Shown here: positions 1 through 48,510 of the stretch, one piece after another
How the letters are laid out: the number at the start of each line of letters is the position of its first letter
Position numbering within the stretch: the stretch's first letter is position 1
From: Candidatus Zixiibacteriota bacterium
Lineage (GTDB): Bacteria; Zixibacteria; MSB-5A5; UBA10806; 4484-95
DNA: 48,510 nucleotides
NCBI GenBank assembly: GCA_021159005.1
Contig: JAGGSN010000009.1
Span: forward strand, 1-48,510
Reading direction: 5' to 3'
The notes under the pieces: generated by a model
What the model was told of the DNA's origin: nothing
The model's input: only the letters and a program-made list of their open reading frames with translations
Database searches by the model: none
Program-made: the position numbers and the translations under genes

Positions 1-399
1 GTTGGGAATGACGCGGGCAGTGTGGGAATGACATCACTATAGCATCCGCCTAAGGCGGACAAAAGGCCGGACAGTAGTGATAGATTGTTATTATATAAAA
101 TATAAAACAAAATAAGAAAGGGACAAGAATCCAACCTACTATCCCTATATATCTATCAACAGTTTACAGCATACCGCGACCAATTCGATTTCTCGTTTTT
201 TATTAGCGATTTGATATGCTATGGACTCAACTGAGATATACATGATGGTTTATGTAACATAAAACATGTAATGATACCTCTCTTTTCCAATTGATATCGA
301 TACAAATAAAAAATAATCTAAAAAATGTTTTGTAATATTGCTATTTTAATTATATTAGCCGTTACTGGATTAGTTTGTTTTTATTTAATGGAGCCTTAC
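1..399. other. Intergenic leader with short repeats, no gene seen
   Basis: No convincing coding region is visible before the first gene. The first 32 bases carry the word TGGGAATGAC twice (3-12 and 23-32). Positions 33-81 can fold as a nested hairpin: outer arms ATCACTA (33-39) and TAGTGAT (75-81), inner arms CCGCC (46-50) and GGCGG (54-58). The word around 43-61 resembles one near 14227, so this is probably a decayed dispersed intergenic repeat. The rest is AT-rich and ends in the candidate promoter of the downstream operon. Confidence 0.5.
291..319 (+). promoter_or_regulatory. Candidate sigma70 promoter of the signalling/SulP operon
   Basis: TTGATA (291-296) is separated by 17 bases from TAATCT (314-319), a near-consensus -35/-10 pair. 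Transcription would start near 326. An ATG at 325 could then hardly be used, which supports the downstream ATG at 400, preceded by GGAG. Confidence 0.4.
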
Positions 400-1617
400 A
401 TGGCAGTAATTGCAATTTTCAGCGGTTCGTTTTGCCAGGCTGATAGTATCGCTCAGAATATTGCTCAAAAGCTATCATATAATTATTTTACAAGCGATGA
501 ATTATTAGCAGACACCGCGAAAAAACACAATATTCCTATCGATAAACTTGTGAGAATCTTATATGGCCCTACGCCTTTTCTAAATAGATTAACTCACGAG
601 AAAGAACATTATATTGCTTATTTAAAATCTACTTTAGCTGAAACAATCCAGAAAAACAATCAGGTATTTCATGGTTTTGAAACACTGTTATTGCCAAATA
701 ATATATCTCATATTCTAAGAATAGGCATTATTGCAGATCACAATTATCGCGTAAACATTGCCGCCAAGCTTAAAAACATATCAGAAAAAGACGCTAATAA
801 TATAGTCCGTAAAGATGACAACATACGATTTCAATGGTCGCAATATTTGATGGGATTAAGCCCTTGGGACGAAGAGCTTTATGATATAATAATTCCAATG
901 CATTCCAGCTCTGTGGATGAGGCTGTTAATATTATTTTCGAAAATACTCAAAAGGAAGCTGTTAAAACTACACCTGAATCGGAAAAGGCAATAGCTGATT
1001 TTGTGTTGGCTTCACGGATTAATGTCGCCTTAACAGAGAAAAATCACGAAGTTGAGATTTTATGTGATGATGGCAATACAGTTATTTTAATTAATAAGCA
1101 TGTCAACAGACTGGAACACAAAAAAAGTGAATTGCGTAAGATTGTCGAGACTGTAAAGGGCGTAAAGAAGGTAGATGTCAAGGTTGGACCTAAATACCAT
1201 ATACCGTCAGTCTATCCTCCCGATGATTTTGAGGTTCCTCGAAAAGTATTATTAGTTGATGATGAGAAGGACTTCGTTCACGCTTTATCAGAACGTTTGC
1301 AAACGAGGAATTTCGAATCTGCTGTTGTATACGATGGCGAGGAAGCGTTATCGTTTGTTGAAGGAGACGAACCGGAAGTTATAGTATTGGATTTAAAGAT
1401 GCCGGGCATTGACGGCATTGAGGTGCTGCGGCAAGTAAAACAAAATCATCCCCGAACAGAGGTGATAATTCTCACTGGTCATGGCTCGGAAAAGGAAGAG
1501 AACTTGGCTGCCGAATTGGGTGCTTTTGCTTATTTTCAAAAGCCCGTCGATATCGATAAATTGTCTGAGGCTATGAAAAAAGCCTATAAAAAAATACGGG
1601 ATTCCAAGAGTACTTAA
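400..1617 (+). CDS. Cytidylate-kinase-like / BON / response-regulator receiver fusion
   Basis: A three-part protein of about 405 residues. The N-terminal ~200 residues resemble the cytidylate-kinase-like NMP-kinase family: a P-loop-like stretch IFSGSFCQAD follows a beta strand and precedes an alpha helix, and there is the typical Y(F)TSDELL segment, but the canonical GxxxxGK(S/T) is not intact, so catalysis is doubtful. Next comes a BON-type alpha/beta segment (about residues 210-275) ending in a VKGVKKVDVKVG strand. The C-terminal ~120 residues are a CheY/NtrC-type receiver with DDE, phospho-Asp in VLDLKMPG, Thr in ILTGHGS and Lys in FQKP. The start at 400 is preferred because GGAG lies 6 bases upstream; an in-frame ATG at 325 would only add a hydrophobic stretch without a ribosome site. 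It heads an operon of kinase and receiver genes. Domain calls come from motif reading. Confidence 0.75.
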   Translation: MAVIAIFSGSFCQADSIAQNIAQKLSYNYFTSDELLADTAKKHNIPIDKLVRILYGPTPFLNRLTHEKEHYIAYLKSTLAETIQKNNQVFHGFETLLLPNNISHILRIGIIADHNYRVNIAAKLKNISEKDANNIVRKDDNIRFQWSQYLMGLSPWDEELYDIIIPMHSSSVDEAVNIIFENTQKEAVKTTPESEKAIADFVLASRINVALTEKNHEVEILCDDGNTVILINKHVNRLEHKKSELRKIVETVKGVKKVDVKVGPKYHIPSVYPPDDFEVPRKVLLVDDEKDFVHALSERLQTRNFESAVVYDGEEALSFVEGDEPEVIVLDLKMPGIDGIEVLRQVKQNHPRTEVIILTGHGSEKEENLAAELGAFAYFQKPVDIDKLSEAMKKAYKKIRDSKST

Positions 1618-1690
1618 GATAATCAGGAGGCGCTTGAAGAATAAATACTGGCGATAATTTCAATCTATCGTTTGTAGAAAATTATAAATA

Positions 1691-3409
1691 ATGGATACTA
1701 TAAAAAAATTACTTCATTATGTTTTACCTGTCTATATAAATTCCGAAATATTGCCAGAAGGCGGTTGGGGCAGGTATCGCAGATTATGGAAAAGAGTGGT
1801 ATTCCTTACAACATTTGTCTCGATTACTCCCCTGTTAATTATGGTTGTAGTTAACTACTATCAATATAAAAAAGTTTTTCAGGAAGAGATGATCTATCCA
1901 ATCTCTCGCCTTACTTCAAACACAAGAATATCTCTGTCATCTTTTATCGCTGAACGCAGATCCGTATTAGACTTGATAAATCATGATAAATCTTATGAAG
2001 AGCTTTTAGACCAGAAAAATCTAACTTCGTTTTTTAGGAATCTTAAAAAATCATTTGGCGGGTTTGTCGATATTGGATTAATTGATGCGGAGGGAAGACA
2101 AAGGACTTACGTTGGACCTTATGAGCTTAAAGGGAAAAATTATGAAAATCAAAGTTGGTTTCATGAGGTAAAACTTCGTGGAATTTATGTTAGCGAAGTC
2201 TTTATGGGCTATCGCGAATTTCCTCATTTCGTAATTGCTGTAACGCATGAGATGGATAATGGCGGGTTTTATGTGCTTCGAGCAACCATAGATATGGAAA
2301 CGGTAAATCATGATATACTCTCATTAAGCAGGCGTCCATCAAGCGACGCTTTTTTAGTAAACTCTAAAGGAATATTGCAAACAAATTCGCTTTTCTATGG
2401 AAACACTCTCAATCGAATTAATTTCCCGATACCCCCATACTCGAAAAAAACCGAGGTAATTGAGCAAATTGACGAGAAAGGCAAGCTTTATATTTTAGGT
2501 TATGCTTATATAGAAAATTCTCCTTTTATACTTATGGAAATAACCAGACCGGAAGAACATATGAGAAACTGGTTTTCTCTCAGAAATAATCTGCTTTGGT
2601 TTTTAGCCGCAAGTATATTTTTTATAATTGTTGTAATAATATGGGGCACAAATCGTTTTGTTGGCCATATCTTGGAAGCTGACAAGCGGCGGGCACAAGC
2701 TCTTCACAATATAGAATACACTAATAAAATGGCTTCTATAGGGAGGTTAGCGGCAGGCGTAGCTCATGAAGTTAATAACCCCTTACAGATAATTAACGAG
2801 AATGCCGGACTTTTGAAAGATATTATTGATATAACCGAGGAATTTCCCAAACGAGAAAAGTTTACAAAGCATATCGGAATTATTACCAAGTCTGTCGAAA
2901 GATGCAGCAAGATAACTCATCGCCTGCTCGGGTTTGCCAAGAGAATCGATACCCGGATTGAAACTATAGACTTAAAAATACTTATTCAAGAAGTTGTCAG
3001 TTTTTTAGATAGAGAAGCGCAGCATAGAAATATTACAATAAATTACCATATCGATGAATTTCTACCCACTATCGAAAGCGACAAAGGACAGCTGCAGCAA
3101 GTATTTTTAAATATCATAAACAATTCTTTCGAAGCCCTCGATGATAGCGGGTATGTTGATATCACTCTTGAGGCAAAGAATGCAAGTCATGTAAGCGTTA
3201 TCATAGCTGATAATGGTAAAGGAATATCGGAAGAGGATATTCCTAAAATCTTTGAACCGTTTTTCACTTCAAAGAAAGTAAAAGGTACTGGCCTTGGGCT
3301 TTCTATTACCTATGGCATAATTCAAAAACTCGGCGGTGATATAAGTGTTAAGAGTGAAGTCGGCAAAGAAACCGCTTTCACCATAACATTGCCGATTAAA
3401 TACAAATAG
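1691..3409 (+). CDS. Membrane sensor histidine kinase, Cache-type sensor
   Basis: An inner-membrane two-component sensor of 572 residues. One transmembrane helix near residues 33-53 and a second near 297-320 flank an extracytoplasmic region of about 240 residues whose pattern (a membrane-proximal long helix, then WFHEVKLRGIYVSEVF) fits a double-Cache ligand-binding domain. No clear HAMP domain follows. The DHp helix has the phospho-acceptor His at about residue 359 in AHEVNNPL, and the HATPase domain has an intact N box (FLNIINNSFEA), G1 (DNGKGISEED), F box (FEPFFTSK) and G2 (GTGLGLSI). It should be active and probably phosphorylates one or more of the neighbouring receivers. The ligand is unknown; the linked SulP transporter makes an anion-related signal an attractive guess only. 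Confidence 0.9.
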   Translation: MDTIKKLLHYVLPVYINSEILPEGGWGRYRRLWKRVVFLTTFVSITPLLIMVVVNYYQYKKVFQEEMIYPISRLTSNTRISLSSFIAERRSVLDLINHDKSYEELLDQKNLTSFFRNLKKSFGGFVDIGLIDAEGRQRTYVGPYELKGKNYENQSWFHEVKLRGIYVSEVFMGYREFPHFVIAVTHEMDNGGFYVLRATIDMETVNHDILSLSRRPSSDAFLVNSKGILQTNSLFYGNTLNRINFPIPPYSKKTEVIEQIDEKGKLYILGYAYIENSPFILMEITRPEEHMRNWFSLRNNLLWFLAASIFFIIVVIIWGTNRFVGHILEADKRRAQALHNIEYTNKMASIGRLAAGVAHEVNNPLQIINENAGLLKDIIDITEEFPKREKFTKHIGIITKSVERCSKITHRLLGFAKRIDTRIETIDLKILIQEVVSFLDREAQHRNITINYHIDEFLPTIESDKGQLQQVFLNIINNSFEALDDSGYVDITLEAKNASHVSVIIADNGKGISEEDIPKIFEPFFTSKKVKGTGLGLSITYGIIQKLGGDISVKSEVGKETAFTITLPIKYK

Positions 3410-3424
3410 GGCAAAGGAGCGTCT

Positions 3425-3790
3425 ATGAATCCGATAAAAGTTATGTTGGTTGATGATGAAGAAGATTTATCATTAGTTATGGCCGAACGCTTGGAAATGC
3501 GGGGATTTGACGCTCACGGTGTTACCAATTCCGAAAAAGCATTAGAACTTCTGAAGGGTAAAGATTTTGACGTTATCGTTATTGATGTCAAGATGCCGGG
3601 AATTGGGGGCATCGATTTGATGAGACAGATTAAGAAGGAAAAACCCGGCACGGAAGTTATCCTTTTTACCGGACATGGCTCTCGCAAGGAAGGCGAACTG
3701 GGAATCAGCGAAGGAGCATTCGATTTTCTTATCAAGCCGGTAACAATAGAAAGCTTAATCCAAAAAATCGAGAAAGCAGCGGCAAAATAA
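3425..3790 (+). CDS. Stand-alone response regulator receiver
   Basis: A 121-residue single-domain CheY-like protein. All key residues are present: acidic pair D10/D11, phospho-acceptor D54 (VIDVKMPG), T82 (FTGHGS) and K104 followed by Pro. It has no output domain, so it must act through protein contacts or as a phosphorelay intermediate. It starts 15 bases after the kinase stop with AAAGGAG upstream, and the following gene begins directly after its stop codon, so the three are surely co-transcribed. Its sequence is close to the receivers at the end of the first operon gene and in 4518-4949, which suggests duplication within the operon. Confidence 0.9.
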   Translation: MNPIKVMLVDDEEDLSLVMAERLEMRGFDAHGVTNSEKALELLKGKDFDVIVIDVKMPGIGGIDLMRQIKKEKPGTEVILFTGHGSRKEGELGISEGAFDFLIKPVTIESLIQKIEKAAAK

Positions 3791-4483
3791 TTGAATATCA
3801 TCAGCCAAAAAGAAAATGCGTTAAGAGAGCAGGGATTTGCTTTTTATGGAAAAATCACTGCCAGTCTGTCGCACGAATTAAATAATGTTATTGCGATAAT
3901 AAATGAATACAATGGACTTCTTAATGACCTGCTTATCGGAGCAAAGCAGGGAGTACCTATTGATGATAAAAAACTGCAAAAAATATCGAAAAAAAATTCG
4001 ATTCAACTTGAAAGAGGTAAAGAATTAGTTGATAAGCTTAATAAATTTGCTCACAGTTCTGATAACGCGGCTGCAGAAATAGATATTTCTGAAATACTTC
4101 AGGCGATTATAGCCTTAACCCAGCGTTTAGCCGGTTTGAAAGAAATCAACCTCGAATTTAAAGCGCTGACGGAACCAATTAAGCTGGTTAATAACCCCTT
4201 TTGTTTTCAGCATGCTGTTTTTACTTGCTTTGAAATGTTTATAGCTAACGATGATATTAGCAGATCGATTATTGTATCAGCCGAGAAAATTGAAAGTATG
4301 GTTATAATCAAAATTTCCGGTTCGGAGTTAAGTGATAACGCTTTCAACCAAACTAAAAAATCGATACTCGAAATGCTATTAGAACAGCTTAACGGAAGTT
4401 ATAGAATAACAGCCGGAGATGGCGGGAGACAGATCATTATACTAACTATTGATAGAAAAGCCGATACAAAACATATAAGCTAA
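3791..4483 (+). CDS. Kinase-like DHp protein with degenerate ATPase domain
   Basis: A 230-residue cytoplasmic protein starting at TTG immediately after the preceding stop. Residues 15-75 look like a histidine-kinase dimerisation/phospho-transfer helix pair, with H28 in SLSHELNNVIAIINEYNG, closely resembling the DHp of the neighbouring full kinase. The remaining ~150 residues follow the secondary-structure rhythm of an HATPase domain, but I cannot find N-box, DxGxG, F-box or GLGL motifs. It is therefore likely a phosphotransfer protein or pseudokinase (Spo0B/ChpT-like in concept) that relays phosphate between the linked receivers. That role is inferred from the surviving His, the lost ATP site and the gene context. 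The weak ribosome site and TTG start suggest translational coupling. Confidence 0.7.
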   Translation: MNIISQKENALREQGFAFYGKITASLSHELNNVIAIINEYNGLLNDLLIGAKQGVPIDDKKLQKISKKNSIQLERGKELVDKLNKFAHSSDNAAAEIDISEILQAIIALTQRLAGLKEINLEFKALTEPIKLVNNPFCFQHAVFTCFEMFIANDDISRSIIVSAEKIESMVIIKISGSELSDNAFNQTKKSILEMLLEQLNGSYRITAGDGGRQIIILTIDRKADTKHIS

Positions 4484-4517
4484 AATGCAGTAAGCGATAT
4501 TTAACGGGAGATTTAAT

Positions 4518-4949
4518 ATGGCAGATGAAAAAATATTATTAGTAGATGACGACAATGACTTTACCGAAGTGATGACCGAGAGAATGGAATCCCGAGGCTT
4601 GAAAGTCGATACGGCGAAAAATGGCTCGATAGCTGTAGATAAAGTAAAAGATAAATCATACGATGCCATTGTTCTCGACCTTTCGATGCCAGGTATTGAC
4701 GGCATCGAAACCTTGAAAATGCTGCTTGAGCGACAACCTGATCTTCAGGTAATTCTACTTACCGGTCACGCCACGGTTGAAAAAGGCGTGGAGGCAGTAA
4801 AGCTTGGTGCTATGGACTTTTTGGAAAAACCTGCTAACTTGGAAAAGCTAATTAAAAAAATACAAGAGGCTAAACACAAAAAGATGCTTATAGTCGAAAA
4901 TAAAGTCGAAGAAAAGATTACGAAGATTATTAGAGAAAAAGGTTGGTAA
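4518..4949 (+). CDS. Second stand-alone response regulator receiver
   Basis: A 143-residue receiver with D10/D11, phospho-acceptor D54 (VLDLSMPG), T82 (LTGHAT) and K104-P105. A charged helical tail of about 27 residues (116-143) follows; there is no DNA-binding domain. GGGAG lies 9 bases before the ATG. It is the last regulator before the SulP transporter gene, which begins 4 bases after its stop, so a direct functional link to transport is likely. The tail could mediate binding to a partner; this is inference. Confidence 0.9.
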   Translation: MADEKILLVDDDNDFTEVMTERMESRGLKVDTAKNGSIAVDKVKDKSYDAIVLDLSMPGIDGIETLKMLLERQPDLQVILLTGHATVEKGVEAVKLGAMDFLEKPANLEKLIKKIQEAKHKKMLIVENKVEEKITKIIREKGW

Positions 4950-4953
4950 GATA

Positions 4954-7098
4954 TTGATTCCTGTATTGATGCGTCTGTTCCCATTCTTAGCATGGTTTAA
5001 GAATTATAATATCACATATTTTCGTCTTGATTTTATTTCCGGTCTTACGGTAGCTCTTGTGCTTATACCTCAATCTATGGCTTACGCGCAACTCGCAGGT
5101 TTACCTCCATATTATGGTCTGTATGCGGCATTTCTCCCGCCCTTAATTGCGGCTTTATTCGGTTCAAGTTTTCAGCTGGCTACCGGACCGGTGGCTGTTG
5201 TATCGCTTATGACAGCTACTGCGCTGGAACCATTAGCTACGGCAGGCAGCGAATCATTTATCGCTTATGCAATTTTGCTGGCATTACTTGTAGGGATATT
5301 CCAGTTTTCACTTGGCTTATTAAAGCTTGGTTTGGTAGTCAATCTTCTTTCTCATCCTGTAGTAAATGGTTTTACTAACGCTGCCGCTATAATAATTGCC
5401 ACTTCTCAATTATCTAAAATATTCGGCGTGCATGTAGATAAAGCCGAACATCATTATCAAACAGTATATCAAGTTATAGAGGCAGCAATTTCACACACGC
5501 ATTGGCAGACATTGGCAATAGCCACTCTGGCATTTGGCATAATGATTTTTATAAAATGGTATAATAAGCGTCTTCCGGGAGTATTGATTGCGGTAGTAAT
5601 AACAATATTCATTTCCTGGTCAATAGGCTTCGAAAAGAACGTAGCGGCAGACATATCGCAGATAGAATCTTCCAAAATAAAAGAAACTATTAAAGGGTTC
5701 AACAATCAATTAATAGAAATTGACAGCCTGATTAACTTGAGAGCGGAGTTTAAAACCAACATTCACAAAACCGAGGAAAAATATGGTTTGCATTCATTTG
5801 AGGTTTTAAACATTAAACATCAAATTGATTGCCTTAATACACAGATAATATCTGGTAAGGAAAATGCTCGCGAATATCGTTTAGAGATTCGAAGTTCAGA
5901 ATTATATGCCGCTTATGGCGATGACGGAAAGCTGATATTTTACGAGAAGTTTGATTTCCCGGAAAACGCTCAACAAGAAGGGCGCGAATGGCAGATTAAG
6001 GTTGGCAGCAAGCGCCTTTCTGAAAGCAGTCTCGTATTAGTTGGCGGCGGCGATGTTGTTGGAAATATTCCAAAAGGATTGCCGGAATTAAAATTTCCAA
6101 AATTTCAACTCTCTGAGGCGCTTTCGCTATTTCCTATGGCTATTATCATATCATTTTTAGGGTTCATGGAAGCGATATCTATTGCAAAGGCAATGGCCGC
6201 TAAAACCGGTCAACGCATCGATCCCAATCAAGAACTTATAGGTCAGGGGCTGGCAAACATTATCGGTTCGACCGCTAGCAGTTACGCGGTATCAGGATCG
6301 TTCTCTCGCTCAGCGGTAAACTTGCAGGCAGGCGCTCAAACCGGATTGTCTAATGTTTTTAGCAGCGGCATCGTAGCCATTACCTTGTTGCTTTTCACAC
6401 CGCTATTATTTCATCTTCCTCAGGCTGTATTGGCGGCAATCATTATGATGGCAGTTATCGGACTGGTTAATATTAGAGGATTTATTTATGCTTGGAAAGT
6501 GCAATGGTATGATGGTCTTATCGGAATAATAACTTTCATTTGCACGCTGGCTTTCGCGCCTCATCTCGATAAGGGTATAATGATTGGCGTTGCTCTTTCG
6601 CTGATTCTTTATTTACTCAGAGTTATGAAGCCCCAGATTGCCATGCTATCGATGCATCCCGATGGCACCTACCGAGCTTCCCGCCGTCACAATTTGGCTA
6701 AATGCAAACATATTGCGGTGATTCGCTATAATGGTTCGGTATTTTTCACTAATGTAAATTACCTTGAAGAAAAGATATTACAGGTGATTGAGTCTATGCC
6801 TGAATTGAAGCATATACTGATTGTTTGCAATGGCATCAACGAGTTGGATGCCTCAGGTGAAGATATGATATCACTGCTAATCGAAAGGATACGCGAAAAC
6901 GGTTTGGATGTATCATTCAGCGGCTTGAACGATCATGTGCTGGATGTTATGAGACGCTCTTATCTTTTAGAGAAAATGGGCGAGGATAATGTTTACCGTA
7001 ATGCCGCGCGAGCGATTGAAAGCATATTTGATAAGGCGCATCATGGTTCTAACGAAAAAAGATGCCCTTTGAAAGAAGTTGTCCAAATAGAAAATTAA
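4954..7098 (+). CDS. SulP-family anion transporter with STAS domain and large inserted loop
   Basis: An inner-membrane SLC26/SulP transporter of 714 residues, with sulfate, bicarbonate or other small anions as possible substrates. The N-terminal half has the family signature (RLDFISGLTVALVLIPQSMA, then AGLPPYYGLYAAFLPPL) and many hydrophobic helices; a STAS domain occupies about residues 585-690. Unusually, about 140 residues (225-367), rich in Lys/Glu/Ile and predicted coiled coil, then a beta-rich stretch, lie between the helix ending VVITIFISWSIGF and the segment NIPKGLPELKFP, where relatives have a short loop. The start is TTG at 4954, four bases after the regulator stop; an ATG at 4969 is the alternative. 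It closes the signalling operon and is its only obvious effector. Confidence 0.92.
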   Translation: MIPVLMRLFPFLAWFKNYNITYFRLDFISGLTVALVLIPQSMAYAQLAGLPPYYGLYAAFLPPLIAALFGSSFQLATGPVAVVSLMTATALEPLATAGSESFIAYAILLALLVGIFQFSLGLLKLGLVVNLLSHPVVNGFTNAAAIIIATSQLSKIFGVHVDKAEHHYQTVYQVIEAAISHTHWQTLAIATLAFGIMIFIKWYNKRLPGVLIAVVITIFISWSIGFEKNVAADISQIESSKIKETIKGFNNQLIEIDSLINLRAEFKTNIHKTEEKYGLHSFEVLNIKHQIDCLNTQIISGKENAREYRLEIRSSELYAAYGDDGKLIFYEKFDFPENAQQEGREWQIKVGSKRLSESSLVLVGGGDVVGNIPKGLPELKFPKFQLSEALSLFPMAIIISFLGFMEAISIAKAMAAKTGQRIDPNQELIGQGLANIIGSTASSYAVSGSFSRSAVNLQAGAQTGLSNVFSSGIVAITLLLFTPLLFHLPQAVLAAIIMMAVIGLVNIRGFIYAWKVQWYDGLIGIITFICTLAFAPHLDKGIMIGVALSLILYLLRVMKPQIAMLSMHPDGTYRASRRHNLAKCKHIAVIRYNGSVFFTNVNYLEEKILQVIESMPELKHILIVCNGINELDASGEDMISLLIERIRENGLDVSFSGLNDHVLDVMRRSYLLEKMGEDNVYRNAARAIESIFDKAHHGSNEKRCPLKEVVQIEN

Positions 7099-7167
7099 AC
7101 ATATAAGTTAAAGCAAATTCTGTTCATCGGGATGTTCGCCTTGTTACGAATTAGGGTAAAATGCACC

Positions 7168-7234
7168 AGTTGGCAGCCGGGTAAACAACGTTTGAAAAGT
7201 ATATCAAGCAACGGTCTAATATAGGCTGCCAACT
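7168..7234. repeat. Perfect 11-bp inverted repeat
   Basis: AGTTGGCAGCC (7168-7178) is repeated in reverse complement as GGCTGCCAACT (7224-7234), 45 bases apart. It lies 70 bases after the SulP stop. There is no T-run, so it is not a classical terminator. A related word, TTGGCAGCC, forms one arm of the hairpin at 44716-44741. Confidence 0.55.
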
Positions 7235-7328
7235 CAATAAAGACAACCTAAAACCCATCACCAAAACTTTTAATGAACACCTCGCGTATTGGTTAAAACA
7301 TATCACCAAAGAAAAAGGAATCAGCTAA
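7203..7328 (+). pseudogene. Possible decayed coding fragment
   Basis: One frame without stops gives about 40 residues ending in FNEHLAYWLKHITKEKGIS and a TAA. The pattern is faintly like the C-terminal end of a DDE integrase/transposase core, but no start codon, ribosome site or upstream continuation is visible. It may be a remnant of a former insertion element, or chance. Confidence is low. Confidence 0.2.
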
Positions 7329-7340
7329 AACAACTGGTCA

Positions 7341-8324
7341 TTACCACCAGACCGAATAATAACCGCATTTACGGCAAGGAACCAATTCCGATTTGTGATT
7401 ATTCAGATGCTGTTGACGATAATATCTGAATCTTTCCCCCTGCCAGATTCTTTCAAGGCTATCATCTAAGGCATTACCCATAACACCCTCCGCCTCGAAA
7501 TCGAGACAGCAAGCCGGCACAGTGCCATCGATATAAACGCTGGCTGAATTCCAGAGATACTGGCAGGGTATGCTGTTTGTCTCGAAATGCGGCGAATAAC
7601 CGGCGCTTTCCTGTCCATAACCAGCAGTCCAGCCCTGCGCCTGACGGAAAAATATATTATCGACAAACCGGCCAAATTCGGTATAGGCTTTTCCTCTTTC
7701 ATTTCGGTTATGAATAAGGTCTACGCATGAGAGCGAAATTTCAGCATCCTTGCGATTTTTTATCGATGATAAGCCATTAAGGTTGTCAACCAGCCGCTCG
7801 AATTTGAGACCTAATCGAATAGACTCGTACGTTTTGGCAGTGAAGCCATCTATGGAGATAATAATCTCATTCAAGCCGGCTTCAATCATGCTTTCGGCAA
7901 GCTGAGGTGTTAACAGGCTGCCATTTGTAACAATGGTTATGTTTTTAATTCCGCGTGTACTGGCATATTCAATAAACTGCGGCAATCTGTTATCGACAAG
8001 CGGCTCGCCAAAACCGGATAAGAAAAGCTTATCAACCTTTCCCCTGCCGGCTTGTTCGATAAGCGAATGAACAAGACCGGTCCCCATCTTGCTTTTAGTT
8101 CGCTTCATATCGGGATGAGGGCAAATTGTGCATTTGGCATTGCAAAGATTCGTTGTCTCAATGGATAGCTCGGCTGGAAAAGGAGTTATTCGGGAAGTTT
8201 TCGCGCGAATATTTTTACTGTAGATTTTATTATATAAAGCAAACTTATCGCAAAGCTTTAATAGCTTGTAAGCATGCTTGCGTATAAAACTATTGTATCG
8301 AATGTAGTCTTTAATGGCTTTCAA
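7341..8324 (-). CDS. Radical SAM protein with SPASM-type C-terminal domain
   Basis: A 327-residue radical S-adenosylmethionine enzyme. The [4Fe-4S] motif CNAKCTIC (CX3CX2C) lies near residues 62-69, followed by the GFGEPLVD strand and the TNGSLLTP segment typical of the fold. The C-terminal part has Cys-containing blocks (IPCQYLWNSASVYIDGTVPACC and, near the end, VPCRKCGYY) expected of a SPASM auxiliary-cluster domain. The substrate is not evident: relatives include peptide-modifying enzymes and sugar or lipid-linked enzymes, and no peptide precursor is visible nearby. The gene stands alone between gaps of about 240 and 280 bases. Confidence 0.85.
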   Translation of the reverse strand: MKAIKDYIRYNSFIRKHAYKLLKLCDKFALYNKIYSKNIRAKTSRITPFPAELSIETTNLCNAKCTICPHPDMKRTKSKMGTGLVHSLIEQAGRGKVDKLFLSGFGEPLVDNRLPQFIEYASTRGIKNITIVTNGSLLTPQLAESMIEAGLNEIIISIDGFTAKTYESIRLGLKFERLVDNLNGLSSIKNRKDAEISLSCVDLIHNRNERGKAYTEFGRFVDNIFFRQAQGWTAGYGQESAGYSPHFETNSIPCQYLWNSASVYIDGTVPACCLDFEAEGVMGNALDDSLERIWQGERFRYYRQQHLNNHKSELVPCRKCGYYSVWW

Positions 8325-8374
8325 ATTTACGTCCGCATGTTGAGTGAGATACCCTTGCTGTATTCAAACCGCTG

Positions 8375-8417
8375 GCGTCAGGATGTTGTCCGCTTAGTCG
8401 GACTTCCATCTTGACGC
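8375..8417. repeat. Dispersed palindromic repeat, GGATG-type (copy 1)
   Basis: Outer arms GCGTCAGGATG (8375-8385) and CATCTTGACGC (8407-8417) pair with one G-T wobble. Inner arms GTCCG (8388-8392) and CGGAC (8399-8403) close a small loop. The left half shares the core CAGGATGT..TCCG with elements at 12686, 20087 (opposite orientation) and 25842. Confidence 0.55.
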
Positions 8418-8474
8418 ATACAATCCGTTAGCCGCTAAGCAATGTTTAGCAGCCGGAGCAAACATATGCATCGC

Positions 8475-8506
8475 GCGTAGGGGCGTATTGCAATGCGACT
8501 CTACGC
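8475..8506. repeat. Near-perfect 16-bp palindrome
   Basis: GCGTAGGGGCGTATTG (8475-8490) is followed directly by CAATGCGACTCTACGC (8491-8506). Thirteen of 16 positions pair as Watson-Crick and two more as G-T wobbles. It sits in the gap between the radical SAM and thioesterase genes. It resembles other GC-rich hairpins in the gaps of this window and could be a cruciform or a mobile intergenic repeat. Confidence 0.5.
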
Positions 8507-8604
8507 ACGGCTTTATTATAAATCCCAATGCAACTAAAAGATTTCCGGTCAATAATAATTTATCAACAACCGCGCCAACCCTAAAAGGATAAGCTATTAA
8601 GATA

Positions 8605-9069
8605 TTATTTTTTGAAGGCTTTATTTTCAACCGAACCTTCAATTTCGTAGTTTATGATTTTATCAAGATATGACTTAGGCAATGGGTATGGCTTGTTTTT
8701 GTATGCCTGTATGCACACTAAGGTAGTAAAGGCATGGATAGCACATTCATCGCTATCATTATAAATTAAATATTCGTAAGTGATGCTGGTTCGAGAAACC
8801 CGCGATGTTCTGACCATTATGGTAATCATCCTGTCAAAATAAAGAGGCTTGATATAATTACATTCTACTTTGGCCACCACATACTGAAGCCCTGAATCGA
8901 GAAAATCCTGATAGCCGACACCTATGTCTTTCCAATATTCGACTCTGCCGATTTCAAGGTATTTAATTATAACCGAATGATGAACGACGCCCTGCAAGTC
9001 GACCTCATAGAAACGGGTTTGAAAACTGGTTTTAAATTTAAAAAAGTCTTTATTAAATACTGGCTTCAT
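8605..9069 (-). CDS. Acyl-CoA thioesterase, YbgC/FadM-like hot-dog fold
   Basis: A 154-residue 4-hydroxybenzoyl-CoA-thioesterase-type protein expected to hydrolyse acyl-CoA thioesters in the cytoplasm. The family signature is clear at residues 17-42: F..R(F)YEVDLQGVVHHSVIIKYLEIGRVEYW, with the catalytic Asp in the YEVD segment and the hot-dog helix after it. The length is normal for the family. Its start overlaps the end of the upstream membrane sensor gene by 17 bases, so the two are translationally coupled. The substrate cannot be told from sequence. Confidence 0.87.
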   Translation of the reverse strand: MKPVFNKDFFKFKTSFQTRFYEVDLQGVVHHSVIIKYLEIGRVEYWKDIGVGYQDFLDSGLQYVVAKVECNYIKPLYFDRMITIMVRTSRVSRTSITYEYLIYNDSDECAIHAFTTLVCIQAYKNKPYPLPKSYLDKIINYEIEGSVENKAFKK

Positions 9070-11287
9070 TTTGATTGCGCCATTCGGTTAATATGCGGTT
9101 TAATTGTTCCAACCTGAAAGGTTTATTGAGCACTGCATCGACTCCGGCATCCTCCAATGTTGATTTATACAGATTTACGCCCCATGTTGATATTAAAATC
9201 GTATATATCCGGCTGTCAAAATCCTTTATTTGGCGGGATAACTCAAGTCCGGGAATATCCTGTAAGGATATATCAATGACAGCTATATCAACAGGCTCAC
9301 GGTTATAGCGGGCTGATTCGAGGTAGGCTAAGCCCGCCGATGCTGATGTTTCAGCGTGAAAATTATATTCGGTTTCGGAAAATATATCTTTTAGAAGCTC
9401 TGTGAAAACACTATTGCTTTCAATGGCTAAAACCGTAATTTTCTTTGTTTGTTTATCAACAACCCCGCCAATTTCTAAATCTGCCGGCGGCGTCTTTAAT
9501 CGCCCGGGCAATTCTATCATGATATTGTGAAGTCCGGCGTGTTTAATTAATTCAGGCGATGGGAATTTAAGATTGACCTCGCCCTCTATTGTCAGGGTAA
9601 TGATGTCATTTAGTGATGATGTCTTCAGCCTAACTCGTTTACCATCGAGAATTGATTCCTTTAATATATCCTTGATAATTTTCTCGAAGCCGCTTTTATC
9701 GGATTCCATCTCAGATAGTTTTATTCCCGGATGAAAATCAACGTCTAAGTTTTCTTTGTCGAGCGCAGTCTGTATTATTTCATCGAAGCTATTTTTTTTG
9801 CCTATCTTTTGCAATATCCGCAATCCCTTAAAAGCCGGGCGTTCTAAATTAACAAGCCATTGTTTAAGTTCGCTGATATTAACATAGTCGCCGTTTTGAG
9901 AGAGACGAGCAAATGCCGATTGGATATTTTCAGTTATAGAATTTAAAATCGGGGCTAACTGTTCGCTGACTTTTTCCAATTCCTTATTGTCCGGTTCAGA
10001 TAAATTCAGCTTCTGGTTTTCCGAATGAATCCGGCTTTTAATATACTCTAAATTGGCTAAGTATTCCAAAAGCTGTATGTCATCATTAAATTCTTGCAAA
10101 TCAGAAATTCTGGCAGCATCAACAGCAAAAACCGCAAACCAGCTGTCAGAGAATGAAAGGCAGCAGCAGACCGCTTTTTTATTCTTGAAACTAACACCGG
10201 TAAAAAACTCCGGAATATCCTCAAAATCAGCTTTGAAAAACTTGCCCGGTTTAATAATGGTTTGAATAAAATCGGCGTTGATATGCTTGTTTATAAGAGC
10301 GTTGTTATCATCATGGGGGCTGTCAATGTCAGGCCAATAAATAGAGCGGCACCTACCGGATGAGATTGTAATAACGCAAAACGGCAGACCGCCGAATAGT
10401 TTTGCCGGATAGTCAGCCAACATCCCAAAAATCGAGCTTTTAGCATTGTAAAGGTTATGCTTTAAGTCTGCAAATAGCCGATGGTAAAACTCGATTGTAT
10501 TTTTTAGAAGCTTGTAGGCGGCAGTCATTCGCCTGTTTTCCCGTCCCAAAGCCAGTGCTTGGCCAAGTTTGCAGCCAAATTCCTCAAGCGTAGTTATATC
10601 AAGCATTCCGCGATGGTATTTCTTGCGGCCAAGCAATGTAATTACTCCCCAGCATTCGTTATCGACAATGATTGGCGCAACTGCCAAGAATGAGTAGCCC
10701 TCGATTTTACCGCCGAAAAATTGGTAGTCGGGGCTGACGCGGAGATCGCGGATAATTAGCACTCGCTTATTCTGAATTGTCCTGCCTATCGCCGATTGTC
10801 CCGGTTGTAATTGCTCGAGTTTTTTTGCGCAGGATGGAGCCAGACCGCGATAACTGCCCATTATAAGCATGTTTCTCGGCTTGTGAAAAATATGAATAGC
10901 GCCCGAATTGAGCGAGAAAAGTTCGAGGTATCTATCTAATGAATAGTTTAACAATTCGATTAAATTTTCACGACTGGCGGCAACATGTAGAATATCACCA
11001 AGAGTTCTTGCCTGAAATTCGGCAGCCGTATTGTTTTTCCGCTGGCTGAATCCAACCATTAATCGATATATCCCGATTGTAAAGAAAATTATTCCTATAC
11101 CAAATAGAAGCGTTGGGATAATATCATAAGGCTTGCTGATAGCTATGGCAGCTGTTATTGCCGAAACGATTATAACAATTGAACCAAACCAGCTCAAGGT
11201 ACTTTTGGTCTGATGCTTAAAATGTAAAACAAGCAGACAGCCAATCGCAAACAATCCAACCGCAAGAAATAAAATGAAGCTATACAT
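9053..11287 (-). CDS. Membrane sensor with GAF domain and C-terminal receiver, degenerate kinase core
   Basis: A 744-residue protein. Three transmembrane helices occupy about residues 3-80. A GAF domain follows (about 95-240; LFSLNSGAIHIF, then AVAPIIVDNECWGVITLLGRK). The middle resembles a second sensor segment and a histidine-kinase core that has lost its phospho-acceptor and ATP-binding motifs. The last ~120 residues are a receiver with phospho-Asp (VIDISLQDIPG) and Lys (NKPF), but the first acidic pair is reduced to a single Glu in VLAIESNS. Phosphorylation is thus possible but uncertain. It lies 39 bases after miaB and overlaps the thioesterase gene, forming an operon. The role is unknown; a scaffold or signal integrator is more likely than an active kinase. 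Confidence 0.75.
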   Translation of the reverse strand: MYSFILFLAVGLFAIGCLLVLHFKHQTKSTLSWFGSIVIIVSAITAAIAISKPYDIIPTLLFGIGIIFFTIGIYRLMVGFSQRKNNTAAEFQARTLGDILHVAASRENLIELLNYSLDRYLELFSLNSGAIHIFHKPRNMLIMGSYRGLAPSCAKKLEQLQPGQSAIGRTIQNKRVLIIRDLRVSPDYQFFGGKIEGYSFLAVAPIIVDNECWGVITLLGRKKYHRGMLDITTLEEFGCKLGQALALGRENRRMTAAYKLLKNTIEFYHRLFADLKHNLYNAKSSIFGMLADYPAKLFGGLPFCVITISSGRCRSIYWPDIDSPHDDNNALINKHINADFIQTIIKPGKFFKADFEDIPEFFTGVSFKNKKAVCCCLSFSDSWFAVFAVDAARISDLQEFNDDIQLLEYLANLEYIKSRIHSENQKLNLSEPDNKELEKVSEQLAPILNSITENIQSAFARLSQNGDYVNISELKQWLVNLERPAFKGLRILQKIGKKNSFDEIIQTALDKENLDVDFHPGIKLSEMESDKSGFEKIIKDILKESILDGKRVRLKTSSLNDIITLTIEGEVNLKFPSPELIKHAGLHNIMIELPGRLKTPPADLEIGGVVDKQTKKITVLAIESNSVFTELLKDIFSETEYNFHAETSASAGLAYLESARYNREPVDIAVIDISLQDIPGLELSRQIKDFDSRIYTILISTWGVNLYKSTLEDAGVDAVLNKPFRLEQLNRILTEWRNQNEASI

Positions 11288-11326
11288 AGTTAAATTATCC
11301 TATAGTCGCAGGCTTTTGTCAAGGGT

Positions 11327-12628
11327 TTATGCAAATTTTTCAAAGCTGGCAAACAGAGTTTTGGCCTTAGACAGCGCCACTTTTGCGAAAATCATATCAC
11401 CTGTTTTGAGGTCAGGCTTATCGGTTATTAATACCGATTGGCCGCCGCGGGTTTTGCCTTTCGGCATGATGGGTTTCCGTCGGCTATGGCTGTCTATCAG
11501 TATTTCGAGCGATTGATTATTCCAGCGGGCATTTCTCGATTCGGATATTTTCTGCTGAAGTTCGATTAATCTGCTGAGGCGGTCGATTTTTTCCGGTTCG
11601 GGAATATCATCGGCAAGCTCGGCGGCTTTCGTTCCCGGCCTGACAGAATAACGGAACATAAACGCCGAGTCATATTCAATTTCCTTGACTATAGATATTG
11701 TCTGCTGAAAATCAGCCTCAGTTTCGCCGGGATATCCGACTATTAAATCGGTCGATAAGGTAATATCGGGAACGGCTTTTTTCAGTTTGGTGATACTATC
11801 AAGATAATGCGCCGTATCATAGCCGCGGTTCATCGCTTTGAGAATTTTATCAGAACCCGATTGAAGCGGCAGGTGAAGCGATTCGCATAAATTGATGTTG
11901 TTGTTGAAACAACCGATAAGCTCATCGCTGAAATCCTTGGGGTGCGAGGTTAAAAAACGCAAACGAGGGGGAGCATACGGAGCCAGCTTATTCAGCAGTT
12001 TCGGGAAATTGAGGTTGTTATCGTTATAAGAATTCACGTTCTGACCCAGAAGCGTGATATCAATAGCGCCCCGCTCAACCAGCATCTTCATTTCGGCGAT
12101 GATGTTATCGACCGGTTTCGAGCGAAGTGAACCCCTGACATACGGGACTATGCAGTATGAGCAGTAATTCTCACAGCCGCGGGTAATCGCCAAGTAAGCA
12201 TTAACGTTCCTCTTCCCGCCTCTTGAGGCTAAGCCGGGCAATTTGGCTTTTTCGTCTATATATACTTGCCTGTTATTAGCGCTTTTGATTATCTCAGGGA
12301 TTTCCGGGAGATAATCCGGGCCGACCACATAATCGACGCCCGGTATCTTATCGATAATTTCCTGACCAGCGCGTTTAGCCATACAGCCAGCGACAATCAC
12401 GATTAATAAGGGATTCTTCTTCTTGAGAGCCGCCAATCCGGCGATATGCGCCATCGCCCGGCTTTCGGCTTTTTGACGGACACTGCAGGTATTGACCACA
12501 ATCAGGTCGGCGGAATCGGGCATATCGGTAATCAGACAGCCATTACCGGCGAGGATTGATTCGAGCACTTCGCTGTCGTACTGGTTCATCTGACAGCCGA
12601 ATGTCAGAATGTAAGCTGAATTTAGCAT
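11327..12628 (-). CDS. miaB: tRNA (N6-isopentenyl adenosine-37)-C2 methylthiotransferase MiaB
   Basis: A radical SAM methylthiotransferase that converts i6A37 to ms2i6A37 in tRNAs reading UNN codons. The order is canonical: an N-terminal UPF0004 domain with three cluster-binding Cys (C12 in TFGCQMNQYDSEV, one in VVNTCSVRQKAES, one in VAGCMAKR), a radical SAM domain with RGCENYCSYCIVPYVRG (CX3CX2C), and a C-terminal TRAM domain (about 370-430). The 433-residue length is normal. The NQYDSE signature favours MiaB over RimO or MtaB. It is the first gene of a three-gene unit with the sensor and thioesterase. Confidence 0.95.
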   Translation of the reverse strand: MLNSAYILTFGCQMNQYDSEVLESILAGNGCLITDMPDSADLIVVNTCSVRQKAESRAMAHIAGLAALKKKNPLLIVIVAGCMAKRAGQEIIDKIPGVDYVVGPDYLPEIPEIIKSANNRQVYIDEKAKLPGLASRGGKRNVNAYLAITRGCENYCSYCIVPYVRGSLRSKPVDNIIAEMKMLVERGAIDITLLGQNVNSYNDNNLNFPKLLNKLAPYAPPRLRFLTSHPKDFSDELIGCFNNNINLCESLHLPLQSGSDKILKAMNRGYDTAHYLDSITKLKKAVPDITLSTDLIVGYPGETEADFQQTISIVKEIEYDSAFMFRYSVRPGTKAAELADDIPEPEKIDRLSRLIELQQKISESRNARWNNQSLEILIDSHSRRKPIMPKGKTRGGQSVLITDKPDLKTGDMIFAKVALSKAKTLFASFEKFA

Positions 12629-12685
12629 AGCATAAGCAAGATATAGTTATTAGTCGATTGGGGCAATATAAAATCATAGTTATCG

Positions 12686-12729
12686 CCCTCAGGATGTCAT
12701 CCGGCAACTGCCGAACTCTATTTTGAGGG
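12686..12729. repeat. Dispersed palindromic repeat, GGATG-type (copy 2)
   Basis: Arms CCCTCA (12686-12691) and TGAGGG (12724-12729) enclose the core AGGATGTCATCC and a small inner hairpin with CGGC/GCCG arms (12702-12713). The left half closely matches the elements at 25842 and, in reverse complement, 20087. Confidence 0.55.
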
Positions 12730-12848
12730 ATAAAAAGAAAAGGGAAACCCGACATTTTAAACTTTGATAAGTTGCTATATGCTGACTTATATTTAGTGTA
12801 TAATTTGAAGTATTTGTCATAATGTTTTAAAAGCAGCAGGAGAATAAA

Positions 12849-14181
12849 ATGAGCAGAGCATTTATTTGCATCGTGTTGTTTGTTGTTATAGCTGTATCAT
12901 CGGTAACGGCAACAACAATTCATGTACCGGCGGATACTGCCACAATACAGGGCGGTATCGATATGGCGGTTAATGGCGATACGGTGCTGGTTGCAGAGGG
13001 GCATTATTATGAGCGCATTAATTTCAATAGCAAAAGTATTCTTCTCACAAGCGAGTTTATGTTGGATGGTGATACTCTTCATATTCAGAATACTATCATC
13101 GATGCTGATACTTTGGTTTTGGGCGTTGCCGATACCGGGAGTGTTGTTTGCTTTGTAAATGGCGAGGATTCAACTTCGGTGATTCAAGGATTTACTATTC
13201 AGAAGGGTATTGGGACTATTGAATTTGAGACCTACCGGAGGGGCGGTGGGATTTATTGCAGCAGTTCTGATCCCACAATCAGCAACAATACTATAAGCAA
13301 TAATAGCATAAGTGAAAATGTTTCCTCTCGCAACTATGGCGGAGGGATTTATTGCAGGTTTCATTCATCTCCGACTATAAACAACAATACGATAGCTGAA
13401 AATTCTGCCTTATCCTATTTGAGCTATAGCGGCGGGATTTATTTTAGGTATTCTTCTTCAACCATAAGCAACAATACGATAACTGGAAATTCTGCTGTCA
13501 TTGGCGGGGGGATTTCTTGCGAAAACATTTATTCTATCACTTTAGCTAACAATACGATTACCGGAAATTCTGCGGAATGGTACGGAGGTGGGATTTTTTG
13601 TAGAAATCGCAATCCTATAGTTGTTAATACTATATTATGGGCTAATATCGCAAACTTTGGCGGTAATGAAATATACATTGACAGCGATTCTTCAATAATA
13701 ATTAACTATAGCGACATTCAAGGCGGTTGGGAAGGCGAGGGCAATATCGATTGTGATCCGATGTTCTGCAATCTTGACGATAATAATTATTATCTCGCTG
13801 AAAATTCATGCTGTCTTGGAGCTGGTGAAGGTGGTATTGATATCGGCGCTCTCGGGGTGGGATGTTCAGGATATCCATACTTAATGGGCGATGCCAATAT
13901 GTCTTTAGGTTTATGGCCGCCAAGTGTCATAGGCAGTGATGTTACTTATATGTCGCACTTTTTCATGGGGATGTACAACCCACCCTGCCTTATTTATGGC
14001 TTCTGGGCTTCGGCAGATATAAACGGCGACTGTATGATTATAGGTAGTGATGCGGTTAAGTTAGTTAGGTATTTCAAAGGCAAAGATGTAATCTCATTCT
14101 GCCCGGCTTATCCGCCTTTATGGTCATCCTCCGGATGATTGCCCGGATTACCCGCCGGATGGCTGGCCTAATTGTGAGTAG
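12849..14181 (+). pseudogene. Secreted beta-helix protein with dockerin-like tail, frameshifted near its 3' end
   Basis: An N-terminal signal peptide (residues 1-22, ending VTATTI) is followed by a right-handed parallel beta-helix of about 270 residues with repeats of the type NNTITGNSA..GGGI.C. The C-terminal part has two dockerin-like halves (GDANMS...GSDVTYM and ADINGDCMIIGSDAVKLV). The open frame stops at 14138 after PPLWSSSG. Dropping one base near 14133 continues as DDCPDYPPDGWPNCE and stops at 14181; this matches the preceding CPAYPP pattern and looks like the authentic tail. Thus the gene carries one extra base (or two missing), real or a sequence error. AGGAG precedes the ATG by 6 bases, and a TATAAT box lies at 12799-12804. 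Likely an extracellular surface or polysaccharide-associated protein; the exact role is unknown. Confidence 0.78.
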
Positions 14182-14191
14182 CATAATGCAA

Positions 14192-14217
14192 GTTGGCGCA
14201 TGAGGACGTACGCCAAG
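14192..14217. repeat. Dispersed hairpin repeat, GAGGACGT-type (diverged copy)
   Basis: Arms TTGGCG and CGCCAA flank GCATGAGGACGTA-like middle sequence. The copies at 47964 and 48351 have TTGGTG and CACCAA instead, so a T-A pair has become a C-G pair on both arms. This is compensatory change supporting a conserved hairpin. Confidence 0.6.
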
Positions 14218-14315
14218 CATAGAAAGAAGGGCGTATCTGCCTGAGGCGGACGCTCCTACACGCTGAGTATATAATATTTTAATATAGTATTTTTATTCGT
14301 ATTCATAACTATTAA

Positions 14316-16925
14316 TCATAACTCATCCTTAAGCCCCTGCAAAATCTTCAATGCCTCAAGCGGAGTTAAAGTATCGATATCAAATGCTCTCAGCTTCTCA
14401 GCGATTTTCGATTCCTGCGCCGAAAACAGCGATATCTGATATGACTGCTCAGTAGGTCGAGCTTTCTTAATCTTGCGCCTGACTGCATCCGGCGGTTGTT
14501 TTGCCTCAAGCTGATTTAATATCTTGTCGGCTCTTTTAATAATCGACATAGGCAAACCCGCCAGCTTAGCCACCTCGATGCCGTAAGAATCATCACAGCC
14601 GCCCGGCTTTATCTTCCTGAGAAATACTATTTTATCGCCCGCCTCTTTAACCATCACCTGAAGGTTGTTTATACCCTCATAAAGCTCCGCCATCTCGGTA
14701 AGCTCATGGTAATGAGTGGCAAATAATGTCCGTGAGGCAATCTTCGAGTTTTCACAGATATGCTCGGTTATCGCCCAGGCTAACGATAAACCGTCATAGG
14801 TGGAGGTACCCCGACCAAGCTCGTCTAAGAGTATCAGGCTTTGCGGCATGGCGTTATTGATGATGTTGGCGGTCTCGCTCATCTCGACCATGAAAGTAGA
14901 TTGTCCATGCGCCAGTTTATCAGCTGCGCCAACCCGTGTGAATACGCGGTCGGCAATCGATATGGAGGCGGTATCGGCAGGCACAAATCCGCCCATCTGA
15001 GCCATCAGCACAATCAAGCCCACCTGACGGAGATATGTCGACTTGCCCGCCATATTAGGGCCGGTGATTATCTGGATGCGTTTATCATCCGAGTTGATAA
15101 CGGCGTCATTGGCTATGAACTCGCCCGGCGGCAAAGATTTTTCCACCATCGGGTGACGGCCGGCTTTTATATCGATAAGTCCGCCTCTCCCCTTTTCATC
15201 ATCCTTATCATAGATTTTCGGCAGAGTATAACCATTCAGCTTGGCAGAAACCGCCAGCGACTGGAAGTAATCTATTCGGGCAGCCGCCGCCGATGTTGTC
15301 AGGATGCGGGCGGACATCCCCTTGATTGTGCCCTTAAGCTTGATAAAAAGCTCCGCCTCCAAAAGGTTTATCTTTTCCTCAGCCTTTAAAATCAGCTCCT
15401 CTTTAACCTTCATCTCCTCGGTGATGAACCGCTCGGCATTTACTAATGTCTGCTTGCGGATATATTCATCCGGGACTTTATCGACATGCGGCTTGGTAAC
15501 CTCGATATAATAGCCGAATACTTTATTGAAACCAACTTTTAGCGTGGGGATGCCGGTGCGCTTTCGTTCCTTTTCCTGAAGGCTTCTGATATATTGCCGG
15601 GCATCGGATATGCCATCCCTTAAATCATCAAGCTCTGATGAGTATCCCTTTTTGAATATGCCGCCCTCGAGATATGACACCGGCGGATTATCGACTAAAC
15701 CTTTCTCGAGAACCGGCAGGATGTCGGCGAAATCATCGAGCGCATCGGTTAATTCGGAGAAGACATCATGGCTTTCGGCCAAGCGGCGTTTGAGTTTTAC
15801 GACCGAGTCGAAGGAGGATTTCATGCCCAGCAAATCGCGCGGCGTTGCCCGTCCCGCCACGAACCGCGACAGCATCCGTTCGAGGTCTTTGATATCTGCA
15901 AGTATATCGTGAATATCATCGCTTAGGTTTCGGTCATTGTAAAACGCGATAACCTTTTTCTGCCTGTTCAATATCCGTCTCTTGTCAATCAAGGGCGCAA
16001 TAATCCGCCTTCGCATAAGCCGTTTGCCCATCGGTGTGCGGCATTTATCCAAAAGCCACAGAAGCGAATACTCTTTACCGCCGATAGAGCTTTCCACAAG
16101 CTCGAGGTTGACGATAGTGGCAGCATCGAGATACATCTCCTTATCTGCCGAGGCGCGCTTGAGCGTTTTGAGATGGTCGACCTGCCCCTTCTTAAGCCGC
16201 TTTACATAATCAAGCAATGCCCCTGCCGCGCTGATTGCCAGAGCCATATCGGAGACGCCGAAACCATCCAATGAGATAGTGCCGAAATGACGGTTCAAAT
16301 TGCTCTCGGCGAACTCCTTCTCATAGCGGAAAGCCTCGGTTCGGTAGGAGGGAATTTTATTTGATTTCAGCGTACCGGCTAAGGGGTTGTGATGGTTATC
16401 AGGCAGCAGCAATTCGGATGGCTGATAGCGGTTGAATGTCAGTTCGAGACGGTCGAGCGGCGTCTGGTCGAGGATGAACTCGCCGGTGGTGTAATCCAGC
16501 AGGGCAACGCCGGCCGTGTCGTCCTCGATATAAACCGAGGCGATGAAACTGCCGGTATCCTCATCGATAACGCCATCGACTGTGATGCTTCCGGGGGTGA
16601 GCACCTCGGTAACATCCCGTTTGACTATGCCTACCGCAAGCTTGGGGTCCTCTATTTGGTCGCAGACAGCTACGCCGTAACCGGCTTTGAGCAGACCGGC
16701 AAGGTATTTCTCCGCCTGATGATGCGGCACGCCTGCCAGCGGTATCTTGCCCGATTTGCCGTGATTGCGCGCGGTGAGAGTAATCCCCAGCACATCGGAG
16801 GCGATTTTGGCATCATCGCCGAACATCTCATAGAAATCCCCCATGCGGAAAAAGAGGATACGGTCGGGGTATTGCTGTTTGATTTTGAGATATTGGGTCA
16901 TGAGGGGCGTAGTTTTTTCGGTCAT
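14316..16925 (-). CDS. mutS: DNA mismatch repair protein MutS
   Basis: An 869-residue MutS ATPase that recognises base mismatches and small loops. The N-terminal mismatch-binding domain has the Phe-x-Glu motif in MGDFYEMFGDDA. The connector, core lever and clamp regions follow, then the ABC ATPase with Walker A GPNMAGKST, the ABC signature region, Walker B (LILLDELGRGTST) and the conserved FATHYHEL His. The C-terminal ~70 residues fit the dimer or tetramer-forming tail. Length and start (MTEKTTPLMTQYLKIK) are normal. No mutL is in the window. The upstream neighbour is the AT-rich HerA cassette on the same strand. Confidence 0.97.
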   Translation of the reverse strand: MTEKTTPLMTQYLKIKQQYPDRILFFRMGDFYEMFGDDAKIASDVLGITLTARNHGKSGKIPLAGVPHHQAEKYLAGLLKAGYGVAVCDQIEDPKLAVGIVKRDVTEVLTPGSITVDGVIDEDTGSFIASVYIEDDTAGVALLDYTTGEFILDQTPLDRLELTFNRYQPSELLLPDNHHNPLAGTLKSNKIPSYRTEAFRYEKEFAESNLNRHFGTISLDGFGVSDMALAISAAGALLDYVKRLKKGQVDHLKTLKRASADKEMYLDAATIVNLELVESSIGGKEYSLLWLLDKCRTPMGKRLMRRRIIAPLIDKRRILNRQKKVIAFYNDRNLSDDIHDILADIKDLERMLSRFVAGRATPRDLLGMKSSFDSVVKLKRRLAESHDVFSELTDALDDFADILPVLEKGLVDNPPVSYLEGGIFKKGYSSELDDLRDGISDARQYIRSLQEKERKRTGIPTLKVGFNKVFGYYIEVTKPHVDKVPDEYIRKQTLVNAERFITEEMKVKEELILKAEEKINLLEAELFIKLKGTIKGMSARILTTSAAAARIDYFQSLAVSAKLNGYTLPKIYDKDDEKGRGGLIDIKAGRHPMVEKSLPPGEFIANDAVINSDDKRIQIITGPNMAGKSTYLRQVGLIVLMAQMGGFVPADTASISIADRVFTRVGAADKLAHGQSTFMVEMSETANIINNAMPQSLILLDELGRGTSTYDGLSLAWAITEHICENSKIASRTLFATHYHELTEMAELYEGINNLQVMVKEAGDKIVFLRKIKPGGCDDSYGIEVAKLAGLPMSIIKRADKILNQLEAKQPPDAVRRKIKKARPTEQSYQISLFSAQESKIAEKLRAFDIDTLTPLEALKILQGLKDEL

Positions 16926-17059
16926 GCGGGCAAGTTAATGGTTTTTGGGAGTGTGGTCAATGGTTTAGTTGGGAATTGTTGGTGGGGTGGAATGTCGGGA
17001 TGGCCGTTATGTTAGAATATGATCTACTTAGCTTTAAATTTATACCTCAGTTTTGTTAT

Positions 17060-19129
17060 TTATTCCTCTTTTATTTCAGGAACTTCGAATATCATGGGAA
17101 CACTAGATCTAAATGCTTTACCAGCTGCAATAGCTTGTCTAAATTTCAATTTTGGCAGACTCCCAACAATATTTTGTCCAAAATAGTTTGCAAGGAAGTC
17201 ACTACTTGTTTTGTCAAATTCCTGAAAAGAAATTATAGTATTACATTGAGTTAGAATAGTTTTAGATACATTTGCTGTTCTTTGTGCGATAACTAAAAGA
17301 CCTACATTGTACTTTCTTCCTTGTAAAGCTATTTGTGCAATACTATTTAACAATGGCTGAGAAATTTTGTCTGACACACCTGAGAAGCTCCATTCTGGCA
17401 CAATTGTATGAGCTTCTTCTAATACTAAGCAAACTCTTTTCCCGAAATTGTTTTTTGTCTTTGCGATATGGAACAATATTCTGAAAAATGTTTTTGTGTA
17501 AGTTAATACACCTGAAGTGTTTTCGACATGAGGTAGTTCAAAAATAGAAAGTTGATCGTCAGCTTCAAGGAATTTTTTTAATTCCTCATTCATCTTCAGG
17601 GAAATCTCTTTTTTCTTTTTACGAGATTTATCATTATCTTTATTGAAATTGCTTGCTATTTCTTTTTCGATATTATCAATATCTTTAAATAACTGCGTGG
17701 ATGTTTCGATAGGAATAGTATGTTTTGGGTTTAAATCTGTGAATTTGCCAATATATTCACCTGTAAAGTCAATACATATAACCTTAGTATCTTTATCTTT
17801 TATAAATTCCCTTATAAGATTTCTGGAAAATATCGATTTCCCGGTTCCAGTAACACCAATAACTGCAAGATGGTGTGACATCGCTGTGGTTTTATTAAGA
17901 GTTACTGGATAGTTAGTATTTGGAATTTTGCCAATAACAAATTCGTCTTTCTCAATCTTAGGTTCACTAATTTTTGACGCAAGAAAAACAGGCGAATTAA
18001 TACCAGGTACCCAACCAAATTGTTCAAACTGAAATTTTGTTTGATTCCAATTGCCAAGCTGTAATGCTTCACCAATTATTAACCCAGTTTGATTTTTTTG
18101 CTCAAGCGTTTCAATTTTTGTAATCCCTTCCACTATTTGATAAAGTATGTTCTTTCCATTTACTGACACTTCTAATAATTGCCCCTCGGAAACCTCTATC
18201 TGTGAATTATATATAAATCTAATATTATTTATCCTGCTATTGTCAGTGACTATACCTACAAACCTTTTCAGGAAATCATTCTGCGGTATTTCGTTTAATT
18301 TGTATACAACATCTAAACTGTGATCCTTCAGAATAACTTTGTTGCTAAAAATGTTTTCAATTTGGCTATTTGATAAAACTTTTATCCATTGCACTTGATT
18401 TAGAAGGTAAGTATCTAGCAACAATCCCTTTCTAACTTTTTTATCTGTTGAATACTGAAATTCAACAAAATCGAAAATTCTTGCCTTTGCTGTTCTTGAT
18501 GAAAAGTCAAATAGTTTTACTAGAAAAGTGTTCTTTGACTGAACACCAAATATTTGGCCAAGTGCATTTTGTACACCATCTTCTTTTTTTGAAACAAACA
18601 GATCTCCAATAATTCTAGAAAGTGAAGGAATATTGAAAATTTTAAAAACCACCCAATAAATAAATAATGCATTGAATTCAGTTGAGCCTACACCAAACTG
18701 TTTAAATGCCCCCCAAATAAAAAAAGCGGAGAATAGAACATCTGGTTTTCCTATTTCTCGATTAAGCCTTGAAAAGAACTTAATTGATTTGGTTTCTTCA
18801 GCAAGTTGTTTTTGTCTTACCCAAAGTAAAATGTAGCTAACAAGTAAAAGATATAAAGTAACTGTGAAAAATACCCAAAAAATAAAATCTCGATTTATAT
18901 CTTTCACTAGTAGTAACGAAACACCTGCCATTACTGAATTTATAAATACATTGGAATCTTTAGAAAAATGTGGTTGATCAATTAATGATAATAGGATTAA
19001 TAGTAGCAGTCCTGAAGTAAACCAAAAATCGCTCATTACGAAGTTTAAGCTACCTGTAAGTGAATAGCCAACTACCATCAGAGTTAAAAAAGAAAAAGAC
19101 AATAATGTTAGTCGATATGTTTTACTCAT
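17060..19129 (-). CDS. Membrane-anchored HerA/DUF87-type ATPase
   Basis: A 689-residue protein. Four transmembrane helices (about residues 7-97), possibly two more near 130-170, precede a soluble region. About residues 275-370 (VGIVTDNSRINNIRF, then VSEGQLLEVSVNGK) fit the HAS-barrel of HerA proteins. The HerA/FtsK-type ATPase follows: Walker A GVTGTGKS near residue 426, Walker B VCLVLEEAHTIVPE near 563, and the HerA hallmark GRKYNVGLLVIAQRTANVSK near 600. HerA proteins are hexameric DNA-translocating motors, often paired with nucleases in end resection or phage defence; a membrane anchor is less usual. It is 17 bases from the frameshifted nuclease-like gene and shares its promoter. The AT-richness compared with mutS suggests horizontal gain. 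Confidence 0.85.
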   Translation of the reverse strand: MSKTYRLTLLSFSFLTLMVVGYSLTGSLNFVMSDFWFTSGLLLLILLSLIDQPHFSKDSNVFINSVMAGVSLLLVKDINRDFIFWVFFTVTLYLLLVSYILLWVRQKQLAEETKSIKFFSRLNREIGKPDVLFSAFFIWGAFKQFGVGSTEFNALFIYWVVFKIFNIPSLSRIIGDLFVSKKEDGVQNALGQIFGVQSKNTFLVKLFDFSSRTAKARIFDFVEFQYSTDKKVRKGLLLDTYLLNQVQWIKVLSNSQIENIFSNKVILKDHSLDVVYKLNEIPQNDFLKRFVGIVTDNSRINNIRFIYNSQIEVSEGQLLEVSVNGKNILYQIVEGITKIETLEQKNQTGLIIGEALQLGNWNQTKFQFEQFGWVPGINSPVFLASKISEPKIEKDEFVIGKIPNTNYPVTLNKTTAMSHHLAVIGVTGTGKSIFSRNLIREFIKDKDTKVICIDFTGEYIGKFTDLNPKHTIPIETSTQLFKDIDNIEKEIASNFNKDNDKSRKKKKEISLKMNEELKKFLEADDQLSIFELPHVENTSGVLTYTKTFFRILFHIAKTKNNFGKRVCLVLEEAHTIVPEWSFSGVSDKISQPLLNSIAQIALQGRKYNVGLLVIAQRTANVSKTILTQCNTIISFQEFDKTSSDFLANYFGQNIVGSLPKLKFRQAIAAGKAFRSSVPMIFEVPEIKEE

Positions 19130-19146
19130 ATTTATTTTTGGCTTAT

Positions 19147-19940
19147 TTAATCCCTGGCATCATAAACGGATAAAGAATTGATATTTTTAATTTCATGTTG
19201 GAATTCTTTCTCCCACGAATCGGGAATGCCTTCTCTTTTAAGTTTAATAAATGATTGAATATAATTGGGAGTTTCTTCATATTGTCCCAGAAAGTACTCG
19301 TAGTTGTTGCTATTTTTGTTACTTTTATTTTTTTTATTCTCGAAACTAAAGTATTCTGCTAAAAAACGTAAGAATCCAATACGGTTCATTCCTTTTTTAC
19401 CTAATGGACAACATAAAAAACATGATAAAGGTGTGGATTCTTTCAAAATATCATCATAATTGATTCTTTTTTTCCCCGATAAAATAAATTTATTATAAAT
19501 ATTATTTCCACCTGCCATATATACGCCTTCATCCGTAATACCCATTCTGCATCTAACATTATCTGCTTTTGATGTATAAAATGCATAAAATGGAATAAAG
19601 TTTTCTTCTTCGGAATTTTGAATAAGCTTATCTATTTGTAATCCATACTTGTTTGTATATGCAAGAGATGCATAGTTATCCTTATTAATCTTGATCTTTT
19701 TGCTTGCACTCGCATTTTGTAACTGTATTCATTAAAGATAAACCACCATTCCCAATCTGCTCCTGTATGTTTTGCTTCTTCATTCCTTGAAAATGCTTTA
19801 TAACTAATTTTATTTATTTTTTCTGATATGCTAAAAAGCAACCAATCAGTAATAGATTCCTCCTTTACTGATGGCTGTTGTTTAATCCATTTCCTTATGT
19901 ATAAACAACATTTTCTTAATTCTTTACAATCATTCTTCAT
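19147..19940 (-). pseudogene. PD-(D/E)XK (Mrr-like) nuclease-like protein resembling DUF6615, frameshifted
   Basis: Two overlapping frames join into one protein of about 264 residues. The first frame gives an N-terminal helical part, then EEAKHTGADWEWWFIF and RVQAKR. At a run of five T on the + strand (19697-19701; five A in the gene) the reading must slip by one base to continue QAKKIKINKDNYASLAYTN and then through IPFYAFYTSKADNVRCRMGI to the stop at 19147. The D of GAD plus Q-A-K match the D..(E/Q)xK core of Mrr-type restriction nuclease folds; GADWEWW recalls the family I know as DUF6615 (from memory). The start at 19940 is chosen because GGGGAGG lies just upstream. A one-base loss, a sequencing error, or programmed -1 slippage on the A-run could explain the break. 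Confidence 0.72.
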
Positions 19941-19996
19941 ATTAATTCCTCCCCGTGTTATGCCCTCCATAATACTATACAACTCATTTCTACATC

Positions 19997-20025
19997 AGTA
20001 TACTTTACCAAAAAATCAATGTCAA
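19997..20025 (-). promoter_or_regulatory. Strong sigma70 promoter of the HerA/nuclease-like cassette
   Basis: On the minus strand a perfect TTGACA (20020-20025) lies 17 bases from TATACT (19997-20002). Transcription would begin near 19990, leaving a leader of about 50 bases before the ATG at 19940. It gives the two-gene cassette its own transcription unit. Confidence 0.65.
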
Positions 20026-20086
20026 CCAGAATCAACAGCAAAAGACAAAAGCCTGACCACCCGCCAGAGTTCTCATTATGAGCTAT

Positions 20087-20143
20087 CCCTCATGATGTTC
20101 CAACAGCTTGCCGGATGCCTCAAGCGGATGACATCCTTAAGGG
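20087..20143. repeat. Dispersed palindromic repeat, GGATG-type (copy 3, inverted)
   Basis: Read on the minus strand it begins CCCTTAAGGATGTCATCCGC and ends CATGAGGG, so the two ends pair imperfectly. The beginning is nearly identical to the element at 25842 and similar to the one at 12686. It lies in the gap between the HerA cassette promoter and the TamA-type gene end. Confidence 0.6.
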
Positions 20144-20161
20144 CGCGCTTGCATCATGGGT

Positions 20162-20190
20162 GTGGTCGGCATACATCCTCGTGTGCCCCT
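20162..20190. repeat. Dispersed hairpin repeat, GAGGACGT-type (inverted copy)
   Basis: Arms GGCATACA and CGTGTGCC flank TCCT. It aligns with 48413-48441 at 24 of 29 positions, and its reverse complement matches the repeats at 47964 and 48351 in the GCACGAGGACGT-like middle. Confidence 0.5.
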
Positions 20191-20234
20191 TACCGGATAC
20201 ACTTGTGTGTGATGCATCATAGATATTTAGCATG

Positions 20235-22211
20235 CTAAAACGCATACAGCAAGGTCAGATGATATGACCCTTCGCTGAGGTCTAACTCTCTTTGATTGAC
20301 AAAAGCGTATTCAAAACGCAATGGTCCAACCGGCGTAAAAAAATGCAATCCCAAACCGGAGGTGGAAACAATCTCGTTAAGCTTAAAATCCCTGATATCG
20401 AAAAACACATTGCCAATATCTACAAATACCGAACCGCCGATTCGCCAGAACAGCGACCGCCTCAATTCAAAATTAGTCAGAATAAGCAGCTTGCCGCCCT
20501 TAGGCAAACCTATCAAAGAAGCAACGACATCATCATCTTTAGTCCAGACCGGGCCAAGCATATTTTCGGCGAAACCTCTAACTGTTTTAGCGCCGCCGAG
20601 CTTGAATCTATCATCGGTGCTTGTTCTGCCGTTATTGCCCAATTCCTCAATAGCGCCAATTCTAAACCTTGAGGCAAGCAGGTTATCGCCAAAAAGGAAT
20701 TTGTATCGGCTCCAGTAGAATTCACCCTTGATGTAGTTAAAATCGCCGCCGAGATAATGCCCGACATATTCTAAGGATGTATAAGAGTATGAGCCTCTCT
20801 GAGGCATGAATATATTATCACGAGTATCCCGTCGGCCATAAACAGAAAGCCTTCTTCTAATGGAGTTGTCGCCTTCGAGCCTGAAAGCCATCGCTTCCGC
20901 ACTACTGGCGCCGTGATAATCAACAAACTCAACTCTGGCGGAAAATGTAACGTTTGTATAGCGGTTCATATCTTTAAATAGCGAGGCAGTCCCCGATATT
21001 CTATCATAGTATTTATCATAGATGGGGTCTTTGTTGCTCGGCTCATAAATAGTCCCGATGGATAGCGGCATCCGGCAGCCCAAAAACCATGGCTCGATGT
21101 AGCTCGCTTCAATGGAGGCTTTCACATGCTTGAATTCGAGGTCGGAGAAAAGGTCGCCGACTGTTATGGCTCTTTCCTCCTCAACACCCTTTTTGGCAAG
21201 CTGAATACTGTTGCCCACTGAGAATATAAGCTTCCGGCCGGTACCCCATAGATTGCGATTACCCCAGCTAACCGAGGTTCTGAATACCGAATTAAAATCT
21301 TCATCCTGATTTATACCAAAGCGGAAGTTTATAAAATTGGATTTTCTTTCGGTAACAATCAGACGAATATTTGTAAAAGCTGTATCTGCTTTGGATGTAT
21401 CAAGGTTAACAAATACCAGTTCATCGGATTTTTTTAATTTTATAAACTTTAAGATGCCGGTAGAATATAATCTTTGACGGCTTTCGATATTAAGCTTGCG
21501 GCTATATGGTTTCCCTGATTCAACAAGAAGTTCCCTCTTTAAAACACTCTCTTTAGTAGTTGATTTTCCCTCTCTGCTGATTTCAATATCTCCGTTATAC
21601 ACAAAGCAACTTTCGGCGATATCATAGTGGATAGCAACTTCTGTTGAGTCGAAAGTATATTCATAGTCGGTCGTTACTTTAGCATAGGGATAACCATTAT
21701 CTGAGTAATTGTCTCTTATTCTAAATGCAGCGGCTAAAACGGCGTCATTATTTACAGGTTCACCCGGTGTAATATTCCGGGTAAATTTATGAAAGTTTTC
21801 ATTTAGTCCCGGCAGTCCGCCATGAATCTCTAAGTAATCAACATATACTTGTTTCCCTTCATTTATATTAAAAGCAACAGTAACCATCGAGGAATCGTTT
21901 TCATAATAATCAACAAGTGTATCAACCACCACGGTAAACAGGAATCCATTTTGATTGTAAAGTTTTAATAGTTGTTTGACATCGAATTTTATATTCGTTC
22001 TTGATATTCGTCTTTTCTTAAAAACATTATACCATTTGTTGGGTTTGGTTAGAAGTATATTTAGAATTTTCCCTTCAGAGAAATAGCGATTGCCGTTGAT
22101 ATTTACTTCCTTAATAATCTGGCGCTTATAAACGAAATTTTTAGCTATCGCATGCGGCGATAGAGATAATATAATGAAAAGCGCTATGATAGCTCTAATA
22201 TTCATAACCAA
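20235..22211 (-). CDS. Omp85-family outer-membrane protein (TamA/BamA type)
   Basis: A 658-residue outer-membrane beta-barrel assembly protein. A signal peptide (residues 1-24, ending HAIAK) precedes POTRA-like domains (about 30-310; one begins IIKEVNINGNRYFSEGKI), and the C-terminal half is a D15-type barrel with the conserved FKLGGAKTVRGF segment (the VRGF/Y lid-lock motif) and a final aromatic strand ending LLYAF. The gene overlaps the end of tamB by 17 bases, and this pairing favours a TamA role in autotransporter or surface-protein insertion or lipid transport. A BamA role cannot be excluded, though BamA is usually larger, with five POTRA domains. Start is ATG at 22211, or ATG two codons on. 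Confidence 0.88.
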   Translation of the reverse strand: MVMNIRAIIALFIILSLSPHAIAKNFVYKRQIIKEVNINGNRYFSEGKILNILLTKPNKWYNVFKKRRISRTNIKFDVKQLLKLYNQNGFLFTVVVDTLVDYYENDSSMVTVAFNINEGKQVYVDYLEIHGGLPGLNENFHKFTRNITPGEPVNNDAVLAAAFRIRDNYSDNGYPYAKVTTDYEYTFDSTEVAIHYDIAESCFVYNGDIEISREGKSTTKESVLKRELLVESGKPYSRKLNIESRQRLYSTGILKFIKLKKSDELVFVNLDTSKADTAFTNIRLIVTERKSNFINFRFGINQDEDFNSVFRTSVSWGNRNLWGTGRKLIFSVGNSIQLAKKGVEEERAITVGDLFSDLEFKHVKASIEASYIEPWFLGCRMPLSIGTIYEPSNKDPIYDKYYDRISGTASLFKDMNRYTNVTFSARVEFVDYHGASSAEAMAFRLEGDNSIRRRLSVYGRRDTRDNIFMPQRGSYSYTSLEYVGHYLGGDFNYIKGEFYWSRYKFLFGDNLLASRFRIGAIEELGNNGRTSTDDRFKLGGAKTVRGFAENMLGPVWTKDDDVVASLIGLPKGGKLLILTNFELRRSLFWRIGGSVFVDIGNVFFDIRDFKLNEIVSTSGLGLHFFTPVGPLRFEYAFVNQRELDLSEGSYHLTLLYAF

Positions 22212-25200
22212 ACTTTAAATTCAGGGAAACACCTTCATCCCTTGTTCCCTGTTTTCCCTCGAATGAAATATTGTTGTTAAAGAAATACTCTATACCGAAT
22301 GTTTGCTCGGCTTCTTCCGAAAGCAGCCGGGAATATCTTAAAAATAGTTTAGGCGATATATATTTAGCTACAGAAATCCTGGTAGAGCGAGTATTTCCTT
22401 CCTTATCGTAGGGATTAATATCTAACTCGTCTATTAATCCAATTTGAGTAGATGGATTGTACAAGTTAATAATGTATTCTCCGGCTCCCTGAATTAATTT
22501 ATCAGCGAAACTGTTGCCGGTGGTAATAACCTCGCCGCCTCCGGTTATCGTATTATTAATCAAAGTAGATATTATATCATCGTCTGAGTATTGCGAACCC
22601 TCTTCCGTGTGAATCTCCGGAGAAGCAAGAGTTCCCGTTATTAGTAGGTTGAAATCCGTATATTCAATTCCTTCAGTTTCAGAGTTTCCTCTAATCTTTG
22701 TAGTTACTTGAAAATTGAGATTAGGATTCATTTCGTCGATATCTTCAAAAATCATCTCGCCATTTACAACTTTGAATTTTAAATTCCAGAGAAAGAAATT
22801 ACCTCTGATAACTTCAAGAGTGCCTATAGTGTTGTATTGTCCTTTTTCCCTGGTGAGAGTTATATCGCCATAGAGTTCCATGTCAGCTTCAGTGTTTTTA
22901 ACCCACATATTATTTGCCGCCCTGATATCAAGATTAATATCCCATTGAGTTGAATCCTCAAGTACTTCCGCAACTGATGTATCGCCGGTAGCTGCAAAGC
23001 TTTCAAACGGTTCTCTCATATCAAGCCTGATTAACTGCACCCAGCCGTTAACAGTTGGCGGTGACGCTCCCTTGATATCAATATATATATCCGCCAAACC
23101 CTGAATGTCGTAAGCTTCAGTTGAAAATTCACAGCCGCTGCCCGATAGAGTCAAATCATAATCGAACATGCCGCCGCGCAGTATCTTAATAGTACCATTA
23201 CCGGATACTTTTCCGTAATCACCATTTACATTTCGTCCGGTGCTTAACATCTTTGCCAAACCTCCTTTTGAGGATTTCACAAAGCCGGATAAATCATCAA
23301 TAAAAACAGAATCATTCATCATACGGCCGGATACCGATATATCATTAATCGGGTCAATAAGGTCTAATGCTTTTAATGTTCCGCCGTTTATAAGGAAATT
23401 TCCATCTACGTTAGGCCTATCATAAGTACCGGTATAGGCAATATCAATATTGAAATCGCCATCAAAATCTTCAACCGATGGTACAAACAGAGGGACTAAT
23501 TCAATTGTTGAGCCGGAAGCAACCAGGTGAAGAGAAATAGGGTCATTAGATAATCGTTCATCATCCGTTGTAAACGACAGGTTTATCGGCAGAGTGCCGG
23601 TTATAGTATAAATTGCGCTGCTGTTTTTAAGTTCGGCAGGCTCGAATGTCAACCTTGAATCATTGTAAATAGCTGTAATATTAAGTGCCCCCAGATTAAC
23701 ATCATCAATAGATAGGTTGGAAAATAAAAAATCGGCTGATAATTGAGGCAAATCGAAATCGCCGCCAACTTTAATATTGCAGGAAAGAATGCTTGTTATT
23801 TTCCTGTCGGAAACAAAATAATTCACTATCGGTTGAATCTCCAACTCATCAGCCAAAATGTCAATATCCATCTGACCCTCAAATGTAACAGTGCCCGCTA
23901 TATCAAGAGAGCTTAACCGAGAGAAAAGCTTAAAATCCTTAAATTGAACTTCCTTATCATATACATCAATGATTAGCGGGTTGACACAAAAGACCGTATC
24001 ATTCCAGAGCTTAATATCAAGCGTGTCAATCACAAGACACGGCGGTATACTGCCATTATCATAAGAGCCGGTCATATACATCTGATTATTTTTATTTTCC
24101 CAGAAGACTTTATCAAGAAAATATTTTTCACCGGAAACTAATATAGAGAAACTACCGGAATCAACCGGGATTGAATAAAGATCGCCGCCCAGCCAATTTC
24201 CATTTATAGTTCCCACCTTATGCGAGATAAACGATTTCAAGTCGACGTCTACATTGAATGAATCTGCCGCGAGGCCATAAAAGCGGCATGAGTCGGATTG
24301 AAAGGCGCCGCGAATATTGAAATCCTCAGTCGGTCCATCAACCGAAAGCACGGCTCGTCCGGAACCATCCAAATCGTTAATAAAAAACTGATTTTGGAAA
24401 TTAGCCAAGTCATAGAATTTCACATCCGCCGCCAAATCAATACTGCCGGTATATTCAAGCAAGCCTTCAAGAGTAATCCAAGTATCCTTATAGCTGACTA
24501 TAAAACCGGGTTGGAAAGTAAGACAATTTATATCGAATTCTATTTCACCTACTGCCTGATGAAAATGATATATATCAATATCAGCTTTAGTTAAATCCAT
24601 ATCGATGTTCATTCTGAAACTGCTTTCGGCAAACCCCAAACCCTTAAGGGCTATTTTGCCGGAGAAAGCGGAATAAATATCTGGGCTGATATTCTGAAGA
24701 TTTAAGTCTTCTATGCTGCCCTCAAAACCATAAGATTCCGGCAAGGTATTAAAATTGATATAGCCTTTGCCTGAAAGCGGCGCTTTAAATACATTGCCCT
24801 TAAAATGATCAAAGTAAAGTATTTTCGAGACGAAACGTATATCCGTATAAAAATCTTCTAAATCCCTTTCAAATAGAGTGCCATTGCCCTTAAGCCGCCC
24901 TGAAAATTTCTTGATTCCGCCGTTAATGCTGCCGTTAGCTTTGAAAATGCCGTCGAGGTTAATACCGCTTAGGGATTTAATATCTTCAAGATTCAAAGGG
25001 GAAAAATCAAACGATAATTGAAAATCAGGATCATTTAATTTATCGATATTGCCCGATAAATACATTTGAGACCTGCTGGTTTTTATATTCAAAGAATCAA
25101 TTAGCAGCGTATTTTCAATGAGTGAAAATTCACCACAAAAACTTTCTATTGCGAAATTTTTTTGCGGACAATTGCCTGAAAGCTCCTTAAGGCCAAGCGA

Positions 25201-25755
25201 AATTAATTCGCCGCTGCTGCTAAAAGAACCGCTAATGCAGGGAATATCAATAGTAACAACCTCATCGCCAGTGAGCGTTTTTATATTAATGTTTGTTAAA
25301 TCAAATCGGTCAATATTTATTTTTGGCATGGATGCTTTTTTCGGAGGGTTTTCGGTTTGTTCCGACTTGAGCGGTTTTCCGAGTATATTTTCAGGCATTA
25401 AAGACAGATTAATGCTATCAATTTTTAAATCGCTAAAAGACAGGTCATTAAATAGAATACTGTTAATAGAATAATTAGCTTCGATGAATTTTATATCGCC
25501 TATTTTAACTGTTGCCTTAGTACTGTCAATCACATGAAATAACTGAATGCTATCGAGTCTGACCCGGCCCCATAGGTCGCGGTTTATTTTACCTATAGCG
25601 GCCTTACAACCGATTTCATTCTCAAGGTAATAATTGAGCCAATTATTAACTTGCTGTTCGGGAACGGTTGTAAAAAAGAATAAGTATAATATAAGAGCAA
25701 TAAAAAAAAGTATTACAGATATTACCGTAAGTGATATTTTAAAAACTCTTCTCAT
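22195..25755 (-). CDS. tamB: TamB-like translocation/assembly and lipid-transport protein
   Basis: A 1186-residue AsmA/TamB-family protein. One N-terminal transmembrane anchor (about residues 7-29, VISVILFFIALILYLFFF) is followed by a very long beta-rich periplasmic region of repeated two-strand units, the expected beta-taco groove that spans the periplasm. The C-terminal ~350 residues match the TamB_C (DUF490) domain, with the typical GTLEVIRGNFFLWNLKFKV and LNFQVTTKIRG segments. It heads a two-gene operon with the overlapping Omp85 gene. The known role of relatives is linking the inner membrane to TamA and moving phospholipids to the outer membrane. A candidate promoter lies just upstream. 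Confidence 0.9.
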   Translation of the reverse strand: MRRVFKISLTVISVILFFIALILYLFFFTTVPEQQVNNWLNYYLENEIGCKAAIGKINRDLWGRVRLDSIQLFHVIDSTKATVKIGDIKFIEANYSINSILFNDLSFSDLKIDSINLSLMPENILGKPLKSEQTENPPKKASMPKINIDRFDLTNINIKTLTGDEVVTIDIPCISGSFSSSGELISLGLKELSGNCPQKNFAIESFCGEFSLIENTLLIDSLNIKTSRSQMYLSGNIDKLNDPDFQLSFDFSPLNLEDIKSLSGINLDGIFKANGSINGGIKKFSGRLKGNGTLFERDLEDFYTDIRFVSKILYFDHFKGNVFKAPLSGKGYINFNTLPESYGFEGSIEDLNLQNISPDIYSAFSGKIALKGLGFAESSFRMNIDMDLTKADIDIYHFHQAVGEIEFDINCLTFQPGFIVSYKDTWITLEGLLEYTGSIDLAADVKFYDLANFQNQFFINDLDGSGRAVLSVDGPTEDFNIRGAFQSDSCRFYGLAADSFNVDVDLKSFISHKVGTINGNWLGGDLYSIPVDSGSFSILVSGEKYFLDKVFWENKNNQMYMTGSYDNGSIPPCLVIDTLDIKLWNDTVFCVNPLIIDVYDKEVQFKDFKLFSRLSSLDIAGTVTFEGQMDIDILADELEIQPIVNYFVSDRKITSILSCNIKVGGDFDLPQLSADFLFSNLSIDDVNLGALNITAIYNDSRLTFEPAELKNSSAIYTITGTLPINLSFTTDDERLSNDPISLHLVASGSTIELVPLFVPSVEDFDGDFNIDIAYTGTYDRPNVDGNFLINGGTLKALDLIDPINDISVSGRMMNDSVFIDDLSGFVKSSKGGLAKMLSTGRNVNGDYGKVSGNGTIKILRGGMFDYDLTLSGSGCEFSTEAYDIQGLADIYIDIKGASPPTVNGWVQLIRLDMREPFESFAATGDTSVAEVLEDSTQWDINLDIRAANNMWVKNTEADMELYGDITLTREKGQYNTIGTLEVIRGNFFLWNLKFKVVNGEMIFEDIDEMNPNLNFQVTTKIRGNSETEGIEYTDFNLLITGTLASPEIHTEEGSQYSDDDIISTLINNTITGGGEVITTGNSFADKLIQGAGEYIINLYNPSTQIGLIDELDINPYDKEGNTRSTRISVAKYISPKLFLRYSRLLSEEAEQTFGIEYFFNNNISFEGKQGTRDEGVSLNLKFGYEY

Positions 25756-25782
25756 TTATTATCTTCTACGCCTCTAATGACT

Positions 25783-25811
25783 ATTTTATCTATCATAGAC
25801 TCAAATTCCAA
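25783..25811 (-). promoter_or_regulatory. Candidate sigma70 promoter of tamB
   Basis: On the minus strand TTGGAA (25806-25811) and TAAAAT (25783-25788) are 17 bases apart. Transcription would start near 25776, about 20 bases before the tamB ATG. Confidence 0.42.
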
Positions 25812-25841
25812 GAGTTTTTTAAATATAAATTATGATTTTTG

Positions 25842-25892
25842 CCCTTAGAATGTCATCCGCTGAGGCGTCCGCCGTAAGCGGGCTATCCTGAA
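25842..25892. repeat. Dispersed palindromic repeat, GGATG-type (copy 4)
   Basis: It begins CCCTTAGAATGTCATCCGCT and ends GGCTATCCTGAA, with CCGCT/AGCGG arms inside. The left 20 bases nearly equal the reverse complement of the right end of 20087-20143. It lies between the pilC terminator hairpin and the tamB promoter. Confidence 0.6.
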
Positions 25893-25938
25893 GAATATAA
25901 TAGATTCAAAGAAAATGGTTGGGATGGATCACATAAAC

Positions 25939-25970
25939 AACCTAAACCGCCTTTGCAGGCGGTTCAGGTT
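25939..25970 (-). terminator. Strong hairpin after pilC, probable end of the pilus operon
   Basis: Arms AACCTAAACCGCCT (25939-25952) and AGGCGGTTCAGGTT (25957-25970) pair over 14 positions with one mismatch around a TTGC loop. It lies 12 bases after the pilC stop. Only a short T-rich stretch (GTTTATGT) follows on the minus strand, so it is a weaker-than-classical intrinsic terminator. Confidence 0.55.
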
Positions 25971-25981
25971 AGATTTTAAAG

Positions 25982-27235
25982 TTAGGATACTGATTTCTTA
26001 ATAGCCATGCCAAATTTGAAAATAGGCAGATATATAACAATTACAACCCCTAAAAAAACAAAAGCGATTAAGACAATTAATAATGGTTCAATCAGAGAAG
26101 TCAATCTTGTGATTACCGATTCGAGCTGCTTATCATAAAAATTGGCTGCTTTCGACAACATCTTCTCTATTTCGCCAGTTTCCTCGCCGGTTGCCGCCAA
26201 GGAAAGCAACGTGTTAGGGAAAACATCTGTTTTTTTCAAAGAAGCCGCTATGGAATAACCATCACGGACATATTGCGTCGCCTGCCTGATGGCTTTTTGG
26301 TAATAAGCATTATCCATAATTTTTCTGATTAATTCCATTGATTCAACAACAGGAACACCAGAGGCAAGAAGCATCCCGAATGTTCTCGACATTTTGCTTA
26401 AGTTGGAATCGATTATCAGATTTTTAATAACTGGTATCATTAGTTTTAAGCGATCAAAAATATATTTGCCTGTTTGAGTAAGATTAATAACAGTAGTCAG
26501 TATAAAAAACAGGAACAATATGCCGACAAAGAAAAGAAAATTATTTCTTAAGATATTAGAGATATGCAGAAAAAGCTGAGTATAATAAGGCAAATCAGCG
26601 CCGAACCTGCCATATACTTCTTCAAACAACGGGATAACAAAAACTATCAAGACAATAGTCAGCCCCGTAAGGGCAGTTACAACAAACGAGGGATAGAATA
26701 GAGAAGAAACGATTTTTCTTCGCGTATCATGAAGGAACTCATAATAGTCGGCCAACTCTTCCAAAATAGAATGCAATGAACCTGAAACTTCGCCCGATTT
26801 AACCAAGGAGACATACAACGGCGCAAATACTCCCGGGTGATGTTCCATTGCCTCGGATAATGACAATCCCTTTTTAACATCATTTAACATTTCAGCCACG
26901 ACTTTTCTAAACTTCCGATTGCCCTCTTCATATAAGAGGTTACTGAGCGATTTCTCAATAGTTAAACCGGCAGAAAACATCGTAGCTAATTGACGGGTAA
27001 AGAACACAAGGTTTTTTAGCGGAACCGCCGTTTGCTTTTTATGGACATAAAGGGCGATTGCATCAAATAAACTTCCCTTCTGCTGTTCCCGCGCCTTGCG
27101 GGCATCAATTACCGAGATAACGGTATTTCCCTGCTCTCGAAGTTTATTCAAAGCCGCATCCAGCGAGGCAGCATTGACAGATCCCTCGTGCTTGTTTCCT
27201 TTCGAATCTTTTACTACATAATTGAAATTAGCCAT
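25982..27235 (-). CDS. pilC: Type IV pilus inner-membrane platform protein PilC
   Basis: A PilC/PulF/GspF-family integral membrane protein of about 417 residues on which the pilus assembly motors act. Two T2SSF repeats are visible: the first after LVFFTRQLATMFSAG, the second after MSRTFGMLLASGVPVVESM. Transmembrane segments lie near 170-190, 220-245 and 385-405. The N-terminal motif FNYVVKDSKGNKHEG is typical. The ATG at 27235 is preferred over a TTG two codons upstream. It is the last gene of the pilus operon, 33 bases after pilB. Confidence 0.95.
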   Translation of the reverse strand: MANFNYVVKDSKGNKHEGSVNAASLDAALNKLREQGNTVISVIDARKAREQQKGSLFDAIALYVHKKQTAVPLKNLVFFTRQLATMFSAGLTIEKSLSNLLYEEGNRKFRKVVAEMLNDVKKGLSLSEAMEHHPGVFAPLYVSLVKSGEVSGSLHSILEELADYYEFLHDTRRKIVSSLFYPSFVVTALTGLTIVLIVFVIPLFEEVYGRFGADLPYYTQLFLHISNILRNNFLFFVGILFLFFILTTVINLTQTGKYIFDRLKLMIPVIKNLIIDSNLSKMSRTFGMLLASGVPVVESMELIRKIMDNAYYQKAIRQATQYVRDGYSIAASLKKTDVFPNTLLSLAATGEETGEIEKMLSKAANFYDKQLESVITRLTSLIEPLLIVLIAFVFLGVVIVIYLPIFKFGMAIKKSVS

Positions 27236-27268
27236 CTGCAATCCAAACGTTTAATTAATTCATTTTGC

Positions 27269-28972
27269 CTAATCATCGGTAATTGTGGTTCTCGCTATTT
27301 CTTCAATCGATGTTAAACCGGCGAGTACTTTTTTAATACCAGCTTCACGAATATTAATCATGCCGGCATCCTTAGCGCCAAATTTAATATCATCCTGATC
27401 TTTTCCCTGATAGATAAGTTTACGAATCGGGAGCTTGACTTCCAGAAGCTCGAACAAGCCGGTTCTACCATAATAACCTGTCTTACGGCAGCGAACACAG
27501 CCTTTCGGCCTGTATATTTTTTTCCCTTTTATCATAGAGCGGTCAATTTCTAAAAGGGCAAGTTCCTCATCATCAGGTTCATATTCCTCTTTGCAAGCCG
27601 AACACAGGACCCGAACTAGCCTTTGCGACATCACCAGATTTAACGTCGATCCCACCAAATAGCGCGGCACACCGATATCAAGAAGTCTGGTAATAGTTGA
27701 AGCAGAATCGTTGGCATGAAGCGTGGTGAAAACCAAGTGTCCCGTTAAAGCAAACTTGATAGAGATATCAGCGGTTTCCTGGTCGCGTATCTCGCCGATT
27801 AGCACCTTATCGGGGTCTTGACGGAGAATTGACCTTAAGGATGATGCGAAAGTCAAGCCTATTTTATCGCTGGCGGCAACCTGGCTGATTTTATCGATTT
27901 GATACTCGACCGGGTCTTCGACCGTTACGATATTATCTTCTTCCCGTTGGATTTCTTTCAAGGCAGCATGAAGCGTTGTCGATTTGCCGCATCCGGTAGG
28001 CCCGGAAACGATAATCATTCCATAAGGTTTGGCAATCCATTTGCGGAATATCTCCAGCATCTCCGGCTCGAATCCTAAAGATGTTAAGGTAAAAGCGAAG
28101 CCTTTTTTATCCAGAAGTCGAAGCACAACCTTTTCGCCTTTAACTGTCGGCAATATTGACACCCTTATATCAACCTCTTTTTCGGGCATGATAATCGATA
28201 TGCGCCCATCTTGAGGCAGGCGTCTTTCGGCAATGTTCAGACTCGCCATAACCTTGATGCGCGATATTACGCCATTAGCTGATTTTTTCGGCGCTGTCAT
28301 AATTTCCTGCAAAGCGCCGTCGATACGAAACCGAACAAGCAAAGAATCGAAAGTTGGCTCAATATGAATATCAGTCGCTCTGTTTTTGATAGCTTCAGAA
28401 ATAATCAGGTTTACAAGCTTAACAATCGGGGCTTGGTCGAGTTCTCTTTTAAGGTCGTTGACATCAATATCATCGCTTTCACCATTTTCGCCGGTAACGA
28501 TAAAATCCATACCGGACAATGCCTCGTTAACCTCGTCGGTAGTGCGAAGTTCTTTATACATGCGTTCAATAACTTCATCAATAACGCTCTGCGCGCCCAG
28601 AAGCGGGATTATATTCATTGAGGTTATTTTCTGAAGGTTGTCAATAACAACGATATCTTCAGGATCGATCATGACGACCTCAAGAGTATTTTCCTCGACT
28701 GTAATAGCAATACAGTGATATTCCCGCGCAAAAAACTCGGGGATGTATTCTAAGGCTTCCTTGTCGATTTTAATCAAGTCTTCAGGGCCGACCAAGCGAA
28801 TTTGAAGTTGTTCCGAGAGCGCTTTAGCGAGGTTCTCATCGGTAATATAACCCTCGGCAATAAGCACGTCCCCTAATCTTCTGCCATTTTCACCCTGTTT
28901 CCTAAGAGCGGCTTTCAGGTCTTTCTCAGAAATTACATTTTCTTTAATTAGTATTTCACCAAGGTACTGCAT
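27269..28972 (-). CDS. pilB: Type IV pilus assembly ATPase PilB
   Basis: A 567-residue hexameric secretion ATPase (GspE/PilB family) that powers pilus extension. Residues 1-140 are an MshEN-type domain (ISEKDLKAALRKQGENGRRL, GDVLIAEGYITDENL), which in relatives can bind cyclic di-GMP. The catalytic part has Walker A GPTGCGKST, the Asp box around EDPVEY, Walker B-type LIGEIRDQETADI and the His box TTLHANDS. A tetracysteine zinc motif (CSACKEEY and GCVRCRKTGYYGR) confirms PilB/GspE rather than PilT. Its position beside pilC and pilQ supports a pilus role. Confidence 0.95.
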   Translation of the reverse strand: MQYLGEILIKENVISEKDLKAALRKQGENGRRLGDVLIAEGYITDENLAKALSEQLQIRLVGPEDLIKIDKEALEYIPEFFAREYHCIAITVEENTLEVVMIDPEDIVVIDNLQKITSMNIIPLLGAQSVIDEVIERMYKELRTTDEVNEALSGMDFIVTGENGESDDIDVNDLKRELDQAPIVKLVNLIISEAIKNRATDIHIEPTFDSLLVRFRIDGALQEIMTAPKKSANGVISRIKVMASLNIAERRLPQDGRISIIMPEKEVDIRVSILPTVKGEKVVLRLLDKKGFAFTLTSLGFEPEMLEIFRKWIAKPYGMIIVSGPTGCGKSTTLHAALKEIQREEDNIVTVEDPVEYQIDKISQVAASDKIGLTFASSLRSILRQDPDKVLIGEIRDQETADISIKFALTGHLVFTTLHANDSASTITRLLDIGVPRYLVGSTLNLVMSQRLVRVLCSACKEEYEPDDEELALLEIDRSMIKGKKIYRPKGCVRCRKTGYYGRTGLFELLEVKLPIRKLIYQGKDQDDIKFGAKDAGMINIREAGIKKVLAGLTSIEEIARTTITDD

Positions 28973-29002
28973 TTGGTTTTAAAATGCTCCTCTCGTAAAT
29001 TA

Positions 29003-31141
29003 TTAGGGTTTACTGCAATATATGTCGCATTCGCCTTCAACATCCGCATAGCCTCTAAGCCTGGCGTTCACCTTGGCAGTGCAATGCGGTAAAGCAGGCG
29101 GATCTGGAGGTATCTGATAGTCATAGATTCTAAATACGGTATTAGCAAGCCCTAAATAATCGGTTGTATCAGATGTTTGTCCCACTATCTCACCGCAAAT
29201 CTGAGCGGTGAAAGTTATTACACCATTATGAATAACGCAGCCTAATCCATCAAGAAGTTGAGCCTCGACATCAGAATCCTGATAATTGGGGCTTCCGTCA
29301 ACATACAAGTAGCCGGGGTTGGGATAAGCGACAATAGTTCCATCATATATAGCCAGAACTATCGGACCGCTTGTATCAGCCATATCTCCTGATGTCACCT
29401 CTACCCTGACAGTATCGAAAGTATGCAGACATGAATAAGCCATCCAAGTATACGCCTGGCCTCTTGTACCGAGAGTTTCGCCATCATCGGTAACACCACC
29501 GCCTGTATAGGCTGCGCCTTCGATGTAGGCGATGGTATCAGGGATTACTTCGAAATGGACGGCTGTGCTGCATTCGACCGGATTAGTGAATTCGTCCCAA
29601 ACCAGCGCGGTAATTCCCGTTGTAATCGCCTCACCCTCAACACTTGCAATATTAGAGGGAGCAATTTCAACAATGGCAGGAGGTCCTGATTGAATAGTAA
29701 CTAGCGGTTTTTCTTTTAATATATTTTCATCATCAATGGATGTCGCTTTAATCCGCACAGTTCCGGCCTTAATTCCGGAGAAAAGCGCTATTGTCGCTCG
29801 TCCTTCGACATTTGTTTCGGTTGAATCGATAAGCACTACAGCGGTATCTGTTGGTATAAAATTAAATGACGGAGTTCGAGCGGATGTATCCATTGATGGA
29901 GCGGCGGTAATTTCAAATTTTACCAAGAAACCATCGCTTAAGGAATTGCCGTTTTCATCCTGCATTACAGCGTATATCTGAGTTGAGATACCGCCTACTT
30001 CAATAGTAGGATTATATGTGAAAAGATCGATATTTGTCGGTTCGCTTGAACGAATATTAATAGGGATATTATTAGACCAAATTGTATCAGCGCCGGCATT
30101 TGAAGGAATATATGCCTGAATAGATTCATCCCCCGATTCTAAACCAACACTATAAACTCCCTGCGCCCACCCGTTGTTAGTAATAGCCAGGCTTGTGATA
30201 TTAGATGACGCTAATTGCTTTTTAAATTGAACCTGAGTTCCATCAATAACTAAACTACCATGAGCATCGCTGACCCTAACCCAGATTATACAATCCTCAT
30301 TGGAGCCGGCATCCATTGATTCGGGAATTGAATCGGGGGGGATAAACAAAATGGAGGGTTCATCCGGTTGGTATGTTATTGCGGCATAAGCAGAGGTTGT
30401 ATCGCCTGACAAGCTGATGCCCCAGGCTCTGATAGAATCAGTTTCTGTAATCTGAAGGGGGTCTAAAATCGACGGCGCTGTTAAAGTGAATTCAGCAATT
30501 CCATCCGTAGTATAGCCATACGGCGGCTCTAAATGTCCGGAATTAACGGCGCCATAATTATTAATAAATAGCACCGTGTTGTCATCGACAGGAATGCCTG
30601 TGGTATCAATAGCGGAAACATACAGCTTAGTTTCGTCCTCGCCATCAGCCGTAAGTCTTAGTTTTTGGGCTGAAATATTCATGCTGGCGATTTCGCCCTG
30701 CAGTGATAGGATAACATCTAAAGTATCGGTAGTAGAAGAAATTTCAGTGCTGGCAGTAAATATTAATGAATCAATTACATTATCAGGGTCGGCAAGAGCG
30801 CCGGGATCGGTGATATATATTGCGCAGGCATAACCGTCTGAAGTTACACCCGGAGGTATTATCGTGCCGATTGCAGGTCTCCTTGTTGCGGAAACTTTTA
30901 TACTGTCGATACCCATACCGTTATCATCTCTTACCCAGATGTCAATTTCGACAGTATCCGGTTTGTTGGCTGAATAAACAACAAGGTTGCTCGGCCTGAA
31001 GCTTAATGATACTCTCTGATTTTCATCTAAATTCCTGCTTGTAGTACGTCTATTATCGCAGGCGGAAACTATCATCAGGCTTACAAGAACAACGATTCCC
31101 AGTAAACCGATTATAGGTATAATTTTATTTCTGGCAAACAC
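29003..31141 (-). CDS. Lipoprotein with tandem bacterial Ig-like domains, inside the pilus operon
   Basis: A 712-residue probable outer-membrane or surface lipoprotein. The N-terminus has a hydrophobic segment ending in the lipobox VSAC, with Cys at about residue 28. The rest is beta-rich and reads as five or six consecutive Ig-like units of the invasin/Big_1 type, each with a turn such as TSDGYACAIYIT, TTDGIAEFTL or VEGRATIALFSG. No enzyme motif is seen. It sits 24 bases after pilQ and 30 before pilB, so it belongs to the pilus operon. Possible roles are secretin pilotin or anchor, a surface adhesin associated with pili, or a structural stalk; none is established by the sequence. Confidence 0.75.
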   Translation of the reverse strand: MFARNKIIPIIGLLGIVVLVSLMIVSACDNRRTTSRNLDENQRVSLSFRPSNLVVYSANKPDTVEIDIWVRDDNGMGIDSIKVSATRRPAIGTIIPPGVTSDGYACAIYITDPGALADPDNVIDSLIFTASTEISSTTDTLDVILSLQGEIASMNISAQKLRLTADGEDETKLYVSAIDTTGIPVDDNTVLFINNYGAVNSGHLEPPYGYTTDGIAEFTLTAPSILDPLQITETDSIRAWGISLSGDTTSAYAAITYQPDEPSILFIPPDSIPESMDAGSNEDCIIWVRVSDAHGSLVIDGTQVQFKKQLASSNITSLAITNNGWAQGVYSVGLESGDESIQAYIPSNAGADTIWSNNIPINIRSSEPTNIDLFTYNPTIEVGGISTQIYAVMQDENGNSLSDGFLVKFEITAAPSMDTSARTPSFNFIPTDTAVVLIDSTETNVEGRATIALFSGIKAGTVRIKATSIDDENILKEKPLVTIQSGPPAIVEIAPSNIASVEGEAITTGITALVWDEFTNPVECSTAVHFEVIPDTIAYIEGAAYTGGGVTDDGETLGTRGQAYTWMAYSCLHTFDTVRVEVTSGDMADTSGPIVLAIYDGTIVAYPNPGYLYVDGSPNYQDSDVEAQLLDGLGCVIHNGVITFTAQICGEIVGQTSDTTDYLGLANTVFRIYDYQIPPDPPALPHCTAKVNARLRGYADVEGECDIYCSKP

Positions 31142-31165
31142 AAAAACCTCCTATGGTTAATCCTT

Positions 31166-32689
31166 TTATTTTTTGGGAGCTATTGCCTTATTTTGAAATT
31201 CTCTAATTTCTTCTTGTACATTTTCAACCTTTTTTAATTCATTCAGCTCGGGGTTAATAGCTTTAAAATCAGTTATTTCTCCGGGGCTGCTAAGCTGATA
31301 GCCGTCCGAAGTAAAATTACTGGCATCGGAATAGTCGATACCCGGTTTGATAATCCTTGGAGTTATTTCAATTATCAGATCAGTTTTCCTTGTTCCATAC
31401 TCGGTATGTCGGAAAAGTTTTCCGATTAAGGGAATATCACCCAAGATTGGCATGTGATATTCATTCCTGGTATCATCCACAGATAATAACCCGCCGATAA
31501 ATATTTTCTGGCCATCCTTTACCAAAACGGTAGTGCTGGCAGTGCGTATTTTCTTGCGGGGATAAATTCCCGCGACAAGTTCGATAATGGAGGATACTTC
31601 GGGTTCGACTCTGGTTGTAATATATCCGCCGGAATTTATTGTCGGTGTTATATTCAAGCGAATACCGACTTCTTCAGTTCTGACAATGACATTTCTTTCG
31701 GAACTGACAGCCCAAACAAAAGTTTCACCGATTAATATGGACGCAGACCTGTTGTTAACAGTAGTCAATTTAGTATGCGCCAGAAGTTTTGCTTTATTGC
31801 GTTTGATTAGAAAATCTAAGGTAACATCAAAAGCGGTTAGCTGACGTGAGAAATGTCCTATATTACTAAAGTCTTCGATTTTTTGAAATGGCATACCCTC
31901 CGGACGCTCCCCTAAATTTGTCCAAGATAAATCTTCCCTGCCGCCGGTTAGCTGGCCGGCCATATTGTAATAAAAATCACCGGGAGCACGGCTGGCATCC
32001 TGTTCGGGCGGGTTCGGATTTACAGGCGATTCGGCGAGTATCGTGGTCAAGTTCGATAGTTTCTGCCAGTCTATTCCGTATTCATCAAGGTCATCAGTGG
32101 CAACCTCAACTAATCTCGCCTCTAAGAGAATCTGCATTGGGGCGATATCTATCTCATCGATAATCCGCCTTATTTCGGCAGCCACCTTGGGCGAGGCTAA
32201 GGCGAGAACTCTGTTGCCGGATGTATCCACCTGAACAAATTCGGTAAGGTCGGATAGCAGTTCTTTTATTTCGGAAGCATTGGCATATTGAAGGTTAAAG
32301 ACATGCGGGGCCAAGCCAACCTCTTTATCTAAAACTTCCGCCTTAGCCACCAAGAAAGAATTGCCGACAATCTCATAGGATAGGCCAGCCGCTCTGACTA
32401 CGAGATTGATAGCTTCCTCGATAGGAGTGTTTTTAACATGAACCGATATTCGTTCTTGTTTGTTAACTCCGGGACCGGTAACGATATTGAAGCCGGACTT
32501 ATCCGCTAAAATTGTTAAAATTGCGGGCAAAAAAGCGTCATCAGCATCAAGAGTAACCATTTTCATCATTTTGTCTTTTACATTTTGATTGCTCTGTATA
32601 TCAGCTTGCGCCCAAACATTGCCGGAGCCAACAACAATAAGAGAGATACACAATAATACTTTGCTAAACATCACAAAAACTTTCTTCAA
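31166..32689 (-). CDS. pilQ: Type IV pilus secretin PilQ
   Basis: An outer-membrane secretin of about 507 residues forming the pilus exit channel. Initiation at TTG (32689) gives a proper signal peptide, MKKVFVMFSKVLLCISLIV..VWA; the in-frame ATG at 32701 is really part of the GGAGG ribosome site (5-base spacing). An STN-like domain (about 40-105) and an N1-type domain (VFNLQYANASEIKELLSDL) precede the secretin core, which has the typical VLVKDGQKIFIGGLL and GDIPLIGKLFRHTEY motifs. It lacks N-terminal AMIN domains, so it is shorter than proteobacterial PilQ. The downstream lipoprotein might replace a pilotin. Confidence 0.92.
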   Translation of the reverse strand: MKKVFVMFSKVLLCISLIVVGSGNVWAQADIQSNQNVKDKMMKMVTLDADDAFLPAILTILADKSGFNIVTGPGVNKQERISVHVKNTPIEEAINLVVRAAGLSYEIVGNSFLVAKAEVLDKEVGLAPHVFNLQYANASEIKELLSDLTEFVQVDTSGNRVLALASPKVAAEIRRIIDEIDIAPMQILLEARLVEVATDDLDEYGIDWQKLSNLTTILAESPVNPNPPEQDASRAPGDFYYNMAGQLTGGREDLSWTNLGERPEGMPFQKIEDFSNIGHFSRQLTAFDVTLDFLIKRNKAKLLAHTKLTTVNNRSASILIGETFVWAVSSERNVIVRTEEVGIRLNITPTINSGGYITTRVEPEVSSIIELVAGIYPRKKIRTASTTVLVKDGQKIFIGGLLSVDDTRNEYHMPILGDIPLIGKLFRHTEYGTRKTDLIIEITPRIIKPGIDYSDASNFTSDGYQLSSPGEITDFKAINPELNELKKVENVQEEIREFQNKAIAPKK

Positions 32690-32721
32690 AATATCCTCCA
32701 ACTAAAAAGCGGCTAAACATA

Positions 32722-33273
32722 TTATCGTTCATTCGAATAAAGAGCACCCTGTAGGGAATATTCACTCTGCGGAATACCGAGGGGCTTGTTTTTCAGAATT
32801 ATTTTCTTCCCTTTCATACTCAGGATAACTTTCTTTTCCTGTATGTCTTTCACTTCATATAATTTGCCAAATATATCCCCTACCCTAACGACATAACTTT
32901 TTCCCTGGAATTTTATAATTGCCATAGGAAAATCATCATTAATAGTAACCGTTGCCGTCAACCTCAACGATTCTCCTTCGTCAAGCTCCCTAAAACCTTG
33001 TTTGGCATAGGAAAAACCTGCCACAACTCTGCCAAGGAACAATGGGTCTTGTTTTACAGAGAAGTGATAATTAATCCGGCTGTTCCAATGCGATTCGAGG
33101 GAATCGATAGTTGCCGCCAAGGCGACATCCGTATCGAGCGTTTCGATATTGCCGGTTGTGTCCAAATCAGCTCGGGCTTCAGTAACTGATTTAAACGCGC
33201 CCCATGATACCACGGCTAACAAAACAACACCTAGTATAAAAGCCAATGCTCTACTTAAACTCTTGTGATCCAC
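32722..33273 (-). CDS. PilP/GspC-like pilus periplasmic connector
   Basis: A 183-residue inner-membrane protein: one transmembrane helix (about 9-28), then a linker and a small beta domain (about 100-175) with KFQGKSYVVRVGDIFGKLYEV, the beta-sandwich pattern of the PilP/GspC homology region. The segment KQDPLF before it recalls the RDPF of PilP. PilP relatives link the PilN/PilO complex to the secretin. PilP itself is usually a lipoprotein; here a plain membrane anchor is seen, as in GspC. Its start overlaps the pilO end by 23 bases and pilQ follows closely, which fixes the assignment. Confidence 0.75.
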   Translation of the reverse strand: MDHKSLSRALAFILGVVLLAVVSWGAFKSVTEARADLDTTGNIETLDTDVALAATIDSLESHWNSRINYHFSVKQDPLFLGRVVAGFSYAKQGFRELDEGESLRLTATVTINDDFPMAIIKFQGKSYVVRVGDIFGKLYEVKDIQEKKVILSMKGKKIILKNKPLGIPQSEYSLQGALYSNER

Positions 33274-33865
33274 CTTTAAAACTCGCTTTCAAAATCGTAA
33301 TTGTTTGAATTTCTAAATCGATTTTATGTTGGTCTGGTTTGCCGGAAATCTCTCCCTCGTAAACGGCAATATCCAGAGGATTCTCCATCTGTATCTTGGT
33401 TACATTAATCAAACGGGGGTATTTTTCCAATTCCTCAAGAAACTTGCCCAATTGCTTATAACTTGCCAAAATTGACATGCTATAGGGAATCTCTATGTAG
33501 TCCTGGTCGATTCTTTTTTCTTCATAGAGTTGATTACTGTTGATAACATTGAGCGGCTTCATCGAAATTAGTATTACGTCAAGCCTATCCATTAATGCAG
33601 TAAGGTATTTAAGGAATGGAATGCTGGCAGACTGTGCTAGTGAATCGCCTAAGTTTTCGGCTAAGTTATACTGAATCAAGTCGTTCACATTATGCAAGTC
33701 TCGGGAAAGAATCTGGGCCGACAAAAGCTGTCTTTTCTTTTCTGCTATTTCATTTTGAAGGCGGACAATATTGGCGGGCTGAGCCTCGATTACATTTTTA
33801 TAATACATCCAGAACCCCAGAATGAACAGCGCTAATACTGCACTTAATATCAAATTCTTTTTCAT
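33251..33865 (-). CDS. pilO: Type IV pilus alignment protein PilO
   Basis: A 204-residue bitopic inner-membrane protein. A transmembrane helix (residues 4-22) is followed by a coiled coil (about 30-75, RLQNEIAEKKRQLLSAQILS) and a ferredoxin-like domain containing the PilO hallmark IPYSMSILASYKQLGKFLEEL. It forms the periplasmic alignment complex with PilN. It lies between pilN (6-base gap) and the pilP-like gene (overlap). Confidence 0.9.
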   Translation of the reverse strand: MKKNLILSAVLALFILGFWMYYKNVIEAQPANIVRLQNEIAEKKRQLLSAQILSRDLHNVNDLIQYNLAENLGDSLAQSASIPFLKYLTALMDRLDVILISMKPLNVINSNQLYEEKRIDQDYIEIPYSMSILASYKQLGKFLEELEKYPRLINVTKIQMENPLDIAVYEGEISGKPDQHKIDLEIQTITILKASFKGGSQEFK

Positions 33866-33871
33866 TTTAAC

Positions 33872-34447
33872 CTATCCTACTAAACACGCTATTTCAAACT
33901 CGACAATTTCTTGCCCATGATATTTAACTCTGGTCGAGGAACTAAATTTAATATCAACAAAATCCTTAGCAAAATCCTCATTGTTTTTTATCACATCAAG
34001 AATAGAAACAACCAAGTCAAGATCTTTCGTGCCATATTTCACTTTGGAGATGCCTTTGATAGATAGAGCATTCATTGAATAATCGTAAGACAATTCAGTA
34101 ATCGCAACATCATCAGGCAAAATAAGTCCCAAGACATTGAATTTTTCTGTCCATGTCAGACGCGTTGTTGCCAGTTCAGCCAAAGCGAAAATATCCTCCG
34201 GTGAAAGATAATCAGTGGAGGTTTTAAGTTCTGCTATCTCCTTTTCGATATTTTCCAACTCCGCTGTATAATCATCGATAACAGCCTGTGTCTTCATGGA
34301 TTCAAAAACCGCCAAACCAACGATAAGGGCAACCACAATAAAATAGAAACCAAGCGCTGCGACTTTTTTAGTTTTCTGTTTTTGTTCAAACTGGTCGAGA
34401 CGATTGGAAGCTTTATTGAGATTGATTTTATATACTATATCAGCCAT
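33872..34447 (-). CDS. pilN: Type IV pilus alignment protein PilN
   Basis: A 191-residue bitopic membrane protein. The N-terminal cytoplasmic segment YKINLNKA corresponds to the conserved INLLP-like peptide that binds PilM. A transmembrane helix (about 30-50), a coiled coil (AELENIEKEIAELKTS) and a ferredoxin-like domain follow. It begins immediately after the pilM stop codon. Confidence 0.9.
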   Translation of the reverse strand: MADIVYKINLNKASNRLDQFEQKQKTKKVAALGFYFIVVALIVGLAVFESMKTQAVIDDYTAELENIEKEIAELKTSTDYLSPEDIFALAELATTRLTWTEKFNVLGLILPDDVAITELSYDYSMNALSIKGISKVKYGTKDLDLVVSILDVIKNNEDFAKDFVDIKFSSSTRVKYHGQEIVEFEIACLVG

Positions 34448-35500
34448 TTAATCCTCCCTCAATGCTAATCCGCAAGCAACTGCCAAGCGGGAACCTAAGG
34501 TGTCATTAAATCCGGGCGGGGTCAGGAAATTCTGAAACGGATTATACAATTCGACAGTCATTTTAAGATGCTGCGCGAGGTGTGAATTCAGGTTGGGTAA
34601 AACGGATGAGCCTCCGCATAACAGGATTTTATTAAACTCCCGGCAGCCTGTTTCCTTAGTATAATATCTTAATGAGCGGCGAATTTCATCTATAAGATTA
34701 TCTATCGCCATGCGTCGGGTAACTTTTATACCCTTGGCGGTTTCGCCAATATCTCCGAGAAGAGCGCCAATTCCGCTTTCGCGCTTGATTGATTCGGCTT
34801 CCGAGTAATCGATTTTCATATTGCTTTTAATATCATCAGTAAAATTAATGCCAGCCCAGTTGATATCTCTTGTAAAAAACATTGTTTTCTCGCCGACAAT
34901 CGCCAGATTGGAATATCGTGCGCCAACATCCAAAAATACCAACGCTTCATCGCCGAGAAAGCTGCCCTGAGTAGCTAAGTAGCTGTTCAAAATCGCCAGT
35001 ATTTCGGCATCGATAATGTTGGGTTCGATTCCGATATCCTTGAGAAGCTTGAGACGGTTATCAAACATTTTCTTGGTAGTAGCGGCAAGTATAATATCCA
35101 TATCAGAGGATTCCATATCGCCGCTTAGAATCTGATAATCGATAATTGCATCAGACTCATCCAAAGGCAGATGTTTTCTCGCCTCAAAAAGAAGCGATGA
35201 TTCCATTTCCTCGGGAGCTAATGAAATAGATTTAATCTGTTTGATGCTGATAGCCTTGCCACCGAAAGACGAGTTGACATTTTTCGCTCTTTTGGGGTTG
35301 ATTTTAACCGCCTGAAAAGCCTCGCGCACCGCAGTTTCCAAGCGGCTTATATCTGGTCCTCCGGAGTCTATCTCTTCATCTCCGGTATACAGGTCTTTGA
35401 TGAAGTAATTTTTCAGCCTGTACCTGCTGCCGTCGTTTTCCAACTCAACAAGTTTGACTGAATAACTTCCAATATCAAGGCCAATAATCGATTTAGCCAT
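34448..35500 (-). CDS. pilM: Type IV pilus actin-like protein PilM
   Basis: A 350-residue FtsA/actin-fold cytoplasmic ATP-binding protein. Visible elements are the phosphate-1 motif GLDIGSYSVKLVEL at the start, the phosphate-2 region FLDVGARYSNLAIV in the middle, and the adenosine motif ILLCGGSSVLPNL near the end. It binds the N-terminal peptide of PilN and organises the inner-membrane alignment complex. It starts the compact pilMNOPQ block after a 123-base gap that follows the minor-pilin genes. Confidence 0.93.
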   Translation of the reverse strand: MAKSIIGLDIGSYSVKLVELENDGSRYRLKNYFIKDLYTGDEEIDSGGPDISRLETAVREAFQAVKINPKRAKNVNSSFGGKAISIKQIKSISLAPEEMESSLLFEARKHLPLDESDAIIDYQILSGDMESSDMDIILAATTKKMFDNRLKLLKDIGIEPNIIDAEILAILNSYLATQGSFLGDEALVFLDVGARYSNLAIVGEKTMFFTRDINWAGINFTDDIKSNMKIDYSEAESIKRESGIGALLGDIGETAKGIKVTRRMAIDNLIDEIRRSLRYYTKETGCREFNKILLCGGSSVLPNLNSHLAQHLKMTVELYNPFQNFLTPPGFNDTLGSRLAVACGLALRED

Positions 35501-35553
35501 ACAAACCTTTCGTATAGTTCATTAAATATTTTATATTATTACGCTCTTCTCTT

Positions 35554-35572
35554 GGGCGACAAATTGTTGCCC
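35554..35572 (-). other. Intercistronic hairpin before pilM
   Basis: Arms GGGCGAC (35554-35560) and GTTGCCC (35566-35572) pair with one wobble around AAATT in the pilX-like/pilM gap. No T-run follows on the minus strand, so it is more likely an RNA-processing or stability element than a terminator. Confidence 0.4.
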
Positions 35573-35623
35573 GTAAAAGAGAAAAAAGCCTGTTTTTACG
35601 TATTTTCTTAATTGCTAAGCTCA

Positions 35624-37183
35624 TCAATATAAACTACCTAAAGCCTCAATATAGCTTCCGCCGGGTTCAGCCAAAGGGAAAAAATGGGGCGGCGGGTAAT
35701 GCTGAAAACGAGGATCATATCTATATCTCTTAGATACAAAGCCTCGTTCATACGACCCGACACTTGTATGAATTAAACCGCGTTCGCGCATGATTACGCA
35801 GCCATATATTTCTAACTGATCTTTTTCGTTATCTTGGGTATAGCAATTAATCCCGTCAACTGAAATGGTGCCATACAAGCCATCCACAGGATGTCTTATT
35901 CCATCAGGGCAGAGGTTAGCGGCAATCGAATCATAACATTCCTGATAACCGATAGCAGCGAGACCCCCCATAACAATAATAATATCATTACAATTGCGCC
36001 AGATTAGTATATGCTTTTCTGATATTAACCCCAGCACGTTGCGTGAGCTCGGGCTAACTTTCCAGCCTTCAAAATCCTTATAAGCATCCTCATACTTGAT
36101 ATCTTGAGGAATAATAATATCTCCGGAAGCGCCGATAGTAAGCTGTCCGATAAAACCTTCAAGTATTAATGAATCCATTCCTACTCCAGCATTATAATGC
36201 AGGCTGTCTTTCGCCGCAGTTATCCAACATTCCCCATTAATAAATATAGCACCTAAAGCAGGATAAGGTATTGGTTCTATATATCTAATATCACCTTGCT
36301 CAAATGTAAAATGCGTTCTGTTGCGGCTTTGAGCGAAAGAAGAATCATTCGCCCTGCTTCTATATAAAAATCCAGTGGGCTGCAGAGTTAGTTCTGATAC
36401 TGAGTCCGGATGTCCCAACCATAAGCCATATTTTCTAACTGAATCAGCCTGCACGGGTAATTCAATCATAGGCGCTGCAAGTTTATATGGCGGTTCGCCC
36501 ATAAAATGAACGGTATTATCATACGTTACACTTGGCGGTTCAAATCTGGTTGAACATGAAGAAACAGTTTTATAGAATACAGGCCAATATCCCGCTCCGG
36601 ATTCAAATTTAATCTTATCATTTGAATGAACTTTGCCGTCTAATGTATCCGGTCCCCAGAACATTAATAAGCTGTCTGACGGAGGAGGAGGAGGAAATTC
36701 TACTCCATTTTGTCTATAGCTTTGGTTTTCACGCTCAGTTAAATAAAGATAATTAGCAAGCGTTGAATAGGAATCCCCGATTTTTATAAGAGTTACAAAA
36801 TCCTCGCCTACAACCGGGTTGCTGGCGTAGCCATAGCCGTAAATTTCATGGGTTGAGGTATAGCCATAATAAATGCTATCTGCTTCAAGCGGATCAACCA
36901 CATATCTATATTTAAGATTAGGGTCATCAGCATATATTAAAAAATCCGATTCATATTGACCGCCTTGCGGATGATTATATTTGCCTTCAATACCGGCATG
37001 AAACGCAGTATTAAAGCTTCTGCTCTCTTCTATTTCCCAAGTAACTCTCAATCCATAATGTTCAACGAATCTTAAATATGCTGTACCGAGAAGTATGGTA
37101 GCTATTGAAAATACAACCGCCATAACCAATACCGAACCATTATTGCTGGCAAACAAACGGTTTAATAATTTTGGCTTTTTCAT
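35624..37183 (-). CDS. PilX-like minor pilin / DUF4900-type protein
   Basis: A 519-residue protein with a single N-terminal hydrophobic helix (about residues 16-37, GSVLVMAVVFSIATILLGTA) like that of PilX proteins, then a long extracellular beta-rich region. The Phe/Glu prepilin cleavage signature is not clear. Central segments (KVHSNDKIKFESG; AIFINGECWI; GLISEKHILIW) match the beta-solenoid pattern I associate with DUF4900-type proteins found beside pilus genes. It is unusually large for a minor pilin and may form the pilus tip or an adhesin. It lies with two other minor-pilin-like genes. Confidence 0.7.
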   Translation of the reverse strand: MKKPKLLNRLFASNNGSVLVMAVVFSIATILLGTAYLRFVEHYGLRVTWEIEESRSFNTAFHAGIEGKYNHPQGGQYESDFLIYADDPNLKYRYVVDPLEADSIYYGYTSTHEIYGYGYASNPVVGEDFVTLIKIGDSYSTLANYLYLTERENQSYRQNGVEFPPPPPSDSLLMFWGPDTLDGKVHSNDKIKFESGAGYWPVFYKTVSSCSTRFEPPSVTYDNTVHFMGEPPYKLAAPMIELPVQADSVRKYGLWLGHPDSVSELTLQPTGFLYRSRANDSSFAQSRNRTHFTFEQGDIRYIEPIPYPALGAIFINGECWITAAKDSLHYNAGVGMDSLILEGFIGQLTIGASGDIIIPQDIKYEDAYKDFEGWKVSPSSRNVLGLISEKHILIWRNCNDIIIVMGGLAAIGYQECYDSIAANLCPDGIRHPVDGLYGTISVDGINCYTQDNEKDQLEIYGCVIMRERGLIHTSVGSYERGFVSKRYRYDPRFQHYPPPHFFPLAEPGGSYIEALGSLY

Positions 37184-37210
37184 TATTCCTCCCGGGTTAA
37201 AAGTTCTTTA

Positions 37211-37786
37211 TTAGTCGTCTTCATTAAACCTGAATCTGAATTCGGTAATTTCAGCGGTTACGGTATCGCTGTAATCATCCACTAAAACTACCTGGACTTT
37301 TATACCATACGGATATTCTTTTAATTGATTTGTATAGTTATCAAATTCTGTAAATATAACATCGCTTACCTCATACGCCGCCTTATGTGTCGTAAATCTG
37401 TTGTAAGTTCTTCTAGCTTTCACCGGTAATAGCTGAATATTAAATTTATTAAATCCAACCCTTCTATCATCTGCCATCAATGCTTTTTTATTTCTATCAT
37501 AGTAGAAGATAACCTTGCCGATGCCATTATCGTCTGTGTATCTCATAGTTAATTTATTAGTTCTATCAATACTTGGATTTTCGCCCATTCTAATAAATTT
37601 GGATACCTTATAATCTAACACATAAGCCGCTTCTTCATACATGAGATATTTTAGGGATATGCTTTTAAACTGTTCTAGTCCAAAGGCATAAACAGACGCA
37701 AGGCCATATATAGTAATTGAGCCGATTAAAATCGTCGCCATAACTTCAACGAGAGTAAAACCTTTGTTTTTTTTAAGCCTGTTCAT
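37211..37786 (-). CDS. Minor prepilin, PilW-like
   Basis: A 191-residue type IV prepilin. The class III signal is intact: a short basic leader, then G before FTLVEVMATILIGSITIYG with Glu at position 5 of the mature protein. The rest is a variable globular domain. The gene order (pilV-like, pilW-like, pilX-like) supports a priming-complex minor pilin. Confidence 0.82.
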   Translation of the reverse strand: MNRLKKNKGFTLVEVMATILIGSITIYGLASVYAFGLEQFKSISLKYLMYEEAAYVLDYKVSKFIRMGENPSIDRTNKLTMRYTDDNGIGKVIFYYDRNKKALMADDRRVGFNKFNIQLLPVKARRTYNRFTTHKAAYEVSDVIFTEFDNYTNQLKEYPYGIKVQVVLVDDYSDTVTAEITEFRFRFNEDD

Positions 37787-37820
37787 CTAAATATCCTCAC
37801 AAAATTTCATCATTCTTGCG

Positions 37821-38237
37821 CTAATAGTTAGGTATGGTTTTGGGCAAAAATATCTTATAATCCCGGCCTGTTCTTTCCTGCCAGCTAATAGTCAGTTTGA
37901 TTAAATAGCCATAATCCTTCAATTCAACCCCCATTTTATAAGTTCCCGTTAAGCCGGATATTTCATCATCGTCATCCGGGTTAGGAGGTTCCAATTCGAC
38001 TTCGCCGATGAATTCGCCTATGTCAATTGCTTTATTTGTAGCGGCTTCAATTTCTTTGTCGGCGATAAGTTCTCTTGCAAGCACAAAAGCCTTACGGCGG
38101 TGTTCATGTTCTTCAAGCAATACATGACCCTGTACATACATGTAGTATAGAGCGACCGCAGAAATGGATATAATAACTATACCTACCATCATTTCTATTA
38201 ATGTAAATCCACGATTATGTTTGGGCCGCCCTAACAT
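37821..38237 (-). CDS. Minor prepilin, PilV-like
   Basis: A 138-residue prepilin with a short leader LGRPKHNRG and cleavage before FTLIEMMVGIVIISISAVA, Glu5 present. A small C-terminal domain follows, ending FLPKTIPNY. It lies 5 bases after pilT and 34 before the PilW-like gene. The assignment to PilV is by position only. Confidence 0.82.
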   Translation of the reverse strand: MLGRPKHNRGFTLIEMMVGIVIISISAVALYYMYVQGHVLLEEHEHRRKAFVLARELIADKEIEAATNKAIDIGEFIGEVELEPPNPDDDDEISGLTGTYKMGVELKDYGYLIKLTISWQERTGRDYKIFLPKTIPNY

Positions 38238-38242
38238 AATAA

Positions 38243-39376
38243 TTACTCTACAAACAGCCTTGGGTTATCCGCATGCTTGGCAGCCTCCGAGCGATCTATT
38301 TTGCCCTCGGAAACCAGCATGAGCAAATGCTGATCCTTAGACTGCATACCGATTTTGCCGCCAGCCTGAATGGATGAAGGAATTTGAAAGATTTTATCCT
38401 CACGTATCAAATTTCTGACTGCGGTATTGGCAATCATGATTTCGCAGGCGACTACTCGCCCGCCATTTTTACGGGGCATAAGTGTCTGGGAAACAACCGC
38501 CTCGATAGATTCCGCCAGCATCGACCGCACCTGTGATTTTTGTTCGGCGGGAAAAACATCGATAATACGATCGATAGTTTTTGCTGCCGATGATGTATGA
38601 AGTGTTGTTAGTACGAGGTGGCCGGTTTCGGCGGCGGTTAATGCCAGGCTGACAGTTTCCAAGTCGCGCATTTCGCCTACGAGAATAACATCAGGGTCCT
38701 CGCGCAAAGCCGCTCTTAATGAACCGACAAAGGTTTTGGTTGTCGAGCCAAGCTCGCGCTGATTTATCAAGCTATGCAGCGAGGTATGAAAATACTCGAC
38801 CGGATCTTCAATAGTAATGATATGGCATTCTTTATTTTGGTTAATCCAGTCAACCATAGTGGCTAAGGATGTTGTTTTACCCGAGCCGGTGGGACCGGTT
38901 AAAATAACGAGGCCCTTTTCAATCAGGGCAAAACGCTTTAAAACATCCGGCAAGCCTAATTCCTCGAAAGGGCGAATTTCGGCAGGGATTACCCTGTATG
39001 ATCCGGCAATACCGTTTATCTGCTTAAACACATTGCATCTGAATCTGGTGGAGTCTTTGGTTTCTTTTGAAAAATCCACCTCAAAATCCTCATCAAATCT
39101 TTTCTTTAATTCGGAGTTTAACGAATCTAAAATTAAGCGGCGTATATCCTCATTGCCTAAGCCCTCCAATTCTAATTTCAGCATTTTACCATCTACACGA
39201 ATCATTGGCGTTGATCCTTCAGACAAATGAAGGTCGGAGGCGCCCTGCTGGGTGGTAAAAATTAGCAGGTCGTCAATAGTAAGTTGTTTCACGTCCGCAT
39301 CAACCGTACTACTTATTGAATCAAAATTATCCACTTTAGATATCTCGTTTAAAGGTTTAATATTATTCGAAACCAT
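38243..39376 (-). CDS. pilT: Type IV pilus retraction ATPase PilT
   Basis: A hexameric retraction motor of about 377 residues. The N-terminal PAS-like domain contains the PilT hallmark GASDLHLSEGSTPMIRVDG. The catalytic domain has Walker A GPTGSGKTTSLATMVDW, the Asp box IEDPVEYFH, Walker B region PDVILVGEMRDLETV and His box TTLHTSSA. The AIRNLIRE-like sequence AVRNLIRED near the C-terminus is diagnostic of PilT. ATG at 39376 lies inside the last codons of the pilin gene (14-base overlap); a TTG at 39406 is an alternative. Confidence 0.95.
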   Translation of the reverse strand: MVSNNIKPLNEISKVDNFDSISSTVDADVKQLTIDDLLIFTTQQGASDLHLSEGSTPMIRVDGKMLKLELEGLGNEDIRRLILDSLNSELKKRFDEDFEVDFSKETKDSTRFRCNVFKQINGIAGSYRVIPAEIRPFEELGLPDVLKRFALIEKGLVILTGPTGSGKTTSLATMVDWINQNKECHIITIEDPVEYFHTSLHSLINQRELGSTTKTFVGSLRAALREDPDVILVGEMRDLETVSLALTAAETGHLVLTTLHTSSAAKTIDRIIDVFPAEQKSQVRSMLAESIEAVVSQTLMPRKNGGRVVACEIMIANTAVRNLIREDKIFQIPSSIQAGGKIGMQSKDQHLLMLVSEGKIDRSEAAKHADNPRLFVE

Positions 39377-39761
39377 AGCCTTTCCATTGACCGGTTTCAG
39401 AGACAAAAGTAACCTGTTTGCCAGCGCCGCCAGGCATCATGCCTGTTGATGTTGCGGTAATCGAATTGATTCCGCGGCCGCCTACCGTGATTGTGAAATC
39501 CCAGCGACGGGTAACGACCTGGTCGAATTCTAATTTTCTAAGCTGCTCAATCCTGTTTGGCCAACTGTGATTTTCAGCATAATAGACTTTCGATGCCGAC
39601 CAGATAGCGCTGATAGCCTCCTGAGCCTCAGCCGAACGCGCTCCCTCTACATAAGCGGTGTAAATTGGCACCGCTATCGCGAACAAAATTGCAAGCATCA
39701 CAACAACGATAAGAATTTCAACAAGCGTGAATCCCTTAGTGTTCTTAAAAACTCTCGACAT
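39363..39761 (-). CDS. Type IV major pilin-like protein
   Basis: A prepilin of about 132 residues, with leader MSRVFKNTKG and cleavage before FTLVEILIVVVMLAILFAI (Glu5 present). The long N-terminal helix continues through VPIYTAYVEGARSAEAQEAI, and a short C-terminal domain ends WKGYGFE. No disulfide-forming Cys pair is seen. The start at 39761 is chosen because the ATG at 39776 is part of the ribosome site (GGAGG). It is the first gene of the pilus operon, behind a long leader, which suits a highly expressed subunit. A GspG-like pseudopilin is the alternative, but the pilT/pilB/pilM context favours a pilin. Confidence 0.87.
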   Translation of the reverse strand: MSRVFKNTKGFTLVEILIVVVMLAILFAIAVPIYTAYVEGARSAEAQEAISAIWSASKVYYAENHSWPNRIEQLRKLEFDQVVTRRWDFTITVGGRGINSITATSTGMMPGGAGKQVTFVSETGQWKGYGFE

Positions 39762-39847
39762 AAACAAAACCTCCAAATAACATTATAATTTTTATTTTAC
39801 TTTCATTTTACACACAAAATCGCTAAACATTTCTATGCTTTTCAAGC

Positions 39848-39880
39848 TTATTTATTGACATTATTTATTGACATTATTTA
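39848..39880. repeat. 13-bp tandem repeat, about 2.5 copies
   Basis: The unit TTATTTATTGACA occurs at 39848-39860 and 39861-39873, with a 7-base partial third copy to 39880. On the minus strand it lies directly at and after the predicted start of the pilin transcript, so it could be an operator or a structured leader. Confidence 0.6.
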
Positions 39881-39907
39881 ATATACCCAAACCATTAATG
39901 ATGTCAA
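39880..39907 (-). promoter_or_regulatory. Candidate sigma70 promoter of the pilin operon
   Basis: On the minus strand a perfect TTGACA (39902-39907) is 16 bases from TATATT (39880-39885). Transcription from here would give a leader of about 110 bases before the pilin start. No sigma54-type GG-N10-GC element, usual for many pilA genes, was found. Confidence 0.5.
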
Positions 39908-40222
39908 CACAAATAAGCCTGACGATTCAACGTAAGCCATTGAAAACATTAAGACTAAAAGAATCTTTTATTGACAAAAAACAATCATACAACTGATAGT
40001 ATATCAAATTCTATGCCATCATATACATATTTGTAATTATTTTTTAACATGTGATAACTTAATAAGATATAAAATATCACAAAATAGGAATAATAGATAA
40101 TAAAACCATAAAGTTACTAATTATATCAAAAGCAATATGTTCTTATTGAAATGTAGGGGTAATACTAAAAACAAGTTAGCTGTTATGTTAGGAAAAGCAA
40201 CGGCGTTACAATATTTATCAGT

Positions 40223-41542
40223 TTATTTGCTGCTTTTTTCTAACTTATCATATAGTTTTGCGATTTTTTCAGTTAATCCCTTTAGATGGTGTTCTACGTT
40301 TTCCAGTTTTTCTTCTAAATAATCAATACTATCACCAGCCTGAAAATTATTCTGATTTTTTAGCTCTTCTAAGTATTCTTTAAATTCAACGAGGCCTTCC
40401 TCGAAATTTTCAGTCATATCGAGCCAGATATCGTCATTCTTATTGAACATCTTATGATTATCATAATATTGTTTATAGCTGCCGACCATAGCCTCGCCTA
40501 AGGTTGCTATAATGGTCATGCTGGAACCATCACGAATGATTTCAAGTTTAATTACATCTCCCGGCATATATGATCTTATTAACTCGTAAAGATGGTTGGT
40601 ACCCTCAATTAGCGTATTCTCTACTTTGACAATAATATCGTTTTTCAAAAGGCCGGCTCTATTCGCCGGTGAGTCGCTGATTATTTCCGTTACCAGCACA
40701 CCACCATCCAAATCATTTTTTTGCATAATTTTTTTAGGCAGTTCTGTTTGCGTTATACCAAGAAAACCATGTTTAACCTTGCCGAATTTTTTCAGTTGGT
40801 CAACAATTCGGTTTAGTTTATCGATACCAAGGGCTAAACTGGCGCTGTTTGACTGCATATTGATGCCCTGATTCATATAAGCAAACGATTCGGCGGGGTA
40901 AGAATCTTTGATGTTCATCTTCAAGTGATTTTCATAAGGTGGTGTTAATAAGACGGATTCGGCGGTTTGCGCAACCAACATGCCGATTAGCTCCCCTTTG
41001 GCATTAAACACGGCACCGCCGGTATTGCCGGGTCCGGACTGCGCCGATAACTGCATCAAGCCATCATCGGTGATACCAGAAAACATGCCGAAATTTACGG
41101 CTGTGGGCATATCATACGAATTGCCTATGACTGTAACCCAGGCGCCATCCTGAAGTTTGCCGGGGTCGCCGAATTTTGGCGTTTGACGTTCGACCGATTC
41201 GATTTTCAGCAAAGCCGCCCCCGATTCGGGGTCGATACCTACAATTTCCGCTGGGTAGATGTCGCCATCTTTAAATCTAACGATGATTTTATCATTGGAA
41301 TCGGCAACCGAGGATGTTGTTAGAATATAGCCATCCCGGTCAATAAGGATGCCAGACCCTACAAATATCTCATTATAATGATAATCCTCCGCCTCGACAG
41401 TAACTATATATGATTCGGCTTTTTTAACGAGAGCGGTAATTTCCTTATTGATGCTCTCGAGTATGCCCGCCTCCGCTGTAATAGATGTTGTCAGTAATAA
41501 TGTCAGGGCAAAAAATAATAAAACATTAGCGATTCTTTTCAT
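40223..41542 (-). CDS. HtrA/DegP-like PDZ protein with all catalytic residues replaced (pseudoprotease)
   Basis: A 439-residue exported protein. It has a signal peptide (1-23), a trypsin-like fold (about 40-215), a PDZ domain (about 250-345, LGITQ...GGVLVTEIISDSPANRAGLLKNDII) and a coiled-coil tail (about 385-439). Compared with the DegP pattern, the His of LTNNHV is Ser78 in LTTSSV, the Asp of QSDIALL is Gly108 in ESGAALL, and the Ser of GNSGG is Thr174 in GNTGG. The fold-defining glycines remain, so it is probably a folded, non-proteolytic chaperone or peptide sensor. It lies 9 bases after the anti-sigma factor gene in an ECF sigma operon, a setting reminiscent of DegS/RseA but without proteolysis. 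Confidence 0.88.
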   Translation of the reverse strand: MKRIANVLLFFALTLLLTTSITAEAGILESINKEITALVKKAESYIVTVEAEDYHYNEIFVGSGILIDRDGYILTTSSVADSNDKIIVRFKDGDIYPAEIVGIDPESGAALLKIESVERQTPKFGDPGKLQDGAWVTVIGNSYDMPTAVNFGMFSGITDDGLMQLSAQSGPGNTGGAVFNAKGELIGMLVAQTAESVLLTPPYENHLKMNIKDSYPAESFAYMNQGINMQSNSASLALGIDKLNRIVDQLKKFGKVKHGFLGITQTELPKKIMQKNDLDGGVLVTEIISDSPANRAGLLKNDIIVKVENTLIEGTNHLYELIRSYMPGDVIKLEIIRDGSSMTIIATLGEAMVGSYKQYYDNHKMFNKNDDIWLDMTENFEEGLVEFKEYLEELKNQNNFQAGDSIDYLEEKLENVEHHLKGLTEKIAKLYDKLEKSSK

Positions 41543-41551
41543 TCAACCTCT

Positions 41552-42115
41552 CTAAAAAATTCTTTTATCTTTATTATCTCTCTTTATTCCGACAGGCTTA
41601 ACATAATGTTTGGGCGGGGTAATTGAATCCCGGCTAATGGAATCAGCTGTCGGGCTTTCGGTTAGAACCATATCGCGCTTTAGAGCCTCATCGGAAACAG
41701 GCACGCCCCTTTTTATTTTGGCGGAATCAGTTGTAGCGGCGGTTTCAATCTGTGAGTCGTTTCCGGCAATAGGAACCGGCAGTGTTGAGACTCCGGGGCT
41801 AATCAGATAGAAAGTGAAGCTGGCGGCGACAACAAAGGCGGCGCCGGAAAGAGACAGCCGATAGCGCCATTTGTGCCAGGCAAGGCCGATGTTATTTTGC
41901 TGGTTAATCGCGCACATCAATCGGCTCGTGAAATGTGGTCCGGGTGTAACCTGCTCAAGCTTGCCGGCAGTTTGAATGATTGCTTTAATGTCCGCCAGCT
42001 TTTGCCGGCATACGCTGCATGCCTTGAGATGCGCCTCGAACCCATCGGTTTCTTTGGGTGAGAGGCCGCCCTCAATATAGGCAGATAGCAGGCGGGAAGC
42101 CTTTCGACAGTTCAT
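41552..42115 (-). CDS. Zinc-binding (ZAS) transmembrane anti-sigma factor
   Basis: A 187-residue anti-sigma factor. The N-terminal zinc domain has C3, then H29-x3-C33-x2-C36 (HLKACSVC), the ZAS pattern that clamps ECF sigma factors. One transmembrane helix (about residues 88-106) divides the cytoplasmic domain from a periplasmic tail of about 75 residues rich in Ser, Thr and Pro. The gene overlaps the sigma factor gene end by 44 bases, the usual cognate arrangement. Release of the sigma factor would need proteolysis or a conformational signal from outside. Confidence 0.9.
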   Translation of the reverse strand: MNCRKASRLLSAYIEGGLSPKETDGFEAHLKACSVCRQKLADIKAIIQTAGKLEQVTPGPHFTSRLMCAINQQNNIGLAWHKWRYRLSLSGAAFVVAASFTFYLISPGVSTLPVPIAGNDSQIETAATTDSAKIKRGVPVSDEALKRDMVLTESPTADSISRDSITPPKHYVKPVGIKRDNKDKRIF

Positions 42116-42668
42116 AATTTAACTCCTTATAGGGTAATAGTTTCTCTCTAAGCATAGTGCGCGCTCTATTGATGCGCGACTTGACTGTGCCAACCGGCAC
42201 TCGCATAATCTCGGCGATTTCGCTGTATGGCAGACGGTCGATATCGCAAAGAACGAACGCTGTGCGGTATTCATCCGGTAAACCTTTAATCGCTTTATCT
42301 AAAAGCGGTTTCAGCTTTTGCGGCTCAAGGTTTTTCTCACCGGGGAGTTCAATATCGGATTCTTCTTTAAGGAATTCGAGACTGATAAATTTCCTGAGTT
42401 TGCGTTTGCGAAGTTCGGAACGGCACAGGTTTAGGGCAATGGTATAAACCCATGTCGATAATGCGTAATCGGGACTGTAGTTTTTTCGTTGGTTATAGAC
42501 TCGCAGGAATGTTTCCTGAAGGATATCCTCGGCCATTTCTTTTTCGGAAATGATGCGAAAGACGAAATTAAACAGGCGGTTTTTATAGCGATCCACAAAC
42601 ATCGCAAACGCCCGTTCGTTGTCATCGGCAACTTTGGCAAACAACTCTTTATCTGTTAGTTTTTCCAA
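42072..42668 (-). CDS. ECF RNA polymerase sigma factor, RpoE-like
   Basis: A 198-residue group 4 sigma factor. Region 2 (about 22-90) contains the LFNFVFRIISEKEMAEDILQ core and ETFLRVYNQR; region 4 (about 130-185) contains the helix-turn-helix RLPYSEIAEIMRVPVGTVKS followed by RINRAR. Start is TTG at 42668 with GAGAGG upstream. It is followed by its anti-sigma factor and the HtrA-like protein, indicating an envelope-stress regulon. The upstream promoter-like element has an ECF-like GGAACT -35, so autoregulation is plausible. Confidence 0.93.
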   Translation of the reverse strand: MEKLTDKELFAKVADDNERAFAMFVDRYKNRLFNFVFRIISEKEMAEDILQETFLRVYNQRKNYSPDYALSTWVYTIALNLCRSELRKRKLRKFISLEFLKEESDIELPGEKNLEPQKLKPLLDKAIKGLPDEYRTAFVLCDIDRLPYSEIAEIMRVPVGTVKSRINRARTMLREKLLPYKELNYELSKGFPPAICLY

Positions 42669-42694
42669 TATACACCTCTCTTAATCGTTATTTA

Positions 42695-42723
42695 ATTATA
42701 CAACAATTTATTCGGATAGTTCC
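42695..42723 (-). promoter_or_regulatory. Candidate promoter of the ECF sigma operon (GGAACT -35)
   Basis: On the minus strand GGAACT (42718-42723) is 17 bases from TATAAT (42695-42700). The -35 resembles the GGAAC of ECF sigma factors while the -10 is the housekeeping consensus. It could be read by both sigma factors, or be a plain sigma70 promoter. Confidence 0.45.
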
Positions 42724-42763
42724 AGAAAATCTGTAAGATATTGATTCGGGGCGGATTGCATAT

Positions 42764-42812
42764 TGGGAGCACACAGATGTATGCCGAGGATAGGGACATA
42801 CGCCGCCCATGT
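42764..42812. repeat. Degenerate copies of the GAGGACGT-type hairpin repeat
   Basis: GGGAGCACACAGATGTATGCC (start 42764) and GGGACATACGCCGCCCATGT (start 42793) both resemble parts of the repeat family seen at 20162 and 48413. They form a decayed tandem pair upstream of the promoter at 42821. Confidence 0.35.
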
Positions 42813-42820
42813 TTTCCGCC

Positions 42821-42849
42821 TTGACAGAATGTCGATTTTGGCATATATT
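42821..42849 (+). promoter_or_regulatory. Sigma70 promoter of the secreted beta-helix gene
   Basis: A perfect TTGACA (42821-42826) and TATATT (42844-42849) are separated by exactly 17 bases. Transcription would start near 42856, about 47 bases before the ATG at 42903; GAGGAG lies upstream of the ATG. Confidence 0.65.
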
Positions 42850-42902
42850 TTATTAATAATACGATACATCATTGACAACAACATCATGAGGAGTTTTGAA
42901 TT

Positions 42903-44704
42903 ATGACCACAATAAAAGGCAGGGCATATCTGATATGTCTTCTGCTAATAATAGTTAGCGGCATAACCCAAGCCGACTACCACTACGCCAGCCATGACGG
43001 CTCTAACGAGTACCCCTACACCAGTTGGGATACGGCGGCGGACAGCATACAGGATGCCATAGACGCGGCTGAATCGTATGATACGGTGATATTGGCGTTG
43101 GTGAGTGGTATGAGCTTATACGCATGGATGCGGAAGACTCCTGTATGACCTTCATAGGCAGCGGCTGGGACTCGACACTTATATGGACCGACCAGCCAAC
43201 CTGGCTTTTTATGAGAGCAAGAAATACATCGCTAAGGGATATATGCTTTGAGCATTTAGCGACTCAAAGCGCTGTGATTCTTGCTTTTACGCTTTTTGGC
43301 CCGCCAACTGACTTATATGTCAATCATTGCAAATTCAAAGGCACATGCCATAGCTGCGCGATTTTAGGAGATGCCAATGCCACCGAAATAATCGAGAACT
43401 GTGTTTTTGATTCTTTGAGCGCTTATGATAAATCTTTTCATGGCCCGTTAGGTGTGTTTCGAAATAATATATGCGCGCCCACATCTCATGTACTTACAAG
43501 CTTATTTATAGATTCAGATAAGATAGTTGTAGAGAATAACTTTTTCTACAATGTAAGTCGATGGGGAGGCAATAGGTTATTATGCAATGCTGAACATATC
43601 GATACCTTGATTATGCAGAATAACATCTGTTTGTATTTCGGTGAAACGGCTATGATAGAGAACGTATCAAGAGGCAGCAAGTTTGCTTATAATATTGTCA
43701 ATAGCCATAGACCGGGATTATCATTGGCAAAATACTCTAACGATTCCACCGATTATATTGATATTTATGGCAATGTATTTATGAATATTGAAAATGGAAC
43801 GGCAATAGATATATATCCATATTCTCCATATTATGAGTATGCCTCGATAAGATACAACTGTTTCTGGAATAACGGTATTGATATTTATTCCGAATCCCCA
43901 GCTCAATATGATTCCATCGGTAATATATTTGTTGAGCCTATGTTTATCAGCAGCAATGATTACCATTTACAGGCATTCTCACCCTGCATAAACGCCGGTG
44001 ATCCTGAGATACTTGATTTAGACAGCACCCGCTCTGATATCGGAATTTATGGCGGTCCCCTTGGCGAGGTTTATGAATATCAAGACCTGCCTCCGGGAAT
44101 ACCCGACAGTCTTTATGGTTCTATTGCAAATGATACTATTACTGTTCAATGGCTTTACAATACCGAGGCTGATTTCAACTATTATTTATTATATAGAGAT
44201 ACCGTTTCCGGTTTTGAACCATCGGTATTTAATTTAATAGCTGAACCGGAGACATCGTTATACATAGATACTGATTTTGAACACACTAATAATTACTATT
44301 ACAGGATATCGGCAATTGACAACCAGGATAACGTATCTGATTATTCAGAGGAATTAGCTGTGATTTTGACCGATATCAGGGATTTATTCGGTTCTGATGT
44401 TCCTCGTTTGACTTCAATCATCGGCAATTATCCTAATCCGTTTAATTCGCAGACTATTATAAGATACAACATCGGCAATATCGGTCCGATGCCGGTTGAT
44501 GTTAAGATAGAGATATATGATTTACTTGGGCGTGTTGTAAGAATTTTAACAGAGAATAATAGGTATCCCGGCGAGCAGGAGGTAGTCTGGGATGGCAGAG
44601 ACAATCAGGGAGGCGAACTATCCAGCGGAGTATATTTTGTAAAGATTAAACAATGGGAGGGACTTATCGAAAGCAGACCGAGAAAGATCGTTTTACTGAA
44701 GTGA
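42903..44704 (+). pseudogene. Secreted beta-helix / Fn3 / sorting-domain protein, frameshifted near 43088
   Basis: Two frames join into one protein of about 600 residues. The first gives a signal peptide (about 1-24, ending TQA) and DSIQDAIDAAESYDTV. Adding one base near 43088 lets it continue in the second frame as IGVGEWYELIRMDAEDS and on to 44704. The middle is a right-handed beta-helix (about 60-390), then an Fn3-like domain (about 395-490), then a C-terminal domain with NYPNPFNSQTIIRY and DLLGRVVR...GVYFVKI, the FlgD/T9SS type A sorting pattern. The protein is probably secreted and surface-attached through a type IX-like system. The missing base is either a real mutation or an assembly error; everything downstream is otherwise intact. 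Confidence 0.8.
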
Positions 44705-44715
44705 TGTTACACTCT

Positions 44716-44741
44716 GGCTGTCAAGCGCTGGCTTGGCAGCC
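44716..44741. terminator. Hairpin between convergent genes, possible bidirectional terminator
   Basis: Arms GGCTGTCAAGC (44716-44726) and GCTTGGCAGCC (44731-44741) pair over 11 positions with one wobble around GCTG, 12 bases after the plus-strand stop and 36 bases from the minus-strand stop. There is no T-run on either side, so termination is only suggested by position. Confidence 0.4.
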
Positions 44742-44776
44742 TCGCCTCAGACGGACTCTTGTGCCGCAGGGTCGGA

Positions 44777-46045
44777 TTATTTCAAACCATTACACGCCGC
44801 ATTGCCGGCAACATAACCGCTGGAAAAAGCAAACTGCATATTGTAGCCGCCCCAAGGTCCTAAAACATCCATCACACCGCCGGCAAAATACAACGACTTG
44901 ATAACTTTCGATTGGCAAGTATGAGGGTCGATTTCATCCGTTGACACGCCGCCAAGAACTCCGCGGCTGTAATTAAATGGCTTGGGCGCTTTAATAGTCA
45001 TTCGGAAACTCTTAACAGCCTGAACCATTGCTTTGCGTTCAAGATTGCTGATATGTATTACGGATTTATCAGGCTTAATGCCGGATTCGGCAAAAATCGC
45101 CTTGATGATTCCATCACTAAAATGCCCGTTTAAACACTGCTTGATATTTATAGTACGCTTTGCCATTAACTGCTTTATCAGCCATGTTTCAAGACTTTCT
45201 CTTGTCTGTTCGGGCATAAAATCCAGCCTGATTTCGACAGTATGCTTGGGGAGAAGCTCGATAATTTCGGCAGAATGATTTAATATAAATGAGCCGGAAA
45301 TTGAATCTGCCTTAAATTTGATTTCACCTTTTTCCGAATGAGTCTGCCTGCCATCAATATAGATGCTAATTACCACATCATCGAAAGTCAAACCTTTAAG
45401 AATCTTGTTGTGCTTTTCATGAGTGATTAAATCGGTAAGCGCTGGTTTAATTGTATTAATCTTATGGCCGAGTTTTTCAGCGATGATATAACCATCATTT
45501 GTTGAGCCAAGCTTGGGGGCAGAAATCGACCCGGCGGCAAGGATTACCGCCGATGCCGGAACTCTCGTACTGTTTACGGCCACACCAACAACTTTTTTCC
45601 TATAGGTATATATATCACTGACACGAGATGACTTTTTATATAGCACGCCTCTCTTTTCGGCTTCCGCAAGAAGCGATTTAATCAAACCATCACCAGGTAT
45701 GCCGTTGGCTTTAAAATGTCCGAACTGGTCTGCTTCCAAATGCAGCTTCATTTTTTTACCAAGCTTGATAAGATCCGTATAGCCGAACGCCTTAAATATG
45801 GGAGCAACAAACTTTGATTTATCATCAAATCCGGAGGCTAACTTGGTGGGCGGCAGCTTTTCGGAAAAATATAGTTCCTCTGATGGAACCGCTGCAATCT
45901 TCTTTCCCGGCCAAGGATTTTTATTATATAGTATTACCTGCCGCGCGTTTTTCGAGGCGGTGATTGCCGCAAGCAATCCCGACGGTCCTCCGCCAATTAC
46001 AATTATTGGCGATAAATTTACACTCTTACTATTCCTTACAGGCAT
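44777..46045 (-). CDS. FAD-dependent oxidoreductase of the HI0933/BaiN family
   Basis: A flavoprotein of about 422 residues. The N-terminal Rossmann motif GGGPSGLLAAITASKNARQV binds FAD; a second typical stretch, VILAAGSISAPKLGSTNDGY, lies mid-protein, and the family-specific C-terminal block has GGVSTDEIDPHTCQSK and LYFAGGVMDVLGPWGGYNMQFAFSSG-type sequence. The GGRCNxTN motif expected after GKK in many members is replaced here by AAVPSEELYFSEK, so substrate use may differ. ATG at 46045 has GGAG and AAAGG upstream and is preferred to the ATG at 46108. It lies upstream of nothing on its strand and 196 bases from rfaE2; the function is unassigned. Confidence 0.82.
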   Translation of the reverse strand: MPVRNSKSVNLSPIIVIGGGPSGLLAAITASKNARQVILYNKNPWPGKKIAAVPSEELYFSEKLPPTKLASGFDDKSKFVAPIFKAFGYTDLIKLGKKMKLHLEADQFGHFKANGIPGDGLIKSLLAEAEKRGVLYKKSSRVSDIYTYRKKVVGVAVNSTRVPASAVILAAGSISAPKLGSTNDGYIIAEKLGHKINTIKPALTDLITHEKHNKILKGLTFDDVVISIYIDGRQTHSEKGEIKFKADSISGSFILNHSAEIIELLPKHTVEIRLDFMPEQTRESLETWLIKQLMAKRTINIKQCLNGHFSDGIIKAIFAESGIKPDKSVIHISNLERKAMVQAVKSFRMTIKAPKPFNYSRGVLGGVSTDEIDPHTCQSKVIKSLYFAGGVMDVLGPWGGYNMQFAFSSGYVAGNAACNGLK

Positions 46046-46241
46046 TCCTTTATCTCCAGGAACACCCCCCCGATATTCTTCGATAACATAAATAAACTGT
46101 ATTTTCATAATATTATTATTACTGAAAATGTCAAGCTGTTTTAAAATATTTTTTTTATAAGAAAAGAAAAAGTGTCCGGTTTGCTCGCCCCCGGGTGGAT
46201 GTCTTGGCTGGCTCGCAATAACTAAAAACTTCTTGCCAGCA

Positions 46242-46718
46242 TTATGTCTTCAATTTCCTGATTACATCAATAAGCTCCGATGATGAGCGCCCTTTTATAT
46301 ATTTGATCACTGCGACCTCTCCCCCGTTGGCTGTTACTTCCTTAGCGCCGACAATATCCTCCGGCTTGTAGTCGCCGCCCTTGACTAGAATATCGGGGAG
46401 AAGTTTTGTAATCAGGGCTTTCGGAGTTAATGAACCGAATGGGACAACATAATCGACCATATCGAGATGCGAGATTATATAGGCGCGGTCATTGAAGCTG
46501 ACAATCGGCCGACCCTGCCCTTTGAGCATAGCTACGGATTTATCGGTATTAAGCCCGATAATCAGGATATCGCCAAGCTTTTTCGCTTTGGCTAAATATT
46601 CGATATGCCCGCGATGGAGTAAATCGAAACAGCCGTTTGTGAACACGACAGTTTGCCTCTTGCGTTGGCAGGCTTTTCTGATTTTTAGCAGTTCGGATTG
46701 TGAGACTATTTTTTTCAT
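46242..46718 (-). CDS. rfaE2: D-glycero-beta-D-manno-heptose 1-phosphate adenylyltransferase
   Basis: A 158-residue nucleotidyltransferase equal to the C-terminal half of HldE. It transfers AMP to heptose 1-phosphate to make ADP-heptose for LPS core. The cytidylyltransferase-type HIGH motif is in NGCFDLLHRGHIEYL, and a C-terminal GRSSSELID (ISSTxII-like) motif is present. The gene encoding the kinase half lies 123 bases upstream on the same strand, so the enzyme is split as in many non-enteric bacteria. Confidence 0.94.
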   Translation of the reverse strand: MKKIVSQSELLKIRKACQRKRQTVVFTNGCFDLLHRGHIEYLAKAKKLGDILIIGLNTDKSVAMLKGQGRPIVSFNDRAYIISHLDMVDYVVPFGSLTPKALITKLLPDILVKGGDYKPEDIVGAKEVTANGGEVAVIKYIKGRSSSELIDVIRKLKT

Positions 46719-46841
46719 GATGGTTTTCTTATATTTCTAATATCCTGTCATTCAATTTTTACAAAATTCTCATCTTTCATTAAAAAGGAGCAAACGAGTC
46801 CGCCTTTGGTGGATGCCGCCCACGTTACGGTATTTTGATGA

Positions 46842-47891
46842 TTAGATATATTTTGCTGCCAACTTTTTAAGCCTATCTTTTTTAACCTGCGCGGTGCCTA
46901 CCTCGGCAACAACCTCACCGGCGGCGATATTGGCGATAAACGCCGCTTCTTTGAGGGATGCGCCTGCCGCCGATGCCATAGTTAAGGCGGCGATAACCGT
47001 ATCGCCGGCGCCGGTAACATCATAAACCCGGCGCGCTAAAGTCGGTATTTTGGTCAGCAAACGCTTGTTCTTTTCGGATACGCCGTTTTCAAATAATGCC
47101 ATACCTTTTTCACCCAGTGTGATAAGCAATGATTTCGCCTCCAGCCGGTCAAGTATTTGCCAGCCGACATCGACAAGGGTTGCGTCATCCTTGATTTTTT
47201 TGCCGACTACGAAACCCGCCTCATGATGATTTGGAGTAATTGCCGACACATGCTTGTAGTTGAAAAATTGGCTCTCTTTCGGATCTACAGCGATGAAAAT
47301 ATCTCGTTTATTGCAAGCGGAAATCAGGTAATCTAACAGCGTCGAGTTTATTACGCCCTTGCCGTAATCGGAGACTATCACCGCCTTGATGTTATCAATG
47401 GTCTTGTCGATATAGTCTGCCAGCTTTTTGTTCAGCCGCTTGGAAATCTCATGAGTTTTTTCGCGGTCGGCTCTAACTACCTGCTGATTGCTGGCGATAA
47501 TCCGGGTTTTGACTGTGGTGGGACGACTGCTATCGGTGAATACACCATTAATAGAGAAATTTCTGACAGTCAGTTCCTTTTTCAAAACGGAGGCGAAACT
47601 GTCTTTCCCGGTAATGCCGAGAAGCAGAGGCTGACCGCCAAGGGCGGCGATATTGTTGGCAACATTAGCCGCACCACCGAGAAGGCATTCCTCTTTGCTG
47701 ATTTCGACAACCGGCACCGGCGCCTCCGGCGATATTCGCGATACCGCTCCCCAGAGATAGCGGTCGAGCATTATATCGCCGACAACCATGATGCGGCATT
47801 TATCAAAACCGCTAAACAGCCTGTCAAGACGGGGTTTGCTTATCTTTATGGGTACTTGATTGGCGGTATTTTTATCCTTTGTTTTTAGCAT
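46842..47891 (-). CDS. rfaE1: D-glycero-beta-D-manno-heptose-7-phosphate kinase
   Basis: A 349-residue PfkB/ribokinase-family enzyme equal to the N-terminal half of HldE. It phosphorylates heptose 7-phosphate at C1 in ADP-heptose synthesis. Signatures: VVGDIMLDRYLWGAVSRISP, then GGAANVANNIAALGG, and the PfkB anion-hole DVTGAGDTVIAAL with catalytic Asp. The first ~33 residues are variable and precede the conserved core. A promoter-like element ends so close to the ATG that the mRNA would be almost leaderless. Confidence 0.94.
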   Translation of the reverse strand: MLKTKDKNTANQVPIKISKPRLDRLFSGFDKCRIMVVGDIMLDRYLWGAVSRISPEAPVPVVEISKEECLLGGAANVANNIAALGGQPLLLGITGKDSFASVLKKELTVRNFSINGVFTDSSRPTTVKTRIIASNQQVVRADREKTHEISKRLNKKLADYIDKTIDNIKAVIVSDYGKGVINSTLLDYLISACNKRDIFIAVDPKESQFFNYKHVSAITPNHHEAGFVVGKKIKDDATLVDVGWQILDRLEAKSLLITLGEKGMALFENGVSEKNKRLLTKIPTLARRVYDVTGAGDTVIAALTMASAAGASLKEAAFIANIAAGEVVAEVGTAQVKKDRLKKLAAKYI

Positions 47892-47899
47892 AATTAAAT

Positions 47900-47928
47900 A
47901 TTATATTAAAATGGTAGTGTGTAAGCAA
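47900..47928 (-). promoter_or_regulatory. Candidate sigma70 promoter of rfaE1
   Basis: On the minus strand TTGCTT (47923-47928) and TATAAT (47900-47905) are 17 bases apart. The start point would fall within a few bases of the rfaE1 ATG, implying a leaderless or near-leaderless transcript. Confidence 0.45.
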
Positions 47929-47963
47929 GGTAAAATAGTAATTGCGAATAATAACATAAGTAA

Positions 47964-47998
47964 GTTGGTGCACGAGGACGTACACCAACCACTGAAAT
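47964..47998. repeat. Dispersed hairpin repeat, GAGGACGT-type (copy A)
   Basis: A 35-base sequence identical to 48351-48385. Its inner part is a hairpin: arms TTGGTG/CACCAA, then ACG/CGT around AGGA with one C-A mismatch. It sits just upstream of the DUF3467 gene. Confidence 0.75.
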
Positions 47999-48020
47999 AA
48001 TAACATTAAGGAGCTTTCAA

Positions 48021-48329
48021 ATGAATAAACAGCCGATGCCTCCGCAGCAGCGAAAATTGAATATCGAACTTGGCGAGAAGGAATCCGAGGGGATATATTC
48101 AAATCTGGCGCTTATAGCCATCTCGCCGCAGGAGTTTGTGTTCGATTTTGCCAGAATCATGCCCGGTCGGGACAAAGCCAAGGTTTACGCCAGGGTAATC
48201 ATGACACCTGGACATGCCAAGATTTTGCATAAAGCGCTTGAGGATAATCTCAAGAAATATGAGAACCAGTTTGGCCAGATAAATATCCCCGGACAGGAAG
48301 AGAAGAATATCGGTTTCAAGCAGGAATAG
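48021..48329 (+). CDS. DUF3467 family protein
   Basis: A 102-residue cytoplasmic protein. The whole length fits the DUF3467 pattern: EGIYSNLALIAISPQEFVFDF, then ARVIMTPGHAKILHKALEDN and a Lys/Glu-rich end. No biochemical role is known to me. AAGGAG lies 8 bases before the ATG. The gene is alone, flanked on both sides by identical copies of a hairpin repeat. Confidence 0.85.
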   Translation: MNKQPMPPQQRKLNIELGEKESEGIYSNLALIAISPQEFVFDFARIMPGRDKAKVYARVIMTPGHAKILHKALEDNLKKYENQFGQINIPGQEEKNIGFKQE

Positions 48330-48350
48330 GTTGGGGTAGTAGTAAGATAT

Positions 48351-48385
48351 GTTGGTGCACGAGGACGTACACCAACCACTGAAAT
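48351..48385. repeat. Dispersed hairpin repeat, GAGGACGT-type (copy B)
   Basis: Identical over 35 bases to 47964-47998, in the same orientation. The two copies bracket the DUF3467 gene. Confidence 0.75.
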
Positions 48386-48395
48386 GGCTGGATTA

Positions 48396-48441
48396 GTGGG
48401 CGGCACACTTTGGTGGGCGGCACACGTCCCCGTGCGCCCCT
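48396..48441. repeat. Tandem 13-bp repeat within a GAGGACGT-type hairpin copy (inverted)
   Basis: GTGGGCGGCACAC occurs at 48396-48408 and 48413-48425. The second copy continues into GTCCCCGTGCGCCCC, forming the hairpin GGCACACG/CGTGCGCC around TCCC. It aligns with 20162-20190. Confidence 0.6.
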
Positions 48442-48456
48442 GATTACCTGCTGGAT

Positions 48457-48510
48457 TTACTTCAGCAGCAGCATCTTCTTAGCTTCGCTGTAATTGCCAG
48501 CTTGAAGCTT
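48457..48510 (-). CDS. C-terminal end of a sorting-domain (T9SS-like) protein, cut by the window edge
   Basis: Seventeen codons and a TAA are visible on the minus strand: KLQAGNYSEAKKMLLLK. This is the typical last strand of type A (Por secretion) C-terminal sorting domains, which usually end in ...KMLLLK, and it parallels the RPRKIVLLK end of the protein at 42903-44704. The 5' part lies outside the window. Confidence 0.65.
   Translation of the reverse strand, partial: KLQAGNYSEAKKMLLLK

Follow-up and report, generated by a model that had tools for sequence, protein, structure and literature searches.

Introduction

The closest described systems to the locus analysed here are the envelope-stress circuits DegS-RseA-RseB-RpoE of E. 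coli and AlgW-MucA-MucB-AlgU, together with MucD, of Pseudomonas, in which an ECF sigma factor and a membrane anti-sigma factor are likewise combined with an HtrA-type PDZ protein. The gene order sigma, anti-sigma, HtrA is that of the mycobacterial SigE-RseA-HtrA operon (Rv1221-Rv1223), whose HtrA (Rv1223) is considered an active serine protease. In the textbook example, DegS signalling, a PDZ domain turns on the protease that goes on to destroy the anti-sigma factor. DegS and AlgW, both active, make the site-1 cut once the tails of outer-membrane proteins (OMPs) or of MucE trigger them, and their PDZ domains read aromatic C-termini: that of DegS binds YxF tails, and that of AlgW binds the WVF tail of MucE (PMC8545111). 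RseA and MucA are shielded by RseB and MucB (PMC8545111), guards that are not themselves HtrAs.

Members of the HtrA family with a degenerate catalytic site are known from magnetosomes. MamO and inactive copies of MamE carry such sites, including Thr in place of Ser, and are retained for non-catalytic roles; degenerate magnetosome HtrAs arose more than once (PMC4794232). MamO is encoded in the magnetosome island, binds metal and activates MamE, keeps its His116 and Asp149, and is not part of a sigma/anti-sigma operon. Both HtrA pseudoproteases (MamO) and HtrAs acting in sigma/anti-sigma circuits (DegS, AlgW, MucD) are thus already known. Here we analysed a 48,510-nucleotide stretch of DNA (the window) from a genome of Candidatus Zixiibacteriota, in which an HtrA homologue devoid of its catalytic triad is the third gene of an ECF sigma/anti-sigma operon. 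Our non-exhaustive search of the open-access literature returned no account of a conserved ECF module whose third gene encodes a dead HtrA, or of an anti-sigma factor whose C-terminus is a PDZ ligand matching such an HtrA.

A triad-less HtrA encoded in an ECF sigma/anti-sigma operon

The operon runs in the order ECF sigma factor, zinc-finger membrane anti-sigma factor, HtrA (Table 1). The sigma factor contains Sigma70 regions 2 and 4 only and is adjacent to a membrane zinc-finger anti-sigma factor, the arrangement of an ECF sigma factor with a class I anti-sigma factor. The sigma and anti-sigma genes overlap, and the anti-sigma gene lies 9 bases upstream of the HtrA gene. Pfam and gene order, in the window and phylum-wide, bear out the sequence-only reading, which had placed an HtrA homologue in such an operon. 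The gene order is the same as in the mycobacterial operon, but the window protein differs from the presumably proteolytic Rv1223, structures of which were among the matches of our searches.

Table 1. Features of the operon and of its products, with positions in the window.
Feature	Position	Strand	Basis
Pseudoprotease HtrA/PDZ gene, 439 aa	40223..41542	minus	ORF and translation; Pfam; AlphaFold
Signal-peptide-like N-terminus, residues 1-25 (...ITAEA, then G)	41468..41542	minus	hydrophobic stretch and A-x-A-like site
Protease-fold domain, presumed catalytically dead, residues 45-195	40958..41410	minus	Pfam, alignment, AlphaFold
Ser78 codon, catalytic His position	41309..41311	minus	alignment
Gly108 codon, catalytic Asp position	41219..41221	minus	alignment
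Thr174 codon, catalytic Ser position (GNTGG)	41021..41023	minus	alignment
PDZ domain, residues 255-345, GFLG carboxylate-binding-type loop (259-262)	40508..40780	minus	Pfam
C-terminal helical, coiled-coil-like tail, residues 354-438	40229..40483	minus	predicted helices
ECF sigma factor, 198 aa, first gene of operon	42072..42668	minus	Pfam Sigma70_r2 and r4_2; TIGR02937
Membrane anti-sigma factor, 187 aa: zf-HC2, one TM helix, periplasmic tail of ~80 residues	41552..42115	minus	Pfam zf-HC2, E 2.1e-11
Anti-sigma transmembrane segment, residues ~88-107	41795..41854	minus	hydropathy read from sequence; same place in relatives
Proposed PDZ ligand, Arg-Ile-Phe at the anti-sigma C-terminus (...KDKRIF)	41555..41563	minus	terminal F/Y conservation

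The HtrA reading frame starts with ATG and is uninterrupted by stops. Pfam detected Trypsin_2 (E 7.7e-24, residues 62-188) followed by PDZ_2 (E 5.4e-13, residues 274-344), the domain order of the HtrA (S1C) family, and an AlphaFold model built with 48 relatives as input (mean pLDDT 85.8) had the HtrA fold, with DegP, DegQ, MucD and DegS as the best PDB matches in Foldseek. The protein scored below the cut-offs of the named subfamilies: 132 bits versus the curated 423 for the DegS equivalog TIGR02038, 174 versus 416 for the DegP/Do subfamily TIGR02037 (with only one PDZ stretch versus the expected two), and 29 versus 800 for the MamO model NF040961. Two terminal features recur among its relatives: most have the Leu-rich C-terminal tail, and, by sequence inspection, a hydrophobic N-terminal stretch ending in an A-x-A-like site is also seen in relatives. 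The N-terminus may alternatively be an uncleaved anchor, since AlphaFold modelled residues 2-42 as one helix.

Aligned to DegP, MucD and other solved HtrAs, the window protein has Ser78, Gly108 and Thr174 at the positions of the catalytic His, Asp and Ser, and it retains the scaffold motifs GSG (62-64), GYILT (71-75) and GNTGG (172-176), as had been read from the sequence alone. It therefore lacks the His-Asp-Ser triad of HtrA enzymes. Three further HtrA genes of the same genome, all outside the sigma/anti-sigma operon, encode His-Asp-Ser.

Triad loss and its conservation in Zixiibacteriota

Of 129 genomes, 113 yielded the orthologous sigma gene, and we scored the 110 Zixiibacteriota operons with a complete anti-sigma gene. 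An HtrA gene follows the anti-sigma gene in 94 of these, including one genome (G093, L167) in which it lies in an overlapping frame, and is absent in 16; it is missing from G002, G008, family f6 and most of family f19. Querying the genome contigs with the single window protein matched no relative, whereas a three-row alignment did. The His-Asp-Ser triad was absent from 87 of the 90 operonic HtrAs longer than 300 aa and present in all 16 non-operonic HtrAs examined. A strain-specific loss is thereby ruled out.

The sequence-only reading had spoken of a coordinated loss of the three residues. The relatives point instead to a piecemeal one, in which His is gone nearly everywhere, Asp often, and Ser variably, being kept in many. 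Among the 90 proteins, 44 have Ser at position 78 and 4 still have His (the replacements of His, 86 in all, are very varied). Position 108 holds Gly in 41, Asn in 21 and Asp in 13. At position 174, 27 proteins have Ser and 5 have Thr; most of the others carry Ile, Val, Leu or Ala there, with Ile, Val or Leu in most members of the large families f9 and f18. Thr174 occurs in the lineage of the window and in a few others (L021, L022 and L061 among them) and is a late detail of these lineages. When same-operon relatives were checked for intact triads, none was found in the same family or order, but f7 (L028, L030, L035), a distantly related family within the class, has all three residues, the only operonic HtrAs of the phylum to do so.

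The triad-less HtrAs are under purifying selection: dN/dS of the HtrA gene was 0.06-0.22 in 12 species pairs, similar to or below that of the anti-sigma factor. Gly175, Gly262 (in the PDZ loop), Pro292 and Asp302 are invariant in all 87 triad-less proteins, in which the three triad positions vary about as much as the median column. Chance or assembly error can be excluded, because 87 of 90 proteins lack the triad, dN/dS is this low and the three paralogues of the same genome are intact. Phylum-wide triad loss, purifying selection and a conserved fold together support the retained, non-proteolytic function that had been proposed at the outset.

In a tree computed without the three triad columns, the operonic HtrAs stood apart from the paralogues (SH-aLRT 97); all trees were quick-search trees, some with long branches. 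Family f7 grouped with the triad-less family f12 in the HtrA tree and also in the sigma factor tree, and because the two agree, the f7 HtrA was probably inherited with its operon. A single clade holding all triad-less proteins, with f7 outside, was disfavoured and not rejected (AU p 0.07). The triad may have been lost several times, or lost once and recovered in f7.

A search of 386 genomes returned 12 strong matches outside Zixiibacteriota. Eleven of them are sigma/anti-sigma/HtrA operons and none of the 11 encodes the triad, a frequency biased by the way in which the matches were chosen, namely for their resemblance to triad-less proteins. In 8 of the 11, Phe or Tyr is the last anti-sigma residue. 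The twelfth is an ordinary HtrA with His-Asp-Ser and no sigma/anti-sigma operon.

Some operonic HtrAs depart from the usual length of 390-460 aa: those of L076 and L077 (f11) have 665 and 712 aa. In the single-contig genome G007 (L081, L084) the gene is apparently split into two parts 2.1 Mb apart (C1:77955-78410 and 2187363-2188166), by misassembly or rearrangement; the first part contains a masked stretch.

An aromatic C-terminus of the anti-sigma factor accompanies the HtrA gene

The anti-sigma factor terminates in Phe or Tyr in 90 of the 94 operons with an HtrA gene versus 6 of the 16 without, where the residue kept is Tyr. In the first 52 anti-sigma sequences aligned, 50 end in Phe or Tyr, usually preceded by Val or Ile, and the entropy of the terminal position is 1.14 bits versus 2.7-3.8 bits for the preceding 29. 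Twenty other zf-HC2 anti-sigma factors encoded in these genomes, all but one of them adjoining an ECF sigma gene, were compared, and none ends in Phe or Tyr. Each of the two residues is encoded by both of its codons, and the aromatic residue is still found in 22 of 25 cases where the HtrA start is at least 20 bases downstream. The constraint therefore acts on the protein, and a nucleotide-level cause such as a ribosome site is ruled out. This conserved residue, a C-terminus of the type bound by HtrA PDZ domains, supports the earlier idea of a PDZ domain acting on the anti-sigma factor.

In genome G002 (L104), from the family of the window, the sigma and anti-sigma genes and the pilin and PilT genes downstream match those of the window; the HtrA gene is absent, and the anti-sigma factor has lost its aromatic end (...VDQSH). 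When kinship was allowed for, the association of HtrA loss with tail loss was not significant (4-5 independent losses, about 2 pairs concordant and almost none opposite, median p 0.5); with so few independent losses the test is underpowered. Three f18 loci (L074, L094, L096) have an HtrA gene and an anti-sigma factor ending in Pro (LVIP or LISP), the other f18 proteins ending in Tyr.

The periplasmic tail of the anti-sigma factor was predicted mostly with low confidence, as disordered, and should therefore be reachable. Candidate competitors for the PDZ domain also exist, since six Omp85-type outer-membrane proteins of the genome end in Phe or Tyr (GKGF, YAF, YDY, LHF, TGF and NY). A second conserved motif, [YF][VI]xP, lies 13-17 residues before the anti-sigma C-terminus (about 41597-41611 in the window); it reads YRVRPVIRxY in f9 and YIQQ in G002, which lost the HtrA, and it may be a further contact with the dead HtrA.

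A possible role for the dead HtrA

We put at roughly 55% the probability that the dead HtrA is a dedicated periplasmic partner of the anti-sigma factor, which grips its tail through the PDZ domain and guards it against proteolysis until OMP tails compete. The PDZ domain would grip the C-terminal Phe or Tyr, and the dead protease body would cap the disordered periplasmic tail; site-1 and site-2 proteolysis could then not begin, and the sigma factor would remain bound. Misfolded outer-membrane proteins would compete for the PDZ pocket with their own C-terminal aromatic peptides, upon which the anti-sigma factor would be let go and degraded, and the sigma factor freed. The RseP homologue encoded in the genome is in keeping with this reading. 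We favour the shielding direction by analogy with RseB and MucB, which do the same for RseA and MucA. The HtrA would then be an RseB-like guard on a DegS-like scaffold, with the ligand of DegS transferred to the anti-sigma factor, and it is probably a sensor that holds a regulator rather than a scissor. The aromatic ligand is of the type read by DegS and AlgW; unlike in their circuits, it stands on the anti-sigma factor itself, and unlike DegS and AlgW the window protein has no triad.

Counting against this reading are the operonic HtrA of f7, which has its full triad and may cut in its own circuit, the terminal Tyr kept in six of the 16 HtrA-less operons, the three f18 anti-sigma factors that end in Pro beside an HtrA gene, and the lack of significance of the link between HtrA loss and tail loss once kinship is allowed for. 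At the same time, f7 supplies a naturally active counterpart with which the pseudoprotease can be compared. A broader proposal, to which we would give somewhat less than even odds, is that a three-gene envelope-stress module is widespread, occurring in Zixiibacteriota and in at least 11 genomes of other phyla. Its dead HtrA would recognise the C-terminus of the partner anti-sigma factor as a PDZ ligand, and unfolded OMPs would activate the sigma factor by competing for the pocket and not by switching on a protease. Binding alone is apparently what the HtrA scaffold was retained for here, in the majority of the families sampled in the phylum as well as in other phyla, the PDZ ligand being part of the anti-sigma factor. 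If true, this would show a protease turning into a pure receptor and define a new type of ECF sigma control; with the intact triad of f7 still present in the same operon, it would also open the evolution of bacterial pseudoproteases to test.

The same PDZ and tail evidence fits equally well with the opposite effect, in which the dead HtrA hands the anti-sigma tail to an active protease, for example in mixed trimers with an intact paralogue, and so promotes release of the sigma factor. The genome does encode three HtrAs with intact triads, and a precedent exists in MamO, a dead HtrA that activates MamE-dependent proteolysis (PMC4794232). We nevertheless hold this, the main rival reading, to be unlikely, given the separation of the operonic proteins from the paralogues in the tree and the helical C-terminal tail that takes the place of PDZ2. 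A smaller likelihood attaches to a reading in which a different PDZ protein, either RseP or an active HtrA, recognises the aromatic end and the dead HtrA serves only as a co-regulated chaperone of envelope proteins. Protease-dead HtrA variants such as those of DegP can act as chaperones, an RseP homologue is encoded in the genome, and the Tyr retained in HtrA-less operons would fit; yet the 20 other anti-sigma factors lack an aromatic end despite the same RseP and HtrAs, and in G002 the HtrA and the aromatic tail are missing together.

That the protein is still a protease by unusual chemistry, using Thr174 or another residue as nucleophile, seems very improbable to us. Ser or Thr does occupy position 174 in 32 of the 90 operonic proteins, with glycines 172, 175 and 176 mostly kept, but His is gone almost throughout, the nucleophile position of f9 and f18 is mostly aliphatic, the alignment shows no conserved alternative base, and the corresponding Thr of MamO is dispensable (PMC4794232). 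As for a decaying relic or an assembly error, the absence of the gene from several genomes might suggest it, but the 12 pairs show purifying selection, the frame is full-length in many independent genomes, and operons of this kind recur in other phyla; these observations refute it for the family and leave it next to no probability.

Neighbouring genes

Just downstream of the operon, at 35624-39776 on the minus strand, lie type IV pilus-like genes, for three pilin-like proteins with N-methylation motifs and a PilT-like ATPase; pilin and PilT genes also adjoin the operon in G002. On the other side, at 43124-44704 on the plus strand, a divergent gene encodes a secreted protein with a C-terminal sorting domain like FlgD_ig or Por_Secre_tail. 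In other Zixiibacteriota families the operon is followed by a gene for a protein of about 200-235 aa with the motif SRPG...ERE...QL.SH..GALN, carboxymuconolactone-decarboxylase-like by eye, which was seen at L101, L102, L103, L106 and other f9 loci and at L088, L089, L097 and L099 (f6, f19). Where the HtrA gene is missing, it stands directly after the anti-sigma gene.
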